Part shown: one piece after another, positions 1 to 64,000 of the stretch
How the letters are laid out: every line of letters starts with the position of its first letter
Position numbering within the stretch: position 1 is the first letter of the stretch
Origin: Methylocystis sp.
GTDB lineage: Bacteria; Pseudomonadota; Alphaproteobacteria; Rhizobiales; Beijerinckiaceae
NCBI GenBank assembly: GCA_022843405.1
Contig: JALHNQ010000002.1
Location: 62,001 to 126,000 of the forward strand
Direction of reading: 5' to 3'
Length of the DNA stretch: 64,000 bases
The notes under the pieces: generated by a model
Database searches by the model: none
What the model was told of the DNA's origin: nothing
The model's input: the letters and a program-made list of their open reading frames with translations, nothing else
Position numbers and translations under genes: made by a program

Positions 1-2
1 TC

Positions 3-278
3 TGTCCGGCGCAGGCCATCACCATCGAAGCCGGACCGCGCCGCAACGACGGCACTCGCCGCACGACGCGCTACGACATCGACATGGTGAAATGCATCTA
101 TTGCGGCTACTGCCAGGAAGCCTGCCCGGTCGACGCGATCGTCGAGGGGCCCAATGCGGAATTCTCGGTCGAGACGCGCGAAGAGCTTTACTACACCAAG
201 GAGCGCCTGCTCGAGAACGGCGACCGCTGGGAGCGCGAGATCGCGCGCAACATCGCGATGGACTCGCAGTACAGGTAA
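3..278 (+). CDS. nuoI: NADH-quinone oxidoreductase subunit I (3' part only)
   Basis: This is the C-terminal part of the iron-sulfur subunit of respiratory complex I, cut by the window edge. The first visible residues are the CPAQAI end of the first ferredoxin motif. The second motif, [12 protein letters not shown], is complete and fits the CxxCxxCxxxCP pattern that binds a [4Fe-4S] cluster. In the family these clusters (N6a and N6b) pass electrons along the peripheral arm toward the quinone site. The tail with ELYYTKE and the end near DSQYR is typical of alphaproteobacterial NuoI. The gene is followed by nuoJ on the same strand after 52 nt, so it belongs to the same operon. The start codon lies outside the window. 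Confidence 0.96.
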
Positions 279-330
279 TTCGAAGCGACACGAACGACCA
301 CGCCGCATCGGCGCAGCAAGGACGAAGAAC

Positions 331-933
331 GTGCAGGCCGTATTTTTCTATCTATTCGCGACGACCATGATCGCCTCGGCCGGCGTCGTGATCTTCGCGC
401 GCAACCCGGTGCACTCCGTGCTGTTCCTCATCCTCGCCTTTTGCAACGGCGCGGGGCTGTTCCTGCTGGCCGGCGCGGAATTTCTGGCGATGATCCTGAT
501 CGTCGTCTATGTCGGCGCAGTCGCGGTGCTGTTCCTGTTCGTCGTCATGATGCTCGACGTCGACTTCGCCGAGTTGAAGCAGGGCTTCATCAAATATCTT
601 CCGGTCGGCGTCGCGGTCGGCGTCGTCGTGCTCGCGGAACTAGGCATGGTGGCGATCGGCTGGAGCTCGGCGCCCTCGGCCGCAGACGCCGTCGCCAATC
701 CGATGATTCCGCAAATGAGCAACACCGCGGCGCTCGGCCAGATCCTCTACACGAAATATGTGATCTTCTTTCAGGCCTCGGCCCTGGTGCTGCTCACCGC
801 GATGATCGGCGCGATCGTGCTGACCCTTCATCACAAGCCCAACATCAAGCGCCAGAAGATCGAGGAGCAGAATGCCCGCACCCGCGAGAATGTGATCGAA
901 ATCAAGAAAGTTCCGTTCCGGACCGGCGTCTAA
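331..933 (+). CDS. nuoJ: NADH-quinone oxidoreductase subunit J
   Basis: NuoJ is a membrane subunit of complex I (200 residues here) that takes part in coupling quinone reduction to proton movement. The protein begins with [14 protein letters not shown] and has about five hydrophobic segments, including the conserved stretch [20 protein letters not shown] chose the GTG at 331 because an AAGGA ribosome site lies 8 nt upstream and the family normally starts here. The same frame is open further upstream, but that part is arginine-rich and runs into nuoI in another frame. The soluble C-terminal tail after the last helix is basic. nuoK follows after 11 nt. Confidence 0.95.
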
Positions 934-944
934 CGAGGATTCTC

Positions 945-1256
945 ATGCTGACCATCGGCCTTACGCATTACCTCGTCGTCGCGGCGATCCTGTTCACGCT
1001 CGGCGTCGCCGGAATCATCTTGAACCGCAAGAACATCATCGTCATCCTGATGTCGATCGAGCTGATTCTGCTGTCGGTCAATCTCAACTTTGTCGCCTTC
1101 TCGCAGTCGCTTTCCGATCTCACCGGTCAGGTGTTTGCGCTCTTCGTGCTCACCGTGGCGGCGGCCGAGGCGGCGATCGGCCTCGCGATCCTCGTCGCCT
1201 TCTATCGCAACCGCGGCACGATCTCGGTCGAAGACATCAATTCCTTGAAGGGCTGA
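945..1256 (+). CDS. nuoK: NADH-quinone oxidoreductase subunit K
   Basis: NuoK is the small (103 residues) three-helix membrane subunit of complex I. The hydrophobic helices and the conserved motif [18 protein letters not shown] are present. The glutamates in helices 2 and 3 (IEL and [10 protein letters not shown]) are the residues known in the family to be needed for proton transfer. A GAGGA ribosome site at 935-939 supports the ATG at 945. The gene lies in the nuo operon, 6 nt before nuoL. Its length fits the family almost exactly. Confidence 0.96.
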
Positions 1257-1262
1257 CCCGGA

Positions 1263-3284
1263 ATGATTTACGCCATCGTCTTTCTTCCGCTCGTCGGCTT
1301 TCTGATCGCAGGCGCGTTCGGCCGCTGGATCGGCGTGCGCGCCTCCGAGTTCGTCACGACGGGCTTCTTGATGATCTGCGCCGTCCTGTCGTGGATCGTC
1401 TTCTTCGATGTCGCGCTCGGTCACGATCATGGCTACGCGCCGATCATCGGCAACTGGATGACCGTTGGCGCGCTCAAGGTCGACTGGGCGCTGCGGGTCG
1501 ACACGCTGACGGCGGTGATGCTCGTCGTCGTCAATACGGTATCGAGCCTCGTGCATCTCTATTCGATCGGCTACATGCACGAGGATCCGCATCGCCCGCG
1601 CTTTTTCGCCTATCTCTCGCTGTTCACCTTCGCCATGCTGATGCTGGTGACCGCCGACAATCTCGTGCAGATGTTCTTTGGTTGGGAGGGCGTCGGCCTC
1701 GCCTCCTATCTTCTGATCGGCTTCTGGTATCAGAAGCCCTCGGCCAACGCCGCGGCGATCAAGGCCTTCGTTGTCAACCGCGTCGGCGATTTCGGCTTCG
1801 CGCTCGGCATTTTCCTCGTCTTTCAATTGACGACGTCGCTTCGCTTCGAGGAGGTCTTCGCCGCCGTCCCGGGGCTTGCCGGCAAGCCGATCCATGTGTT
1901 CGGCATGGATGTCGACGCGCTGACGATCGCGGCCTTCCTGCTCTTCATCGGCGCGATGGGCAAATCGGCGCAATTTTTCCTGCACACCTGGTTGCCGGAT
2001 GCGATGGAGGGTCCGACGCCGGTCTCGGCGCTCATCCACGCCGCGACCATGGTGACCGCAGGCGTGTTCATGGTCGCGCGGCTCTCGCCGATCTTCGAAT
2101 ATGCGCCGGCGGCGCTCGCCTTCGTCACCATCATCGGCGCGGTGACCGCCTTTTTCGCCGCGACCGTCGGTCTCGTGCAAAACGACATCAAGCGCGTCAT
2201 CGCTTATTCGACCTGTTCGCAGCTCGGCTACATGTTCGTCGCGGAGGGCGTCGGCGCCTATTCGCTCGGCATCTTCCATCTTTTCACGCACGCCTTCTTC
2301 AAGGCGCTGCTGTTCCTTGGCGCTGGCTCGGTCATCCACGCGATGCACCACGAGCAGGACATGCGCAACATGGGCGGCCTGCGCAAGGACATACCCTTCA
2401 CCTTCGCGATGATGACGATCGGCACGCTGGCGCTGACGGGCTTCCCATACACGGCCGGTTATTTCTCCAAGGACGCCATCATCGAGGCGGCCTTCGCCGC
2501 CGGCGAACATCACACGACCGCGATGATCGGCTTCGTCTCGACCGTCGTCGCCGCGGGACTGACCTCGTACTACTCCTGGCGTCTGGTGTTCATGACCTTC
2601 TTCGGCCAGCGCCATGGGCATGGCGTCGCGGACAGTCATTCGGATGACGTACCGGCGACGGCGGACGTTCATGCGCATGGACATGACGATCACGGCCATG
2701 ACGATCATGGCCATCACGCGCCGCATGAGTCACCGCTGTCGATGCTGATCCCGCTCGCGGTGCTCGCCGTCGGCGCGCTTGGCGCCGGCTACGTCTTCGA
2801 GCCGGATTTCGCCGGCCACGCCTATAACGAATTCTGGAAAGGCGCGATCTTTACCGGCGAACACAATGAGATTCTGCACGAAATGCACGCCATCCCCGCA
2901 TGGGCCGGCTATGCGCCGACCGCGATGATGGTCCTGGGCTTCCTTATCTCGCTCTATGTCTATGTGCTGAAGCCTGGAACCGCGCAGGCGCTGGCGCGGA
3001 CCTTCCCGCGGCTTTACCAGTTCCTGCTCAACAAATGGTATTTCGACGAACTCTACGACTTCCTGTTCGTGCGGCCGGCCTTCGCTCTCGGCAGGCTGTT
3101 CTGGAAGGGCGGCGACGGCGCGATCATCGACGGTCTTGGGCCTGACGGCGTCGCTGCGCGGGTCGCCGACGGGGCGCGGCTCGCGGTACGTCTGGAGACT
3201 GGCTACCTCTATCATTACGCATTCGCCATGCTCATCGGCGTTGCGGCGGTCGCCACTTACTTCATCGCCGGAGGATTGCGCTGA
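1263..3284 (+). CDS. nuoL: NADH-quinone oxidoreductase subunit L
   Basis: NuoL (673 residues) is the largest antiporter-like membrane subunit of complex I and carries one of the proton channels. Visible family features are [18 protein letters not shown], the loop [24 protein letters not shown], and the lateral amphipathic region near the C-terminus ([10 protein letters not shown]). Residues of about 449-490 form a loop very rich in histidine and aspartate (repeated [10 protein letters not shown]). This is longer than in most NuoL proteins and could bind metal, though that is inference. The stop codon overlaps the nuoM start by one base, so the two are probably translationally coupled. Confidence 0.97.
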
Positions 3285-4792
3285 TGTTCGGTTTCGGCAT
3301 TCTCTCCGGGGTCATCTTCCTGCCGCTGGTCGGCGTCGCCTTTCTGCTCACTCAGAAGGGCGACGATGACGCGAGCCTGCGCAATATCCGCTGGGCGACG
3401 CTCGCGACCACGCTTACCACCTTCGCTCTGTCGCTTTTCATCTGGTCGGGATTCGATCAAACGAGCGCGGCGTTTCAATTCGTCGAGCAGAAAAACTGGC
3501 TCGGCTCCGGCCTCGTCTACAAGATGGGCGTCGACGGCTTTTCGATGCCCTTCGTTCTGCTGACGACCTTTCTGATGCCTTTCGCTATTCTTGCCTCATG
3601 GGACTCGGTTCAGAAGCGCGTCAAGGAATATATGATCGCCTTCCTGGTGCTCGAGACGCTGATGATCGGCGTCTTCTGCGCGCTCGATCTCGTGCTGTTC
3701 TATCTCTTCTTCGAGGGCGGCCTCATCCCGATGTTCCTCATCATCGGCATCTGGGGCGGCAAGCGGCGCGTCTATGCGAGCTTCAAATTCTTTCTCTACA
3801 CGCTCGTCGGCTCGCTCCTCATGCTGGTCGCGATCCTCGCCATGTACGGGAAGGCCGGCACGACCGACATCACCGTGCTGCTGAACACCGACTTCCCCAA
3901 GGAGATGCAGACCTGGCTGTGGCTCGCCTTCTTCGCGTCATTCGCGGTGAAAATGCCGATGTGGCCGGTGCACACCTGGCTGCCCGACGCCCACGTCGAG
4001 GCGCCCACGGCGGGCTCGGTCATCCTTGCGGCGATTCTCCTGAAGATGGGCGGCTACGGCTTCATCCGTTTCTCGCTGCCGATGTTTCCGGACGCTTCGA
4101 CCCATTTCGCGCCGCTCATCTACGCGCTTTCGGTAATCGCGATCGTTTATACCTCGCTCGTCGCGCTCGTTCAGGAAGACATCAAGAAGCTCATCGCCTA
4201 TTCGTCCGTCGCGCATATGGGCTATGTCACGATGGGGCTCTTCACGTTGAACGCTCAAGGCATGCAGGGCGCGATCTTCCAGATGATCAGCCACGGCTTC
4301 GTCTCCGGCGCGCTTTTCCTCTGCGTCGGCGTGATCTATGACCGCATGCATACGCGCGAGATCGCGGCCTATGGCGGCCTCGTCAACCGCATGCCGATCT
4401 ATGCCTTCGTCTTCATGCTGTTCACCATGGCCAATGTCGGCCTGCCTGGGACGACGGGCTTCATCGGCGAATTCCTGTCGCTCGCCGGCGCCTTCCAGGC
4501 GAGCAGCTGGGTCGCTCTGATCGCAACGAGCGGCGTGATCTTTTCCGCGGCTTATGCGCTCTATCTCTATCGCCGCGTGATTTGCGGCGCCTTGGAGAAG
4601 CCGAGCCTGATGACGATCACCGATCTGACGCCGCGCGAGATCGCGATCTTCGCGCCGCTCGTGCTGATCACGATCTACTATGGCGTGCAGCCGCAGGCCA
4701 TTCTCAACGCGACGCAGGCGTCGGTCGACAATCTCATCCAGACCCATACGGCGCTCATCGACGCGGTTAAGCTCGCGGCCGCTGGCCAATGA
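3284..4792 (+). CDS. nuoM: NADH-quinone oxidoreductase subunit M
   Basis: NuoM (502 residues) is the second antiporter-like proton-pumping subunit of complex I. It shows the typical [17 protein letters not shown] segment with the conserved glutamate, the channel motif [20 protein letters not shown], and the [13 protein letters not shown] helix. The ATG overlaps the last base of the nuoL stop codon. The order nuoL-nuoM-nuoN is the standard one. Its end lies 13 nt before nuoN. Confidence 0.97.
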
Positions 4793-4805
4793 CGGATCGC
4801 TGACG

Positions 4806-6239
4806 ATGCCCTTCTTCGTTCAACTCGCGCATCATTTTCTTCCCGAGACCATTCTCGCCGTCGGCGTGCTGGTTCTCATTCTGATCGGCGCCTGGCGCGG
4901 CGAGCGCGGTTTTGGCCTCGTCGACGAAATGGCGGTCGGCATTCTTGGTCTCGCGCTGGTCACGATCGCGCTGTCGAGCACGCCTGGCGCCAGCGTCTTC
5001 GACGGCGCCTATGTCGACGACGGCTTTTCGCGCTTCATGAAGGCGCTGACCCTCATCGGCGCGATCGTGTCGATCTTGTTGTCCGTCGACTGGCTGCAGC
5101 GTAACGGGCTCGAAAAATTCGAATATCCAGTGCTGATCATCCTCTCGACGCTCGGCATGTTGCTGCTGATTTCGGCGGATAATCTCATCGCGCTCTATCT
5201 CGGCCTCGAGCTGATGTCGCTGGCGCTCTATGTCATGGCCGCCTTTGCGCGCGACGACGGCAAATCGTCGGAGGCGGGCCTCAAATATTTCGTCCTCGGC
5301 GCGCTCTCATCCGGCATGATGCTCTATGGCGCGTCATTGCTCTATGGTTTCGCCGGAACGATCTCTTTCTCCGGCATCGCCGCGGTCGTTTCGACCTCGG
5401 CGCCGATCGGCGTGATCTTCGGGCTGGTTTTCGTTCTGGCCGCGCTGGCCTTCAAAATGTCGGCGGCGCCCTTCCACATGTGGACGCCCGACGTTTATCA
5501 GGGCGCGCCGACGCCGGTCACCGCCTTTTTCGCGTCAGCCGCCAAAATGGCGGCGGTGGCGATTACCCTGCGCCTCGTCTTCACCGCCTTCCCGAGCGCG
5601 AAGGATCAGTGGCGCCAGATCGTCGTCTTCATCTCCATCGCGTCGATGCTGCTCGGCTCTTTCGCGGCGATCGGCCAGGAGAACATCAAACGGCTGATGG
5701 CCTATTCCTCGATCGGCCATATGGGCTTCGCGCTGATCGGCCTCGCCGCCGCCGATGAGGCGGGCGTGCGCGGCGTCGCGATCTATCTGACGATCTATCT
5801 CATCATGACTCTTGGGACTTTCGCCGCCATTCTCGCGATGCGCGTCCAGGGCAGATATGTGGAGAATGTCGCCGATCTTGCCGGCCTGTCGCGCACCAAT
5901 GGCTGGATGGCGTTCTTCCTGGCGATGTTGATGTTCTCGCTTGCCGGCGTTCCGCCGCTTGCGGGCTTTTTCGCCAAATATTACGTGCTCCTCGCCGCGG
6001 TCGACGCCGGCCTCTTCAGCCTTGCGGTGATCGGCGTTCTGGCAAGCGCGGTCGCGGCTTACTACTATCTGCGCGTCGTCAAGGTGATGTATTTCGACGA
6101 GCCGGCGCCGGCCTTCGATCGTGCGCCGATGGCGGTTCGCGCCGTGCTCGCGGTCTCGACGCTGGCGCTGCTCGGCTTTTGGGTCTATCCCACGCCGGTC
6201 ATGGATGCGGCGGCGGCGGCGGCCAAATCGCTCTTCTAG
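4806..6239 (+). CDS. nuoN: NADH-quinone oxidoreductase subunit N
   Basis: NuoN (477 residues) is the third antiporter-like subunit and the last gene of the complex I operon. Conserved features are LYLGLELMSLALYVMAAF, the motif HMWTPDVYQGAPTPVTAFF and LMAYSSIGHMGFAL. The open frame continues upstream into nuoM, but the ATG at 4806 gives the normal family N-terminus (PFFVQLAHHFLPE). The stop codon TAG at 6237-6239 is part of the CTAGAG end of a palindromic repeat that starts at 6236. The coding sequence therefore ends inside the repeat, and its last residues may differ slightly from relatives that lack the repeat. Confidence 0.97.
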   Translation: MPFFVQLAHHFLPETILAVGVLVLILIGAWRGERGFGLVDEMAVGILGLALVTIALSSTPGASVFDGAYVDDGFSRFMKALTLIGAIVSILLSVDWLQRNGLEKFEYPVLIILSTLGMLLLISADNLIALYLGLELMSLALYVMAAFARDDGKSSEAGLKYFVLGALSSGMMLYGASLLYGFAGTISFSGIAAVVSTSAPIGVIFGLVFVLAALAFKMSAAPFHMWTPDVYQGAPTPVTAFFASAAKMAAVAITLRLVFTAFPSAKDQWRQIVVFISIASMLLGSFAAIGQENIKRLMAYSSIGHMGFALIGLAAADEAGVRGVAIYLTIYLIMTLGTFAAILAMRVQGRYVENVADLAGLSRTNGWMAFFLAMLMFSLAGVPPLAGFFAKYYVLLAAVDAGLFSLAVIGVLASAVAAYYYLRVVKVMYFDEPAPAFDRAPMAVRAVLAVSTLALLGFWVYPTPVMDAAAAAAKSLF

Positions 6240-6355
6240 AGCGCGGCTCGCGAAAAAGTGGGAACCGGTTATTCGCATAGAGCGCGCTCTATGATTTTGG
6301 AATCGATCACGTTATCTGCATTTGGGCGATTCCGCCCAAATGCAGCGTGATCTAG
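6236..6355 (+). repeat. Dispersed palindromic repeat, family A, copy 1
   Basis: This 120-bp element starts CTAGAGCGCG and ends GTGATCTAG. Its left part carries GCGAAAAAGTGGGAACCGG. Its right part is a hairpin with arms TGCATTTGGGCG and CGCCCAAATGCA around a short loop. Three related copies are at 30966-31085, 43731-43848 and 60045-60163. This copy supplies the nuoN stop codon and ends directly before the GGAGG ribosome site of birA. It therefore fills the whole nuoN-birA spacer. Confidence 0.88.
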
Positions 6356-6370
6356 GGAGGTAATTCGCGC

Positions 6371-7174
6371 GTGGAGTTGGGATCATTGGCGCGCGCCCGC
6401 GGCGTGCGCCTCCTCGCGCTGGAGAGCGTCGATTCGACCAATGACGAAGCGCGCCGCCTGATCGAGACGGGCGAACGCGGACCCCTTTGGGTCGCCGCCG
6501 CGCGGCAGACGCGCGGCCATGGCCGTCTCGGACGCCAATGGATTTCGCCGCCGGGCAATCTTCATGCGAGCTTTGTCGTCAGCGCTTTCGGCGAGGCTGC
6601 GGTCGCGCCGCAGCTCGGCTTCGTCGCCGGCGTCGCGGCGCTCTCCGCTTTGCGCGCCGCGACCGGCGAAGCCGGCCGCTTCGCGCTGAAATGGCCGAAT
6701 GATCTGCTGCTCGACGGCGCCAAGCTCGGCGGAATTTTGCTCGAGAATGTCAGCGCGCCGACCGGCGACGCGCGCTTGCCGCGCGCCTCGATCGCGATCA
6801 TCGGCATTGGCGTCAATTGCGCTGAGGCGCCGCGCGGTCTTCCCTTTGAAGCTTGCGCGCTAACGTCGATCGGCCCGAATGCGCCCGGCGCGGCGACGAT
6901 CTTTGCCCGTCTCTCCGATTCGCTCGTCGAAACGCTCGATCTTTGGCGCGATGGCGAGGGCTTCGCCCGAGTCCGCGAGGCTTGGCTCAAGGACGCCGCT
7001 TATCTTGGCGCTCATATTCGTGTCGAGCTTCCACGCGAAACCGTCGAGGGGCGCTTTGAGACGATCGACGCGACCGGCCGGCTGGTGCTGGCGACGCGCA
7101 ACGGCGCGCGAGTAGTCGAGGCGGGCGACGTGGCGCTCGGGCCGCGGCGGGCCGTGGCGGGAGGCGCAGCATGA
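6371..7174 (+). CDS. birA: Biotin--[acetyl-CoA-carboxylase] ligase
   Basis: This enzyme (267 residues) activates biotin with ATP and attaches it to the carboxyl carrier protein of acetyl-CoA carboxylase and similar enzymes. The catalytic biotinyl-AMP loop RGHGRLGRQW is at residues 48-57, and the KWPNDLLLDGAKLGGIL motif follows around residue 107. There is no N-terminal helix-turn-helix, so this is the monofunctional class that does not repress biotin genes. It starts with GTG at 6371, 10 nt after an AGGGAGG ribosome site. The end overlaps the start of the RNase J gene by four bases (ATGA), which indicates coupled translation. The nuoN-birA-rnj order is widespread in this bacterial order. Confidence 0.94.
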   Translation: MELGSLARARGVRLLALESVDSTNDEARRLIETGERGPLWVAAARQTRGHGRLGRQWISPPGNLHASFVVSAFGEAAVAPQLGFVAGVAALSALRAATGEAGRFALKWPNDLLLDGAKLGGILLENVSAPTGDARLPRASIAIIGIGVNCAEAPRGLPFEACALTSIGPNAPGAATIFARLSDSLVETLDLWRDGEGFARVREAWLKDAAYLGAHIRVELPRETVEGRFETIDATGRLVLATRNGARVVEAGDVALGPRRAVAGGAA

Positions 7175-8841
7175 CGACGCCGGAAGCCGACCTCGTCTTC
7201 CTGCCGCTCGGCGGGCTCGGGGAAATCGGCATGAACATGGCGCTCTATGGCTTCGGCCCGCCAAAAGCGCGCAAATGGCTGATGGTCGATTGCGGCCTCG
7301 GCTTTCCCGGGCCGGAAGCGCCCGGCGTCGACCTCGTCTTTCCCGACATCGCCTTCGTCGAGAAGATCGCGCGCGATCTCGTCGGCATTTGCATCACCCA
7401 TGCGCATGAAGACCATATCGGCGGGCTCGCGACCTTATGGCCGCAGCTCAAGTGCAAGGTCTTCGCCACGCCCTTTGCTGCAGGCCTCCTTGAAGTGCGG
7501 CGTCTCAACGAACCCGGCGCGCCGAAGATCGACATCTCCCTGACGCATGCTGGCGCAAAGCTCGATCTCGATCCGTTCGAAGTCGAATATGTCGCCGTTG
7601 CGCATTCGATCCCGGAAGCGAATGCGCTCGCGATCCGCACGCCGCTCGGTCTGCTGCTCCATACCGGCGACTGGAAAATCGATCCGCAGCCCGGCGTTGG
7701 AACGCGCATCGACGAGGCGCGGCTGCGCGCGCTTGGCGACGAAGGCGTCGCCGCGCTTATTTGCGATTCCACCAATATTCTGCGTGAAGGCGACAGCTTC
7801 TCCGAAAGCGATGTCGCGCGCACGCTGCGCACACTGATCGCCGAAGCGCCGGGCCGCGTGCTGGTGACGACATTCGCCTCCAATGTCGCGCGGCTGCGCG
7901 GCATCGCCGAAGCGGCGCTGGCCTGCGGGCGCACCGTCGTCGTCGCCGGGCGTGCGATGGACCGCGCCATTCAGGTGGCGCGCGACTGCGGCTATCTCGA
8001 TGGACTGCCCGGATTTCACGCGCCGGAATTGTTGCAGACTTTGCCGCGCGACAAGACGGTGGTCATCGCCACCGGCAGCCAGGGCGAGGTCCGCGCCGCC
8101 ATGGCGCGGGCGGCGGTGAACGATCATCCGGCGATCAAGCTTGTCGCTGGAGACAGGGTGATTTTCTCGTCGCGGGTTATTCCGGGAAATGCGCGCGACG
8201 TCTTTCGCATCATCAATGCGCTCTGCGACATCGGCGTTGAAGTCATCACCGACCACGACCACCTCGTGCATTGCTCTGGCCATCCGCGTCGCGGCGAAGT
8301 CAGGCAAATGTACGAATGGATCCGGCCGCAGATCGCCGTGCCGGCGCATGGCGAGGCGCATCACCTCACTGAGCATGTGGCGTTCGCCAAGTCGCATGGC
8401 GTGTCGCAGGTCGTTTCGGCGCGCAATGGCGACATCGTGCGGCTGGCGCCCGGCGCGCCGGGCGTGATCGGCAAGGCGCCGCATGGACGCCTCATGAAGG
8501 ACGGCGACGTCGTCCTGACCGACGATGACGGCGCCGTGCGTGACCGCGTGCGGCTTTCCATCGCCGGAGTTATCTCCATCGCGCTCGCCGTTGATCGCAA
8601 GGGCGAACTCGTTGGCGATCCGGACGTCGTCTTCGCCGGCGTGCCGAAACGCGGCAAATTCGGCGAAGACATGGGCGACGTCATCGACGAGGCGCTGTTC
8701 GCGGCGTTCGAGGGACTGTCGCGCCCGCGACGCCGCGACGCCGACGCCGTTTCAACGGCGATCGAAAGGGCGGTGCGCGGCGCCGTCTCATCGGTCTGGG
8801 GCAAGAAGCCCACGGTCCATGTGATGGTCGTGGCCGCCTAA
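7171..8841 (+). CDS. rnj: Ribonuclease J
   Basis: RNase J (556 residues) is a metallo-beta-lactamase fold ribonuclease with endonuclease and 5'-to-3' exonuclease activity, acting in RNA maturation and decay in the cytoplasm. The zinc-binding motif HAHEDH is at residues 77-82 and is followed by the beta-CASP domain. A TGDWKID segment and the downstream PAHGEAHH motif are also present. The C-terminal part (after about residue 450) is the small domain of the family. The start codon overlaps the birA stop. In many relatives this gene is followed by a methylmalonyl-CoA epimerase gene and proS. Here the next genes are a small secreted protein and a methyltransferase module, so the usual order is broken. 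Confidence 0.95.
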   Translation: MTTPEADLVFLPLGGLGEIGMNMALYGFGPPKARKWLMVDCGLGFPGPEAPGVDLVFPDIAFVEKIARDLVGICITHAHEDHIGGLATLWPQLKCKVFATPFAAGLLEVRRLNEPGAPKIDISLTHAGAKLDLDPFEVEYVAVAHSIPEANALAIRTPLGLLLHTGDWKIDPQPGVGTRIDEARLRALGDEGVAALICDSTNILREGDSFSESDVARTLRTLIAEAPGRVLVTTFASNVARLRGIAEAALACGRTVVVAGRAMDRAIQVARDCGYLDGLPGFHAPELLQTLPRDKTVVIATGSQGEVRAAMARAAVNDHPAIKLVAGDRVIFSSRVIPGNARDVFRIINALCDIGVEVITDHDHLVHCSGHPRRGEVRQMYEWIRPQIAVPAHGEAHHLTEHVAFAKSHGVSQVVSARNGDIVRLAPGAPGVIGKAPHGRLMKDGDVVLTDDDGAVRDRVRLSIAGVISIALAVDRKGELVGDPDVVFAGVPKRGKFGEDMGDVIDEALFAAFEGLSRPRRRDADAVSTAIERAVRGAVSSVWGKKPTVHVMVVAA

Positions 8842-8872
8842 GCGCGTTTCAACCGCGCCAAGGCGGATGGCC

Positions 8873-9184
8873 CTAAAAGGCGTAAAACCTCTGGGACTTG
8901 CCGTCCGTCGTCGTGATGGTGAATCCGCTGACGTAAAAGCACTCCTGCGTGCCGGGCAGCTTGAACTTGTCGCCCTTTTTCATGGCCTTTCCATAGACCT
9001 TCGAGGTGGTCGGCGCGGCGCATTCGCCGGCGTCGAGCGTCACGGCTTTGACCGCGACCTTGTCCTTCTTGACTTTGCATTCGACTTCGCCGTCGAACTT
9101 CTTACTGCACTCGAAGGCCTCGTCGCCGGCGTAGGCGATCGTCGGCGACAAAAGAAATGCGGCGAGAAGCATAATCTTTTTCAT
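8873..9184 (-). CDS. Small secreted hypothetical protein
   Basis: I do not recognise this family. The predicted product has 103 residues and begins with a clear signal peptide, MKKIMLLAAFLLSPTIAYA, followed by GDEAF. The mature part is rich in lysine and has three cysteines (FECSKKF, VECKVKK, AGECAAP) plus one in QECFYV. This suggests one or two disulfide bonds and a small periplasmic or secreted fold. A GGAG ribosome site 6 nt before the ATG at 9184 supports this start over more distant ones in the same frame. It is encoded opposite to its neighbours, so it is probably a single-gene unit. Confidence 0.72.
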   Translation of the reverse strand: MKKIMLLAAFLLSPTIAYAGDEAFECSKKFDGEVECKVKKDKVAVKAVTLDAGECAAPTTSKVYGKAMKKGDKFKLPGTQECFYVSGFTITTTDGKSQRFYAF

Positions 9185-9354
9185 TATTTGCTCCATTCTT
9201 GGCTGGACATAGGCGGCACCGCCCGTGCGAAAACCGACCAGCAGATCAGTTTTTTCAATCACGAGAGCATAAAAACTATGTGACAGTTTTGTCGCATTCG
9301 CTTTAAGAAAGGCGTCCAGGCTGTTGATTCTCAAAGCGCCGCGCGAGAACCGCC

Positions 9355-10521
9355 ATGAGCCGCAAGCCCGCCTATTACGAATTCTTCGCCGGCGGCGGCA
9401 TGGCCCGCGCCGGGCTTGGAGAGGGCTGGCGCTGTCTCTTCGCCAATGATTTCGACCGCAAGAAAGCCGAAAGTTACCGCGCCAATTGGGGCGATGAGGA
9501 CCTCCATGTCGGCGACGTGCGGGATTTATCCACAGCGCGATTGCCGGGCCGCGCCGATCTCGTCTGGGCCTCCTTCCCCTGTCAGGACCTCTCGCTCGCC
9601 GGCGCCGGCGCCGGATTGAAGGGCGAGCGATCGGGGACGTTCTGGCCGTTCTGGGATTTGATGAAGGCGTTGCGCCAAGAAGGGCGCGCGCCGGCGCTCA
9701 TCGTGCTCGAAAATGTCTGCGGCGCGCTCACCTCGCATGGCGGCAAGGATTTTGTGAAAATCTGCGAGGCGCTGGCGAAGGAGCGCTACCGATTTGGCGC
9801 GCTGGTTATCGACGCGGCGCTGTTCGTCCCCCAATCGCGCCCGCGGCTGTTTATTATCGCTGTGCAGGAGGTTGTGGCGGTTCCGGCGTCTCTCCTGCGT
9901 CATTGCGAGCGAAGCGAAGTACTTCAGAACGACGATTTGTTCCACACGCGCGCGCTTGTCGCCGCGCATGAGCGCCTGCCGCGAGCGCTACGCGCTAATT
10001 GGCTGTGGTGGAATTTGCGGGCCCCGCCGCCGCGCAACAAATCGCTGATCGACGTCATCGAAGACGCGCCGCATGATGTCGAGTGGCATAAGGCGCAGGA
10101 GACAAACGCCCTGATCGCCATGATGAGCGACGTCAATCTCGCGAAAATCGTCGAGGCGAAGCGCGCCGGCCGCAAGATGGCGGGAACGCTCTATCGCCGC
10201 ACGCGCTATCAGAACGGCGCAAAGATTCAGCGCGCCGAAGCGCGCTTCGACGGTATTGCCGGCTGTCTGCGCACGCCGGGCGGTGGGTCCAGCCGCCAAT
10301 TCGTGCTGATCGTCGACAAGAGTAAAGTCCGCTCGCGGCTGATGTCGGCGCGCGAGACAGCGCGGCTGATGGGGCTGCCGGACGACTATATTTTGCCGCG
10401 GAATTACAATGAAGCCTACCATCTAACAGGGGATGGCGTCGTCGTTCCGGTCGTGCGGCGCATCGCGGCAAATCTGCTCGAGCCCTTGCTGAATGCTCGC
10501 ATCGTGCGGGAGGCGGCTTGA
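9355..10521 (+). CDS. DNA (cytosine-5) methyltransferase, orphan Dcm type
   Basis: This enzyme (388 residues) transfers a methyl group from S-adenosylmethionine to cytosine in a specific DNA sequence. Motif I (FFAGGGMARAGL) is at residues 10-21, the catalytic cysteine is C76 in SFPCQDLSLAG, motif VI is LENVCG, and motif VIII is QSRPRLFIIAV. The later GCLRTPGGGSSRQF and ARLMGLPDDY belong to motifs IX and X. Residues of about 181-192 read LRHCERSEVLQ. This is the translation of a dispersed DNA repeat (9898-9919), so the protein seems to carry an in-frame repeat insertion just before the target recognition region. A Vsr gene follows directly. No restriction endonuclease gene is adjacent, so it is probably a solitary methyltransferase. 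Its target cannot be read from sequence. Confidence 0.93.
   Translation: MSRKPAYYEFFAGGGMARAGLGEGWRCLFANDFDRKKAESYRANWGDEDLHVGDVRDLSTARLPGRADLVWASFPCQDLSLAGAGAGLKGERSGTFWPFWDLMKALRQEGRAPALIVLENVCGALTSHGGKDFVKICEALAKERYRFGALVIDAALFVPQSRPRLFIIAVQEVVAVPASLLRHCERSEVLQNDDLFHTRALVAAHERLPRALRANWLWWNLRAPPPRNKSLIDVIEDAPHDVEWHKAQETNALIAMMSDVNLAKIVEAKRAGRKMAGTLYRRTRYQNGAKIQRAEARFDGIAGCLRTPGGGSSRQFVLIVDKSKVRSRLMSARETARLMGLPDDYILPRNYNEAYHLTGDGVVVPVVRRIAANLLEPLLNARIVREAA
9898..9919 (+). repeat. Dispersed repeat, family B, half copy inside a methyltransferase gene
   Basis: The stretch CGTCATTGCGAGCGAAGC and a few following bases match one arm of the palindromic repeat at 44810-44889. It is translated in frame as RHCERSE, a peptide familiar from repeats embedded in proteobacterial genes. 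Only one arm is recognisable here. Confidence 0.7.
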
Positions 10522-11027
10522 ACCCCCTCCCTGAACCTCCCCCGCTTCGCGGGAGAGAGAAGGCCACCTCTCGCGCAAGCGAAGCGCAGCGGAGGAGGGC
10601 TGGGGAGGGGGCATTGCGCGCCACCGTCAAGGAAACGCGCGAACGCCGCTCCGCCATCATGCGTGCGGTGAAAGGGCGCGACACGTCGCCTGAAATCGCC
10701 GTGCGGGCGATGCTGAGGACATTCGCCCCGGGCTATCGGCTGCATCGCAAGGACGTTCCCGGCACTCCCGACATCGCCTACATCGGCCGCAAGCGCGCGA
10801 TCTTCGTCCATGGCTGCTTCTGGCATGGGCATGATTGCCCGCGCGGCGCGCGCATGCCGAAAGCCAACGCCGACTATTGGCGGGCGAAAATCGCGCGAAA
10901 CGTCGCGCGCGACGCGGCGCATCGGGAGAAGCTCGCGGCGCAGGGCTGGCGCGCGCTCACGATCTGGGAATGCGAATTGAAGGACGCGGCGGCGACGGAG
11001 AAGAGGCTGCGTGAATTTTTGCGGTAG
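10518..11027 (+). CDS. vsr: Very short patch repair endonuclease (Vsr), first copy
   Basis: Vsr nicks DNA beside T:G mismatches that arise when 5-methylcytosine deaminates, protecting methylated sites from mutation. The family core is clear: ERRSAIMRAVKGRDTSPE, then LHRKDVPGTPDIAY, the zinc-binding part FVHGCFWHGHDCP, and the WECELKD end. The start is uncertain. The TTG at 10518 overlaps the methyltransferase stop (TTGA) and gives 169 residues. A TTG at 10614 behind a GGGGAGG ribosome site gives 137 residues, nearer the usual length. The extra 32 residues are encoded by a palindromic repeat (10522-10612) and are rich in arginine and proline, so they are probably not functional. It is paired with the Dcm-type gene just upstream. 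Confidence 0.87.
   Translation: MNPLPEPPPLRGREKATSRASEAQRRRAGEGALRATVKETRERRSAIMRAVKGRDTSPEIAVRAMLRTFAPGYRLHRKDVPGTPDIAYIGRKRAIFVHGCFWHGHDCPRGARMPKANADYWRAKIARNVARDAAHREKLAAQGWRALTIWECELKDAAATEKRLREFLR
10522..10612 (+). repeat. Dispersed repeat, family C, copy 1
   Basis: This GC-rich element runs from CCCCTCCCTGAACC to GGGCTGGGGAGGGG and includes CCCCCGCTTCGCGGGAG, which can pair with itself. A related copy in the other orientation is at 34127-34168. It lies between the methyltransferase stop codon and the conserved part of vsr and extends the vsr reading frame at its 5' end. Confidence 0.7.
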
Positions 11028-11072
11028 GGGGCGCGTAACCATCTCCCCATGGGAGAGGGTGGGCCCGCTCCC

Positions 11073-11642
11073 TCAATCCTTGGCGCGCTCGACATAAGCG
11101 CCGTCCTCGGTCTGGATGACGACGCGCGTGCCCGGCTGGATATGCGGGGGCACCATGACCCGCGCGCCATTTGCGAGCTTGGCCGGCTTATAGGATGAAG
11201 AGGCGGTCTGGCCTTTCATCGCCGGCTCCGTCTCGACGATCTCCAGCGTCACGCGCGGCGGCAACTGAATGCCAACGGCCACGCCGTTGAACATCGACAG
11301 AATGCAGACCATGCCCTCCTGCAGCCATTGCGCCTGATCGCCGATCGTGTCGGCAGGCACGGCGATCTGCTCGTAGCTCGCCTGGTTCATGAAGTGATAG
11401 CCGTCGCCGTCATTGTAGAGATAGCTGAAATCCTGATCTTCGACGAAGGCGCGCTCGACCTGTTCGGTCGTCTTGTAGCGGTCCGAAGTTTTGACGCCGT
11501 CCGACAGGCGGCGCATGTCGATCTGCGTCGTCGGCGTGCCCTTGCCGGGGAAAAAACTTTCGGCGGTCAGGACGACGTAAAGCTGACCGTCATCCCTCTC
11601 GATGATATTGCCTTTGCGAATCGAACTGGCGATGACTTTCAC
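11073..11642 (-). CDS. efp: Elongation factor P
   Basis: EF-P (189 residues) binds the ribosome between the P and E sites and helps form peptide bonds at runs of proline. The N-terminal KOW-like domain ends in the loop [11 protein letters not shown]. The lysine at residue 34 in this loop is the position that EpmA modifies in the family. The following OB domains show [17 protein letters not shown] and the C-terminal [19 protein letters not shown]. It is divergent from epmA, which starts 98 nt away on the other strand, so substrate and modifying enzyme share one intergenic region. Confidence 0.96.
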
Positions 11643-11739
11643 GTCGGTATCCCTTATGGCCGGCCTGGGTTATGAACGGCGGTAAGACCATATTTCGGGC
11701 GCGCCGGCAATCCGGGGCGCGGTCCCGCGGAGAGAGTTC

Positions 11740-12783
11740 ATGACGCGCGCGCCGCCCTGGTGGGCTCGGGACGCCTATGCCGACCGCAAGCCCTTTCTCA
11801 AGGCGCGCACGGCGATCGCCGCGGCGGTGCGGCGCTTCCTGTCCGCGGAGGGTTTCGCCGAAGTCGAGACGGCGGCGCTTCAGCTCTCTGGCGGCAATGA
11901 GACCCATCTCTCCGCCTTCGCTACCGAGCTGATCGACTCCTCCGGCGCGCGCAGCCGGCTCTACCTCCACACCTCGCCGGAATTTTCCTGCAAGAAGCTG
12001 CTGGCGGCCGGCGAAGAGCGGATTTTCACGCTCGCCCATGTGTTCCGCAATCGCGAGCGCTCGGCCCTGCACCATCCCGAATTCACCATGCTGGAATGGT
12101 ATCGGGCGGGGGAGTCGACGCTGCGGCTGATGGAGGATTGCGCCGGACTGCTGGCGAGCGCCGCCCGGGCGGCCGGCGCGAGCGATTTCAGCTGGCGGGA
12201 GCGCGTCTGCGATCCGTTCGAGGAGCCGGAGATCGTCAGCGTCTGCGACGCCTTCGCGACCCACGCCAGCATCGATCTTGAAGCGCTGCTTGACGACCGC
12301 GACGGGCTCGCGCGCGCCGCGGCGCGCGACGGCATAAGGGTCGTCGACGATGACAGCTGGTCGGATCTGTTCAGCAAGATCATGAGCGAAAAGATCGAGC
12401 CGATGCTCGGCGGCGAGCGGCCGACGATCCTGACCGATTACCCGTTGAGCGAGGCGGCGCTCGCCCGCGTCAACCCGGACGATCCGCGCTTCGCCGACCG
12501 TTTCGAACTCTATGTCTGCGGCGTGGAGCTCGCCAATGGCTTCGCCGAACTGACCGACCCGGCCGAGCAGCGCCGGCGCTTCGAGGCGCAGATGCAGGAG
12601 AAGCGCCGCATCTATGGCGAGACCTATCCGATCGACGAGGATTTTCTGGCGGCGCTCGCGCAAATGCCTCAGGCCTGCGGCGTCGCGCTCGGCTTCGACC
12701 GGCTGGTGATGCTCGCGACCGGCGCCGACCGCATCGAGCAGGTGCTCTGGACGCCGGTGGCCGAGAGCGGAACGTCTCTCTAG
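11740..12783 (+). CDS. epmA: EF-P lysine lysyltransferase (lysyl-tRNA synthetase-like)
   Basis: EpmA (also GenX or PoxA) is a truncated class II lysyl-tRNA synthetase that attaches beta-lysine to EF-P instead of charging tRNA. The protein has 347 residues and lacks the N-terminal anticodon-binding domain of LysS. Class II motifs are visible: motif 2 is FRNRERSALHHPEFTMLEWY and motif 3 is GVALGFDRLVMLATGADRI. The segment LYLHTSPEFSCKKLLAAG is typical of GenX. It stands divergently beside efp, which strongly supports the call. The partner EpmB (lysine 2,3-aminomutase), which makes the beta-lysine, is not in this window. Confidence 0.94.
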   Translation: MTRAPPWWARDAYADRKPFLKARTAIAAAVRRFLSAEGFAEVETAALQLSGGNETHLSAFATELIDSSGARSRLYLHTSPEFSCKKLLAAGEERIFTLAHVFRNRERSALHHPEFTMLEWYRAGESTLRLMEDCAGLLASAARAAGASDFSWRERVCDPFEEPEIVSVCDAFATHASIDLEALLDDRDGLARAAARDGIRVVDDDSWSDLFSKIMSEKIEPMLGGERPTILTDYPLSEAALARVNPDDPRFADRFELYVCGVELANGFAELTDPAEQRRRFEAQMQEKRRIYGETYPIDEDFLAALAQMPQACGVALGFDRLVMLATGADRIEQVLWTPVAESGTSL

Positions 12784-12903
12784 TTCATTCAAATAAATGA
12801 CGTAATGCCGGTCCGCGCATCCTACGCTGGCGGGGACGTCCATATTGGCGGCGAATGCGGGCGATATGCCCACATGCCGCGCATGAATTCATTGGAGAAG
12901 CCG

Positions 12904-14379
12904 ATGAGATTGCGGAATTTGCTGAAAGCTGTCGTGGCGATCGCCATGACATTCGCGACCGCCGCCTCGGCGCAACAGAAAGAAACGCCGACCGCGCCTT
13001 CTGCGCCGGCGGCGACTTTCGACGATAAGCTGGTGAAGATCGGCGAACTCGCGCCGGGCTTCGGCGGCATGTTTTTCGACGATAAGGGCGCGCTGCAAGT
13101 CTATATGAAGAACGCCGTCGAACTGCGCGGCGCGGATGCGATGAAAACCGCGCGCGCGCAGGTGAGTTCTGCGATCGCCAGCGTGCTCGGCGCGGATTTC
13201 CTGGCGCAAAACGCCCCCCGCAACGGCCGCGCCCGGGAGCCAAACATCATCAAGGGCGATTACGACGTCATCGAACTCGCCAAATGGAAGAAGAGCGTCG
13301 GTCCCGCGCTCGACGGCCAGGAGATCGTCTTCGTCGATCTCGACGAGCGCCGCAATCGCGTGACCATTGGCGTCATCGGCGATCCGTCGCGCCAGAGATT
13401 CGAAGCTTTGGCGAAATCGCTCGGCATTCCCTTCGAAGCGCTGATCGTTGAGGAAACCCAGCCGATCCGCTTCCACGCGTCCTTGCGCGATAAAAGGCGG
13501 CCGGTTCCAGGCGGCGTGCAAATCGAAATCGACACCGGCGTCTTCGCCTATAAACTCTGCACGCTCGGGTTCAATGTGGTGCGCAACGGCCGCGACGGCT
13601 TTGTGACCAATTCTCACTGCACCAGGAATCGCGGCGTCAGCAATGACGACGATTTCCATCAGCCGAACGATCCGCTGTTTTCGGGCAATAAAATCGGCGA
13701 CGAAGACGCGGATCCCGCCTATTTCACCGGCGGACAGTGCCCGTCGGGCAGGAGATGCCGCTTCAGCGATAGCGCCTACGCCGATTACCGCATCGATCGC
13801 GGGCGTTTCGAAATCGCGCGAACGACCAACAATACCGGCTCGCTGACGATTAACGGCTCTCCAAGCACATTTCTGATCGTCAGCGAGACGCCGGACTCCA
13901 TGGTGGGGATGCGGCTCAACAAGGTCGGACGTACGACAGGTTGGGCCTTTGGCGACGTGCGCGAGACCTGCATCGACGTCAATGTCGCCGATACGGACGT
14001 CCGGCTGCTGTGCCAGAGCCGCGTCGCCCGGGTGAGCGGGACGAATAAGCTTTCGGACAATGGCGACAGCGGTTCGCCCGTCTTCTCCATTCTGCCAACC
14101 GGCAGCCAGGCGAGCCTGCACGGCATTCTGTGGGGCGGGCCCGACGACGGCAGCGCCTTCGTCTTCAGTCCCTTGAGCCTCATCGAGCAGGAGCTCGGAC
14201 CGCTCACCACCTTCACGCCGCCGCGGCCGCCGCCGCCCCCGCCGCCGCCCTTGACGCCGCGCGAGCAATGCCTGCGGGAATGCAACGCCGAGCGCGACGC
14301 CTGTCTGGCGGACGGGGGCCTGGGGTCGCAATGCATCCCGGCCTGGCGCCGCTGCCGGGAGCAGTGCCCGGCGCGGTAA
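12904..14379 (+). CDS. Secreted trypsin-like serine protease with proline linker and cysteine-rich tail
   Basis: The predicted product has 491 residues. A signal peptide (MRLRNLLKAVVAIAMTFATAASA) is followed by a propeptide-like region of about 200 residues and then a chymotrypsin-fold domain. Catalytic residues are visible as His in TNSHC, Asp in SAYADYRIDRG and Ser in DNGDSGSPVFS. A run of prolines (PPPPPPPP) links the protease to a 40-residue tail with four cysteines (CLREC, DACLADG, SQCIPAW) and a final REQC. The tail may bind a cell-surface partner; this is inference. I chose the ATG at 12904 because a GGAG site lies 6 nt upstream and it begins a good signal peptide. A polyproline run would need EF-P for translation, and efp lies nearby, though this is probably chance. 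Confidence 0.85.
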   Translation: MRLRNLLKAVVAIAMTFATAASAQQKETPTAPSAPAATFDDKLVKIGELAPGFGGMFFDDKGALQVYMKNAVELRGADAMKTARAQVSSAIASVLGADFLAQNAPRNGRAREPNIIKGDYDVIELAKWKKSVGPALDGQEIVFVDLDERRNRVTIGVIGDPSRQRFEALAKSLGIPFEALIVEETQPIRFHASLRDKRRPVPGGVQIEIDTGVFAYKLCTLGFNVVRNGRDGFVTNSHCTRNRGVSNDDDFHQPNDPLFSGNKIGDEDADPAYFTGGQCPSGRRCRFSDSAYADYRIDRGRFEIARTTNNTGSLTINGSPSTFLIVSETPDSMVGMRLNKVGRTTGWAFGDVRETCIDVNVADTDVRLLCQSRVARVSGTNKLSDNGDSGSPVFSILPTGSQASLHGILWGGPDDGSAFVFSPLSLIEQELGPLTTFTPPRPPPPPPPPLTPREQCLRECNAERDACLADGGLGSQCIPAWRRCREQCPAR

Positions 14380-14557
14380 GCCGCAGGCGGGGGCGGGGCT
14401 TCGTTCCGGCGATGGGCGGCGGCGCCCGGGCCGGTTTCGCTTCCAAAATCGCCCGCCTTAGGGTATGAGACGCTGCATCGCAACAACAGCCAGCGTCTCT
14501 GATCCGACCGCCCGCCGGCGGCCGCAGAGGGGGCTGTGTCACCCGGCCGGCCCTTTC

Positions 14558-16378
14558 ATGCAATTGCGCAATATCGCCATCATCGCCCACGTCGACCATG
14601 GCAAGACCACGCTCGTCGACCGCCTGCTCCAGCAGTCGGGCGCCTTCCGAGAGAACCAGCGCGTCGCCGAGCGCGTGATGGATTCGAACGATCTCGAAAA
14701 GGAGCGCGGGATCACCATCATGGCCAAGGCGACCTCGATCGCCTGGAAGGATGTGCGCGTCAATATCGTCGACACGCCCGGCCATGCCGATTTCGGCGGC
14801 GAGGTGGAGCGCATTCTCTCCATGGTCGACGGCGCGATCGTGCTCGTCGACGCCGCCGAAGGCCCGATGCCGCAGACGAAATTCGTCGTCGGCAAGGCCT
14901 TGAAGATCGGCTTGAAGCCGATCGTCTGCGTCAACAAGGTCGATAAGCCCGACGCGCGGGTGAGCGAAGTCGTCAACGAGGTCTTCGACCTTTTCGCCGC
15001 GCTCGACGCCAGCGACGAGCAACTCGATTTCCCGATCATCTACGGCTCGGCCAAGCAGGGCTGGATGGCTGAGGAGCCGGACGGTCCTAAGGACGGCATG
15101 GCGCCGCTGTTCGATCTCGTGCTGAAACATGTGCCCGAGCCCACAGTCGAGGAGGGCGGCTTCCGCATGCTCGGCACGCTGCTCGAAGCGAACCCCTATC
15201 TCGGCCGCATCATCACCGGCCGCGTCTTCGCCGGCAGCGTGAAGCCCAATCAGGCGGTGAAGGTGCTGGACCGCACCGGCAAGATCGTCGAGCAGGGGCG
15301 CGTGTCAAAAATCCTCGCCTTCCGCGGCATTGAGCGCCAGCCGATCGAAGAGGCGGAGGCCGGCGACATCGTCGCCATCGCCGGCCTTGAGAAATTCAAC
15401 GTCGCCGACACGCTCTGCGCGCTCGATGTGAACGAGCCGCTGCAGGCCCAGCCGATCGATCCGCCGACGCTCTCGATGACCTTCCTCGTCAACGACAGCC
15501 CGCTCGCCGGCACCGAAGGCGACAAGGTCACGAGCCGCATGATCCGCGCGCGCCTTTACAAAGAGGCTGAGGGCAATGTCGCGCTGCGCGTCGAGGACGC
15601 GCCGATGGGCGACGCCTTCATCGTCTCGGGCCGCGGCGAATTGCAGCTCGGCATTCTGATTGAGACCATGCGCCGCGAGGGTTTCGAGCTTGGCGTCTCG
15701 CGCCCCAAGGTCGTGTTCCGCAAGGACGAAAATGGCGACATTCTCGAGCCGATCGAAGAAGTCGTCATCGACGTCGACGAGGAGCATAGCGGCGTCGTCG
15801 TTCAGAAGATGAATGAGCGCAAGGCCGAGATGATCGAGATGCGCCCGTCGGGCGGCAATCGCCTGCGGCTCGTCTTCCATGCGCCGACGCGCGGCCTCAT
15901 CGGCTATCAGGGCGAGTTGCTCACCGACACGCGCGGCACGGCGATCATGAACCGCCTGTTCCATGAATATGCGCCCTATAAGGGCGAGATTCAGGGACGC
16001 CGCAACGGCGTGCTGATCAGCAATGATTCCGGCGAGGCCGTCGCCTACGCCATGTGGAAGCTCGAAGATCGCGGCCCGATGATGATCGAGCCGGGCTGGA
16101 AGGTCTACAAGGGCATGATCGTCGGCGAGCATACGCGCGACAATGATCTCGAGATCAATGTGCTCAAAGGCAAGCAGCTCACCAACATCCGCACGCAGTC
16201 GAAGGACGAGGCGGTGCGCCTGACGCCGCCGATCCAGATGACGCTGGAAAAGGCGCTGGCCTATATCGAGGACGACGAGCGCGTGGAAGTGACGCCGAAG
16301 TCGATCCGCCTGCGCAAGGTGTTTCTCGACCCCAACGACCGCAAGAAGGCGAAGGGCAAGGCCGCGCTGGTGGAGTGA
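14558..16378 (+). CDS. typA: Ribosome-associated GTPase TypA/BipA
   Basis: TypA (606 residues) is a translational GTPase related to EF-G that acts in ribosome assembly and stress adaptation. The G1 motif is [11 protein letters not shown]3 is [11 protein letters not shown] and G4 is VNKVDKPD. The C-terminal domain contains the TypA-specific [15 protein letters not shown] and [14 protein letters not shown] stretches. The ATG at 14558 gives the normal start [15 protein letters not shown]; the frame is open further upstream but that part is not conserved-looking. The gene is flanked by the protease gene and by the restriction-modification island, which begins soon after its stop codon. Confidence 0.96.
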
Positions 16379-16384
16379 GGGTAT

Positions 16385-16519
16385 TTACGCCGCCCGTCGC
16401 AGCAAGAACTTTTTGCCGTCATCGAGGCTGTCGACGAGACCGGTGTGCGCCAAGGACGTGAGAACGGCTTCATGCTGCTTATGAATATCTTGCCAATAAG
16501 ATTTGCGAAATTTATGCAT
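16385..16519 (-). pseudogene. Possible 3' remnant of an unknown gene at the island edge
   Basis: A 44-residue reading frame (start MHKFRKSYWQDIHKQ, end KKFLLRRAA) is preserved on the minus strand next to typA. Its composition looks like a genuine protein end rather than a shadow frame. Further upstream on this strand the frame runs antisense through vsr and loses any protein-like character. It could be the tail of a gene that was cut when the restriction-modification genes arrived. It could also be a small intact gene, or chance. I do not recognise the family. Confidence 0.3.
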
Positions 16520-16548
16520 GGGAGGATCGGAGAGACGAGGCTGTATGC

Positions 16549-17016
16549 ATGGCCGATACCCTTTCCCCAACACAACGCAGCGAACGCATGGGGAGGGTCC
16601 ATGGAAAGGACACCAAGCCCGAACTGGCCGTTCGTCGACTTGTCCACAAACTCGGATATCGATTTCGGCTCCACCGAAAGGACCTTCCAGGAACCCCGGA
16701 CCTTGTTTTTCCACGCCTTAAAAGCGTGATCTTCGTGCATGGCTGCTTTTGGCATCGTCATCCCGACCCGAAATGCCCGCTGGCGCGACTACCAAAGTCG
16801 CGTCTTGGCTTTTGGGAGCCTAAACTCAGCGCCAATCGGCAGCGCGATTTGCGTAACCAGGCATTACTTTCCGACGCAGGGTGGCGGGTTTTAGTTGTCT
16901 GGGAGTGCGAGCTGTGCAATAAAGAACAATTAGAGAACAAAGCACGTAAGTTTTTGGAGGTAACATGCGGGCCATCGAGCTTTTCGCGGGGGCAGGAGGG
17001 CTCGGTATCGGGATAA
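16549..17016 (+). CDS. vsr: Very short patch repair endonuclease (Vsr), second copy
   Basis: This Vsr protein (155 residues) has the complete family core: the start MADTLSPTQRSERMGRVHG, then LHRKDLPGTPDLVF, the zinc site FVHGCFWHRHPDPKC and WECELCN near the end. It nicks beside T:G mismatches at sites methylated by the partner enzyme. Its last 52 bases overlap the start of the following methyltransferase gene in another frame, so the two are tightly linked. It differs clearly from the first Vsr copy at 10518, so the two modules were probably acquired separately. Codon use here is less GC-biased than in typA, which fits horizontal transfer. Confidence 0.93.
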   Translation: MADTLSPTQRSERMGRVHGKDTKPELAVRRLVHKLGYRFRLHRKDLPGTPDLVFPRLKSVIFVHGCFWHRHPDPKCPLARLPKSRLGFWEPKLSANRQRDLRNQALLSDAGWRVLVVWECELCNKEQLENKARKFLEVTCGPSSFSRGQEGSVSG

Positions 17017-18152
17017 GCATGGCGGGCTTCCGCCCTGCAGAGGTGGTGGAGTGGGACCGCTGGTGCTGTGACACGATCCGTGAGAACCGGGCGCGCCCAG
17101 ATTCCACAGTGGCAAAATGGCCAGTGCCCTTGGAGGGCGATGTTCGCAATTTCAGCTTTCGACACTACGAGGGCAACGTTGAACTCGTTACAGGCGGTCC
17201 GCCGTGTCAACCCTTTTCCTTGGGCGGAAAACATCGAGCGTTCAACGACTCTCGAGATATGTGGTCAGAGGCCGTGCGCGTCGTCCGCGAAACAAAGCCG
17301 AAGGCGTTCATATTCGAAAACGTGAAGGGCCTCACGCGAGAAAGCTTCTCCAGTTATCTCGCCTACATCGTCCACCAACTCACCTACCCTGAAATTGCGC
17401 GGCGCGAATATGAGAGCTGGGAGGACCATCTTGGGCGCCTTGTAGGGCATCACACGGCAATCCGACTCGGTGGCAACACTCTCACCTATCGCGTCGTCTA
17501 TAGGGTGTTAAACGCCGCGAATTACGGAATTCCTCAGCGCCGCGAGCGCGTAGTATTCGTTGGGTTTCGCAGTGACCTTGATCTGGAATGGTCGTTCCCC
17601 GAAGAGACACATTCGCTCGATGCCCTTTTGTGGGACCAGACTCGCGGCGATTACTGGGAGCGTCGTAATGTTTCCAAGCGTCTAAGGATACTTGCGCAAC
17701 GGTTTGAGGAACGCGCTCGCCGTCTGATCGAACGCCCAGTCTCTTTGCCCTGGCAAACCGTGCGTGATGCTATCGGAGAATTGCCCGATCCTGAACACGA
17801 GCCGCGCGAAGCAGTGGCTTTTGCCAACCATCGTTTTCAACCCGGCGCGCGCGCCTATCCCGGACATACAGGATCACCTCTTGATGAACCCGCTAAAACT
17901 CTCAAGGCGGGTGTCCACGGGGTCCCCGGTGGGGAAAACATGTTGGCGCGTCCGGACGGAAGTGTCCGATATTTTTCCGTGCGGGAAAGCGCGCGGTTGC
18001 AAACGTTCCCCGATAATTTCGTATTCCATGGCTCATGGACCGAGACGATGAGACAGCTGGGTAACGCCGTGCCTATTGAGCTTGCCGCAATCATTGCCCG
18101 AAGCGTTCGAGCCCATCTGCAGCCCTCTGGAAAGCCCATGGGGCGGGGCTAA
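16965..18152 (+). CDS. DNA (cytosine-5) methyltransferase of an Eco29kI-like restriction system
   Basis: This C5 methyltransferase (395 residues) should protect host DNA from the endonuclease encoded at 20452. Motif I is ELFAGAGGLGIGI, the catalytic cysteine is C81 in GGPPCQPFS, motif VI is FENVKGL, motif VIII is IPQRRERVVFVGF, and motif X is RQLGNAVPIELA. A strong GGAGG site at 16955-16959 supports the ATG at 16965. The stop codon TAA is followed at once by ATGAGTA, which matches the first codons of the endonuclease gene. Before an insertion element entered here, the two genes would have met as TAATG. The target site is inferred, from the endonuclease family only, to be like that of Eco29kI (CCGCGG). 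Confidence 0.94.
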   Translation: MRAIELFAGAGGLGIGISMAGFRPAEVVEWDRWCCDTIRENRARPDSTVAKWPVPLEGDVRNFSFRHYEGNVELVTGGPPCQPFSLGGKHRAFNDSRDMWSEAVRVVRETKPKAFIFENVKGLTRESFSSYLAYIVHQLTYPEIARREYESWEDHLGRLVGHHTAIRLGGNTLTYRVVYRVLNAANYGIPQRRERVVFVGFRSDLDLEWSFPEETHSLDALLWDQTRGDYWERRNVSKRLRILAQRFEERARRLIERPVSLPWQTVRDAIGELPDPEHEPREAVAFANHRFQPGARAYPGHTGSPLDEPAKTLKAGVHGVPGGENMLARPDGSVRYFSVRESARLQTFPDNFVFHGSWTETMRQLGNAVPIELAAIIARSVRAHLQPSGKPMGRG

Positions 18153-18158
18153 TGAGTA
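18151..18158. repeat. Target site duplication, left copy (AATGAGTA)
   Basis: The eight bases AATGAGTA occur directly left of the insertion element. They recur directly right of it at 20451-20458. Eight-base duplications are usual for the IS1595 family. The duplicated bases contain the ATG of the endonuclease gene. Confidence 0.85.
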
Positions 18159-18222
18159 GGGTCTTATGCACTTTACATAACGCAAATGTTCAGGTAGAGT
18201 TCTCGTCATTGGAGCTAAGGCA

Positions 18223-19182
18223 ATGACGAACCTAACCGACCCGCTTTTCATGAACGAAGACGCCGCCCGCGCGCATTTCGAGAAAATCCGCTGGCCTGAC
18301 GGCAAGCCGGTCTGCCCGCATTGCGGGGTTGTCGATCAGGCGACGCGTCTTGAAGGTAAGTCGCATCGTCCTGGTCTTTTCGTTTGCCGCGCTTGCCGCG
18401 AGCATTTCACGGTGACGGTCGGAACCGTCATGGAGTCCTCGCACGTTCCACTTCACAAATGGGCGCTTGGTTTCCATCTGATGGCGTCCAGCAAAAAAGG
18501 CATTAGCGCTCACCAGTTGATGCGCAATCTCGGGCTCGGCTCCTACCGCACGGCATGGTTCATGGCGCATCGCATTCGCGAGGCGATGGCGGATCGTGAC
18601 CCGGAACCGCTCGGCGGCAAGGGCAAGACAGTTGAAGTCGATGAAACCTATATCGGCAAGCCGGACTCGACCTTCGTCAATGGCAAGGGATGGGTCGGAA
18701 AGCGCGGCACGGCGACGAAGCGCAAGGTTCTGACCATGGTCGAGCGCGGCGGCCGATCCGTTTCAATCAAAGTCGACGATCTCACGATCCCGACCATCAA
18801 GAAGATTTTGGGCGCGCATGTCGTGCTGGACTCGACGCTCAATACGGACGAAGCGCAGTTCTACAAGAAGCCCGGCAAGGCGTTCGCGGCGCATGAAGCC
18901 GTCAATCACGGCAGTGGCGAATATGCGCGCGGCGAGACAACGACAAACACCGTCGAGGGATTTTTCGGTATTTTCAAGCGTGGAATGCGTGGCGTCTATC
19001 ACCACTGCGGCGAACAGCACTTGCAGGCGTATCTGAATGAGTTCGATTTCAGATATTCGAACCGTGTCGGTCTCGGCGTTGATGACACGGAGCGCTCACG
19101 ACGCGCGATCAAGGGCGCGGAAGGCAAACGGTTGACGTATCAACAACCTCGTAAGGCGCGAGCGGGCCAAGCGTCAGCTTAA
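18223..19182 (+). CDS. IS1595-family (ISXO2-like) transposase
   Basis: This transposase (319 residues) moves the surrounding element by DDE-type DNA cleavage and strand transfer. An N-terminal zinc ribbon has the pairs CPHC and CRAC. The catalytic domain shows VEVDETYIGKP with the first acidic residues, LDSTLNTDEAQFY in the middle, and NTVEGFFGIFKRG with the late glutamate. The HHCGEQHLQAYLNEFDFRYSNR end is characteristic of the ISXO2-like group. The gene looks intact. A GGAG site lies about 9 nt before the ATG. A short frame that starts at the left target duplication ends with a TGA overlapping this ATG, so translation from the host operon could reach it. Confidence 0.94.
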   Translation: MTNLTDPLFMNEDAARAHFEKIRWPDGKPVCPHCGVVDQATRLEGKSHRPGLFVCRACREHFTVTVGTVMESSHVPLHKWALGFHLMASSKKGISAHQLMRNLGLGSYRTAWFMAHRIREAMADRDPEPLGGKGKTVEVDETYIGKPDSTFVNGKGWVGKRGTATKRKVLTMVERGGRSVSIKVDDLTIPTIKKILGAHVVLDSTLNTDEAQFYKKPGKAFAAHEAVNHGSGEYARGETTTNTVEGFFGIFKRGMRGVYHHCGEQHLQAYLNEFDFRYSNRVGLGVDDTERSRRAIKGAEGKRLTYQQPRKARAGQASA

Positions 19183-19361
19183 GAAGTTGCGCCGCCTTTT
19201 GGCTTGGATCGACGCGCTTTAGGCTGGCGAGTCGCCGTGGTGGACGCCACTGGCTCGTCGACCTTCTTCGGCTTCGGCGGGGTATTAAGCGCGCGTCGGA
19301 TCGCGTCGTCTCTACGTTGAGCAATTTCTATATCAGACATTGTTTCAGGGTTGCCCGCCAT
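19179..19361 (-). CDS. Small passenger protein of the insertion element (hypothetical)
   Basis: A 60-residue frame on the minus strand overlaps the transposase stop codon. The product includes DIEIAQRRDDAIRRAL followed by NTPPKPKK and a basic tail. RRDDALLRAL-NTPPKP-like small proteins are familiar in alphaproteobacteria, which is why I keep it. A second possible start (MSDIEI, 19340) would give 53 residues. There is no good ribosome site for either. Function unknown. Confidence 0.45.
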   Translation of the reverse strand: MAGNPETMSDIEIAQRRDDAIRRALNTPPKPKKVDEPVASTTATRQPKARRSKPKGGATS

Positions 19362-19410
19362 GACTCAAGCCCTTGATTTGGCGCCAAGTTTTACGACAAC
19401 AATACAATTC

Positions 19411-19473
19411 TTGCATTAGAATCAGCGTCTTGCTATATAAGAAGCACGCTGGCGGCGGCAGCCGCCGGCGTGC
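19411..19473 (+). promoter_or_regulatory. Possible promoter and strong hairpin inside the insertion element
   Basis: TTGCAT at 19411-19416 and TATATA at 19434-19439 are separated by 17 bases, a good fit to a vegetative promoter on the plus strand. About 5 bases downstream lies a hairpin with arms GCACGCTGGCGGC and GCCGCCGGCGTGC (19444-19473). No convincing plus-strand gene follows, so a small RNA or a transcription block is possible. The rest of the stretch 19362-19641 shows no gene. Confidence 0.4.
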
Positions 19474-19641
19474 AACAGCTATTGAGGTTGCATATCTGCA
19501 CCCTCCTATATTACCGCCGGGGCTTACCGTGACCACCCCGACGGGACTCTGTGTGGCCCGCGAGACCACGACGCTGACGCCCTCGTGGCGTCTGCCGACT
19601 GCACCTGATGTCACGGCCGGGTGCAGCCGGGATTCTTCTCT

Positions 19642-20172
19642 TCACGGCACTGTGAAGATTCCCTTGCGGCCTTCGGTAGTTGACACTTGTCCAGCTTTGG
19701 CAAGACGATAAAGCTTGTTGCCAATCAATGTGCGCTGGCCGATCTCTCCAGTCTTGCGGTAAAGGTCAATGAGGATGTCATCCAGCGATGCCGCCCCGCC
19801 ACGATCAGCGATGATCTGCACCAGAACGTCGGCCTGACCCTTCTTTGACCTACTGCTCAACTGCTCCAGCAATTCTGACGGCAAATCAGAAAAATCGTCG
19901 GCGTGTTTTTGAGATGGAATGCCGGCGGCAACTGCTTTAGGACGCGCAATTTGCTCGCCGGCAGGAGTGGCGATTATCTCGACGCCCGATTGGCCAGATG
20001 TTTTCTTCTGGGTTTCCAGGTATTCAAATAAGTCTTTATGATCCGCCAACAGACGCTGATACATTTTAACCTGATCCGGACGGTAGCGCGGATTCGTGGG
20101 CGGGAAGCGATCAAGCTGGCTCTGATAATAGTCGACCTGGCCCTTGACAAGATCAATGAATTTCTCTAGCAT
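19642..20172 (-). CDS. Passenger protein of the insertion element, winged-helix-like C-terminus
   Basis: I do not recognise this protein (176 residues). The N-terminal half is helical with many charged residues (FIDLVKGQVDYYQSQLDRF). The C-terminal third, ASLDDILIDLYRKTGEIGQR followed by LYRLAKAGQVSTTEGRKG, has the pattern of a winged-helix domain with a small beta wing, so DNA binding is possible. It lies wholly inside the element and points toward the transposase gene. Its role could be regulation of transposition or a cargo function; neither can be decided here. The region right of it (20173-20450) carries no gene. Confidence 0.65.
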   Translation of the reverse strand: MLEKFIDLVKGQVDYYQSQLDRFPPTNPRYRPDQVKMYQRLLADHKDLFEYLETQKKTSGQSGVEIIATPAGEQIARPKAVAAGIPSQKHADDFSDLPSELLEQLSSRSKKGQADVLVQIIADRGGAASLDDILIDLYRKTGEIGQRTLIGNKLYRLAKAGQVSTTEGRKGIFTVP

Positions 20173-20450
20173 TCCCTAGCCTTTCATAGGCAAGCGGGCG
20201 GCGTTCGCGCTCATTGGCCCGTTTCGAGATTGGAGCAAATGGAGCTGAGTTCCTGTCCGGGGCCAGCTCCATTTGTGTTTCTGACGTTCTTATACTTCCG
20301 AGTCGAACTTGGCGCAAGTCCCATCGCATCACTTTTCACATCGTTGCCAATTTTTTTAGTCTCAACCATCAATCAAACATCGCTCGCCCATCCAATATTC
20401 GTGCATGACGCGCGCCGGCGACCACATATTATGCCAAGTGCATAATTGGG

Positions 20451-20458
20451 AATGAGTA
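20451..20458. repeat. Target site duplication, right copy (AATGAGTA)
   Basis: This is the right copy of the eight-base duplication that flanks the insertion element. Its ATG (20452-20454) is the start codon of the restriction endonuclease gene. Confidence 0.85.
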
Positions 20459-21291
20459 AGGCTCCGACATCAGGTCACAAAGCGCTCATCGAGAAGTTGC
20501 GGAAAGATTTCGCCGATCTCGCCAGTCAAGCGCGTAGCACGGAGCTTACCCAGCACGGGCAACGGAAGTTTAACGAGGAGATTAAGAAGGCTGCGGAAGA
20601 ACTGAACGTGTTGCTCTGCGAGCTTGATCCCATCAAGCGACCAATTGCGATCTTCGATCCAGGCAACCCACGCACTATCGGTTTTTTCATCGCGCTCGCC
20701 TTGACCGCACAACCTCGTCAGCCTTTAGCGGACTTGAAGGAATTTTACGGGTCGGGGGTTTATGCGATCTACTACCGCGGCAATTTCAACCTTTACGCTC
20801 CGTTGCGCGGCGCGGAGACCCCCATTTACGTCGGACAAGCGAGGACTGGAAATGAGCACGCTCAGACTCCGGTGGAACAAGGGATCAGGCTCCTCGCGCG
20901 GCTCAACGAGCACCGAAAGAATATACTGCGCGCCTCGGCTACTTTGGACATCAACGACTTTGACTACCGAGCGCTAGTCGTTCAGACCGGATGGGAAACA
21001 GGCGCAGAAGACTATCTCATACGTCTTTTCAAGCCGATCTGGAACAGCGAAACCAAACTCGTCTATGGCCTTGGGAAGCACGGCGACAGCGCAGAAACTC
21101 GACGCAATAAGCGCTCTCCTTGGGATACGTTGCACTCCGGCCGCGAATGGGCAGGCGCGGATGCGATCGTTGACGCGAAATCATTGCAAACGATTGCTGC
21201 CGAACTAACCGAACACTTCGCGAAAGTGCCGCCATACCGAACTGTTAACGATGTGCTTGCTGGATTTATACAAGCCCTCAGACAAATATAG
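20452..21291 (+). CDS. Eco29kI-family restriction endonuclease (GIY-YIG nuclease)
   Basis: The product (279 residues) belongs to the Eco29kI/NgoMIII type of GIY-YIG restriction enzymes. The core motifs are GVYAIYY at residues 102-108 and PIYVGQA at 124-130. They are followed by the HRKNI helix, the glutamate-bearing TGAEDYLIRLFKPIWN and the family signature RSPWDTLHSGREWA. Known members cut CCGCGG; this specificity is only inferred here. The ATG at 20452 lies in the right target duplication, so the native first codons ATGAGTAAGGC are intact. The gene originally followed the methyltransferase stop as TAATG. It has now lost the upstream ribosome site and coupling, since the preceding bases come from the insertion element. 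It could be silent, weakly expressed, or driven from the element. Confidence 0.9.
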   Translation: MSKAPTSGHKALIEKLRKDFADLASQARSTELTQHGQRKFNEEIKKAAEELNVLLCELDPIKRPIAIFDPGNPRTIGFFIALALTAQPRQPLADLKEFYGSGVYAIYYRGNFNLYAPLRGAETPIYVGQARTGNEHAQTPVEQGIRLLARLNEHRKNILRASATLDINDFDYRALVVQTGWETGAEDYLIRLFKPIWNSETKLVYGLGKHGDSAETRRNKRSPWDTLHSGREWAGADAIVDAKSLQTIAAELTEHFAKVPPYRTVNDVLAGFIQALRQI

Positions 21292-21382
21292 AAATTCGCA
21301 AAAAAAGATCCTTCGCCATCTTCTCCGGCGCGCATTATGTTGCGAGCCGCAGGCTTGTGATCCGAGAGTCTTCAGGCACCGC

Positions 21383-22387
21383 CTACTGCAAGCCCACCGG
21401 ATCGATGACGCCGCGCGGGCAGCCGGGGTCCGTCGCCGGCGCGGCGGCGATGAGGTCGGCGAGTTTGCTGTCGGGTTTAACGTCGCCGGTCAATCCGATA
21501 GTCATCTCGACAATGAGATTGCGTCCGTCGTCTCTCTTGCAGGCGACGCGCACGCGATCCGCGGCGCCGTCGCCGAAGGTCGCGTTGAAGGCCGCCTTGA
21601 GTTGGTCGCGCGTGATCTCCTCGCCGATATGCGCCGCGAAAAGCTCCCGAACCTTGGAGCTATTCAGCTGCGACATCAGCGCGAGCGAGCGCGAGAAATA
21701 GTCGTCCGCGACGCCGCCCGGAAAGCAGGTGCCATGTTTGATCCACTCGTGCCGTTCGAGCAGCGACATCGTTCCCGGCATGACTTCCGACAGCGCATGC
21801 CTTGTCGCGTCGGAGAGTTCAGGCTCGGGCAGGGCGTTCCATCTGTCGTCCTTATCGGCCGCGATAATGTGGCGATCGACCTTGCAATATTGCTTTTTCG
21901 GCCATAGCCCGTGCAGCGTGAAATGGTTCGCGTCGAACCTGTCGGGCCGCTGCGTTTCGCATTCCGTCTTGTCGGGCTTGCCTTCGCAGAAGGCCGGCTG
22001 CCAGCTCACGGCAAGAATATAGTCGGGCTTCTGCGCCGCCTGCCCGCCGTCCTTCCCTTGCTGTCCGCCAGGATCGGTCGGATCCAGCCCGCCTTCATCA
22101 AGCGTCGCCTCGCCGCATCCGACCGCCACCCATCGGCGTCCTGGATTGGCGTCTGGCACGTCGATCAGATAATGCGTCGCGTCCGGCTTGTTCTTGGCGA
22201 AGATGCTGTAGTGCTGACCCGGCTCGACGACGACATTGCCAGGATTGGCGCCGCTTCTGATCGACTGAAGCGCGGGACAATTCTGACGGACGACGAAGCT
22301 TCCGGACGCGGGCGTCTCGGCGCCGGCGCTAGGAGCGAGAAGCAGCAGGGACGAGCATAGCAAATAGCGAAGAGCAACTGCGCGCAA
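21383..22387 (-). CDS. Secreted ribonuclease T2 family protein
   Basis: RNase T2 enzymes are acid-type, periplasmic or extracellular RNA-cleaving proteins. Both catalytic segments are visible: HFTLHGLWPKKQYC (CAS-1) and RHEWIKHGTCF (CAS-2), each with the essential histidine. In between lie paired cysteines that form the usual disulfides. A signal peptide (RYLLCSSLLLLAPSAGAE) is near the start, followed by a domain of about 90 residues before the nuclease core. The start is uncertain. I favour a TTG at 22387 with a GGAG site 8 nt upstream, giving 334 residues. The frame is open to 22495 with an ATG at 22471, but that would place an odd basic extension before the signal peptide. Confidence 0.88.
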   Translation of the reverse strand: MRAVALRYLLCSSLLLLAPSAGAETPASGSFVVRQNCPALQSIRSGANPGNVVVEPGQHYSIFAKNKPDATHYLIDVPDANPGRRWVAVGCGEATLDEGGLDPTDPGGQQGKDGGQAAQKPDYILAVSWQPAFCEGKPDKTECETQRPDRFDANHFTLHGLWPKKQYCKVDRHIIAADKDDRWNALPEPELSDATRHALSEVMPGTMSLLERHEWIKHGTCFPGGVADDYFSRSLALMSQLNSSKVRELFAAHIGEEITRDQLKAAFNATFGDGAADRVRVACKRDDGRNLIVEMTIGLTGDVKPDSKLADLIAAAPATDPGCPRGVIDPVGLQ

Positions 22388-22502
22388 GCGGATAACTCCA
22401 AACTTTAAACCGCGAGGGATGGTAATGGCGGCGGCGCCCGCGAGCAAGCATCGCCCCGCTTCTGAAGGCATGAAGCGGGCGCCGAGGCGCAACATCTCAG
22501 CC

Positions 22503-22615
22503 CGTCATGGCCGGGCTTTTCCCGGCCATCCACGTCGAGAGGCGGCGCAACGCTGCGCGATTTGTGGCGCGGCGCCGCGTGGGCGCCCGGCACAAGGCCG
22601 GGCATGGCGCGGACA
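22503..22615 (+). repeat. Dispersed palindromic repeat, family D
   Basis: The element starts CGTCATGGCCGGGC. It contains a perfect palindrome, ATGGCCGGG and CCCGGCCAT (22507-22529), and later reads CCCGGCACAAGGCCGGGC. Repeats with this look are common in rhizobial genomes. It fills most of the 303-bp gap between the RNase T2 gene and the pseudouridine synthase gene (22388-22690). I see no gene in the gap. Confidence 0.65.
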
Positions 22616-22690
22616 GGGTGCGCGTCGCTTATTGCGCCGGCAAGTTCGCCAAGCATCGTATGAGTCGCGCCAGGCTTTTGGCGCAGGCCT

Positions 22691-23713
22691 TCAAACTTCC
22701 GCGAGCGCGTCCCGCAACTGCGCCAAATCCTCCGGCAATTCGCTTTCGAACAGCATTTCTTCGCCCGTGATCGGATGTTCGAAGCCGAGCGTCGCGGCGT
22801 GCAGCGCCTGACGACGCAAGCTCTCCACAAACTCTCGCGCATGTTCCGAAAGCTTGGCGACCTTGGTCTTGAAGCCCGCGCCGTAAGTTCTGTCGCCGAT
22901 CAGCGGATGGCCGATATGGGCCATATGCACGCGGATCTGATGCGTGCGGCCGGTCTCCAGCTGGCAACGCAGCAGCGAGGCGACGCCGCAGTCCTCGGCC
23001 TTCTCCCAATGGGTGATCGCCTCGCGGCCGCGCGCTTCCGAGACCACCGCCATTTTCTCGCGCTGCGTCGAGTGACGGCCGAGCGGCGTTTGAATCGTTC
23101 CATGCGCGCGGTCGGGAACGCCCCAGACGAAGGCGAGATATTCGCGCGTCAAGGACAGCGTGCGGCCGTGATCGGCGAAGAGCCGCGACAATCCGTGATG
23201 CGCGGCGTCGGTCTTGGCGACGACCAGCAGCCCGCTCGTATCCTTGTCGATGCGATGCACGATGCCGGGCTTTTTCAACCCGCCGACGCCGGAAAGACTG
23301 TCGCCGCAATGGGCGATCAGCGCATTGACCAGCGTGCCGCTCTCATGCGCGCTCGCCGGATGCACGACGAGCCCGGCCGGCTTGTCGATGACGAGCAGAT
23401 GCGAATCCTCATAGACGATGTTGAGCGCGATATTTTCGCCCTTAGGCTCTGCCGGCGCCGGCTCCGGCACGACAAGCGTGACTTTGTCGCCCGGCGCGAT
23501 TTTCTTCGCCGGATCGCGCGCCGCAATATCGGCGATCGTCGCGCGGCCTTCCTCGATCAGCGCCTTGATACGGCTGCGCGAGAGATGCGCTGCGACGATT
23601 TCCGGCTGCTCGGTAAGAAAGCGGTCGAGCCGGACGCCGGCATGCTGCGGCGCCGCGAGAAACTCGAAGCCTGCGGCGGTTGCGTCAATTTGATGCGGAG
23701 CCATGACCGTCAT
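22691..23713 (-). CDS. rluD: RluA/RluD-family 23S rRNA pseudouridine synthase
   Basis: This enzyme (340 residues) converts specific uridines of 23S ribosomal RNA to pseudouridine. An N-terminal S4 RNA-binding domain (about residues 22-85, with GVRLDRFLTEQ) precedes the catalytic domain. The catalytic aspartate is D156 in IVHRIDKDTSGLLVVAK. The motifs EYLAFVWG and TGRTHQIRVHMAHIGHPL complete the family pattern. RluD (positions 1911, 1915 and 1917 in E. coli numbering) is the likeliest member because of the S4 domain, but RluC-like use cannot be excluded. It is divergent from the flavoprotein gene at 23817. Confidence 0.92.
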   Translation of the reverse strand: MTVMAPHQIDATAAGFEFLAAPQHAGVRLDRFLTEQPEIVAAHLSRSRIKALIEEGRATIADIAARDPAKKIAPGDKVTLVVPEPAPAEPKGENIALNIVYEDSHLLVIDKPAGLVVHPASAHESGTLVNALIAHCGDSLSGVGGLKKPGIVHRIDKDTSGLLVVAKTDAAHHGLSRLFADHGRTLSLTREYLAFVWGVPDRAHGTIQTPLGRHSTQREKMAVVSEARGREAITHWEKAEDCGVASLLRCQLETGRTHQIRVHMAHIGHPLIGDRTYGAGFKTKVAKLSEHAREFVESLRRQALHAATLGFEHPITGEEMLFESELPEDLAQLRDALAEV

Positions 23714-23816
23714 TCAGCTTTTTTCCGCGCGCCGGCGCGCGCATGGTATTGAAAGCCGGAAACGCAGGCGTGGCGCGAGCGGAGGCGCGAACCGCCGTCA
23801 TTCTGCCGATTGAATA

Positions 23817-25163
23817 ATGCCGCCCAGGGGAGGCCCTTCCATTAGCGACGCCGAGGCTCCGTTCTGCGCCGTCATCGGCGCGGGCCCCGCCGGACTTTTC
23901 GCCGCCGACGCTCTTGCGCGCGCCGGAGCGCATGTCGTCATCTATGAGCACAAAGCGAGCCCGGCGCGCAAATTTCTGATGGCGGGGCGGGGCGGCCTCA
24001 ACATCACCCATAGCGAAAGCCTGGACCGCTTCATCTTGCGCTACGGCGCCGGCGCCGCGCGGCTCGCGCCCTTCGTCCGCGCCTGGCCGCCGCAAGCGCT
24101 GCGCGACTTCTGCGCCGAGCTTGGCGAAACGACTTTCGTCGGCTCGAGCGGCCGGGTTTTTCCGGCGAGCTTCAAGGCGACGCCGCTGTTGCGCGCCTGG
24201 CTCGCTCGCCTGTCGCGGTTTGGAGTCGTTATCGCAACCCGGCACGCTTTTATGGGCTTCGCCGAATCCGGGGCTCTGCGTCTCATCGGTCCCGAGGGCG
24301 AATTCACCCGCAAATTCGACGCGCTGGTGCTGGCGCTCGGCGGCGCCTCCTGGCCGCGGCTCGGCTCCGACGGCGCCTGGGCGGCGCGGCTCGGCGCGCA
24401 AGGCGTTCGGGTCACGCCGCTCGCCGCCGCCAACAGCGGCGCTTTGATCGAATGGAGCGCGATCTTTCGCAGCGATTTCGAGGGCCAACCGATCAAGACG
24501 GTTTTACTGCGCCATGGCGCATCCGTCGCGCGCGGCGACGTCGTGGTGACGCGCGGCGGACTCGAGGGCGGGGCGGTTTACGCGCTCTCCTCGCAGTTGC
24601 GCGCCGCGACGCAAAAACACGGCGAGACGACGCTGTCGATCGATCTGCGTCCCGATACGACGCTGGAGTGTCTGGCGCGCAAACTCTCGCGCCGTCTGCC
24701 GAAACAGTCGCATGCGAATTTTCTGCGCAAGGCGGGGTTCTCGAAAGTCGAGATCGGCCTCATGCGCGAGTCGCGCACGGGCGGGTTGCCGCGCGACGCC
24801 GAAACGCTGGCCGCTCTCATCAAGAGCGCGCCGCTGACCGTCACGGGCGTCGCCGGTCTTGAGCGCGCCATTTCGACCGCCGGCGGAGTTTCCTTCGACG
24901 AACTCGACGACGATCTGATGCTCAAGAAGCTGCCGGGCGTTTTCGTCGCCGGCGAGATGCTCGACTATGACGCGCCGACGGGCGGCTATCTTTTGCAGGC
25001 GGCCTTCGCCACCGGACTGGCCGCCGGGCGCGGCGCGGCCCGCTATCTCGGACTTTCGCCCGATCAGCCGGTCACGCCGCCCGAGCCGGATCTGGCCGTC
25101 GCGTCGCCGCTCCAGGATCCTGACGGGCGTTCGCCGGAAACATCGGACAAATACAGCGCATAG
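23817..25163 (+). CDS. HI0933/YhiN-family flavoprotein (TIGR03862 type)
   Basis: This is a predicted FAD-dependent oxidoreductase of the HI0933 family (448 residues). The FAD-binding loop GAGPAGLFAADALARAG is near residue 20. It is followed by the family signature RKFLMAGRGGLNITHSE and, at the C-terminus, GVFVAGEMLDYDAPTGGY. The reaction of this family is not well established. It starts with ATG at 23817, divergent from rluD. The following creatininase gene is on the same strand 55 nt later. Confidence 0.87.
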   Translation: MPPRGGPSISDAEAPFCAVIGAGPAGLFAADALARAGAHVVIYEHKASPARKFLMAGRGGLNITHSESLDRFILRYGAGAARLAPFVRAWPPQALRDFCAELGETTFVGSSGRVFPASFKATPLLRAWLARLSRFGVVIATRHAFMGFAESGALRLIGPEGEFTRKFDALVLALGGASWPRLGSDGAWAARLGAQGVRVTPLAAANSGALIEWSAIFRSDFEGQPIKTVLLRHGASVARGDVVVTRGGLEGGAVYALSSQLRAATQKHGETTLSIDLRPDTTLECLARKLSRRLPKQSHANFLRKAGFSKVEIGLMRESRTGGLPRDAETLAALIKSAPLTVTGVAGLERAISTAGGVSFDELDDDLMLKKLPGVFVAGEMLDYDAPTGGYLLQAAFATGLAAGRGAARYLGLSPDQPVTPPEPDLAVASPLQDPDGRSPETSDKYSA

Positions 25164-25218
25164 GTCAGATGCCGCCGCCGGCCGGCGCGGCGCATTTCCC
25201 TTTAGGGCCAAGGCGCAT

Positions 25219-26034
25219 ATGCTCGCCGACATGCTGCCTTCGCGCTTCTGGACACAACTCTCGCTGCGGGACATGCGCGCGCATGACATGTCGCGCGTCA
25301 TCGCGATTCTGCCGATCGCGGCGGTGGAGCAGCACGGGCCGCATCTGCCGCTCGGGGTCGACGCGATGATCATGGAAGGCTGCATCGAGCGCGTCGCGGC
25401 GCGCCTGCCGGACGACTTGGACGTCGTCTTTCTGCCGATCCAGAGCGTCGGCGTTTCCACCGAACATCGCGACTTTCCAGGCACGCTGACTCTGACCAAC
25501 GAGACGGCGTCGCGTCTTCTCTGTGAGATCGCGGAAGGCGTCCTGCGCGCGGGCGTGACGAAGCTGGCGCTGCTCAATTCGCATGGCGGCAATTCGGCGC
25601 TCGTGTCGCAGACAGCGCTCGAACTGCGCGCCCGTTTCGGGGCGCTGGCGGTCGTCGCCTCCTGGGCGCGCTTTGGCTATCCCGACGGCTTGTTCTCGGA
25701 GTTAGAACTGCGCCATGGCGTCCATGGCGGCGAGATCGAAACGTCCCTGATGCTCGCCTTCCGGCCGGAGCTCGTCGATATGGCGCGGGCGAAAAACTTC
25801 CCGCCTGCGACGCTCGACTTCGAGCGCGATTTCGCCTGGCTGCGCGCCGATCGCCCCGCCGGCTTCGGCTGGATGGCGCAGGACCTTTCGCCCGCCGGCG
25901 CAATGGGCGACGCTTCCAAAGCCAGCGCGGCGAACGGCGAAGCTGTGGCGGATTACTGGGCGACGGCCTTTATCGAACTGCTGCGCGACATCGAGGCCTT
26001 CGATCTCACACGGCTCAAGAGCCTGGATGATTGA
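25219..26034 (+). CDS. Creatininase-family amidohydrolase
   Basis: The product (271 residues) belongs to the creatininase superfamily of metal-dependent hydrolases. Metal and active-site motifs are visible: AAVEQHGPHLPLGVD, STEHRDFPGTLTL, LLNSHGGN and HGVHGGEIETS. Members act on creatinine, formamide intermediates of riboflavin/F420 metabolism, or a mycofactocin precursor. No neighbouring gene identifies the substrate, so a narrower name is not justified. The ATG at 25219 gives a normal family length. The frame is open upstream into the flavoprotein gene, but that part is arginine- and serine-rich and not protein-like. Confidence 0.87.
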   Translation: MLADMLPSRFWTQLSLRDMRAHDMSRVIAILPIAAVEQHGPHLPLGVDAMIMEGCIERVAARLPDDLDVVFLPIQSVGVSTEHRDFPGTLTLTNETASRLLCEIAEGVLRAGVTKLALLNSHGGNSALVSQTALELRARFGALAVVASWARFGYPDGLFSELELRHGVHGGEIETSLMLAFRPELVDMARAKNFPPATLDFERDFAWLRADRPAGFGWMAQDLSPAGAMGDASKASAANGEAVADYWATAFIELLRDIEAFDLTRLKSLDD

Positions 26035-26037
26035 GAA

Positions 26038-27600
26038 TTAGGCCGCCGGGGCCGTCCAGGGATAGGTCCAGGTCTCGGTCAGCGTACGCCCATGCGTCCG
26101 CAGAAACAGCCGAAGGTCGGCGGTCTGACCCGGCTTTACCGACACGTCGAACAGCGCGCGCAATCCGCCGATATGCGGGTTCGCGGCGACGCTCGCGCGC
26201 AGCATGCGCCCGGTGTTGGTTGTCGCCACCGCCTCGACCTGACTGGGATCGGCGAGGAAGTAGGCGAGGTCGCCGCCGGCGAAATCGACGAGGAACCGAT
26301 GCGACTCGGGGTCAATGGGTTCGGTCGAGCCGAGCGCACGCGCCGGCGCCTCAAAAGTGTTGACGACGACGCCATTGGGCGCAAGCCGCGGCATATCGAG
26401 ACCCGCCGTAATCCGATAGGCGTAGACGAAGGGCGCGCCGGGCTGCGGCGGTTTGGCCGGGATCCAGCTTGCGACAATATTGTCGTTAGTTTCGTCGCGC
26501 GTCGGCAGTTCGATCAACTCCACGCGGCCTTCGCCCCAGTCGCCGAGAGGCTCGACGAAATAGCTGGGGCGGTTTTCATAGGCGAGGTCGAGATCCTGAT
26601 AGGATTCGAAGGTCCTGTCGCGCTGCAGCAGGCCGAAGCCGCGATTGTTGGCGTCGAGAAATGACGAAATCCGTTCGCGGGGCGGATTGCCAAGCGGACG
26701 CCAAATCCATTCGTCTGCGCCAGTGTGAATCAGGAGACCGTCGGAATCGTGCAATTCGGTACGAAAACCGTCGCGCATGCGCCGGTCGTTTTCGCCGGTC
26801 AGATACATCGACGTGAGCGGCGCTAGGCCGAGTTTCGCGCCTGACCGGCGTGGGAACAGCGTCGCCTGGATCTCAAGCGTGCTGTCCTGCGCAGCGAAAA
26901 GATCGAATTTGAAGGCGCCCGTCGTCGCCTCGCCGTCGAGAAGCGCATAGAGCGTCGCGTGATTGCCGCCCTTCTCCGGCGTTTCGATCCAGAACTCGCG
27001 GAAAAACGGAAAACTCTCGCCATCAGCCCCGGCGTCGACGCAAAGCGCCCGGGCGGACAGTCCATAATTCTGGTCGCGGCCGAGAAAGCGAAAATAGCTC
27101 GCGCCGAGGAAGGAAATCACCTCGTCGTGGACATGCGGGTCGTTGACCGGAAAATGCAAGCGGAAGCCGGCGAAGCCGGTGTTCACGGGAGGCGCCCTCT
27201 CGATCTTGAGGCGGCCATAGTCGAAGAGCGCCGGCGCATAGGGAATTGGCGTCGCGATGCCGTCGCGAATCGTGTTCACCGTAACCGGGCGACGATAAAG
27301 AAAGCCGAGATGGAAGGTCTCCAGCCGGAAGCCGCCGTCGGCGAAGACATCATGGTCGCGCCGGAAGCGAATCTCTCGCCAAGTGTCAAAGTCCAGCGCG
27401 TCGAACGGGTCCGGCAGGCGCGAAGGCACGGCGTTGTCGAAAGGCGCAAGCGCGAGATCACGCGCCCGCTGCACCACGTTCTCGAAGCCGAACCGCGGCG
27501 AGGGGACGACATTGGCGGCCTGCGCTGGGCTCTTGAGCGCATAGTGCGCGCCGACTGCAGAGAGCGCGCCTGCGAATTGGCGCCGCGTTAATCGCCTCAT
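26038..27600 (-). CDS. Periplasmic glucan biosynthesis protein OpgG/OpgD
   Basis: OpgG/MdoG-family proteins (520 residues here) act in the periplasm in making osmoregulated beta-glucans. The N-terminus LTRRQFAGALSAVGAHYAL is a twin-arginine signal with a short hydrophobic stretch, which favours the OpgD-like, Tat-exported form. The mature region shows FENVVQRARDLALAPF, then FHLGFLYRRPVTVN, ASYFRFLGRDQNYGLSARAL and DEWIWRPLGNPP, all typical of the family. No glucosyltransferase gene (opgH or ndvB) is adjacent. It converges with the creatininase gene, leaving only three bases between the stops. Confidence 0.9.
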   Translation of the reverse strand: MRRLTRRQFAGALSAVGAHYALKSPAQAANVVPSPRFGFENVVQRARDLALAPFDNAVPSRLPDPFDALDFDTWREIRFRRDHDVFADGGFRLETFHLGFLYRRPVTVNTIRDGIATPIPYAPALFDYGRLKIERAPPVNTGFAGFRLHFPVNDPHVHDEVISFLGASYFRFLGRDQNYGLSARALCVDAGADGESFPFFREFWIETPEKGGNHATLYALLDGEATTGAFKFDLFAAQDSTLEIQATLFPRRSGAKLGLAPLTSMYLTGENDRRMRDGFRTELHDSDGLLIHTGADEWIWRPLGNPPRERISSFLDANNRGFGLLQRDRTFESYQDLDLAYENRPSYFVEPLGDWGEGRVELIELPTRDETNDNIVASWIPAKPPQPGAPFVYAYRITAGLDMPRLAPNGVVVNTFEAPARALGSTEPIDPESHRFLVDFAGGDLAYFLADPSQVEAVATTNTGRMLRASVAANPHIGGLRALFDVSVKPGQTADLRLFLRTHGRTLTETWTYPWTAPAA

Positions 27601-27819
27601 TCCCGCATCCGCACCAGGGTTTTCCGTTGTCTATAGGGACTGCCTGCCTGCTGCTCTAGCTCTATCGTTTCGGTTGCGCAAGAAGCGGGCGTCCTGAGGG
27701 GTCACGGCGCGACAACTTTGCCAGCCTCGCCGAAAAAATAGTCTCGCGCCCCAAAAACCGCTTGTAACGGCGGGAAAAGCGCGTATCTACATCCTTGCCC
27801 AAATCGCACGTGCCTGTGG

Positions 27820-28259
27820 TCGTGTGTCGGTAGGCGGGGATCCGGACAAGAGGCCGGTCAACCGCCAGCGTAAAACCGGCAGCCGGAGGCGAACCGGCGA
27901 ACTCCGTCTCTGCGGAGGATCGCGACTTAAAGCAACGACGGACCGGGCTTTTTCGTCTCTGTCGACCCTCCAAAGGTCGGCGTACCGAAGAGGCTTGTCT
28001 TTCTTGCCGGGCGTGCGGATCGGGATTCTCCCCTTCCAATCGATGGCTGTACCCGCGGAAGCGTGCGCGCTCAGGCGTGCATCATTTCGCATCGGTCCAG
28101 TCAACGGCGCATCAACCAGCCGTTCGAGCGCTTGCGCTCGCGCGGCCTTGGACAGCTAACCCAACGTTCGTCGCGTCTCCATCGCGCGCGGGCGAACGGA
28201 GCGGCGTGTCCGTTGACGCTCAACGATCTGGGCGCGGTTCGCCGCGCAAGGGGGCCACA
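27820..28259 (+). ncRNA. Probable speF-type structured leader before ornithine decarboxylase
   Basis: The 659 bases between opgG and the decarboxylase gene carry no convincing gene. The part from about 27820 contains several stems. In GTGTCGGTAGGCGGGGAT the GGCGG pairs with a later CCGCC, with an inner CCGG/GCCGG stem. Further on are CTCCGTCTCTGCGGAG and CGACCCTCCAAAGGTCG. A conserved RNA element, speF, is known upstream of ornithine decarboxylase genes in alphaproteobacteria, and position and length fit. I matched it from memory of location and style, not from a covariance search. It would control polyamine synthesis. The first part of the gap (27601-27820) shows nothing clear. Confidence 0.55.
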
Positions 28260-29405
28260 ATGACCGACCGTATTCTCGATTTCCTCGCCGAGCGCCGACG
28301 CAACGGGCGCGACAACGGACCTTGCCTCGTCGTCGATCTCGACGTCGTGCGCGAAAACTATGTCGGCTTCGCCAAGGCGTTGCCGGATACGCGCGTCTTC
28401 TACGCCGTGAAGGCCAATCCGGCGCCGGAAGTTCTCTCGCTGCTTGCTTCGCTCGGCTCGTGCTTCGACACGGCCTCCGTCGTCGAGATCGAGCAGGTTC
28501 TCGCCGCCGGCGCGACGCCCGATCGCATCAGCTTCGGCAACACGATCAAGAAGGAGCGCGACGTCGCGCGCGCCTATGCGCTGGGCGTTCGCCTGTTCGC
28601 CGTAGATTGCGAGGCGGAAGTCGAGAAGATCGCGCGTGCCGCGCCTGGCTCGCGGGTGTTCTGCCGCATTCTGTGCGACGGCTCCGGCGCCGAATGGCCC
28701 CTGTCGCGCAAATTCGGCTGCGTCCCCGAAATGGCGACGGGCGTGCTCGAGCATGCGCATCGTTTGGGCCTTAGCGCCTATGGCGTGTCGTTCCATGTCG
28801 GCTCGCAGCAGACGAACCCGCGCATGTGGGATGGCGCGCTGCAGTCGGCGGCAGACATTTTCCGCGAACTCGCGGAGCGCGGAATCAACCTGCAGATGGT
28901 CAATCTCGGCGGCGGCTTTCCGACGAAATACCTAAAGAACGTGCCGGCGGTGAAGCAATATGGCGCCGCCATCTTCCGCGCGCTCTCGAAGCATTTCGGC
29001 AACCGCATTCCCGAAACGATCATCGAGCCGGGCCGCGGCATGGTGGGCAACGCCGGGCTGATCGAAGCGGAAGTCGTGTTGATCTCGAAGAAGTCGGCGC
29101 AGGACAGCGAAATCCGCTGGGTCTATCTCGACATCGGCAAGTTCAACGGGCTGGCCGAGACGACCGACGAGATGATCCGCTATCCGATTCGCACCCCCGC
29201 CGACGGCGCGCCGACGAGCCCCTGCGTGATCGCCGGACCGAGCTGCGACAGCGTCGACGTGCTCTACGAGAAGCAGCCATATCTGCTTCCGGTCTCGCTC
29301 GAAATCGGCGCGAAGGTGCTGATCGAAGGAACCGGCGCTTATACGACCACCTATTCGGCGGTCGGCTTCAACGGTTTTCCGCCGCTCGAGACGCATGTGA
29401 TCTGA
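28260..29405 (+). CDS. Ornithine (or lysine/ornithine) decarboxylase, PLP-dependent
   Basis: This fold-type III, pyridoxal-phosphate enzyme (381 residues) makes putrescine (and perhaps cadaverine) from ornithine (or lysine). The PLP-binding lysine is K51 in VFYAVKANPAPEV. Other motifs are SFGNTIKKERDV, VSFHVGSQQ, VNLGGGFPT, EPGRGMVG and the catalytic cysteine in GPSCDSVDVL. The end GAYTTTYSAVGFNGFPP is typical of the eukaryote-like decarboxylase group found in alphaproteobacteria. The frame is open upstream, but the ATG at 28260 gives the normal start and follows GGGGCCACA. The long structured leader suggests feedback control by polyamines. Confidence 0.92.
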   Translation: MTDRILDFLAERRRNGRDNGPCLVVDLDVVRENYVGFAKALPDTRVFYAVKANPAPEVLSLLASLGSCFDTASVVEIEQVLAAGATPDRISFGNTIKKERDVARAYALGVRLFAVDCEAEVEKIARAAPGSRVFCRILCDGSGAEWPLSRKFGCVPEMATGVLEHAHRLGLSAYGVSFHVGSQQTNPRMWDGALQSAADIFRELAERGINLQMVNLGGGFPTKYLKNVPAVKQYGAAIFRALSKHFGNRIPETIIEPGRGMVGNAGLIEAEVVLISKKSAQDSEIRWVYLDIGKFNGLAETTDEMIRYPIRTPADGAPTSPCVIAGPSCDSVDVLYEKQPYLLPVSLEIGAKVLIEGTGAYTTTYSAVGFNGFPPLETHVI

Positions 29406-29420
29406 GCGAGTCGATCGTTT

Positions 29421-29540
29421 CCCTCGTCCTTCGAGACGGCCTCTTCGAGGCCTCCTCAGGATGAGGGAAACTTGATGGTGGCCGCCCTATCCGCCCTCAC
29501 TCTGAGGAGCGAGCGAAGCTCGCGTCTCGAAGGGCGAGGG
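29421..29540 (+). repeat. Dispersed palindromic repeat, family E
   Basis: This 120-bp palindrome has outer arms CCCTCGTCCTTCGAGACG (29421-29438) and CGTCTCGAAGGGCGAGGG (29523-29540). The inner halves read CCTCCTCAGGATGAGGG and CCCTCACTCTGAGGAG. It lies between the decarboxylase and acetyltransferase genes and may act as a bidirectional stem-loop. Similar sequences are common in rhizobial genomes. Confidence 0.75.
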
Positions 29541-29627
29541 CGGGAACAATCCCAACCCAGTCCCGTTCGGCGGGCGCGTCATGCGCCAGGCGCGAGGGTC
29601 GCTTGTCCTTCTTGAGGGGAGGAAAAG

Positions 29628-30245
29628 ATGGCCTTTCTTGCTCACCACGACTTTGACGCTGGACCGCGCGCCTCTAGGCGCGCTTGCTCCGCCATGTCCC
29701 ATGCGCGCCTGGAGGCGCGCGGTCCATTTACGCTCGCCGAAGAAACGCTCGCCGATGTCGCGGCGCGCGAAGCCCTGCTCGACGACGCCTTTGGCCCCGC
29801 GCGATTCCTGAAGACCTGCCAGCGGCTGCGCGACGGATCGGCGCCGGCGCCGGGGCTCGCGCTGGTCGCGACGGACGAAGACGGCGCGCTCATTGGCACG
29901 CTGCGGCTCTGGCCGATTCTTGCCGGCGGACGCGACGCGTTGCTGCTTGGCCCGCTCGCCGTGGCGGCGTCTTCGCGCTCGCTTGGAATCGGCCGCGCGT
30001 TGATCGAGGAATCACTCGCCCGCGCGGTTGAGTTGGGCCATCGCGCCGTGCTGCTCGTCGGCGACGCCCCTTACTACGCGCGTTTTGGTTTCGAGCGGCG
30101 TTTCGCCGAGCGGCTGACGATGCCCGGCCCGGTCGAGCGCGCGCGCTTTCTCGGATTGGAACTCGTCGCTGGAGCGCTGGAAGGCATGCGCGGCCGCGTC
30201 ATCCCGGCCGCTCAACCTGCGATCGACCTACCGCAGGCTGCGTAA
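29628..30245 (+). CDS. GNAT-family N-acetyltransferase carrying a repeat insertion
   Basis: The product (205 residues) is a YhbS-like acetyltransferase that would use acetyl-CoA; the substrate is unknown. The core shows LLLGPLAVAASSRSLGIGRAL, with the acetyl-CoA pyrophosphate loop, and VLLVGDAPYYARFGFERRF. A very strong GAGGGGAGG ribosome site at 29614-29622 supports the ATG at 29628. Residues of about 12-33 (GPRASRRACSAMSHARLEAR) are encoded by a palindromic repeat (29661-29725) inserted in frame between the start and the conserved body. If translation instead began at the ATG at 29694 or 29700, the insert would be mostly skipped, but neither has a ribosome site as good. Confidence 0.85.
   Translation: MAFLAHHDFDAGPRASRRACSAMSHARLEARGPFTLAEETLADVAAREALLDDAFGPARFLKTCQRLRDGSAPAPGLALVATDEDGALIGTLRLWPILAGGRDALLLGPLAVAASSRSLGIGRALIEESLARAVELGHRAVLLVGDAPYYARFGFERRFAERLTMPGPVERARFLGLELVAGALEGMRGRVIPAAQPAIDLPQAA
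29661..29725 (+). repeat. Palindromic repeat, family F, inside an acetyltransferase gene
   Basis: The arms are GGACCGCGCGCCTCTAGG... (29661-29683) and the near-complementary ...GGAGGCGCGCGGTCC (29703-29725), with about 20 bases between them. They would form a strong hairpin in the messenger RNA just after the start codon. The element keeps the reading frame open. Confidence 0.75.
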
Positions 30246-30248
30246 GCC

Positions 30249-30857
30249 TCACCAATAGGCGAGAATGCCTCTCGCTAGCGGATAGGAGAGGCCGGCGCCC
30301 AGGGCGACGCCGGCGGCGACGTCGCTTGGATAGTGATGCGCCGTGGCGATTCGCGACCAAGCCATCGACAGCAGGAGAAGGCCCGCAGACAACGTCGCCG
30401 CCGGCCAGGCGATGACGATCGGCGCGAGCACGCCGGTCAGCGTCATCGCATGGCCGCTCGGAAATGAATGATCGTCGAGCGTGCGCAGCAGCGAGGGCAG
30501 CCGAGGATCGGTCTGGAAGGGGCGCTTGCGTCCAAAGCGCCGCTTGATGAGCGGATAGAGCATGTGCAGGAGCGCCGCGTTGACGCCTGCGAGCACCGCG
30601 ACATGCATCCCCTGCCAGCCGAGGCCGATGAGGACGATCGGCGCGAGGATGAGATAGATCCAGCCGTTGCCGAGCTTGCTGATGGCGATGGCGAGGAATT
30701 TGCCGAGCGCCGAGCGCGCCGTTCGTGAGAAGAAATGAACCGTCGCGAGGTCGAGTGCGATGAGGCGTTGACCCCATGTGGCGACGGCGGCGACTGTTTG
30801 CGGCTCCGATGACGCATCTCGCGTCAGCTTCGCCAGCTGGTCAGATGTGAACGCCAT
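30249..30857 (-). CDS. PAP2-family membrane phosphatase
   Basis: This membrane protein (202 residues) has the three motifs of the type 2 phosphatidic acid phosphatase family. The first has K105 through R112-P113 (KRRFGRKRP), the second is SFPSGH at 131-136, and the third is SRIATAHHYPSD with H175 and D179. Substrates could be phosphatidic acid, undecaprenyl diphosphate or a lipid A precursor. There are about five hydrophobic helices. It converges with the acetyltransferase gene (three bases between stops). Confidence 0.9.
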   Translation of the reverse strand: MAFTSDQLAKLTRDASSEPQTVAAVATWGQRLIALDLATVHFFSRTARSALGKFLAIAISKLGNGWIYLILAPIVLIGLGWQGMHVAVLAGVNAALLHMLYPLIKRRFGRKRPFQTDPRLPSLLRTLDDHSFPSGHAMTLTGVLAPIVIAWPAATLSAGLLLLSMAWSRIATAHHYPSDVAAGVALGAGLSYPLARGILAYW

Positions 30858-30965
30858 GACGCAAGACTACGCGCGTGAGGCTGCGGTTTCGCGACGCGGA
30901 GGCTGCGTTTCGATGACGTTCGGATAGAGGTTGAGTGACGTTTATGTGATATTTGCGTGACGACG

Positions 30966-31085
30966 CTAGATCACGCTGCATTTGGGCGGAATCGCCCAAA
31001 TGCAGATGACGTGATCGATTCTAAAAGTTTAGAGCGCGCTCGACGCGAAAAACCGGCTCCCACTTTTTCGCGAGCCGCGCTCTAG
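30966..31085 (-). repeat. Dispersed palindromic repeat, family A, copy 2
   Basis: This copy is in reverse orientation. It begins CTAGATCACGCTGCA, contains the hairpin TTTGGGCGGAATCGCCCAAA, and ends CGAGCCGCGCTCTAG. The CTA at 31082-31084 gives, on the minus strand, the TAG stop codon of the hypothetical gene that ends there. Confidence 0.85.
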
Positions 31086-31600
31086 GCCGGCGCGTGTTTG
31101 GCGAAGGCGCTGCGAAAGACGGCGTCGAAGGCGTCGACGTCGACATTGACTGTTTCGATCGCCGCGCCGTCTTCGGCAACGCCGCAAAAGCGATATTGCG
31201 GGTCCGAGAATTCGAAACCTTCGTCGTCTTCGGCGCTCTCATAGGGCAGCGCGATTTCGACCATCAATTGTCGCTTCAGCGACAGCGCGCGGCCGACCAC
31301 TGCGTCGATGCGGTCGTCCTCGCTGCTGAAATAGCCATCAAGCACGATCATGCAGATGTCGGCGTTCCGCGCTTCGTCCTCCAGCCATTGCAGCGCCGCT
31401 TCGACGCTTTCGGCGATGTCGATCTTGCCTTCCGCGCTGACGACGAACTGTTGCGGGCGGTCGACGCCCGCGTCCGACCGCGCCACGCCGAAGGGCGTCA
31501 GCATCTGTCCGCGCGCCAGCGTGGTGACGGCCTTGGCGAAGGCCTCGCCGGCCAAAGCGGCGATGGGGTCGTTCGGAGTCGGTTGGGCGTCAATGCTCAT
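31082..31600 (-). CDS. Hypothetical protein ending in a repeat
   Basis: I do not recognise this acidic protein (172 residues). It has no signal peptide or membrane segment. The middle part (IDIAESVEAALQWLEDEA, then MIVLDGYFSSEDDRID) suggests a mixed alpha/beta fold. A GAGGAG site 6 nt before the ATG at 31600 supports this start. The stop codon TAG is provided by the end of family A repeat copy 2, as for nuoN. It follows the AbiU2-like gene by about 60 nt on the same strand. Confidence 0.7.
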   Translation of the reverse strand: MSIDAQPTPNDPIAALAGEAFAKAVTTLARGQMLTPFGVARSDAGVDRPQQFVVSAEGKIDIAESVEAALQWLEDEARNADICMIVLDGYFSSEDDRIDAVVGRALSLKRQLMVEIALPYESAEDDEGFEFSDPQYRFCGVAEDGAAIETVNVDVDAFDAVFRSAFAKHAPA

Positions 31601-31659
31601 GACGTTCTCCTCGGCTCGCCGTCCGTGAACCGCTGACCTTGCATTACTCACACCGTCCT

Positions 31660-32259
31660 TCATCGCTCACTATTTCGAGCGCGTTGCGCTACCCGAAGCG
31701 TTTCCAGAAGTTTTCGGCCGTCGGTACCAAATCGAAGGATCACGTCGATACGGGAAATGTTATGTCCAGCGGCTCGGCCGGTGATTACTATTAGCTCTTG
31801 AATTGTCGCGATGGCCGATTCCAAGTCATCATATGCAATACCAGGTAAGCCTTGCACAGAAGTTTTGAGGTCTGCATGTGCTTGAAGTTTGTTGCGGTGC
31901 AGCCGAATTTCCTCAACACGCGCGTCCAGCTGCTCGAGCAGTTTTTCGATTTCCTGCGAATCAGATTCAGCAAGCTCCTTTCTCACCTTTGAAACAAGGT
32001 TTTTTAGGCTCGCGTTTTCGTTTCGATATTTTCCCTGGCCGGAGGCTTCTGGGTCTGTGAGGCGAGCAACCGCAAGAGTGATATCGTACAGCATCAGTCG
32101 CTGAAGCAGACCGAAGACGAATGAACCGCTGGCATTCAATAGGTCGACATTGTCTGTTCCGCTATCGAATAACTGCAAATATAACTTCCAGTGAGTAGAG
32201 ATTTCGATGACTTGGTTGAAAACGGCCTGAAAAATATCCTCCAGCTTCGGATCTTTCAT
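31660..32259 (-). CDS. AbiU2-like HEPN-domain protein
   Basis: The product (199 residues) resembles the HEPN domain named after the phage abortive-infection protein AbiU2. Typical stretches are FQAVFNQVIEISTHWKLY and GSFVFGLLQRLMLYDITLA. The sequence RNKLQAH (R122-x5-H128) fits the R-x4-6-H motif that makes many HEPN proteins RNases. Base composition is visibly more AT-rich than the neighbours, which suggests recent transfer. The ATG overlaps the pepP stop as ATGA, so it is probably translated together with pepP. No obvious antitoxin gene is beside it. A defence role is inference from the family. Confidence 0.75.
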   Translation of the reverse strand: MKDPKLEDIFQAVFNQVIEISTHWKLYLQLFDSGTDNVDLLNASGSFVFGLLQRLMLYDITLAVARLTDPEASGQGKYRNENASLKNLVSKVRKELAESDSQEIEKLLEQLDARVEEIRLHRNKLQAHADLKTSVQGLPGIAYDDLESAIATIQELIVITGRAAGHNISRIDVILRFGTDGRKLLETLRVAQRARNSER

Positions 32260-34070
32260 AACGTCTTCGTCGCTTCTCTGAGCCATTTGCGCGTCTTGGC
32301 GTCGACGAGCGGCGAAAGCGTCTTGCGCACCTGCGCGTGATAGGCGTTTAGCCAGTCGGTCTCTTCCGGCGTCAGCAATTTCGCCTCGACGCAATTCAAG
32401 TCGAAAGGCGCAAGCGTGATGGTTTCGAACCCATACATCTCGCGCTCGGCGCCCTTGATCTCACGCCTTTCGACGATGACGAGATTTTCGAGCCTGATCC
32501 CATAGTCGCCGGCGCGGTAATAGCCGGGCTCGTTGGAGAGGATCATGCCTGGCTGCAACGGCGTCGCGCCGAGTTTCGAAATGCGCTGCGGCCCCTCATG
32601 CACGGAAAGATAAGCGCCGACGCCGTGCCCCGTGCCATGGTCGAAATCGAGCCCCGCCTCCCACAAAGCGCGCCGCGCGAAGGCATCTAACTGCGCGCCG
32701 GAGACGCCCTTCGGAAACACCGCGCGGGCGATGGCGATATGGCCTTTCAGCACGCGGGTGAAATGTTCGCGCAATTGTTTCGACGCGGGCCCGACGACGA
32801 GCGTGCGCGTCACGTCGGTGGTGCCGTCGAGATATTGCGCGCCGGAATCGACGAGATAGACGCCGCGGCCGATCTTGAGATTGCTCTTCTCGGTCACGCG
32901 ATAATGCGGGATCGCCGCATGTTCGCGAAAGGCGGAGATGGTCGGGAAGGAAATGTCGCGCAAATCGCCGTTCTCGCGGCGGAAGGTTTCGAGCGCTTCC
33001 GCCGCCGAAATCTCCGTCAGCCCGCCCTTTGGCGCGGCTTCAGCGAACCAGGCGAGAAAGCGCGTCAGCGCCGCGCCGTCGCGGATATGCGCGGCGCGGG
33101 CGCCTTCAAGTTCAGTCTCGTTCTTGATCGCTTTGGGCAGCGTCGCCGGATCGTCGGCGAGACGCGGCTTGCCGCCCGCCGCGCGCAAGGTTTCGACGAG
33201 CTTCGCCGGTGCCGTCGCCGAATCGAACAGGATCGTCGCGCCGCGCTTGCCGGCGTGAACGAGATCGTCGATGAGCGTGTCGGGGGCCTTCAGCGTCAGG
33301 AATTTTTGAAGCGCCGCGCGCGTCTTGGGCGCGAGCTTCGCGTCGTCGACATAGAGCGCCGGCGCGCCCTCTTTCGGCAGCAAAGCGAAGCACAGCGCGA
33401 TCGGCGTATGCGCCACATCGGCGCCGCGAATGTTGAAGGCCCAGCAGATGGCGTGCGGATCGGACATCAGCGCGGCGTCGGCGTCCTTCAGCGCGGCGCG
33501 CAGTTTCTTGATTTTCGAATGCGCGCTCTCGCCGGCGTAACGCGCCGGATGAACGACAATAGCGCCTTTCGGCTCGGCCGGGCGATCGGCCCACAGCGCG
33601 TCGATCGGATTTAATTCGAGCGGGACGAGTTCGATCTTCTTTTCCGCGAGCGCCTTCGTAAAGCGCTCGATCTGCGCGCTGGCATGCACCCAGGGGTCAT
33701 AGCCGATGCGCGCGCCGGGACGCGCATGATCGCCGAGCCATTTCACCGGCGTCGTCTCGGCGATGTCGAGCGGCTTGAAGAGTTTGGCGTCGATCTCGCC
33801 GCGCACCTGAATGACATAGCGGCCGTCGATGAAGATCGCCGCCTCTTTGTCCAGCACCACGGCGAAGCCGGCGGAGCCGGTGAATCCCGTGAGCCAGGCG
33901 AGCCGCTCGGCGCATTTGGGCACATATTCGTTCTGATGGGCGTCGGCGCGCGGCACGAGAAAGCCGTCCAGCCCCTGCCGCTTCAGTTCACTGCGCAGCG
34001 CCTTGAGGCGCGCCGCGCCGTCGCCGCGCGCGGCGTCGTCGACGAATGTCTGAAATTTCGCTTCGAACAT
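32256..34070 (-). CDS. pepP: Xaa-Pro aminopeptidase (aminopeptidase P)
   Basis: This metallopeptidase (604 residues) removes N-terminal residues that precede proline. It is the long, three-domain form, with two creatinase-like N-terminal domains (LDGFLVPRADAHQNEYVP, FTGSAGFAVV) and a C-terminal pita-bread catalytic domain. Metal-ligand segments are visible: YLVDSGAQYLDGTTDVTRT, GTGHGVGAYLSVHEGP, LSNEPGYY and IRLENL. An ATG at 34070 was chosen over a GTG at 34076. Its stop overlaps the start of the HEPN gene downstream. Confidence 0.94.
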   Translation of the reverse strand: MFEAKFQTFVDDAARGDGAARLKALRSELKRQGLDGFLVPRADAHQNEYVPKCAERLAWLTGFTGSAGFAVVLDKEAAIFIDGRYVIQVRGEIDAKLFKPLDIAETTPVKWLGDHARPGARIGYDPWVHASAQIERFTKALAEKKIELVPLELNPIDALWADRPAEPKGAIVVHPARYAGESAHSKIKKLRAALKDADAALMSDPHAICWAFNIRGADVAHTPIALCFALLPKEGAPALYVDDAKLAPKTRAALQKFLTLKAPDTLIDDLVHAGKRGATILFDSATAPAKLVETLRAAGGKPRLADDPATLPKAIKNETELEGARAAHIRDGAALTRFLAWFAEAAPKGGLTEISAAEALETFRRENGDLRDISFPTISAFREHAAIPHYRVTEKSNLKIGRGVYLVDSGAQYLDGTTDVTRTLVVGPASKQLREHFTRVLKGHIAIARAVFPKGVSGAQLDAFARRALWEAGLDFDHGTGHGVGAYLSVHEGPQRISKLGATPLQPGMILSNEPGYYRAGDYGIRLENLVIVERREIKGAEREMYGFETITLAPFDLNCVEAKLLTPEETDWLNAYHAQVRKTLSPLVDAKTRKWLREATKTL

Positions 34071-34126
34071 CCGCACAACCTATGCACGTCGCACGTCATG
34101 GGCAATGGCTCGAACCACTCCCCTCC

Positions 34127-34168
34127 CCAGCCTTCGCCCGCTTTAGCGGGGGAGGGAGAGGGAGGGGG
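34127..34168 (-). repeat. Dispersed repeat, family C, copy 2
   Basis: The element reads CCCCTCCCCAGCC, then CCCGCTTTAGCGGGGGAGGG. It is related in inverse orientation to the repeat at 10522-10612. It lies between pepP and prmA. Its inner part encodes the last residues and the stop codon of prmA. Confidence 0.65.
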
Positions 34169-35072
34169 CGCAGGACGCCCCGCTGCGCCCCAACACCAAC
34201 GTCGCCCAGCCGTCGATGTCGCCCCGCTCGAAAAGGAAAAATCCCTGGGCGCGGTAGGCGTCAAGCACGCCGCGCACGTCGCGCGCCAGCAATCCTGAGA
34301 GCACAAGCTCGGCGCGAGGCGCGGCGGCGCCGGCGATCTGCGGCGCGAGCAGGCGCAAAGGCTTCGCCAGAATATTGGCGAAGATCAGATCATATTCGCC
34401 TTGCAGCGCCGCGTGCCGCAGCCCGGTCGCGACGACCGGGCGCACATAGGGGCCGGCGCCATTGGCGCTTGCGTTGGCGCGCGCCGTCGCCACCGCGACG
34501 GGATCGATGTCGCCGCAGGCGACCCGCTGACGGAAGATCAGCGCGCTGGCGATCGCCAGCACACCGGTGCCGGTTCCGACATCGAGAATGCGCGCCGGGC
34601 GCCGGCGCTTGGCTACTCTGTCGAGCGCCTTGAGGCAGCCGAGCGTCGTGCCGTGATGGCCGGTGCCGAAGGCGAGCGCCGCCTCGATTTCGACGCCGAT
34701 GTCATTTGCGCGCCGCCGCGCCCGGTCATGCGCGCCATGCACCAGCACCCGGCCGGCGCGCACCGGGGCGAGGCCGGCAAGCGCGTTCTCGACCCAGTCC
34801 TGCTCGGCGATCGTCGAAAAGCGCGCGGACCGCGCCGTTTCCGCGTCGGCGGCGGCTTCGATCAGCGCGCGAATCAGCGCTTCGTCGGGCGCATCGGCGA
34901 AATAGACTTCGAGCGACCATTGCGGCCCGCCGTCCAGCTCGAAGGCGGCGGCGGCGGTTTCGGTCGGATCGAAGGTCTCGACAATGAGGTCGGCGACGGC
35001 GCGGGCGCGCTTTTCGTCGCAATCGAGGCGCAGCATGTGGCTGGCGTTATTGGGCGGAAGACCTTCAATCAT
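34143..35072 (-). CDS. prmA: Ribosomal protein L11 methyltransferase
   Basis: PrmA (309 residues) trimethylates ribosomal protein L11 with S-adenosylmethionine. The N-terminal substrate-binding domain is followed by ALAFGTGHHGTTLGCLKAL and the cofactor loop ILDVGTGTGVLAIASAL, then CGDIDPVAV and the catalytic-loop-like DLIFANILAKPL. The ATG at 35072 gives the family start MIEGLPPNN. A GTG at 35087 is possible. The last residues (SCAPSLSLPR) are encoded by repeat family C and are unlikely to be native. Confidence 0.92.
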   Translation of the reverse strand: MIEGLPPNNASHMLRLDCDEKRARAVADLIVETFDPTETAAAAFELDGGPQWSLEVYFADAPDEALIRALIEAAADAETARSARFSTIAEQDWVENALAGLAPVRAGRVLVHGAHDRARRRANDIGVEIEAALAFGTGHHGTTLGCLKALDRVAKRRRPARILDVGTGTGVLAIASALIFRQRVACGDIDPVAVATARANASANGAGPYVRPVVATGLRHAALQGEYDLIFANILAKPLRLLAPQIAGAAAPRAELVLSGLLARDVRGVLDAYRAQGFFLFERGDIDGWATLVLGRSGASCAPSLSLPR

Positions 35073-35172
35073 GAGGGCGCTTAGCACGGGGCCGGCCCGC
35101 CCGTCACCTTTCGCCGGGCCGGCTCGATCTATAATGTCGCGTTAGCGACGGCCCAATGAATTGAAGGCGTGA

Positions 35173-36150
35173 ATGACCGAAAGACTTTCGATCTGTCTCA
35201 TCGGCCCCAAGAAGGGCGGCAAGTCGTCGCTGCTCGCCTCGCTCGTCGATTGCGTCGCGCAGAGCGCCTTCGGCTATTCGCCGCGCCTGCGCCCGGCGCT
35301 GCAGCCCGTCACCGAGTCGGAATTCTATGCCGAGGGCGTCGAGCCGAAGAAGGCCGATCTGCTCATGGTCGAACAGGGCGACTATGAGCGGCTGCGGCGG
35401 GACTTCGCCGAGGGCGGCGTCGCCACCGACACGCTCGACACTTATGAATATCGCTTCCGACTGACGGTGAATGGCGAGGCGCCGCCGGCGGTCGTGTTGC
35501 GGGGGCCTTGGCTTCTCGAAATCATCGATTCGGCGGGCGAGATCGCCGTGCCGCCGGACGGCGCCGAAGTGGCGATCCTAAACGACGTCAAAGCGAAGCT
35601 CGCCAAGCAGATGCTCGACTCGGAGGCGATCATCCTCGTGTTGCCGCTGGTGCGACTCGAGGATTCCGGCTGGTCGGGCAATCTCTCCCGCCTGATTGAT
35701 CGGCTGGCGCTGGCGCCTGAAAAGAAGCTGAAGCGGCTTGTCGTCGTCTTCTCGCAATATGAGCGATTGTTCGCGCGGTTCGGGCCGAGCGCTTTCACCT
35801 ACGCCTGCGATCCTGCGGTCGCGCTGCACGTCTTGCGCAAATCGCTGCGCGCCGTGCAATGGCTGGACCGGCTGCGCGCCCTGGAGACGCCCAACGGCGG
35901 CGTATCAGTGCGTTTCACGGTCTGCTCGGCCTATGGCTTCGTCAAGCGCTTTCAAAATCCCAACATCGATCCGCATCAGCCCGGCGAGCGCCGGTTTCGC
36001 CGCGCCGGACTCGAGGGCGCCCGCGCCTATAATGAATATTGGCGGCCGTTTCTCACCGCCGAGCCGTTTCTTTACGCGGCGCTCGGGCACGACAGCGCCT
36101 TCACCTTCTCCTATGCGCAGCTCGACGCGCGCATGGAGGAGAGCGCGTGA
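35173..36150 (+). CDS. P-loop GTPase-like protein of a possible conflict system
   Basis: The product (325 residues) begins with a P-loop: GPKKGGKSSLLASL, with the G-x4-GKS core at residues 11-18. A switch-like segment LEIIDSAGEIA follows near 116-126 and matches a Walker B/G3 (DxxG) pattern. The usual NKxD motif is not clear; VVVFSQYER stands at its expected position. No membrane segment is visible. The protein resembles the TRAFAC-type GTPases described in GTPase-associated (GAP1) conflict systems, and the next gene looks like a GAP1-type protein. That assignment is inference. A GAAGG site precedes the ATG at 35173. The exact family should be treated as open. Confidence 0.7.
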   Translation: MTERLSICLIGPKKGGKSSLLASLVDCVAQSAFGYSPRLRPALQPVTESEFYAEGVEPKKADLLMVEQGDYERLRRDFAEGGVATDTLDTYEYRFRLTVNGEAPPAVVLRGPWLLEIIDSAGEIAVPPDGAEVAILNDVKAKLAKQMLDSEAIILVLPLVRLEDSGWSGNLSRLIDRLALAPEKKLKRLVVVFSQYERLFARFGPSAFTYACDPAVALHVLRKSLRAVQWLDRLRALETPNGGVSVRFTVCSAYGFVKRFQNPNIDPHQPGERRFRRAGLEGARAYNEYWRPFLTAEPFLYAALGHDSAFTFSYAQLDARMEESA

Positions 36151-36279
36151 AAGGGCATTGAAAAAGCCAATTCCCTTGGGCCGGTGACTTGCCGCTGACG
36201 GCAATTTCTGCGCGTCAATCCCTGGTTAAGGATATGCGGCTAGGCTGACGCGTTCACTTTCCGCGCGAAAGGACGGGCA

Positions 36280-37098
36280 ATGCATCGGGCGGTCCCGCAA
36301 GGCGATCAGACGGCCGAAGTCTCTCTTGAACGGCTGCACTATGGAAAGCTCGCTTCCGGCGCGACGTTGAGCGTTCCGGCGGCGGCAGGCTATGGCGTGA
36401 CTCTGCGCAGCCACAATTTACAGGCGTCCGACGACAGGCTGCTCTCGCCGCCGCGGCTCATGGCGCTGCGCCGATTCGAGCCCGATCTGGTCGATCCCGC
36501 TGCGCGCCGGCGCGGCGCCTTTCTCGCGCGCGTTTCGCCCGAGCCAGATTCACGCCGCGCGATCTTTTTGCGCGCCCGGTTTCGCCCTGAGGACGGAGAA
36601 GACGGCCACGGGCGCCTCTATCAGCAGAGCGCCGTGTGGAGCGTGGCCGCTTCCGATTGGCGGCGACATCCGGCGGCGCTGCTCGCCATGGCGGGCTCAG
36701 AGCTTGAGGCGCTTCCGGACTTGGCGAGCGAAGCCGAGTGCGTGCGCTTCAGCGCCGCGCCGGCGCGCTACGTCGTGCGCATGCTTGATCCGCAGGACGT
36801 CTGGGGCGCGCTTGAGGACGCGCTTGACAAGTCCCACTGGGCGGCGCCGACCTTGGAATTTCTGGCGCGCGGCGCCGAAACCGGCGAAGACGCGACGCTG
36901 ACCTACGGCGCCGACGATTTCGCAAGCGAAGCTGCGTTTCTCAGGGCCGTTGGTCTCGCGCTGCAATTCTTGCCGGCGAGCTATCCGCGCTGGCGCGAAA
37001 TCTGCGTCGTTTCCGGCCTGCGTCATGAGTCGCAGGGCCTTTGCCTGCGCTACCTGCCTTCGCTGCGGGCGGCCGCTCGGACCTCGGTCGCCGCTTGA
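36280..37098 (+). CDS. Hypothetical protein, possibly GTPase-associated protein 1 (GAP1-N) type
   Basis: This soluble protein (272 residues) is on the same strand as the GTPase gene, 129 nt downstream. Its N-terminus (LERLHYGKLASGATL, then GYGVTLRSHNL and LLSPPRLMALRRFEP) has the layout remembered for the GAP1-N domain, which accompanies GTPases in predicted NTP-dependent conflict systems. The LYQQSAVWSVAASDWRRHP segment fits the same idea. There is no signal peptide, catalytic motif or repeat. The identification is tentative. It converges with the coiled-coil membrane gene. Confidence 0.55.
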   Translation: MHRAVPQGDQTAEVSLERLHYGKLASGATLSVPAAAGYGVTLRSHNLQASDDRLLSPPRLMALRRFEPDLVDPAARRRGAFLARVSPEPDSRRAIFLRARFRPEDGEDGHGRLYQQSAVWSVAASDWRRHPAALLAMAGSELEALPDLASEAECVRFSAAPARYVVRMLDPQDVWGALEDALDKSHWAAPTLEFLARGAETGEDATLTYGADDFASEAAFLRAVGLALQFLPASYPRWREICVVSGLRHESQGLCLRYLPSLRAAARTSVAA

Positions 37099-37100
37099 TG

Positions 37101-39305
37101 TTACGCTGACGGACGCCTGTCCATCGGCCCCGTTTCGGCGATCAGATAGCGCTCGAGCGCGCCGCAGCGACGGCGCGGAAAATTGGCGGCGCCGGCGTCC
37201 GAGTAATAGGCGCGCGGACCATTGGCTGCGCCGTCGGCGGCGCGCTGTAGGGCGCGGGCGGCGCGGGGCTTCAGCGCCGAGAAGAGCCGCGCTTCGATCT
37301 GCGCGATCGTGACATTGTCGACCAGATAGGCGCCTTTGCGGTCGACATGAGCGATTTCGTCGCGCACGAGTCGATTGAGGATGGCGACGACATTGTCATG
37401 CACATTGGGCGGCAGCGCCGAAATCGCGTCCGTCTCGGGCGCGATCTCGCTCATGTCGCCATGCACCGGACGCGCGGCGCGCAGGATCGCCTTCATCGCG
37501 CGCACGTCGGTCGGCTGGTCTTCGTCGTCGGAAAGATCGAGCGGCGCGGCGAACTGGCGCCGTTCGCGCGCGTCATAGCTGCGCTTAAAAATTTCCGACA
37601 GGAATTTCATGATAAACAGAAAGGCGTCCTGCGCCATGGCGACGCAGATCGCCATGGTCGAATCCGGGGTGAAGCTCCAGAAGGCTTCGCGCGCCAGTTC
37701 GAATTTGTTGCGCTCGGAACTATGGGTGCGAAGATAGGCGTCGCTTTTCTTCAACAGCTCGCGCACCCCATCTTCCGTTAGGCCGGCCGCCTTGCCGGAG
37801 ACGACGCAGGCGTCGATGAGAGTCTTCGCTTCGTTGAAGCCATTGGCGGCGGCGGTCCGATCTGACGGCGGCGCCGCGCGGATTTTGGCGACGATCGCCG
37901 AAAGCTCATCGCGCAGCCCGGTTTCGAGCCCGCATTTCTTGTCGAAGGCGGCGCGCGCGGCGAGCGTTTCGTCGCGCGCGGCGAGCAGATCGCGCGCCTC
38001 GCCCTGCGGCTCGCATGTGAAGTCATGCGGAACGGCCGCCGGCAGGGCGTTCGACTGCCGCGCCGCTGCAAAAATCGGTTCGCACAGGGGCTTTGCTTCG
38101 CGCACGATGCGCCACCGCGGATCCATCCGCAGCTGGTCGCGCAGCGCGATGAGATCGCGCACCGTCGCGTCGAGATCGAGCGCGGCCTCGCTCTTTGGCG
38201 TCGGCCGCGTCGATGCGGCGCTTGCGGCCTCGGCTTTCTGTTTCAGCGTGATCGTTTGAGCTGTCAGCGCGTCGCGCCGTTTCACGGCGTTGGCGCGCTC
38301 GTTCGCCGGGCCGGCGAGCGTCTGCCTCAGCGCGGTGACGCGTTTCATGGCTTCGGCCGCTTTGTCGCGATGCGCGCGGCAGTTTGGGCCGCAGGACGCG
38401 CCCAGGCCGTCGAGCCCGTGCTCGGCGTCGACGGCGAGCTGTTCTTCCTGACGCACGGCGGCGGCTGCAGTCGCCATTTCGTCCTGTTTCGCTTTCACCA
38501 CGGCGTCGAGTGCGGCGATGCTGCGCTCCAGCGCCTCGATCTCGCGCCGCGCGTCCTCGAGCTGACGCATCGCCGCCTGGGCGCTTTCCATCTCTGCCGC
38601 AGCCTGGCTCGCGGCCTGCGCGATTACCGCTTGCTGCGCCTCCTGCCGCTTGCGAATGGCGTCGCGCAGCGCCGGCCCCGCTTGACGCGCGGTGTCGATG
38701 AGGCCGTCGATCGACGTGAGATAAGTCTTGTAGCTTGGGGTCTCGGCGATGCGCGCCGAAGACGCTTCGTAGGCGGCGGCGATTTCCTTTGTCGCCGGCA
38801 GGATCAACTCGGTCGCAAGCTCCATCGGCTGCAGTTCGGCGACGATCTTGCGGGAAGAGAGCTTGAAAATGTTGTTGTAGTAAAAAGTGAAGGAAAAAAA
38901 GACGGAGATCGAGAAGACGAAGACGAAGACCAGCGCGGTCACGACGGTCTTGATGATCACGCGCTCGCGCGCCATCCGCCGCCTCGCGATGAGCGCGGCG
39001 AGATCGACGCCGAGCGACCAGGACGTCGCCGCGAGCATGGTGAGAACGGCGGTCGTCGCGATCAGCGTGCCGGCGATCCCGATCACGTCGCCGGGCTCCT
39101 TTTGCATGATGTCGATCATGCCCGAGGAGGTCGTGTAGAAGACCCAGGCGAGGACCGGCAGGGCGGCGGCCATGCCGACTCGGCCGAGGTTGAGATCGCC
39201 CCGCCACAGGCGCACGAGCGGCGATGCGAGCGCGTCGAAAAGACCGAAGCCTCGCCGCGGCGGCGCCGAATCGGGCGCGCGGGCCTGCTGCTGGGAGGCT
39301 GTCAT
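37101..39305 (-). CDS. Large membrane protein with coiled coil, function unknown
   Basis: I do not recognise this protein (734 residues). After a short cytosolic start come three likely membrane helices, near residues 43-63, 74-100 and 117-143 (TVVTALVFVFVFSISVFFSF). Residues of about 210-370 form a long coiled coil rich in alanine, glutamate and arginine. A central region has several cysteines (GASCGPNCRAH, KPLCEPIF, FTCEPQG, KKCGLETG). Near 555-580 lies another hydrophobic stretch (MAICVAMAQDAFLFIMKF), and the last 150 residues look globular. The architecture suggests a membrane-anchored scaffold or sensor. It converges with the GTPase/GAP1-like pair and may belong with them, but that is only an inference from position. 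Confidence 0.7.
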   Translation of the reverse strand: MTASQQQARAPDSAPPRRGFGLFDALASPLVRLWRGDLNLGRVGMAAALPVLAWVFYTTSSGMIDIMQKEPGDVIGIAGTLIATTAVLTMLAATSWSLGVDLAALIARRRMARERVIIKTVVTALVFVFVFSISVFFSFTFYYNNIFKLSSRKIVAELQPMELATELILPATKEIAAAYEASSARIAETPSYKTYLTSIDGLIDTARQAGPALRDAIRKRQEAQQAVIAQAASQAAAEMESAQAAMRQLEDARREIEALERSIAALDAVVKAKQDEMATAAAAVRQEEQLAVDAEHGLDGLGASCGPNCRAHRDKAAEAMKRVTALRQTLAGPANERANAVKRRDALTAQTITLKQKAEAASAASTRPTPKSEAALDLDATVRDLIALRDQLRMDPRWRIVREAKPLCEPIFAAARQSNALPAAVPHDFTCEPQGEARDLLAARDETLAARAAFDKKCGLETGLRDELSAIVAKIRAAPPSDRTAAANGFNEAKTLIDACVVSGKAAGLTEDGVRELLKKSDAYLRTHSSERNKFELAREAFWSFTPDSTMAICVAMAQDAFLFIMKFLSEIFKRSYDARERRQFAAPLDLSDDEDQPTDVRAMKAILRAARPVHGDMSEIAPETDAISALPPNVHDNVVAILNRLVRDEIAHVDRKGAYLVDNVTIAQIEARLFSALKPRAARALQRAADGAANGPRAYYSDAGAANFPRRRCGALERYLIAETGPMDRRPSA

Positions 39306-39630
39306 CGCGCAGGCGCTCCTGACGCTCGAACCGGCCGGCTGTGCATGTCCGCTCCCTCTAAATGAAACATCGGTTGCCGAAGCTGCCGGCGAATTGAGAC
39401 GGATTTGCGCTTCGGCGCAAGGGCGGGGCGGTCGTTGCTGCGCCGCGAAAGCGAAGTCGCCCGGCCCTAGGCGGCGTCGCTGACCGCGATGCTGATGGTC
39501 TTGCCCAGCGCCGCTTTCCCTCGCTCGATGATTCGTGCTAGAGCCCGAGTTTGACTGTCTGCGGCTGGGCCGTTCGGCCGCGACTCGCGCTGACGGGCCT
39601 TGAACCCGTCAAGTCTCCAAGGGGTCAGCC
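39306..39630 (+). promoter_or_regulatory. Intergenic region upstream of hpnH
   Basis: No gene is visible in these 325 bases between the divergent coiled-coil gene and hpnH. Just before hpnH a short stem can form between GACGGG near 39593 and CCCGTC near 39605. The AAGGGG ribosome site follows. Both promoters of the divergent genes must lie here, but I cannot place them with confidence. Confidence 0.4.
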
Positions 39631-40782
39631 GTGGCCATTCCGTTCCGTTACATTGCGAAAATCGGCGTCTATCTGCTCAAACAGCACCTGACGGGCGTGC
39701 AGCGCTATCCGCTCGTGCTGATGATGGAGCCGCTGTTCCGCTGCAATCTCGCCTGCGCCGGCTGCGGTAAGATCGACTATCCCGACCATATTCTCAACAA
39801 GCGGCTGTCGGTCGAGGACGCGCTGCGCTCGGTGGATGAATGCGGCGCGCCGGTCGTTGTGCTCGCCGGCGGCGAGCCGCTGCTGCACAAGGACCTGCCG
39901 CAGATCGTCGAAGGAATCATCGCGCGCAAGAAGTTCGCCATCGTCTGCACCAACGCCTTGTTGCTCGCCAAGAAGATCGATCTCTTCAAGCCGAGTCCCT
40001 ATTTCACCTGGTCGATTCATCTCGACGGCGACAAGGAAATGCACGACCACGCCGTCTGCCAGGACGGCGTCTATGATCGCGCGGTCGAAGCGATCAAGCT
40101 CGCCAAGTCGAAGGGCTTTCGCGTCACCACCAACAGCACCTTCTTTTCCGACGCCGATCCCGAGCGCGTCGCCGAATTCCTCGACGCTACGATGGCGCTC
40201 GGCGTCGACGGCATGACGGTTTCGCCGGGCTACGCCTATGAGCGCGCACCGGATCAGACGCATTTCCTGAACCGCACGCGCACGAAGGAGCTGTTCCGCG
40301 CCATTCTGCGCCGCGGCAAGGGCGGCAAGGCATGGGACTTCACCCAATCGTCGCTGTTCATGAATTTCCTCGCCGGCAACGTCAGCTACCGTTGCACGCC
40401 CTGGGGGATGCCGCTGCGCACGGTGTTCGGCTGGCAGCGTCCCTGCTATCTGCTTGGCGAGGGCTATGTGCCGACCTTCAAGCAGCTGATGGAAGAGACC
40501 AATTGGGACGCCTATGGCGTCGGCAATTACGAAAAATGCGCCGACTGCATGGTGCATTGCGGTTTCGAGGCGACCGCCGTCGCCGATTCGGTCCGCCGCC
40601 CTTGGCGAGCGGCCGCCGTCGCGCTCTTTGGCGTGCGCACCGAAGGTCCCATGGCCCCTGACATTTCGCTCGAGAATCAGCGCCCGGCCGAATATGTCTT
40701 CGACGAGAATGTCGCCAAGCTTTCAGAGCTCCGCGAGCATGAGGCGCAGCAACGGGCCCAGCAGCGGCCCACAGCGGCCTAG
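39631..40782 (+). CDS. hpnH: Adenosyl-hopene transferase (radical SAM)
   Basis: HpnH (383 residues) is a radical SAM enzyme that adds an adenosyl group to diploptene, the first step in making extended (C35) hopanoids. The iron-sulfur motif CNLACAGC uses C38, C42 and C45. The SPASM-like C-terminal cysteines (YRCTPWG, RPCYLL, EKCADCMVHCGF) are present. It starts with GTG at 39631 after an AAGGGG site. It is transcribed toward hpnG, and the two genes overlap at their 3' ends by 60 bases on opposite strands. Confidence 0.95.
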   Translation: MAIPFRYIAKIGVYLLKQHLTGVQRYPLVLMMEPLFRCNLACAGCGKIDYPDHILNKRLSVEDALRSVDECGAPVVVLAGGEPLLHKDLPQIVEGIIARKKFAIVCTNALLLAKKIDLFKPSPYFTWSIHLDGDKEMHDHAVCQDGVYDRAVEAIKLAKSKGFRVTTNSTFFSDADPERVAEFLDATMALGVDGMTVSPGYAYERAPDQTHFLNRTRTKELFRAILRRGKGGKAWDFTQSSLFMNFLAGNVSYRCTPWGMPLRTVFGWQRPCYLLGEGYVPTFKQLMEETNWDAYGVGNYEKCADCMVHCGFEATAVADSVRRPWRAAAVALFGVRTEGPMAPDISLENQRPAEYVFDENVAKLSELREHEAQQRAQQRPTAA

Positions 40783-41454
40783 CGAGACGAAGGCGGCGCG
40801 CGAGTCGAGGCCGGCGCGGATCATGCCGCCAAGCTGACCCGGCCCGCGGATGAGTTCGCGCGCGACTCCCATTGAGTCGATGTCGCCTTCGGGCGTCAGC
40901 GCCCTGGCGACGAGCGGCGGCAGCGCCCGCGCCGCCGGATCGCTGATCGCGCGTAGCGCGACGAACGGGACATTGCGCCGCCGCGCGAAGTCTTCGGCAA
41001 GATGCGACTCCATGTCGACCGCGACCGCCTGCGCGCCTTCGCGCAGCGCCGCCTTGGCGGCCGGATGCATGGCTGGTTCGTCGACGCCGACGATGGCGCC
41101 GGGCGAGACTTTACAGCCGGCGGCGGCCGCGCCTTTCATCAGCGCTGAAGAGAAACGCGAATGGGTGTCGCGCCTCTCTTCTCCCGCGACGACGACGTCC
41201 GCCACCACGACATGGCCGGGCCGCAGCGCATGATCGAGGCCGCCGGCGAGTCCGAAGCTGACGACGGCTGAGAAGTCCGCTTCGGCGAGCGCGTCGAGCC
41301 GGCGCCGAAGGCTCGCCGCATTCGCGCCGCTGCACAGCGTCGTGACGCCTTCGCCGGCGGCGCAGGCGGCCTCGCGCTTCATGCCGACGATGACCAGTAT
41401 CGGCGCGAGCGCGTCGAGCTTGGCGGTCCTTCTACGGCTAGAATCGCGCGCCAT
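40723..41454 (-). CDS. hpnG: Adenosylhopane nucleosidase/phosphorylase
   Basis: HpnG (243 residues) is related to purine nucleoside phosphorylases and removes adenine from adenosylhopane to give ribosylhopane. The fold is visible in VVSFGLAGGLDHALRPGHVVVADVV and in VAVDMESHLAEDFARR, where the DMES-type motif marks the nucleobase site. It follows squalene-hopene cyclase on the same strand. Its 3' end runs antisense into hpnH. The product is cytoplasmic and has no membrane segment. Confidence 0.9.
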   Translation of the reverse strand: MARDSSRRRTAKLDALAPILVIVGMKREAACAAGEGVTTLCSGANAASLRRRLDALAEADFSAVVSFGLAGGLDHALRPGHVVVADVVVAGEERRDTHSRFSSALMKGAAAAGCKVSPGAIVGVDEPAMHPAAKAALREGAQAVAVDMESHLAEDFARRRNVPFVALRAISDPAARALPPLVARALTPEGDIDSMGVARELIRGPGQLGGMIRAGLDSRAAFVSLGRCGPLLGPLLRLMLAEL

Positions 41455-41466
41455 CGCTCCTCCGGG

Positions 41467-43440
41467 CTAAAGCCCGGCCTGGACGAGCTTGCTGTTGGCG
41501 CGCTGCAAATTGCGATAGCGCGCCAGCGCCCAGAGCGGGAAGAATTTTCCATAGCCATGATAGCGCAAATAGAAGACGCGCGGAAAACCCGTGGCGGTAA
41601 ATCGCGCCTCGTTCCACAGCCCGCCGTCGTTCTGCGTCGCTTGCAGATAGGCGATCCCCTTTGCCACGGCCGGATGGTCGACGTCGCCCGCGGCCATCAG
41701 CCCGAGCAGCGCCCAGGCTGTTTGCGACGCGGTCGAGGGGGCCTGCTCATAGCCCTTGTAATCGAGCTTGTAGCTTGAAAGATCTTCGCCCCAGCCGCCG
41801 TCGTCATTCTGAATGGCGGCGAGCCAGGCGACAGCGCGACGATAGGCGTCATGATCATGCAGCAGGCCGGCGGCGTTGAGCGCACAAAGCGTCGACCAGG
41901 TTCCATAGATGTAATTCGCGCCCCAGCGGCCGAACCAGCTGCCGTCCTTCTCCTGTTCCTTGATCAGATAATTGACGCCGCGCTTGAGACATTCGCTTGT
42001 TTCGATCGTGTCGCCGAGCTGCGCCAACATCGAGACGCAGCGCGCCGAAACATCCGCCGTCGGCGGATCGAGCAGCGCGCCATGATCGGCGAAAGGGATG
42101 TGGTTGAGATAATGACAGGTGTTGTCGGCGTCGAAGGCGCCCCAACCGCCGTTCTTCGACTGCATGCCGACGATCCATTCCTTGGCGCGGGCGATGCGCG
42201 CGTCATAGGGCCGGGACGCGTCATTCGCCGTCAGCCGGTCCATCGCCGTGACGACGACAGCGGTGTCGTCGACGTCCGGATAGTATGCGTTGGCGTATTG
42301 GAACGCCCATCCGCCGGGCCGAAGGTCCGGCCGCGTCGCCGCCCAGTCGCCCTTCACGTCGAGCACTTGCAGGGGCGCAAGCCATTCGCAGGCCGCGCGG
42401 GCGGCGTCGCGTGCGTCTTCGTCGCCGGTTTCAAGCAGCGTGTGCGCCGTCAGACATGTGTCCCACACCGGCGAAACGCAGGGCTGGCAATAGGCTTCAT
42501 TCTCGTTCACGACGAGCAGCCGTTCGATCGCCCCGCGCGCGAGCTTCTTGCGCGCGTCGTCGTCCGCGATGCCGAGCACGTCATACATCAGCAGACTGTT
42601 GACCATCGACGGAAAGATGCCGCCCAGCCCATCGACGCCATTCAGGCGCTCGGTGGTCCATTTCTCGGCAAGTTTGATCGAGCGCTCGCGCGGCCCCTTG
42701 GGCATGTGCGGCTCGATGAGGCGCAGCAGTCTGTCGACTTCCCCGAAGATATGCGCCCAGGGCCAGGTCTGGTGTTCGCCCTTCGGCCAGACCTTCACCT
42801 CTTCCGGCGGCGTCGCGAAGAGTTCTGGAATGTGGACGTTCCTGGGGTTCTTCGCCCGCGGCTTTTTCGTCATCAGCACCAGGAGTGGCACGAGAACGGT
42901 GCGGCCCCAGTAGGAAATCTTGTCGAGATGGAAGGGAAACCACTTCGGCAACAGCATGATTTCGACAGGCATCACCGGCACGCCGCGCCAGGGTATTTCG
43001 CCATAGAGCGCAAGCAGCGCGCGGGTAAAGACGTTGCTTTTCGCCGCGCCGCCATAGGCGAGAATCGCTGCGCGGGCGCGCGCCATATGCGGCGCGTCGA
43101 CGTCGTCGCCGATCATCTTGAGCGCGAAATAGGCCTTGACGCTGGCGCTGATGTTGAGGCGCCCGTCCTGGAAGAGCGGCCAGCCGCCGTGGTCGCCCTG
43201 GCAGCGGCGCAGATAAACGCCGATCTTGCGTTCGAGTTCGGCGTCGACCGGCTCGGCGCGAAAATGGCGCATCAGCACATATTCGGCCGGAATGGTGGTG
43301 TCGGCTTCGAGTTCGAAGCAGAAATGTCCGTCGGTCTTGCGCAGCGACAGCAGCGCGCCTTTGGCGTTCTCGATGCTCGCCTCGAGCGCTTCGGTCGACA
43401 CGGCGGTGAAATGATCGTCAATGCGCGCGGCGACGTTCAT
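41467..43440 (-). CDS. shc: Squalene-hopene cyclase
   Basis: Shc/HpnF (657 residues) folds squalene into hopene or hopanol, forming the hopanoid ring system. The catalytic acid motif DVDDTAVV lies near residues 388-392. Several QW-type repeats are visible, such as KNGGWGAFDADN, KDGSWFGRWGANYIYGTW, and QNDDGGWGEDL. The ATG at 43440 has an AAGGAA site 7 nt upstream and is preferred to an upstream ATG at 43458. The preceding gene on this strand is an XRE regulator ending only 24 nt away, so both may share a transcript. The enzyme is a monotopic membrane protein in known members. Confidence 0.96.
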   Translation of the reverse strand: MNVAARIDDHFTAVSTEALEASIENAKGALLSLRKTDGHFCFELEADTTIPAEYVLMRHFRAEPVDAELERKIGVYLRRCQGDHGGWPLFQDGRLNISASVKAYFALKMIGDDVDAPHMARARAAILAYGGAAKSNVFTRALLALYGEIPWRGVPVMPVEIMLLPKWFPFHLDKISYWGRTVLVPLLVLMTKKPRAKNPRNVHIPELFATPPEEVKVWPKGEHQTWPWAHIFGEVDRLLRLIEPHMPKGPRERSIKLAEKWTTERLNGVDGLGGIFPSMVNSLLMYDVLGIADDDARKKLARGAIERLLVVNENEAYCQPCVSPVWDTCLTAHTLLETGDEDARDAARAACEWLAPLQVLDVKGDWAATRPDLRPGGWAFQYANAYYPDVDDTAVVVTAMDRLTANDASRPYDARIARAKEWIVGMQSKNGGWGAFDADNTCHYLNHIPFADHGALLDPPTADVSARCVSMLAQLGDTIETSECLKRGVNYLIKEQEKDGSWFGRWGANYIYGTWSTLCALNAAGLLHDHDAYRRAVAWLAAIQNDDGGWGEDLSSYKLDYKGYEQAPSTASQTAWALLGLMAAGDVDHPAVAKGIAYLQATQNDGGLWNEARFTATGFPRVFYLRYHGYGKFFPLWALARYRNLQRANSKLVQAGL

Positions 43441-43464
43441 TGCAATTCCTTTTGACATTTGCGT

Positions 43465-43872
43465 TCAGGCGACGCTGAGCGTCGCGGCTTTGGTCGATTG
43501 GCGGTGCGGCTTGACGACGATTTCGACATCCTGTCCGAGCGCGACGAGGAATCGCAGCAGCCGCTCCAGCGAGAATTGCCTGAAGTCGCCGTGCAGCAGC
43601 TTCGATACGTCCGGCTGCTTGACGCCGAAAAGTTCGGCGGCCTGCACCTGTTTCAATCCCCGCTCCTTTAAGAGCGCCTCGATCTTGCGGACGAGTTGCG
43701 CCTTGAGGAAATTGTCGTCGGCAGGCGCTGCTAGAGCGCGCTGCGAAAAAGTGGGAACCGGTTTTTCGCGCAAAGCGCGCTCTAAGCTTTTAGAATCGAT
43801 CACGTCATCTGCGTTCAGGCGAGTCCGCCTGAACGCAGCGTGATCTAGAGCGGCGGTTGAGTCTTCGGTCAT
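43465..43872 (-). CDS. XRE-family (HigA-like) regulator with in-frame repeat insertion
   Basis: The protein (135 residues) carries a helix-turn-helix of the type found in HigA-like antitoxins: LKERGLKQVQAAELFGVKQP then VSKLLHGDFRQFSLERLL. Residues of about 9-47 are the translation of repeat family A copy 3 (43731-43848). Without them, MTEDSTAAL joins PADDNFLKAQLVRKI, which looks like the normal family N-terminus. A palindrome TATAGT-N6-ACTATA, 51 nt upstream, is a likely operator. These antitoxins usually follow a RelE/HigB-type toxin gene, but no toxin is visible here, so it is solitary. It ends just before squalene-hopene cyclase. Confidence 0.82.
   Translation of the reverse strand: MTEDSTAALDHAAFRRTRLNADDVIDSKSLERALREKPVPTFSQRALAAPADDNFLKAQLVRKIEALLKERGLKQVQAAELFGVKQPDVSKLLHGDFRQFSLERLLRFLVALGQDVEIVVKPHRQSTKAATLSVA
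43731..43848 (+). repeat. Dispersed palindromic repeat, family A, copy 3 (inside a gene)
   Basis: This 118-bp copy starts CTAGAGCGCGCTGCG and ends GCAGCGTGATCTAG. Its hairpin reads TGCGTTCAGGCG and CGCCTGAACGCA. It lies entirely within the XRE regulator gene and keeps the frame open on the minus strand. Confidence 0.88.
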
Positions 43873-43923
43873 GATTCTGGCTTGTGGAAAAGCGCGAGGC
43901 GCAGTTGCGCCGAGCGCATTGGC

Positions 43924-43941
43924 TATAGTGAATTGACTATA
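43924..43941. promoter_or_regulatory. Palindromic operator candidate upstream of the XRE gene
   Basis: The sequence TATAGTGAATTGACTATA has six-base arms TATAGT and ACTATA around a six-base centre. Such sites commonly bind HigA-type repressors, and the TATA-rich arms could overlap the -10 box of the gene's own promoter. It is 51 nt before the XRE start codon. Confidence 0.55.
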
Positions 43942-44128
43942 TCGTCAAGCCGCGCCCGGCTCGACGATCGCCTTGGCAAGGAAAGACGCCTGGTTGCGGA
44001 GTTTGAAGGTCACATGCCTGACAGCTCTTTGTGCAATTATTGGAAATGAAGGCGATTTTCGCGTGATGAAAACGAAGTTTTAACTATCCGCCGCCGATGG
44101 TCTTTGCAGCAGCGTTGGAGGGATAGGC

Positions 44129-44770
44129 ATGGCTATGAAACTCGAAGGCAGACGCGCATTGGCCGACCTTGCGGCCGGCAAGTTTTCGTTTGAGATGGTC
44201 GACGCCATCAAGGATCATGTCGGCGCGCTCGAGACGGAGCTGGAGCGCGTCAGGACAGAGGCGGAGCGGACCGGCGCGCTATATGAGCGCGCCGTCAATG
44301 CGGCGAGGCAGCAGGAATATAAGATTTTGCGGCTCGAAGCCGACCTGCGCACGGCGAATGAGAGAGTCTACGCTCTGTTGAAGGCGAATGCGCTGACTGA
44401 AACCGCCCTCAACGCGGCGAAGCGCGGCATCGCAACCGTCGTCGACTATCTCCCCGTCGCGCGAGATCATGCCGAGACGGGATTGAAGCGGACGCTGGCC
44501 TATCTCGCGACCGTCGATTTCAAGGGCAAGTTCGAGGCGCTGAAGGCGCATCCGATGACCGAGCAGGCGCTGCGCGAGATTGAGCGCCTCGCCGGGAAAC
44601 TTGTCGAATATCTCCCCGTCGCGCGCAAGCAGGCGGTAGAGGGTTCGAAGAAGACTCTGAACTATCTCTCGACCACAGGTCTGCCGGCCGTAAGGACGCA
44701 GCTCGCCGCTATCGTCGAAAAGGCGTCGGTCTATATCGCCGACCTGCAAAAGAAGGTCGCGTCGCTCTGA
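44129..44770 (+). CDS. Hypothetical helical protein with two YLPVAR repeats
   Basis: I do not recognise this family. The product (213 residues) is almost wholly helical. After a coiled-coil segment (LETELERVRTEAER) it has two related segments of about 33 residues. One contains VVDYLPVARDHAETGLKRTL and the other LVEYLPVARKQAVEGSKKTL, about 70 residues apart. Such amphipathic repeats recall proteins that bind lipid surfaces, which would fit the hopanoid genes around it, but this is speculation. A GGAGGGA site precedes the ATG. The gene faces the opposite way to the hpn genes on both sides and ends before a repeat next to hpnE. Confidence 0.72.
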   Translation: MAMKLEGRRALADLAAGKFSFEMVDAIKDHVGALETELERVRTEAERTGALYERAVNAARQQEYKILRLEADLRTANERVYALLKANALTETALNAAKRGIATVVDYLPVARDHAETGLKRTLAYLATVDFKGKFEALKAHPMTEQALREIERLAGKLVEYLPVARKQAVEGSKKTLNYLSTTGLPAVRTQLAAIVEKASVYIADLQKKVASL

Positions 44771-44809
44771 TGGGCAGGCGCGGCAAAGCCGTGCCGTACG
44801 CAAGGGCCG

Positions 44810-44889
44810 CGTCATTGCGAGCGAAGCGAAGCAATCCGGAGCGGTCGCGCGTCTGGAGGGCTTCGTTGCTTTCGTGCTTCGCAATGACG
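44810..44889. repeat. Dispersed palindromic repeat, family B, full copy
   Basis: The element begins CGTCATTGCGAGCGAAGCG and ends CTTCGCAATGACG, forming long inverted arms. It lies between the convergent YLPVAR gene and hpnE and could act as a terminator in both directions. One arm is also found inside the methyltransferase gene at 9898-9919. Confidence 0.8.
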
Positions 44890-44900
44890 ATGGCGTCCGA

Positions 44901-46145
44901 TTAACGGCGACCAGCCAATTCCGCCGCCTTGTAGCCTGAGCGTATCGAGCCCTCGATCGTCGCCGGCAGGCCGGTATTCGTCCAGTCGCCGGCAAGCCAC
45001 AGATTGACCCATGAGGTCGTCGCGTCGGGCCGACGCTTCTCCTGCGCCGGCGTCGCGGCGAAGGTGGCGCGCTTCTCCTTGACGATCTGCCAGGGCGGCG
45101 GCGTGGCCGGCAGGCTCGTCGCGGCGGCGACCTCCGCCCAGATTTTTTCCGCAAGCGCTTCGCGCGGTTCGTCGATCAGGCGATCCGCGCCGCTGATCGT
45201 CACTGAGAGGCGATCGTCGAAGGCGAACAGCCATTCGGTCAGCGTTCCGATCATGCCGAGCAGCAACGGCTGACCCTCAGGCGGCGGGATCTTGAAATGC
45301 GCGTTGAGAATCGCGCGAAAATCATTGGGCGCGACGAGACCGGGCACAAGCTCCTGGGCGATCCATGGCGGCGTCGCGAGAACGACCGCATCGCCTTTTT
45401 CGAGCGTCATTTCCGTATCGCCAAAGCGCAGCGCGGCGACGCGAGAATCCTCAAAGGCGATTTCGCGCAGACGCGCGCCGAAGCGCGGCTCGACGCCTCT
45501 GGCGCGAAGCATGCGCAGTGCCGGCTCGATGAAGGCGTCGCCGAGGCCGCCTTTCGCCACCATGGGGCGACAGGCGTCGCCGCCCGCCGCGAGCGTTTCA
45601 CGCAGCACGGCGCCGGCGAGCGTGGCGGACGCCTCTTCAGGTTCGGTGTTGAGCGCGGAGAGCAGAACCGGGCGCCAAAGGCGCTCCCATAGCGGGCCAT
45701 GGCAGCGAATGGTTTCGCCGATGGTCGCGCCCTTCCTGGCGAAGAGCAGTCTGCCGGCGTCGAAATAAGCGAGCGGTCCGGCGCCGGGGACGCGGCGGTT
45801 GGCGACGAATATCCACCAGGGAACGCGCGAGGCGTTGGGACGCAGCCGCCAGCGCTCGCCCGTGCGCGCGTCGAGAAAATCGAACGCGCATTCGTTAGGG
45901 CCGACGAGCGCGTCGCTCGCGCCGATGCGATTGGCGTAATCGCGCGCCGCCGCATTGCCGGAGAGCAGTAGATGATTGCCGTTGTCGATCGTCAGGCCGA
46001 GCGTTGCGTCGAAATAGGAGCGGCAGCGTCCCCCCGCCATGCGCGCGGCCTCATAGAGCGCGACGCGACGGCCGTCGTCGGCAAGGCGCAGCGCGCAAGC
46101 GAGCCCGGCGAGGCCCGCGCCGACCACATGAATCGTTTCGCTCAC
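44901..46145 (-). CDS. hpnE: Hydroxysqualene dehydroxylase
   Basis: HpnE (414 residues) is an FAD-dependent, amine-oxidase-like enzyme that reduces hydroxysqualene to squalene. The dinucleotide-binding start HVVGAGLAGLACALRLADDG and the ARMAGGRCRSY motif are present. The end WLAGDWTNTGLPATIEGSI is the typical FAD-site C-terminus. Its start overlaps the hpnD stop by four bases. It is the last gene of the hpnB-C-D-E transcript; the next gene downstream lies on the other strand. Confidence 0.93.
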   Translation of the reverse strand: MSETIHVVGAGLAGLACALRLADDGRRVALYEAARMAGGRCRSYFDATLGLTIDNGNHLLLSGNAAARDYANRIGASDALVGPNECAFDFLDARTGERWRLRPNASRVPWWIFVANRRVPGAGPLAYFDAGRLLFARKGATIGETIRCHGPLWERLWRPVLLSALNTEPEEASATLAGAVLRETLAAGGDACRPMVAKGGLGDAFIEPALRMLRARGVEPRFGARLREIAFEDSRVAALRFGDTEMTLEKGDAVVLATPPWIAQELVPGLVAPNDFRAILNAHFKIPPPEGQPLLLGMIGTLTEWLFAFDDRLSVTISGADRLIDEPREALAEKIWAEVAAATSLPATPPPWQIVKEKRATFAATPAQEKRRPDATTSWVNLWLAGDWTNTGLPATIEGSIRSGYKAAELAGRR

Positions 46146-47017
46146 GAGAAGGCGTGGCGCAAGAAGGCGCTGATGAGTTTCAGGCGCGACGCCCGCACCG
46201 GCGCGCGCGGCGGCGAGAAGCCTCGGGCGGCGAGACCGTCGAGGATCGATCGATAGCCGGCGGCCATCAGATAGGGCGCTTTCACCGCGCGCTTCGGCAG
46301 GCCCGCCATCACCAGATCAGCCTGATCATAATGTTCGCGGGCGCGGCAGACGACCGGCGCGCAAATCTCTTCAAGCGAGGGATGCGACAGCACGGCGTGC
46401 GGCGCGAAGCTTGTCAGCCCGGCGGTTTCAATGGCTTCGCGCGGCAGATACAGGCGTCCGCGCGCGGCGTCCTCGTCGAGGTCGCGCAAGATGTTGGTAA
46501 GCTGCAGCGCCCGTCCGAGATGATAGGCGAGCAATTTTGGTCCTGTCGGCAATTCGCATTCGGCGCTCGGCTCCTCGTCCACGAGGCCGAACGCGCGCAC
46601 CGACAGTCGTCCGACGGCGCTCGCGACACGATCGCAATAGAGTTCGAGCTTTTCCCACTCCGGCGCGCAAATATCCTCCTCAACGTCCATCGCCATCCCG
46701 TCGATCACCGATTCGAAATCGGCGCGGTCGAGCCGGAAACGGCGGACGGGTTCGGCGAGAAAACTCACGCGGGCGCGGATGCGGCCGGCGTAAAGCTCAT
46801 CGAGGTCGGCGCGCCACTGGTCGAGCGCGGCGCGCCGTAAGGCGCGGTCGCCCTCATCGTCGGCGATGTCGTCGACCGAGCGGCAGAAGGCGTAAATCGC
46901 GAACATGGCGTCGCGTCGCGGCGGCTCGAGGATGCGCATCGCCAGATAGAAGGAGCTTTTTGTGGCGATGGCGCGCGTGCGCAGCGTCGCCGAATCGGCA
47001 AGCGCGTCCATTGTCAT
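46142..47017 (-). CDS. hpnD: Presqualene diphosphate synthase
   Basis: HpnD (291 residues) joins two farnesyl diphosphates to presqualene diphosphate. It belongs to the squalene/phytoene synthase fold. The aspartate-rich motifs are FCRSVDDIADDEGD and LTNILRDLDEDAARGR, with YLPREAI after the second. Both gene ends overlap neighbours by four bases (ATGA), so hpnC, hpnD and hpnE are probably translated in series. Confidence 0.93.
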   Translation of the reverse strand: MTMDALADSATLRTRAIATKSSFYLAMRILEPPRRDAMFAIYAFCRSVDDIADDEGDRALRRAALDQWRADLDELYAGRIRARVSFLAEPVRRFRLDRADFESVIDGMAMDVEEDICAPEWEKLELYCDRVASAVGRLSVRAFGLVDEEPSAECELPTGPKLLAYHLGRALQLTNILRDLDEDAARGRLYLPREAIETAGLTSFAPHAVLSHPSLEEICAPVVCRAREHYDQADLVMAGLPKRAVKAPYLMAAGYRSILDGLAARGFSPPRAPVRASRLKLISAFLRHAFS

Positions 47018-47901
47018 TGGCGCGTTCTCGGAATGGCCGGCGAAGCCGCGCGGGGACGCGAAATCCGGCGAAGCAGCGCGCCGATCGCGCCGATCGCGCC
47101 TTTCGCGGCGAAACCGAGCTTGCCTTCATGGACCTTGTCGCTGAGCGGATCGGCGACCGCGAGCCGCGCGACGAGATGTTCGGCGAGGGTTTGGATGGCG
47201 CCGACCTCCATGGCGAGTCGCGCATCATCGATCAGGTCCGCGAAGCAGCGCGATTCGGCGAGAAGACGCGCGGTTTTTTGGTTCAGTTCGCTTATCGCCG
47301 CGCGCAGCGGCGGCGGCGCTTTCTCCTGAGCCAGCATCTCCACCGCAGCGCCATGCGCCGCGAGCGTGTCCTGAGGCAGATAGACCCGGTCGATGTCGCG
47401 GTAGTCCTTGCCGCAATCCTGCAGATGATTGATGACCTGCAGCGCGGCGCAGAGCGCGTCATTCGCCGCCCAGACGCGGCCGGGATTTTCGCCATGGACG
47501 TCGCAGACGAAGCGTCCGACTGGCATCGCCGAATAGCGGCAATAGTCGATGAGATCGTCCCAGTCGCGATAGCGCAACTGCGTCACGTCGCGCTTGAAGG
47601 CGACGATCAGGTCGCGCGCATGCTGCGGATCGAGGCCGCGCTCGCGACATGTGTCGCGCAGACGGCGCGCGACCGGCGCATCCGCTTCCGGCTTTCCCGA
47701 AAGCGCGTCATCGAGCGCGTCCAGGAGATCGAGCTTTTCCTGCGCGCCGAGCGTGGGATGATCGGCGATGTCGTCGGCGGCGCGAACGAAATCATAGAAG
47801 GCGAGGATCGGCGCGCGATGGCGCGGCGCGATCAAAAAGGAGGCGACGGGAAAATTTTCGTCGCGATGGGTCTTTCCCGAACTCGTCCGCGCAATGTCCA
47901 T
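47014..47901 (-). CDS. hpnC: Hydroxysqualene synthase
   Basis: HpnC (295 residues) converts presqualene diphosphate to hydroxysqualene. It has the same fold as HpnD with the motifs YDFVRAADDIADHP and VINHLQDCGKDYRDIDR, and YLPQDTL. The N-terminus THRDENFPVASFLI is typical of HpnC. The first 70 bases overlap the 3' end of hpnB in another frame, an unusually long overlap. The stop overlaps the hpnD start. Confidence 0.92.
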   Translation of the reverse strand: MDIARTSSGKTHRDENFPVASFLIAPRHRAPILAFYDFVRAADDIADHPTLGAQEKLDLLDALDDALSGKPEADAPVARRLRDTCRERGLDPQHARDLIVAFKRDVTQLRYRDWDDLIDYCRYSAMPVGRFVCDVHGENPGRVWAANDALCAALQVINHLQDCGKDYRDIDRVYLPQDTLAAHGAAVEMLAQEKAPPPLRAAISELNQKTARLLAESRCFADLIDDARLAMEVGAIQTLAEHLVARLAVADPLSDKVHEGKLGFAAKGAIGAIGALLRRISRPRAASPAIPRTRQ

Positions 47902-49169
47902 GATGACGCCGTTTTACCGCTCCACGGCGCTCCCGCGCCTTCAACCTCGATTTCGCGGCTCGCCTCGATCTCGTCGGACGATTCGAATCTCGGCGCCGCC
48001 GTTTGCGCGCGCGGCGCCTGATAGCGGCCCTTCCATTCGCCGCCACGGCCGCATAAATGCCGCCAGGCCGATTCAACCGTGAACCACGTATAGCACGCCG
48101 CGACGCCTGGCAAAGCAAAGGCGCGCAGCCGCGACAGGCCATAAAAGCGCAAGGTCGGCATATAGCACTGCGCCATCAGCAGCCAGGAGACGAGCGCCGT
48201 CTCGCGGGCGGGCGATTCGCCAAAAAACGCCAGAAAGGGCGGCGCGAGATAGGCGGCCGCCATGCCCAACAGCGCCCCGGCGAGACGCCAGGGCGAATAG
48301 CTGAGCTGGGCGTAGGCCGAGCGCACGACCATGCGGGAAATGTCGGCGAGCCGCGGGTAGGCGCGCAGGCTATGAACGTCTTCGGTCAGTCCCAGCCAGA
48401 TCGGCCCTTGCGCCTTCATCAGCGCGCCCAGCGCGCAATCATCGATGAGCGCGCCGCGAATGGCGCGAAAGCCCCCCGCCGCCGCGAGCGCCTCGGGGCG
48501 CGCCAGCATCACCCCTCCCGCCGCGCCGGCCGCCGCATGGTCGGGATCATTGATGTGGCGGAACGGATAGAGCTTCTGGAAAAAGAAAATGAAGGCCGGA
48601 ACGAGCCACCGCTCGGCGACGCTTTCACAGCGCAGCTTGACCATTAGCGAGGTCAGAACGGCGCCGCGCGCCTTCGACCCCGCAACGAGACGCGCCAGCA
48701 CGGTCGCCGAAAATTCGATGTCCGCGTCGCAGAACAGCACGAAATCGGGGTCGAGCGGCAGGCTTCGCACGTAATCGAACCCGCGCTGCATCGCCGCAAG
48801 CTTTCCCGTCCAGCCCGCATCAGGCCCGCGCGAGGAGAGAATCGTCAGGCGGTCGGCAGCGCCATGCGCGGCGGCGCAGCGGCGCGCCGCTTCGGCGGTG
48901 CCGTCGTCGCTCTCGTCGTCGACCAGAATGACGTCGAAGCGGCCATGGAACTGTTGAGCGAATAGCGACGCCAGGCTCTTTTCGATGACGTCGGCTTCGT
49001 TCCGGGCCGGAACGATCGCCACGACATAGGTCAGATCGATCGCCGGCACGGCGGGGTCTTGGCCGCCGAGGTTGCGGTCATGCTCGGTCAGCCGCCAAAA
49101 TCCGCCGCGCAGCGCAATGAGATAGAGCCAGGCGAATAGCCCAATGAGGGCGATGAACATTGCGAGCAT
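47832..49169 (-). CDS. hpnB: Hopanoid-associated glycosyltransferase
   Basis: HpnB (445 residues) is a family 2 glycosyltransferase linked to hopanoid loci; its exact role in side-chain building is not settled. The GT-A domain shows VAIVPARNEADVI, VDDESDDGTAEAA and CDADIEFS. The RGALIDDCAL segment follows. An N-terminal membrane helix and two or three C-terminal helices anchor it. It is the first gene of the hpnB-C-D-E series. Its last 50 or so residues extend past the usual GRGGEWKGR end and overlap the hpnC start by 70 bases. Confidence 0.92.
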   Translation of the reverse strand: MLAMFIALIGLFAWLYLIALRGGFWRLTEHDRNLGGQDPAVPAIDLTYVVAIVPARNEADVIEKSLASLFAQQFHGRFDVILVDDESDDGTAEAARRCAAAHGAADRLTILSSRGPDAGWTGKLAAMQRGFDYVRSLPLDPDFVLFCDADIEFSATVLARLVAGSKARGAVLTSLMVKLRCESVAERWLVPAFIFFFQKLYPFRHINDPDHAAAGAAGGVMLARPEALAAAGGFRAIRGALIDDCALGALMKAQGPIWLGLTEDVHSLRAYPRLADISRMVVRSAYAQLSYSPWRLAGALLGMAAAYLAPPFLAFFGESPARETALVSWLLMAQCYMPTLRFYGLSRLRAFALPGVAACYTWFTVESAWRHLCGRGGEWKGRYQAPRAQTAAPRFESSDEIEASREIEVEGAGAPWSGKTASSWTLRGRVRERPIATKIFPSPPF

Positions 49170-49257
49170 GGCGAATCAGGGTGAGGATTCGACGCAGATC
49201 GCCTTCTATCACTCGCGTTCAAGCTAAACTAGAGTGGCCTCGCGCCTTCGCACAGCC

Positions 49258-49464
49258 TTAACGCTTCACCCACCCCGCCGCCGTCTTGACGTAGCTGCGC
49301 TTGACCGCGGCCCAGGCGATCCGGTGCGCCGCCTCTTCCTGCCGAGGGTCGCCGCGATGGGCGTCGAAGGCGTGATTGAACGCCTCGCGATAAATGTCCT
49401 GGGCGTGCTCGGGCAGGATGCGCTGGAGATTTTCGGGCAGGTCGGCGTTGCTGGCGTAGGGCAT
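49258..49464 (-). CDS. ChaB-family small protein
   Basis: This protein of 68 residues matches the ChaB family (DLPENLQRILPEHAQDIY at the start, AWAAVKRSYVK near the end). ChaB was linked to cation transport regulation with ChaA in E. coli, but many members stand alone and their role is unclear. It lies 14 nt downstream of pyrF on the same strand and may share its transcript. No chaA gene is nearby. Confidence 0.88.
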   Translation of the reverse strand: MPYASNADLPENLQRILPEHAQDIYREAFNHAFDAHRGDPRQEEAAHRIAWAAVKRSYVKTAAGWVKR

Positions 49465-49478
49465 GCCGCCACCTCCTG

Positions 49479-50171
49479 TCAGGCGCCGGCCATCTCGCGC
49501 ACGATGGCCTCGGCCGCCGCTGCGGGATCGGCCGCGCGGGTAATGGGCCTCCCAACGACAATATAGTCCGCCGAGGCGGCGATCGCCTGTCGCGGCGTCA
49601 TCACCCGCTTCTGATCTCCCAGATCAGCACCTGCTGGCCGCACCCCCGGCGTCACCAGCAGCATGTCCGGGCCAACGATCGGGCGAATGGCCGCCAGCTC
49701 CATCGGCGAGAGGATGAGACCGTCGACCCGATCCTCTTTCGCCTGGCGGGCGCGTCGCGCGACGAGTTCGGCGACGCCGCAGGCGTAGCCGGCCTCCGCG
49801 AGATCGGCGTCGTCATAGGAGGTCATCACCGTCACGGCGAGCAGCTTGAGCGCGCCCTCCGACGCGCCCTGACGCGCCGCCGCCATCGTCTGAGGAAAGG
49901 CGTGGATGGTGAGAAAGTCTACGCCGAGTCTCGCGATTTGCCGCGTCGCGTGCTCCACGGTGACGCCGATGTCATGGAGCTTCAGATCGAGAAAGACGCG
50001 CTTGCCGCTTGCTTCCAATTCGTGCGCGAAATCGAAGCCGCCCGGCGCGTAGGCGAGCTCCATGCCGACCTTGAAGAAGGAGACCGTCTCGCCGAGCGCC
50101 GCAACAAGGGCGCGCGCTTCGGCGACGCTTTCCACGTCGAGCGCGACGATCAGGCGCTCGCGCGCCTTCAC
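49479..50171 (-). CDS. pyrF: Orotidine 5'-phosphate decarboxylase
   Basis: PyrF (230 residues) makes UMP from OMP, the last step of pyrimidine synthesis. The catalytic motif [11 protein letters not shown] uses D62, K64 and D67. The N-terminal IVALDV and the C-terminal [21 protein letters not shown] and YIVVGRPIT complete the family signature. The start overlaps the stop of the methyltransferase gene upstream by four bases. The small ChaB gene follows. Confidence 0.95.
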
Positions 50172-50803
50172 GCCCTGGGCTTTCCGGCGTGACCTGCCTT
50201 GCGATAGCGCCAGACCCGCGCCGGCGGAATATTGAGCACGATCGGCGGCGATCCCTTGCCGACATAAGCGCCTTTGACGCCGTGGGCGTGCATGGGCATT
50301 GGCGATTTGGTCAGGCCGTAGGTGAATTGGATGAAGAGTCCGTCGTCGCCCATCAGTTCGAAGGACTGGTTCAGCAGTTCGACGCGATCGCGCTCGGGCC
50401 GGTTGAGGAGCGGCAGGCTCGAAACGACGCTCGCGATTTTTCCCGGAACCTTGCCGTCGAGCGTCGCCTTCAGGCCATAGGCGTCGCCCTGGACGATATT
50501 AACGCCGGGAAAGCGCTCGGCGAGCAAATGGCAGAAACGGGTCTCATATTCGACGAGCACCAGGCGCTCTGGCGCGATGCCGCGGGAAATGAGCGCCTGC
50601 GTCACCGGCCCGGTGCCGGGACCAAGTTCGACAATGTGCCCGTCTTTTTGCGGTTCGACGAAACCGGCCATTGTCTTGGCCAGCGCGCGTCCGGACGGCG
50701 AGACCGCGCCGATGAGACGCGGGTTTTCGATCCACTGACGGATGAAGCGCGCGTTATCCACGAGGTTTACGCGCCCGCCGGCTTTTTGCGTTCTATGCGG
50801 CAA
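50168..50803 (-). CDS. Phospholipid N-methyltransferase-like SAM methyltransferase
   Basis: This methyltransferase (211 residues) resembles the PmtA/COG3963 group that methylates phosphatidylethanolamine. The start [20 protein letters not shown] and the cofactor loop [16 protein letters not shown] are typical of that group. SSLPLLNRP takes the place of the catalytic NPPF-type motif, and FTYGLTKSP is near the end. It could equally act on another lipid. It is translationally coupled to pyrF (ATGA), a linkage without an obvious metabolic reason. Confidence 0.82.
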
Positions 50804-50920
50804 AGACCCCTCCCGATCGACGCGCGATAGAGACGCGCAAACGGCCCCCGCGTTTCGAGGGCCGTTGCGCCGATGATAGGAGAGCCGCGCGCCGAATACA
50901 ACGCGGCGCGCCGTCAGTCT

Positions 50921-52033
50921 CTATCCGCCAAACAAATCCTTCATCCGCGCGAAAAAGCCCGTCTCCTCGGGATGGGTGTCGTGCGAGGATTCCTCCTCGA
51001 ATTCCGCGAGAAGCTCCTTCTGGCGCTTGGTGAGCTTTTGCGGCGTCTCGACGCTGATCTGCACATGCAAATCGCCGTGATCGCGCCCGCGCAAGATCGG
51101 CATGCCTTTGCCCTTGGCCTTGAGCTGGCGTCCGGACTGCGCGCCCTCGGGAATTTTGAGCTTCACCTCGGAGCCGTCGAGCGCATGGACCTTGATCTCG
51201 CCGCCAAGCGCCGCGCGCACCATCGAGATCGGCACGCGGCAGTAGAGGTCGGCGCCGTCGCGCTGGAAGAAGGGATGCGGCTTCACGGAAAGAAAGATGT
51301 AGAGGTCGCCGGCCGGCCCGCCGCGCAGGCCGGCTTCGCCTTCGCCGGCGAGCCTGATGCGCGTGCCGTCCTCGACGCCCGGCGGCACATTGACCGAAAG
51401 CGACCGTTCGACCGTTATGCGCCCCGCTCCGGAGCAGGACGGGCAGGGGTTCTCGATGATCTCGCCGCGTCCCTGGCAGGCAGGGCATGTCCGTTCGATC
51501 GCGAAAAAGCCCTGCTGGGCGCGCACCCGCCCCATGCCGCCGCAGGTCGTGCAAGTCTTGGGCTTGGAGCCTTTTTTCGCGCCGGTCCCGGAGCAGGCCT
51601 CGCAGGTCGCCGAGGTCGGGATTTTCAGCGACGCGCTCTTGCCGTGATAGGCCTCGTCGAGGGTGATCTCCATGTTGTAGCGGAGATCCGAGCCGCGCTC
51701 GCGGCCGCCCGAGCGTCCGCGCCGGCCCATGACGTCGCCGAACAGGTCCTCGAATATATCGGCCATCGAGGCGCCGAAGCCTTCGCCGGCCCCAAAGCCG
51801 CCGCCCTGTTCGAACGCGGCATGACCGAAGCGGTCATAGGCCGCGCGCTTCTGCGGATCGCACAGACACTGATAGGCTTCGTTCAATTCCTTGAAACGCG
51901 CTTCCGCCTGCCTGTCGCCCGGGTGCCGATCAGGGTGGCACTGCATCGCGGATTTACGGAAGGCGATTTTCAATTCGACTTCCGTCACCGTGCGGCTGAC
52001 GCCGAGAACTTCGTAATAGTCGCGTTTGGACAT
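50921..52033 (-). CDS. dnaJ: Chaperone DnaJ
   Basis: DnaJ (370 residues) delivers unfolded proteins to DnaK and stimulates its ATPase. The J domain is at the N-terminus with HPD at residues 33-35. A glycine/phenylalanine-rich linker ([11 protein letters not shown]) follows. The zinc-finger domain has the four CxxCxGxG repeats, such as [24 protein letters not shown] and CPSCSGAG. The C-terminal substrate domain is complete. dnaK lies upstream on the same strand, but two toxin-antitoxin genes separate them, and dnaJ may have its own promoter or be carried by the toxin-antitoxin transcript (its start is 3 nt after the hepT stop). Confidence 0.96.
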
Positions 52034-52036
52034 TTG

Positions 52037-52429
52037 TTAGTCTTCAGGCGGTTTTTCCGAGGCTCCGCCGATCTGTTCGCCGGTCGCTTCGTACAAGGCT
52101 TCAAGGGGGATTAGCAACTCTGGCAGATCATTCTGCGCCGTTCGCCAGACGATGCGAAAGTCGAGTTCGACGTATCCATGGGCGATGCGATTGCGCATAT
52201 TGATCATCTCGCGCCGTGGAAGATCGACATTCGCCGCCACGAAGGACGGATAGGATCGCGCCAGCCGCGTCGCGGCTTCGCCGATGATAATGAGATTCAT
52301 GGCGACCGCCTGCTGCGTGCGGCTGTCGGCAAGAAAGCCGTCTTCCGTCATGCCGTCGACATAGGATGTCGCGAGGCGAGCCGCCTCGAGAATCTGGTCT
52401 AGAAGCACGAAAACGTCGCCGCCCTTCAT
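52037..52429 (-). CDS. hepT: HepT-like HEPN toxin
   Basis: This 130-residue protein belongs to the HEPN family DUF86 (HepT). The RNase motif R-x4-H-x-Y is visible as R79, H84 and Y86 in MRNRIAHGYVEL. In the family the antitoxin MntA inactivates the toxin by AMP-modifying this tyrosine. Its start overlaps the mntA stop by four bases, the usual arrangement. It ends just three bases before dnaJ, so the toxin and the chaperone gene may be transcribed together. Confidence 0.92.
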   Translation of the reverse strand: MKGGDVFVLLDQILEAARLATSYVDGMTEDGFLADSRTQQAVAMNLIIIGEAATRLARSYPSFVAANVDLPRREMINMRNRIAHGYVELDFRIVWRTAQNDLPELLIPLEALYEATGEQIGGASEKPPED

Positions 52430-52716
52430 ATCGGAACAGCCTCGCCGACGACTTTCGCTCTTATGCGTTTGGGAAGCTCCAGCGGCGTCAGGAGATCGAC
52501 TTTCACGCCCAAAATCTCTTCCAACTCTGCATGGAGCCCGCCCAAATCCAGCAAGGTCGCGCCGGGTAAAGCATCGACCAGAATGTCGATATCGCTGTCC
52601 TCGCGGTCACCGCCATGCAGCACCGAGCCAAAGACGCGCGGGTTGGCCGCCTTGCGGCGGCTGACAGCGGCGCGCACGGCTTCGCGATGAATTTCGAGCG
52701 CGAGAGAAGGTTTCAT
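52426..52716 (-). CDS. mntA: MntA-type nucleotidyltransferase antitoxin
   Basis: This minimal nucleotidyltransferase (96 residues) has the G30-S31 motif followed by D42 and D44 (FGSVLHGGDREDSDIDILVD), the metal site of the polymerase-beta-like fold. In known pairs it adds AMP groups to HepT and neutralises it. It precedes hepT with an ATGA overlap. The pair lies between dnaK and dnaJ, an unusual location. Confidence 0.92.
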   Translation of the reverse strand: MKPSLALEIHREAVRAAVSRRKAANPRVFGSVLHGGDREDSDIDILVDALPGATLLDLGGLHAELEEILGVKVDLLTPLELPKRIRAKVVGEAVPI

Positions 52717-52877
52717 GCGTATCGCTCAACCTTATCGTCCGCTTCGAGCGGCGGTCCCATACGGAAGTCGATTGAGTGGTTCGCTGGGCGCGTCATTCCC
52801 GATCGCGCAAAGCCCGCCTCGGAAGTGACACCCAAGCAGTTCAACCAAATATCGTATGACGCATCTGAAACGCAACG

Positions 52878-52904
52878 GAACCCGGCGTTATTCGCGCCGG
52901 GTTC
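52878..52904 (-). terminator. Hairpin after dnaK, possible terminator
   Basis: Perfect ten-base arms GAACCCGGCG and CGCCGGGTTC enclose a seven-base loop. The hairpin lies 36 bases past the dnaK stop codon on the minus strand. Only a weak T-run (GCGTTT) follows, so it may attenuate rather than stop transcription. The rest of the 52717-52939 gap shows nothing clear. Confidence 0.55.
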
Positions 52905-52939
52905 GCTATCGCATCGGAGCGGCGACGGCCAGCGCCGGC

Positions 52940-54835
52940 TTATTTCTTATCGTCGCCGACGTCCTTGAACTCAGCGTCGATCACGTCGTCCTTGGGCGCG
53001 TCCGGCGCGCCGGGGCTTGAAGCCTCGGCCTGCTGCGCCTTATACATCGCCTCGCCGAGCTTCATCGAGGCCTGGGCCAATTCGTTGGTCTTGGCCTTGA
53101 TCGTGTCGGCGTTGTCGCCTTCGATCGCGGTCTTCAGCGAAGCGATCGCGGCTTCGATGGCGCTCTTGTCGGCGCCCGAAACCTTGTCGCCATATTCGGC
53201 GACGGATTTCTCCGCGGCGTGAATCGCCGCCTCGCCATGGTTCTTGGCGTCGACCAGTTCGCGGCGGATTTTGTCCTCCGCGGCGTGCGCCTCGGCGTCC
53301 TTCACCATCTTGTCGATGTCGCCTTCGCTTAAGCCGCCCGACGCCTGGATGCGGATCTGCTGCTCCTTGTTGGTCGCCTTGTCCTTCGCCGTGACATTGA
53401 CGATGCCATTGGCGTCGATGTCGAAGGTCACCTCGATCTGCGGCATGCCGCGCGGCGCCGGCGGGATGCCGACGAGGTCGAACTGGCCCAGAAGCTTGTT
53501 GTCCGCCGCCATCTCGCGCTCGCCCTGGAAGACCCGGATGGTGACCGCCGTCTGACTGTCTTCGGCCGTCGAGAACACTTGGCTCTTCTTGGTTGGAATC
53601 GTCGTGTTGCGGTCGATGAGGCGGGTGAAGACGCCGCCTAAGGTCTCGATGCCGAGCGAGAGCGGCGTCACGTCGAGCAGCAGCACGTCCTTCACGTCGC
53701 CCTGCAGCACGCCCGCCTGGACGGCGGCGCCGATGGCGACCACTTCGTCGGGGTTGACGCCCTTATGCGGCTCCTTGCCGAAGAACTGCTTCACCACCTC
53801 CTGCACCTTGGGCATGCGGGTCATGCCGCCGACGAGCACCACTTCGCCGATGTCGGCCGCGGAGAGTCCGGCGTCCTTCAAGGCTTTGCGGCAGGGCTCG
53901 ACCGTGCGCTGGATGAGGTCGTCGACGAGCGCTTCGAACTTGGCGCGCGTGAGCTTCAGCGTCAGATGCTTGGGCCCGGTGGCGTCGGCGGTGATGTAGG
54001 GCAGGTTGATCTCGGTCTGCGTCGCCGAGGAGAGTTCGATCTTGGCCTTTTCCGCCGCTTCCTTGAGCCGCTGCAGGGCGAGCTTGTCCTTCGTCAGGTC
54101 GATGCCCTGCTCTTTCTTGAACTCGCCCGCCAGATATTCGACGAGGCGCATGTCGAAGTCCTCGCCGCCGAGGAACGTGTCGCCATTGGTCGACTTCACT
54201 TCGAAGACGCCGTCGCCGATCTCCAGGATCGACACGTCGAAAGTGCCGCCGCCGAGGTCATAGACCGCGATCGTGCCGGACTGTTTCTTGTCGAGGCCGT
54301 AGGCCAGCGCCGCAGCGGTCGGTTCGTTGATGATGCGCAGCACTTCGAGGCCGGCGATCTTGCCGGCGTCCTTGGTGGCCTGACGCTGCGCGTCGTTGAA
54401 ATAGGCGGGAACGGTGATGACGGCTTGCGTGACCGTCTGGCCAAGATAGGACTCGGCCGTCTCCTTCATCTTCTGGAGAATGAAGGCTGAAATCTGCGAG
54501 GGCGAATATTGCTTGCCGGAGGCCTCGACCCAGGCGTCGCCGTTGTTCGCCTTGACGATCTTATAGGGAACGAGACCCATGTCCTTCTTGGTCATCGGGT
54601 CTTCATAGGTGCGGCCGATGAGCCGCTTGATGGCGAAGAAGGTCTTGTCGGGATTCGTCACCGCCTGACGTTTAGCGGGCTGGCCGACGAGGCGCTCGCC
54701 GTCGTCGGTGAAGGCGACAATCGAAGGCGTGGTCCTGGCGCCTTCGGCGTTTTCAATGACCTTGGGGCTCGACCCTTCCATGACGGCCACGCAGGAATTG
54801 GTCGTGCCGAGGTCGATGCCGATAATTTTTCCCAT
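52940..54835 (-). CDS. dnaK: Chaperone DnaK (Hsp70)
   Basis: DnaK (631 residues) is the main Hsp70 chaperone. The nucleotide-binding domain starts with [20 protein letters not shown] and contains [20 protein letters not shown] and [14 protein letters not shown]. The linker [20 protein letters not shown] leads to the substrate domain. The C-terminus ends with acidic [12 protein letters not shown], typical of the family. The ATG at 54835 has an AAAGGA site 8 nt upstream and gives the normal start; the frame is open a further 17 codons. A heat-shock type promoter candidate lies at 54987-55015. Confidence 0.97.
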
Positions 54836-54986
54836 ATCGATGTCCTTTCGCTGGCGAACGCCGGACCCCGAAGCGGTCCGGTTCAAAAAGGCGAAGGACA
54901 GCGGCTCGCTGTGAGCCCGCCGCGCGATCCTCCCCCTCGCTCTCCCAAGATTGTGTTGCGTTCATACGGCCGCAAGAGCAGGCCGC

Positions 54987-55015
54987 ATATAGAAGAATCA
55001 TTTCCTTGCGACAAG
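54987..55015 (-). promoter_or_regulatory. Candidate heat-shock (RpoH) promoter of dnaK
   Basis: On the minus strand CTTG (55012-55015) is followed after about 17-19 bases by TTCTATAT (ending at 54987). Alphaproteobacterial RpoH promoters have CTTG and a CYTATNT box at about this spacing. It is about 150 nt upstream of dnaK. The match is reasonable but the spacing is not exact. The remaining gap 54836-55088 holds no gene. Confidence 0.45.
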
Positions 55016-55088
55016 GCGTCCGGCCCCAAGCGCGCCGGCTTCGGCGGCCTGACCGAGAGTCGAGGCCAACTAAAAGCCGTGAGGGCGG

Positions 55089-55130
55089 TTGACGAATGAC
55101 TGATGACTGACGATTATTAAAAGTCATCAG
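55089..55130 (+). promoter_or_regulatory. Promoter with overlapping inverted repeat before the RND efflux operon
   Basis: TTGACG (55089-55094) and GATTAT (55112-55117) are 17 bases apart and form a plausible vegetative promoter. A perfect inverted repeat, CTGATGACT (55100-55108) and AGTCATCAG (55122-55130), overlaps its -10 region. This is a natural operator for the TetR protein encoded at the end of the operon. The efflux genes start 40 bases downstream. Confidence 0.6.
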
Positions 55131-55170
55131 CAAGAACGCCGCAGGCCCTCGCCTCAAAGGAACAAGCTGA

Positions 55171-56268
55171 ATGCTCCGCTATCATTCGCGTGCTTATGCG
55201 CTTCTCGCGCTGCTGGCTGCGGCGCTGGCCGGCTGCGACGGCAAGGACCAACGCTCCGCAGAGGCTAGCGAGCGCGCCGAGCGCCCGGTGCTCGTCGCTC
55301 CCGCGCGCTACGCCGCCCAGTCGCAGACGCGCGAATTTGTCGCCACCATCCGGCCGAGGGTCGAGTCCGATCAGGGCTTTCGCGTCGCCGGCAAAGTGGT
55401 CAAGCGCTTCGTCGAGGTCGGGCAGCGGGTGAAGGCGGGCGATCCGATCGCGGCGCTCGACGAGCAGGACTTGCAGCTGCAGAAAGAACAGGCCGACGCC
55501 GAATTCGCCGCGGCGCGGATGGCGCAGACGCAGGCTCTGGCCGACGAGAAGCGCTCCGCCCAGCTGCGCAGCAAGGGCTGGGTCGCCCAGGCGGCGCTCG
55601 ATCGGGCGCGCGCGGGCGGAGAGGAGTCGCGTGGGCGGTTCCGGCGAGCGGAACGCGCCGTCGAACTCGCCGGCAATGCGCTCGACTACGCCACGCTGCG
55701 CGCCGGCGCCGACGGCGTCGTCACCCAAACGCTCGTGGAGCCGGGGCAGGTGGTTTCGGCGGGACAGCCCGCCGTGCGCATCGCGCACGCCGGCGAATTG
55801 GAAGCCGCCGTCTCCTTGCCGGAGGCGTTCGCCGCGGCCGCGGGAAAGGGCGAGGCGAGTTTGACGCTCTGGTCGAAACCCGGCGCCGTCTACCGCGCCA
55901 AGCTGCGCGAATTGAGCCCGGCGGCGGACCCTGTCACGCGCACTTTCGCGGCGCGCTTCTCTATCCTCAATCCGGATGCCGCCGTCGCGCTCGGCATGAG
56001 CGCCACGCTGCACATTTCCGCTTCGGATGCCCAGCCCGTCGTCAGCGTGCCGCTCTCGGCGATCTACAATCAGGGGACAGGCCCTTCCCTCTGGAAGGTT
56101 GACGGCGAAGGGAACTTGCAGCTCGTTCCCGTCACCTTGGTGCGCCTTGAAGCCGACTCCGCGCTCGTCGCCGGCGGCGTCAAGGAGGGCGACAACATCG
56201 TCGTCCTTGGCGTCCACAAGCTCGATCCCAATTCAAAAGTCCGCGTGATCTCGCGGCAATCGCTTTGA
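55171..56268 (+). CDS. RND efflux periplasmic adaptor lipoprotein
   Basis: This membrane fusion protein (365 residues) links an RND pump to an outer-membrane channel. The start has a lipoprotein signal ending in the lipobox LAGC, with the cysteine as lipid anchor. The biotinyl-lipoyl halves (GFRVAGKVVKRFVEVGQRVKAG and VEPGQVVSAGQPAVRI), a helical hairpin rich in alanine and glutamine, and beta-barrel segments (LGMSATLHI) follow. It starts with ATG at 55171 after AAAGGAA and is the first gene of a three-gene operon with the pump and a TetR regulator. No outer-membrane factor gene is present. Confidence 0.93.
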   Translation: MLRYHSRAYALLALLAAALAGCDGKDQRSAEASERAERPVLVAPARYAAQSQTREFVATIRPRVESDQGFRVAGKVVKRFVEVGQRVKAGDPIAALDEQDLQLQKEQADAEFAAARMAQTQALADEKRSAQLRSKGWVAQAALDRARAGGEESRGRFRRAERAVELAGNALDYATLRAGADGVVTQTLVEPGQVVSAGQPAVRIAHAGELEAAVSLPEAFAAAAGKGEASLTLWSKPGAVYRAKLRELSPAADPVTRTFAARFSILNPDAAVALGMSATLHISASDAQPVVSVPLSAIYNQGTGPSLWKVDGEGNLQLVPVTLVRLEADSALVAGGVKEGDNIVVLGVHKLDPNSKVRVISRQSL

Positions 56269-56278
56269 GGGTTCGGCC

Positions 56279-59200
56279 ATGGCTGGCGTAAACCTTTCGC
56301 GCTGGGCCGTCCAACGGCCGACGCTGATGCTGTTTCTGATGATCGCGATCAGTCTGACCGGCGTCTATTCATACATGCGACTGGGACGCGCCGAGGATCC
56401 TTCATTCACCATCAAGGTCGCCGTCGTCACGGCCTCCTGGCCAGGCGCGACGGCCACCGAGATACGCGACCAGGTCGCCGATCTGATGGAGAAGAAGCTT
56501 CAGGAGCTGCCCTTCCTCGACAAGATCGAGACCTATGCAAAGCCCGGCTTTCTGGCGATGCAGGTGACTTTCAAGGACACGACGCCGCCAAAGGACGTGC
56601 CGCAGCTCTTCTATCAGTTGCGCAAGAAGCTCGACGACATCACGCCGACGCTTCCCGCCAGCGTGCGCGGCCCGCAAGTGAACGACGAATATGGCGACGT
56701 CGACACGGTGATGTATGCGGTTACAGGAGACGGCGCCGACTATCATGTCCTCGACAAGGTGGTCCAGGCGCTGCGGCAACGGCTGCTCGCCGTCCAGGAT
56801 GTGATCAAAGTCGACGTCTATGGCGGTCAGGGACGTCGCATCTTTGTCGAATTCAGCGAGGCGAAGCTCGCGAGCCTGGCGATCCAGCCTCAGGCCGTCT
56901 TCGACTCGCTCTCCAAGCAGAACGCCATCAACGACGCTGGCGTTTTCGAAACGTCGTCGAACCGCGTGCGCGTCCAGGTGACGAGCGATCTCAAGGGCGC
57001 CGACGCGATCGCCGCGATTCCGATCGAAGCGAACGGCAAGGTGATCCGCCTCGGCGACATCGCCAATGTCTACGCCGGCTTCGAAGACCCGCCGAGTTTT
57101 CTCGCGCGCTTCAAGGGCCAGCCGGCGATCGTCGTCGGCGCCGTTATGGGCAAGGGCGCCAACGTCCTCAAATTCGGCGAGAACGTCGGCGCAGCGGTCG
57201 AGGAGATACGCGTCAAGACGCCAGTTGGCGTCGATATTGATCAGATCGCCGATCAGCCGAAGGTCGTCGAGGAGGCGATCGGCGAATTCACCCGCTCCTT
57301 CCTGGAGGCTCTGGTGATCGTGCTCGGCGTCAGCTTTGTCTCGCTCGGCTTTCGGACCGGCATCGTCGTCGCGCTCTCCGTGCCTTTGGTGCTCGCCATC
57401 GTTTTCATCTTCATGGGGCCGCTCGGCATCGATCTCCAGCGCATCTCGCTTGGCGCGCTGATCATTGCGCTCGGTCTTCTCGTCGATGACGCGATCATCG
57501 CCGTTGAGATGATGATGGTGAAGATGGAGCAGGGCTTCAATCGGATCAAAGCCGCGACCTTCGCCTGGGACTCGACGGCCTTTCCGATGCTGACCGGCAC
57601 GCTCGTGACCGCCGCGGGGTTTCTGCCTGTCGGCTTCGCTAATTCCGGAGTCGGCGAATATACGGGTTCGATGTTCTGGGTATTGCTCGTCGCGCTGATC
57701 GCCTCATGGTTTGTCGCGGTGATGTTCACGCCCTATCTCGGCGTGAAATTGCTTCCCGATTTCGCCAAGATGCATCCGCATCGCGATCCGGACGAGATCT
57801 ATCGGACGCCCTTTTATCGCTGGCTCCGCGCCGTCGTCACCTGGGCGGTCGACTATCGCGGCGTGGTGATCGCTGGCGTGATCGGCGTTTTCGCGCTCGC
57901 TGTTTTCGGCTTCTTCGTCGTGCCGAAGCAGTTCTTCCCCTATGCAGAGCGCCTGGAGCTCTTCCTCCAGTTGCGCCTTCCCGAAGGTTCGTCCATCGGC
58001 GCGTCGCTCGAGGCCGCGAAACAGGCTGAGGCGCTCCTCAAGGACGATCCGGACGCGGCCCTCTACACGAGCTATGTCGGACAGGGTCCGCCGCGTTTCT
58101 GGCTCGGCCTCAATCCGCAGCTGCCAAACGAGGCCTATGCGGAAATCGTCATTGTCGCAAAGGATATCGCGGCGCGCGAGCGCTTGAAGAAGAAGCTGGA
58201 GACCGCCATCGCCAACGGCGCGCTGCCACAGGCGCGCGCGCGCGTCGATCGCTTCTATTACGGGCCGCCGGTGGGGTTTCCTGTGCAGTTTCGCGTGGTC
58301 GGCTCCGATCCGGCGACCGTCCGCGCCATCGCCTATCAGGTGCGCGACGTGATGCGCGGCGACGAGGGTGTCGATGATCCGCATCTCAACTGGAACGAGC
58401 AGACGCCGCGCGTGCGCCTCGTCATCGATCAGGATCGCGCGCGGCTCCTCGGGCTCACGCCGCAGGATGTGTCGAACAGGCTGTGTCTGGCGATTTCCGG
58501 CGTGACGATCACGACATTGCGCGATGGGATCGATCAGGTCGAAGTGGTCGCGCGCGCCATTCCTCAGGAGCGCGGCGATCTCTCGAGGATCGGCGACATG
58601 GTGATCTATGCGCGCGACGGCAAGGCGGTGACGGTCTCGCAGGTCGCGAAGATCGTCTACGACCACGAAGAGCCGATTTTCTGGCGGCGTAATCGCGACA
58701 TGAGCATCACGGTGCGCTCAGGCGTCAAGGACGGCGTGCAGGCGCCGGATGCGACGATGCGCATCTGGCCGCAGCTTGCGCAGATTCGCGAGCATCTTCC
58801 CCCGGGCTATCGGATCGAAATCGGCGGCGCGATCGAGGAATCTCAAAAAGGCAATGCGTCGATCTTCGCGGTGTTTCCGCTCGTCGGGCTCGTCATGCTG
58901 ACCATCGTGATGTTCCAGTTGCAAAATTTCACCCGCGTCGCGCTCGTGATGATGAGCGCGCCGCTCGGCGTTATCGGCGCCTCGCTCGCGCTCAACCTCG
59001 CCCATGCGCCTTTCGGCTTCGTCGCGCTGCTCGGCCTCATCGCGCTTTCCGGCATGGACATGCGCAATTCGATCATCCTTGTCGACCAGGTACGACAGGA
59101 TCTCGAGCGCGGCGAGAAGTATCGAGAGGCGATCATCGGCGCGACAATTCGCCGGGTTCGGCCGGTCGCGCTGACGGCGCTCGCGGCGATCCTCGCGATG

Positions 59201-59407
59201 ATTCCATTGTCTGGCTCAGCCTTTTGGGGACCGATGGCGCTCACCATCATGGGCGGGCTGTTCGTCGCCACTTTTCTCACCGTTCTATTTTTGCCGGCGC
59301 TTTACGCGACGTGGTTTCGCCGTCATCTTGGCGAGGGACTGGCCGAATCCGATGGCGCGCGGGTCGAGACTTTGGCCCACGGGCTTGCGAGGGGAGCGGC
59401 CGAATGA
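56279..59407 (+). CDS. RND efflux pump inner-membrane transporter
   Basis: This 1042-residue protein is a proton-driven RND (AcrB/MexB-like, hydrophobe/amphiphile efflux) transporter. It has the first helix near residues 12-30, a long periplasmic porter region, the helix 4 segment LGLLVDDAIIAVEMMMVKMEQG with conserved aspartates, and the second half with GMDMRNSIILVDQVRQDLERG and IRRVRPVALTALAAILAMIPL. The length is normal. It follows the adaptor by 10 nt. The last bases overlap the TetR start by four. Substrates cannot be predicted. Confidence 0.94.
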   Translation: MAGVNLSRWAVQRPTLMLFLMIAISLTGVYSYMRLGRAEDPSFTIKVAVVTASWPGATATEIRDQVADLMEKKLQELPFLDKIETYAKPGFLAMQVTFKDTTPPKDVPQLFYQLRKKLDDITPTLPASVRGPQVNDEYGDVDTVMYAVTGDGADYHVLDKVVQALRQRLLAVQDVIKVDVYGGQGRRIFVEFSEAKLASLAIQPQAVFDSLSKQNAINDAGVFETSSNRVRVQVTSDLKGADAIAAIPIEANGKVIRLGDIANVYAGFEDPPSFLARFKGQPAIVVGAVMGKGANVLKFGENVGAAVEEIRVKTPVGVDIDQIADQPKVVEEAIGEFTRSFLEALVIVLGVSFVSLGFRTGIVVALSVPLVLAIVFIFMGPLGIDLQRISLGALIIALGLLVDDAIIAVEMMMVKMEQGFNRIKAATFAWDSTAFPMLTGTLVTAAGFLPVGFANSGVGEYTGSMFWVLLVALIASWFVAVMFTPYLGVKLLPDFAKMHPHRDPDEIYRTPFYRWLRAVVTWAVDYRGVVIAGVIGVFALAVFGFFVVPKQFFPYAERLELFLQLRLPEGSSIGASLEAAKQAEALLKDDPDAALYTSYVGQGPPRFWLGLNPQLPNEAYAEIVIVAKDIAARERLKKKLETAIANGALPQARARVDRFYYGPPVGFPVQFRVVGSDPATVRAIAYQVRDVMRGDEGVDDPHLNWNEQTPRVRLVIDQDRARLLGLTPQDVSNRLCLAISGVTITTLRDGIDQVEVVARAIPQERGDLSRIGDMVIYARDGKAVTVSQVAKIVYDHEEPIFWRRNRDMSITVRSGVKDGVQAPDATMRIWPQLAQIREHLPPGYRIEIGGAIEESQKGNASIFAVFPLVGLVMLTIVMFQLQNFTRVALVMMSAPLGVIGASLALNLAHAPFGFVALLGLIALSGMDMRNSIILVDQVRQDLERGEKYREAIIGATIRRVRPVALTALAAILAMIPLSGSAFWGPMALTIMGGLFVATFLTVLFLPALYATWFRRHLGEGLAESDGARVETLAHGLARGAAE

Positions 59408-60048
59408 GCTTAGTGAGCGCGCGCGCGCAGAACATGCGCGAAATTGAGCAGCGCGAGAGAATCATCGCCACGGCCGAACGCCTGTTCCGCGAGATCGGCT
59501 TCCAAAAAACGACGGTCGCGGACATCGCCCGCGAATTGCGAATGTCGCCGGCCAATGTCTATCGATTCTTTAGCGCCAAGTCGGAAATCAACGCCGCCGT
59601 CGCGCGGCAGTTGATGAGCGAAGTCGAACAGGCGGCGCAGGGCATCGCGCGTGGGCTAGGCTCGGCGGCGGAGCGGCTGCGCGCGCTCATCCTGTCGAAT
59701 GAGTCGATGAACGCCGCGCGCTACGTCGCCGATCGCAAGCTTCACGACATGGTGGAAGCGGCGCTCATCGAGAATTGGCCGATCATTTCGGAGCATATCG
59801 ACCGGATCGACGCCGCGATCGAGGAGGTCATTCGATCGGGCATGGACGCCGGCGAATTCGTCAAAGGCGACGCGCAGCTTGCGGCGCGCCTCGTGCATAC
59901 AGCCTGCATTCGCTACTGCCATCCGCGATTGATGGTGGAATGCGCCGATCGGCCGATTCCAACAAGCGCCCAAATGGTCGAATTTTGCATTGCAGCGTTG
60001 CGCGGGGGCCGTTGCGATCTCGGTCCTTCGGCGGCTTTGCCGCGCTAG
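59404..60048 (+). CDS. TetR-family regulator of the efflux operon
   Basis: The product (214 residues) has a TetR DNA-binding helix-turn-helix: REIGFQKTTVADIARELRMS followed by PANVYRFFSAKSEINAAV. The rest is a ligand-binding helical domain. The ATG at 59404 overlaps the pump stop (ATGA), so it is translated with the efflux genes and probably controls them by binding the inverted repeat at 55100-55130. The stop codon TAG at 60046-60048 is part of the CTAG end of family A repeat copy 4. Confidence 0.9.
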   Translation: MSLVSARAQNMREIEQRERIIATAERLFREIGFQKTTVADIARELRMSPANVYRFFSAKSEINAAVARQLMSEVEQAAQGIARGLGSAAERLRALILSNESMNAARYVADRKLHDMVEAALIENWPIISEHIDRIDAAIEEVIRSGMDAGEFVKGDAQLAARLVHTACIRYCHPRLMVECADRPIPTSAQMVEFCIAALRGGRCDLGPSAALPR

Positions 60049-60163
60049 TTCACGCTGCATTTGGGCGCAATCGCAAAGATGCAGATGACTTGATCGATTC
60101 CAAGAGTGTAGAGCGCCCTTGAAGCGAAATGCCGGGCTCGGCTTTTTTGCGCGCCGCGCTCGA
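60045..60163 (-). repeat. Dispersed palindromic repeat, family A, copy 4 (degenerate)
   Basis: This reverse copy begins CTAGTTCACGCTGCATTTG and ends GCGCCGCGCTCGAG. Its hairpin (GGGCGCAATCGCAAAGATG) has mismatches, so it is older than the other copies. Its start supplies the stop codon of the TetR gene. The following bases to 60269 contain TATAAT at 60199-60204, a possible -10 box for the amidase gene. Confidence 0.75.
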
Positions 60164-60269
60164 GCGCAATTCGATCTATACCTTCGGCCCAGTCCACGTA
60201 TAATGATCGACCTGGTTAATCACGCGCGGCTGTGACGTCGCGCAATGGCAAGAGAACAGCGGACGGTCG

Positions 60270-61094
60270 ATGAAGGTCACTCTGGTTCAAATGAATTCGG
60301 TTGGCGACAAGGCCCTGAACCTCGCCAATGCGCGCGCCCTGATCGAGCGCGCTGTCGTTCAGGAGCGTCCGGACTGGATTTGCTTGCCGGAAGTGTTCGA
60401 TTTCATCGGCGGCTCGCGCGCCGAGAAGATGGCGGCGGCTGAAGAACTACCCGGCGGCCCGGCTTATGAGATGTGCCGGACTCTCGCGCGCGAGCATAAG
60501 GTCTTCATTCACGCCGGCTCGATTCTCGAAAAGGCGCCCGGCGAGGAGCGGCTGCACAACACCAGCGTCGCCTTCAATCGCGAGGGCGAAGAAGTGGCGC
60601 GCTACCGCAAGATCCACATGTTCGACATCACCGCGCCGGATGGCGCGAAATATCACGAGAGCGCCGCGTTCAAGCCCGGCGATTCCGTCGTCACCTATGA
60701 TTGCGAGGGCCTCACCGTCGGCTGCGCCATCTGTTACGATCTGCGCTTCTCATATCTTTTCCAGGCGCTCGCGGAAAAGGGGGTCGATATCGTCGCCTTG
60801 CCGGCCGCATTCACGCTGGTGACCGGCAAGGATCATTGGGAAGTACTGTGCCGGGCGCGCGCCATCGAAATGCAGGCCTATCTCTGCGCCCCGGCGCAGA
60901 CCGGTGCCCATAAAGCCGGGCATGAGACGCGCTTCACTTACGGGAATTCGCTGATCGCCGATCCTTGGGGGCATGTCGTCGCGAAGGCCTCGGAAGGGCC
61001 GGGGCTCGTGTCGTCCTATGTCGACGTCGACCGCATTCGCAAGGTGCGCGCCATGATTCCGGTGGCGCAACATAAGGTGAAATTGGTGGTTTGA
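60270..61094 (+). CDS. Nitrilase-family carbon-nitrogen hydrolase (Nit1-like amidase)
   Basis: The enzyme (274 residues) has the nitrilase catalytic triad: E41 in CLPEVFDF, K114 in YRKIHMFDI and C155 in GCAICYDLRF. The sequence resembles Nit1-type enzymes that hydrolyse deaminated glutathione, a metabolite repair role. Other omega-amidase activities are possible. A weak GGACGG precedes the ATG at 60270. It is a single-gene unit between the efflux operon and ihfA. Confidence 0.87.
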   Translation: MKVTLVQMNSVGDKALNLANARALIERAVVQERPDWICLPEVFDFIGGSRAEKMAAAEELPGGPAYEMCRTLAREHKVFIHAGSILEKAPGEERLHNTSVAFNREGEEVARYRKIHMFDITAPDGAKYHESAAFKPGDSVVTYDCEGLTVGCAICYDLRFSYLFQALAEKGVDIVALPAAFTLVTGKDHWEVLCRARAIEMQAYLCAPAQTGAHKAGHETRFTYGNSLIADPWGHVVAKASEGPGLVSSYVDVDRIRKVRAMIPVAQHKVKLVV

Positions 61095-61155
61095 CCGGAT
61101 CGATTTTGTCCCAACGCGGCGTCGCGGGCCGTCTCGCCGGCCGCCGACAGAACTC

Positions 61156-61184
61156 TTGACTGTCCTTGCAAATGGGTAATTTAT
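61156..61184 (+). promoter_or_regulatory. Possible promoter upstream of ihfA
   Basis: TTGACT at 61156-61161 is a good -35 box; AT-rich sequence (TAATTTAT) begins about 15-17 bases later. The -10 match is weak. It lies about 120 bases upstream of the ihfA start. The region from 61095 to 61304 holds no other gene. Confidence 0.35.
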
Positions 61185-61304
61185 GCATACTATCTCAACC
61201 GGGACGCAGCGCCCGTTTATTGCTAGTGACGATTGCCAGAAGCTTCGAGGGGGAGTTGTGTTCGGCCCATTCCCGATAAAGCGAGCATTGGGCGCTTTGT
61301 TCGC

Positions 61305-61637
61305 ATGGTAAGGAGAACTGCTCCCGGCAGCACCTTGACGCGTGCCGCTTTGCGAGAAGCCGTGTACGGCTGCTGTCCTTCTCTTTCCCGCTCGGAAGCC
61401 CGCAAGATATTGGACGCGACCTTCGATGAGATCAGCGAAGCTTTGCTGCGCGGCGAATCCGTAAAGCTTCGGTCCTTCGGGACCTTTAACGTGCGCGCCA
61501 AGCGGGAGCGCATCGGCCGCAATCCGAAAACTGGCGTCGAGGCCACGATTACGCCGCGCCGGGTGCTGACCTTCAAGGCTTCGCCCGTGCTCGTCGCGCA
61601 TGTCAACGGGGATGCGGTCATTCCTGAAGAGGACTGA
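61305..61637 (+). CDS. ihfA: Integration host factor subunit alpha
   Basis: IHF-alpha (110 residues) pairs with IHF-beta to bend DNA in replication, recombination and gene control. The core motifs are LRGESVKLRSFGTFNVR and the DNA-intercalating arm ERIGRNPKTGVEA with the following ITPRRVLTFKAS. The start is uncertain: the ATG at 61305 lacks a ribosome site, and the first residues (MVRRTAPGST) are less typical. A TTG a few codons downstream behind AAGGAG is an alternative. The protein is somewhat divergent in its first helix (EAVYGCCPSLSRSEARKI). Confidence 0.87.
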   Translation: MVRRTAPGSTLTRAALREAVYGCCPSLSRSEARKILDATFDEISEALLRGESVKLRSFGTFNVRAKRERIGRNPKTGVEATITPRRVLTFKASPVLVAHVNGDAVIPEED

Positions 61638-61720
61638 TTCCTCTATCATGGGAATCAGACGGTCGTCGTCGGCGATGCGTTCGCGGCGGGCCGAGCGGCT
61701 TCTCATATCCAAGGTGAACG

Positions 61721-63820
61721 ATGCAGAAATTGAGCGTGGCGGTCGCCGTCTTCGCGGCGCTTACCGCGTTGGTCGGCGCCCACAAGGGCGACTCCAGTCT
61801 GTTTGTCCTGGCCGCCGCCTCGGCGCTCTGCGCCTATACGACGTGGCGTGCCGTAGACATGTCGAGCTTCCTGAAAATCTTCGCCTGCATATTTTCGACC
61901 GAGACCATCGTCTTCGGTCTCATCGGCCTTACGCAGGCCGAGGGCTTGTGGCCCGAGTCGCTGAAGGACTATGCGCCGCCCGAGACCATGCCGCTGACCG
62001 TCGCGGTGTTTTCGATCATTGTCTACGCGGTTTCCCACATCCCCGTCATTCGGGAGATGACGCGCATCGCCGATCTCTATTTCGATACGCGCGAGCGCGG
62101 TCAGGGGCGCGTCTGGCCGTTCCAGCCGTTTGCGGCGCGAGAAAGCGCCATCGCCGTCGCCATGGTGATCGTGCTGGTGCTTCTTAATCAAGGACAAGTC
62201 GGCATCACCGTGCGTCTGTCCTTTTTCAATCGCGACTGGTTCAACGCCATTCAGGAGAAGAACGCCGCGGAGTTCTGGCGGCAGCTGCTGCTGGTCTTCA
62301 CGCCATGGGCGTTCGTTTACGTCGTCTCCCTGATCATCGAATTCGTTTTGCAGTCCATGCTGATCATCCGCTGGCGCCGGTGGCTGACCGAACATTACAT
62401 CGAGCGCTGGCTTGGCGCACATGCCCATTACGGCATGGCGCTCGCGGGCGGCGGCGCCGACAATCCGGATCAGCGCATCGCCGAAGACGTCAATCGATTC
62501 ATCAGCGGCGCGGAGGAAGGCTACGGCATTTACACCTATTCGATCCTGCTGATCGCCACCTTAAGCTCGCTCGTGTCCTTCGCCTATGTGCTGTGGGACT
62601 TGTCGGGCAATTACCCGCTGCCTGGAACTGACATTTATATTCCTGGCTTTCTCTTCTGGGTGGTGCTGCTCTATGCGGTCGTGGGAACGCTGGTGACGCA
62701 TCTGATCGGCCGCTCTCTCACCGGGCTCTACTTCGATCGGCAGAGGCGCGAAGCCGATTTCCGCTTCTCGCTGGCGCGGCTGCGCGAATATAGCGAGCAG
62801 ATCGCGCTGCTTGGCGGCGAACCCGCCGAGCGCGGTTCTCTGCTCCGGCGCTTCGCCGGCATTATCGTCAACTATCTGGCGATCGTTCAGAAGCGCAAGG
62901 AGCTGATGGCGTTCACCTCGACCTATGGTCAACTGTCGCCGATCATTCCTTATGTGATCACGGCGCCCTTCTATTTCGCCGGCCGCATCCAGCTCGGCGT
63001 CATGACGCAGACGGCGAGCGCCTTCGGGCGGGTCGAGAGCGCGCTCACCTTCTTCATCAATTACTACACGTCGCTCGCCAATTTTAAGTCGGTGCTGGAT
63101 CGGTTGTCGTCGTTCGACCACGCCATCGAGACGGCGCGCTCGAAAATGTCGGCGACGCAGATCGTCTCGCCGACGGATGGCGCGGATATCCGCCTGCGCG
63201 CATTGACGCTGGCGTTGCCCGACGGCCGCACAATCGTGACGGCGGACGATCTGACGCTCGCCGCCGGCCAGTCGGCGCTGCTCACCGGCCCGTCAGGTTC
63301 GGGCAAGTCGACGCTGTTTCGCGCCATCGCCGGCATATGGCCCTACGGCTGTGGCGACATACTGACGCCGCGCGGCGCGAAAGTGATGCTCGCGCCGCAA
63401 CGACCCTATATTCCGATGGGCGCACTGGCCGAAGCGATCGTCTATCCCGGCCATATCCGCGACTACTCGCGCGCCGACATGCAGGAGGCCTTGCGCGCCG
63501 CGCGGCTCGCGCCATTCGTGGAGCGCCTTGACGAAGAGAACAACTGGGCGCAGCGCCTTTCTGGCGGCGAGCAGCAGCGCGTCGCCATCGCCCGCGCGCT
63601 TCTCGCCAAGCCGGATTGGCTTTTCCTCGACGAAGCGACCTCGGCGCTCGACGAGCAACTCGAAGAAGACATTTACGCCACGCTGCGCGAGCGGCTGCCG
63701 CGCACGACGATTGTCTCGATCGGCCACCGCTCCACGCTGCTCGCCTTCCACGACCGACACATCGTCATGGAGCCGGCGCCCGGCGGCGTCTTTAGCCCGC
63801 GCGACAAGGTGCACGCGTGA
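61721..63820 (+). CDS. BacA/YddA-like ABC transporter (fused membrane and ATPase domains)
   Basis: This 699-residue protein fuses a SbmA/BacA-like membrane domain with an ABC ATPase. Two or three extra helices are at the N-terminus before the family membrane domain ([34 protein letters not shown]). The ATPase has Walker [10 protein letters not shown], signature LSGGEQQR and Walker B LFLDEAT. Relatives include E. coli YddA and Bradyrhizobium BclA, which handle peptides or very-long-chain lipid processes. Those links suggest an outer-envelope or peptide-transport role, but the substrate is unknown. Its stop overlaps the rlmE start (GTGA). Confidence 0.88.
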
Positions 63821-64000
63821 CGAAAGAGTCGGGGCGCGAAGGCGGACGGTCGCTCAAGACGCGGGTCAAGACCGCGCGCAAGCGCTCGCTCTCGTCGACG
63901 CTGTGGCTGGAGCGCCAGCTCAATGATCCTTACGTCGCGCGCGCCAAACGCGAGGGCTACCGCTCGCGCGCCGCCTATAAGCTCATCGAGATGGACGACC
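63817..64000 (+). CDS. rlmE: 23S rRNA 2'-O-methyltransferase RlmE (5' part only)
   Basis: The first 61 codons of RlmE (FtsJ) are present; the window ends inside the gene. The GTG at 63817 overlaps the ABC transporter stop codon. After a basic start the sequence reads [20 protein letters not shown] and [16 protein letters not shown], which is the family hallmark. The enzyme methylates U2552 of 23S rRNA in known members. Confidence 0.93.

Follow-up and report, generated by a model that had tools for sequence, protein, structure and literature searches.

We found that a cargo-carrying IS1595-family transposon separates the DNA methyltransferase gene (M) from the restriction endonuclease gene (R) of a vsr-M-R locus in the window, the whole 64-kb stretch of DNA analysed here. 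From the sequence we consider it probable that this transposon belongs to an SOS-linked clade, that it entered the locus away from its usual site, where the stop codon of M overlapped the start codon of R, and that R is now weakly made or unmade. The element would have jumped into the operon exactly at this overlap, and as the R start codon is part of the 8-bp duplication, both proteins stayed whole. The ribosome site of R and its coupling to M would thereby have been lost, and R would now lie 2.3 kb more distant from whichever promoter serves M; M would stay expressed, with little or no R being made. The lineage behind this event appears to insert mostly at the LexA (SOS) box of recA and to carry a LexA box in the leader of its own transposase gene (tnp).

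The element and the interrupted locus

Reading the sequence directly, we placed the M stop codon TAA at 18150-18152 and the R start codon ATG at 20452 (Table 1). The 2292-bp element between them and its exact 8-bp duplication AATGAGTA, present on both sides, are as the preliminary description had given them, and its IS1595 identity was confirmed by the NF033547, PF12762 and PF12760 matches; the transposase domain scored above the cut-off, in the company of terminal inverted repeats (TIRs) and an 8-bp duplication. ISApl4, also of this family, has 8-bp, preferably A/T-rich repeats and 39 copies in one genome, according to an excerpt of PMC12561309. Two sister elements from genomes of the same genus aligned with ours from base 1, one to base 852 (90%) and the other to base 1065 (80%), and their last 22 bases aligned again to an identical end (95%); the middles differ. 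The borders are thus supported by two relatives that share both ends and, together with the exact duplication and the inverted repeats, indicate that the insertion is not a chance arrangement. As the assembly is a draft of 98 contigs, an artefact joining two loci was considered; we regard it as very improbable, because the assembly holds a single full copy of the element (besides five short or diverged matches), the duplication is exact, and the joined flanks restore a stop/start overlap resembling that of relatives.

Table 1. Features of the interrupted locus, by window position.
Feature	Position	Strand	Basis and remarks
vsr, very-short-patch repair endonuclease gene	16549..17016	+	overlaps M; TIGR00632 E 2.9e-43, PF03852
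SOS (LexA) box-like GAACAATTAGAGAAC	16924..16938	+	inside vsr 3' end; begins 41 nt before M start codon
M, C5-cytosine DNA methyltransferase	16965..18152	+	intact frame; PF00145 2.5e-58, TIGR00675
Left target duplication AATGAGTA	18151..18158	.	overlaps M stop; direct sequence
Cargo-carrying IS1595-family element, 2292 bp	18159..20450	+	sequence, TIRs, domain matches, sister elements
Left terminal inverted repeat	18164..18180	+	imperfect, 17 nt, 88%
tnp promoter-like site TTTACA-17-TAGAGT	18172..18200	+	consensus match only
SOS (LexA) box GTTCAGGTAGAGTTC, predicted	18188..18202	+	exact GTTC-N7-GTTC; overlaps predicted -10 of tnp
IS1595 transposase gene (tnp), 319 aa	18223..19182	+	intact frame; NF033547 1.6e-59, PF12762, PF12760
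Small basic ORF RRDDAIRRALNTPPKPK	19179..19361	-	motif in 7/11 clade loci, 0/3 outgroup loci scanned
Strongly foldable stretch	19425..19690	.	beside cargo ORF 3' end; z -4.1 (+), -4.4 (-)
Cargo ORF, 176 aa	19642..20172	-	298 genomes searched, homologues in 2 others
Weak promoter-like site ATGACG-16-TATTAT	20405..20432	+	points at R from element right end; 9/12, consensus match only
Right terminal inverted repeat	20429..20445	-	imperfect, 17 nt, 88%
Right target duplication AATGAGTA	20451..20458	.	contains R start codon; direct sequence
R, Eco29kI-family GIY-YIG restriction endonuclease, 279 aa	20452..21291	+	intact frame; PF09517 2.1e-32 (RE_Eco29kI)

The preliminary description overlooked the cargo and the SOS-box lineage of the element; the lineage is the more unusual part. 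The 176-aa cargo protein matched no family above the cut-off in Pfam or NCBIfam and none in PADLOC. For the foldable stretch, Rfam gave only a chance-level HOTAIR_2 match (E 2.8) and nothing at the gathering threshold. A plasmid search with the element returned 37 records with partial 60-80% matches, none covering 80% of the element, and the same search with the cargo protein returned no match.

When the element and one repeat were removed, the joined flanks read TAATGAGTAAGG. This restores an overlapping stop and start and supports the ancestral state that had been proposed. The methylase/endonuclease pair was split as precisely as had been claimed; the duplication holds part of the M stop together with the R start. 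For the comparison with relatives lacking the element, we used 25 other R loci, in none of which an IS1595 transposase match was found. Such an overlap, described as typical of coupled pairs, is frequent in these relatives: seven of the 17 with M followed by R on the same strand have it, including the closest one, whereas six have gaps of 2-13 nt and four have longer or unclear ones. Taking the likeliest start, five of the seven overlaps are TGATG, one is ATGA (the closest relative) and one GTGA; the genes had been expected to meet as TAATG, and on this point the comparison is mixed: the overlap itself recurs in relatives, but TAATG with a TAA stop does not occur in any of them. The other relatives are differently arranged, seven carrying the two genes on opposite strands and one having R first. 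In the closest relative (G225; M 72%, R 62%), R begins MSK-, as it does in the window.

The term Eco29kI-type, used in the preliminary description, fits the family of R (PF09517) and not the order of the genes. In Eco29kI, the two genes likewise overlap by their stop and start codons, with R before M (an excerpt of PMC3039593), whereas the window has the order vsr-M-R, with vsr in front and a transposon interrupting M and R. The active-site residues given for Eco29kI in an excerpt of PMC1952068 are Y49, Y76, R104, H108, E142 and N154, and all six positions are kept in the R of the window, as read by eye from an alignment to 3mx4; position 142 is Q in the solved chain and E both in that excerpt and in the window. 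Avoidance of CCGCGG as a trace of past restriction was also considered and rejected: 45 sites were observed in the 64-kb window against 57.8 expected, and this ratio of 0.78 is, over 64 kb only, not distinct from the 0.75-0.93 of seven other GC-only palindromic hexamers.

Expression of the endonuclease

The claim that R lost its ribosome site through the insertion agrees with the computed Shine-Dalgarno pairing, which changed from -6.7 kcal/mol for the joined flanks to 0.0 kcal/mol at the present locus (M, -9.9 kcal/mol; median of 400 random positions, -2.45). Because this pairing was removed, R expression is likely to be low after the insertion, which probably switches R off while leaving both genes whole. 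The eventual outcome would be, at a guess, an orphan methylase. Some R mRNA is possible, since the element has a weak promoter-like site near its right end (20405-20432) and a scan of 18000-20700 found no terminator.

These same features would also suit a near-neutral insertion, in which a promoter in or near the right end, or long read-through, still yields useful amounts of R, translation starts leaderless or nearly so, and restriction persists. With R intact at all six active-site positions, and with the same right end facing recA, a gene presumably still expressed, in most recA-box copies (see below), we give this alternative some weight while holding it to be rather unlikely: R is without a Shine-Dalgarno sequence at usable spacing, the site at 20405-20432 matches a promoter only weakly, and the two sister elements have CGTTAT and TGTTAT in place of its -10 TATTAT.

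A lineage associated with LexA boxes

We built a tree from 28 chosen rows (12 clade and 16 outgroup copies), in which the transposase of the window fell within a clade of 12 cargo-type copies with a support of 100/100, nearest to G203 (96% aa). Nine of the 12 lie where recA has its upstream LexA/SOS box: an exact GAAC-N7-GAAC is the site in seven, only the left half of the box is visible in one, and in one, G066, the element is reversed within a degenerate box. Both element sides and recA were seen in G203, G151, G198, G116 and G021; the left and right sides of G217 and of G167 are on two contigs each and were taken as a single insertion, and G236 shows its left side only. RecA was identified by Pfam in four copies and by tblastn in G151, G116, G021 and G066. 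The three clade members away from recA are the window copy, G037 and the decayed G089. The window copy sits at the M/R junction and not at the recA SOS box, and its joined flanks (about 550 bp per side) lack an SOS box even when one mismatch is allowed; G037 is 26 nt from another SOS box, and the flanks of G089 contain none.

The recA gene of this genome is truncated by a contig end near residue 165 and its box lies outside the assembly, so that off-site here is not a comparison with an empty or filled home site. A perfect box, GAACAAAAAAAGAAC, was tried as the recA box of this genome and rejected, as the translated ORF downstream of it resembles the beginning of ssb. Among 249 genomes of the order, only nine of them from the family, 12 had right-end/recA-target matches (at most two mismatches) and none of these was this junction; the clade is therefore known from family samples only, and its absence elsewhere is weakly tested. 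G332, an incomplete copy at the end of a contig (64% over 119 aa), was left out of the tree; its leader lacks a box, and the 3.8-kb contig that carries it lacks recA.

The motif GTTC-N7-GTTC, the Caulobacter SOS box according to an excerpt of PMC6237742, was present in the tnp leader of all 12 clade copies (nine exact, three with one mismatch) and was absent from the element itself in all 16 outgroup copies; the boxes of outgroup copies G223 (exact) and G043 (one mismatch), about 93 nt before the start codon, were counted as flank rather than leader, that of G223 by the position of its duplication. Across ten left ends, the box columns were 96% conserved, compared with 73% for the spacer and 69% for the rest. 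As the lineage mostly sits at the recA LexA box and has a predicted LexA box in its own leader, its transposition is probably raised by DNA damage. The window copy would then have inserted off-site, as a member of a lineage whose predicted control and landing site are both linked to SOS boxes.

More distant IS1595 copies were also compared with exact boxes. Six of 31 end-verified copies below 65% identity lay within 60 bp of one, against a background of 1.1% (binomial 9e-7), in rows that are not fully independent and include G089, grouped with the clade by the tree, and with background windows that came from the same fetched stretches, boxes at insertion sites included. Four of the six have exactly 4 bp between box and duplication; for the other 25 copies, the nearest exact box, if any, is more than 60 bp away. 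The excess was smaller, 3/15 against a background of 2.2%, among sites with a GC content of at most 55%. G037, G217, G167 and G236 were outside this test, as was the composite G116, whose ends were mis-paired automatically and whose outer ends were read separately.

An ordinary insertion, with a site choice unrelated to SOS and a recA-box cluster due to descent from one recA-linked insertion, would account for the box-free flanks of the window copy and for the 25 distant copies away from a box. The clade copies are kin, and the nine recA sites are therefore not fully independent. However, judged by eye, the left flanks of the recA insertions seem unrelated from one genome to the next, the cargo differs and one copy is reversed; among 30 recA upstreams of the same genus, 21 have an uninterrupted exact box, two hold the element and seven have no exact box. 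Together with the excess of distant copies near boxes and the exact 4-bp offset of four of them, this makes the ordinary explanation unlikely. For a fuller version of the SOS-linked reading, namely a LexA-repressed transposase combined with LexA-box landing sites and a split operon left by a damage-time jump elsewhere, we find belief and doubt evenly balanced. DNA damage would free the transposase and bare its target together; the landing site would be above all the LexA box before recA, where insertion would loosen recA control; and other IS1595 lineages would share the tendency at a fixed 4-bp offset from the box.

The damage may even have been caused by the very R later cut off. Taken further, R-made breaks would have induced SOS and freed the LexA-controlled transposase, and the jump cutting off R would have been selected. 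The predicted box in the tnp leader, an insertion point that can silence R with M unharmed, and a LexA-like box also before M fit such adaptive silencing. The box before M is kept exactly in G225, within a 23-bp stretch that is the longest exact run of the vsr-M alignment between the two (64% identity), and SOS-like boxes before M were found in two of 21 M loci examined, the window included. We nonetheless think selection of this kind improbable, since there is a single event and an insertion within R would equally silence it.

Comparison with known elements

The IS1595 insertion sequence family, as reportedly described by Siguier in 2009, includes members with passenger genes. Our element resembles it in the zinc ribbon, the ISXO2-like DDE transposase, the TIRs and the 8-bp duplications, and its clade differs in the LexA-type box of the tnp leader and the clustering at the recA SOS box. 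Tn7 is a site-targeting transposon at glmS and, like this clade, a cargo element favouring one conserved chromosomal site beside a housekeeping gene; unlike Tn7, the clade has a single IS1595-type transposase with no dedicated targeting gene noticed, its target is a repressor-binding site, and off-site copies exist. The Tn5 transposase is a LexA-controlled mobility gene, and we know of no insertion at LexA boxes by Tn5 or integron integrases, which share with the clade a LexA box in the promoter of a mobility gene. Integron integrases are LexA-controlled, and only the beta/gamma-type motif was found in their promoters, according to an excerpt of PMC3108266. Among the literature matches listed (titles and abstract starts), none dealt with an IS inserted at an M/R junction or at SOS boxes.

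Few targeted transposons exist, and they are useful. If the SOS-linked reading is true, a repressor-binding landing site before recA would tie the movement of the element to host DNA repair and to its cargo, and we would expect SOS-induced transposition and LexA-independent recA expression in carriers, as well as competition or cooperation of LexA with the transposase. In the study of restriction-modification, the locus itself would offer a clean natural test, in which the translation start of R alone has been uncoupled from M and both proteins are whole.

An insertion between methylase and endonuclease

The preliminary description held that an IS1595-like element splits an Eco29kI-type restriction system at the junction of the methylase (M) and the endonuclease (R), and its coordinates and the restored junction TAATGAGTAAGG proved correct when read in the sequence. 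AATGAGTA stands exactly at either side of the element, with imperfect terminal inverted repeats just within. Two elements from other genomes of the same genus match the window element from base 1 (90% to base 852 and 80% to base 1065) as well as in its final 22 bases (95%), and their middles differ; the borders thus rest on more than the window copy. The 3.34-Mb, 98-contig assembly contains one full copy, which makes repeat collapse improbable as the cause. The insertion is real and precise.

Features of the window, in nucleotides
Feature	Coordinates	Strand	Remark
vsr (very-short-patch repair endonuclease gene)	16549-17016	+	
SOS-like box GAACAATTAGAGAAC	16924-16938		within vsr; starts 41 nt before M
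M (C5-cytosine methyltransferase gene)	16965-18152	+	
Element, 2292 bp	18159-20450		between M and R
Transposase (tnp) of element		+	
LexA-type box in tnp leader	18188-18202		overlaps predicted -10
Cargo ORFs of element		-	
Foldable stretch in cargo	19425-19690		z -4.1 (+), -4.4 (-)
Leader of 176-aa cargo ORF	20172-20290		
Weak promoter-like site	20405-20432		predicted
R (Eco29kI-family endonuclease gene)	20452-21291	+	
Alphaproteobacterial sRNA ar45 and speF leader (Rfam)	27797-28110		ar45 27797-27952; speF leader directly after, 27960-28110

We compared 25 other loci with an R relative, 17 from named genomes and eight from 397 same-family genomes. R-relative matches occurred in 9 of these 397, the window's own genome included, with no further genus member in that sample. 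M is followed by R on one strand at 17 loci, the two genes lie on opposite strands at seven, and R comes first at one. Among the 17, stop and likeliest start overlap in seven (five TGATG, one ATGA, one GTGA), the gap is 2-13 nt in six, and it is longer or unclear in four; the ATGA belongs to the closest relative, G225 (M 72%, R 62% identical to the window's). An ancestral M/R overlap agrees with these seven relatives. TAATG with TAA as the stop was found at none of the 25 loci, nor was an IS1595 transposase match. R begins with MSK at the present ATG in both the window and G225, indicating that the insertion fell on the start codon and spared the protein. According to PMC3039593, R precedes M in Eco29kI and the two genes overlap by stop and start codon, so that "Eco29kI-type" is true of the R protein but not of the operon. 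At two loci (L031 and L032, in G237 and G187), M shares 60-66% identity with that of the window but R only 35-37%, which suggests exchange or fast change of R beside a conserved M.

R can be aligned to the solved Eco29kI chain, and the six active-site positions named in PMC1952068 are kept in the alignment, as read by eye. Shine-Dalgarno strength was computed as the energy of pairing with the 16S tail, with 3-13 nt allowed as spacing. The joined flanks give -6.7 kcal/mol, the ATG that R now has 0.0 and the M start -9.9; at 400 positions drawn at random from the window the median is -2.45, the 10th percentile -5.8 and the 75th percentile -1.5. R's loss of its ribosome site and coupling is evident in the sequence; R is probably poorly translated, and its synthesis would be weak or absent. 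Given the weak promoter-like site, and as a terminator scan of 18000-20700 detected none, some transcription of R is possible.

A cargo-carrying lineage at the recA SOS box

The cargo of the window element comprises a small basic ORF, a 176-aa ORF, for which no family scored above the cut-off, and the adjoining foldable stretch. The same slot holds an HNH-like protein in the sister element of G203 (Pfam HNH_5 only at 0.025), an HNH_5 protein in G198 (2.7e-7), a trypsin-like protease in G151 (Trypsin_2 2.2e-5, slightly below cut-off; PADLOC PDC-S45 3.3e-7) and ORFs without assigned function in others. Ends and transposase stay constant while the cargo varies, which, on sequence comparison, marks the element as a cargo transposon with an IS1595 transposase at its core. 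The foldable stretch, whose far end carries a GC-rich hairpin, lies at the 3' terminus of the 176-aa ORF; one other genome of the family, G009, has a 122-bp part of the stretch at 79% identity. The leader of this ORF, with locus L061, appears by eye to be conserved with the G223 homologue as a hairpin and a short overlapping frame reading SKRANERERRP, and ORF and frame possibly form a two-gene cargo module.

Copies for the tree were collected by end motif in 397 family genomes, by element DNA in 39 genus genomes and by transposase in 239 family genomes, and 28 rows were chosen. The window copy falls in a clade of 12 (100/100 support), nearest to that of G203 (96%). Nine of the 12 occupy one site, the SOS box directly before recA. 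GAAC-N7-GAAC, the reverse complement of GTTC-N7-GTTC, is exact at seven joined sites (G203, G151, G198, G116, G021, G217 and G167, the two sides lying on different contigs in the last two); in G236 only the left half of the box is visible, and the G066 copy, which has the opposite orientation, occupies a degenerate box, its duplication reading ACAAAATC on the recA strand. At this site the remaining copies have the duplications ACAAAAAA, ACAATAAA/ACAAAAAA and ACAAAAAT. RecA behind the insertion was identified by Pfam in four copies and by tblastn in four more, and is not visible for G236. The insertion at the recA box of G116 (L102) is a composite: it consists of two clade copies that are nearly identical, are inverted relative to each other and carry the cargo in duplicate. 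Within the genus, 36 of 39 genomes gave a recA-type match; among 30 upstream regions read, 21 had an unbroken exact box, two had one into which the element had inserted, and seven had no exact box. PMC6237742 gives GTTC-N7-GTTC as the Caulobacter SOS box.

This motif also stands in the tnp leader of all 12 clade members (nine exact, three with one mismatch); it begins some 34-37 nt upstream of the start codon, or 75 nt in G066. Inside the element it was found in none of 16 outgroup rows; two of these have a box about 93 nt upstream (G223 exact, G043 with one mismatch), which we take as flank. In an alignment of ten left ends, conservation is 96% in the eight columns of the box, 73% in the spacer and 69% elsewhere.

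SOS boxes beyond the clade and before M

Ends were located by inverted repeat and duplication for 40 rows, and 37 were kept after removal of one window duplicate and two mis-paired rows of the G116 composite. Among the six rows above 65% identity, four (all except the window and G066) had an exact box no more than 60 bp away from the insertion. Below 65%, where G089 is among the 31 rows, six had one and 25 did not; in the GC-matched background the figure was 641 of 60000 windows (binomial 9e-7, the rows being not fully independent). When only sites with at most 55% GC are counted, 3 of 15 rows had a box against 2.2% of the background. Control patterns (spacers 4, 5, 6, 8 and 9; two other 4-mers) matched none of the 40 rows, and spacer 10 matched four, which we attribute to the recA region's second GAAC. 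The distance from box to duplication was exactly 4 bp in four of the six box-adjacent rows below 65%. No report of IS1595 elements at SOS boxes was found in the literature searched, judged by title or abstract start.

L244 (G092) and L247 (G136) each have an IS1595 copy 4 bp away from an SOS box, in the vicinity of an ORF that by eye resembles an O-antigen ligase; this gene may be a second place where such elements land repeatedly. Other IS1595 copies lie elsewhere, some with a target in common; two in G198 (L203 and L218) adjoin TTTCACGTGAAAC, which resembles a chromosomal parS (the ParB site) and is possibly another regulatory-site target.

Three clade copies lie away from recA: that of G037, with a broken transposase and GAACATATAGTGAAC beginning 26 nt past its right end, the decayed copy of G089, and the window copy. 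The window genome's assembly is without the 5' part of recA and the box before it. The SOS-like box before M is one of two exact boxes in the 64-kb window, with about 1.5 expected by chance (hand estimate). It recurs in G225, in an alignment that is 64% identical and whose longest exact stretch (23 bp) includes it, and a box lies within 200 nt of M at 2 of the 21 M loci examined. As a lead, M and R may be LexA-controlled in this lineage. The window copy belongs, as an off-site member, to a lineage that is seemingly SOS-controlled and SOS-box-homing, and it is an attractive, if hypothetical, idea that damage made by R may have triggered its jump.
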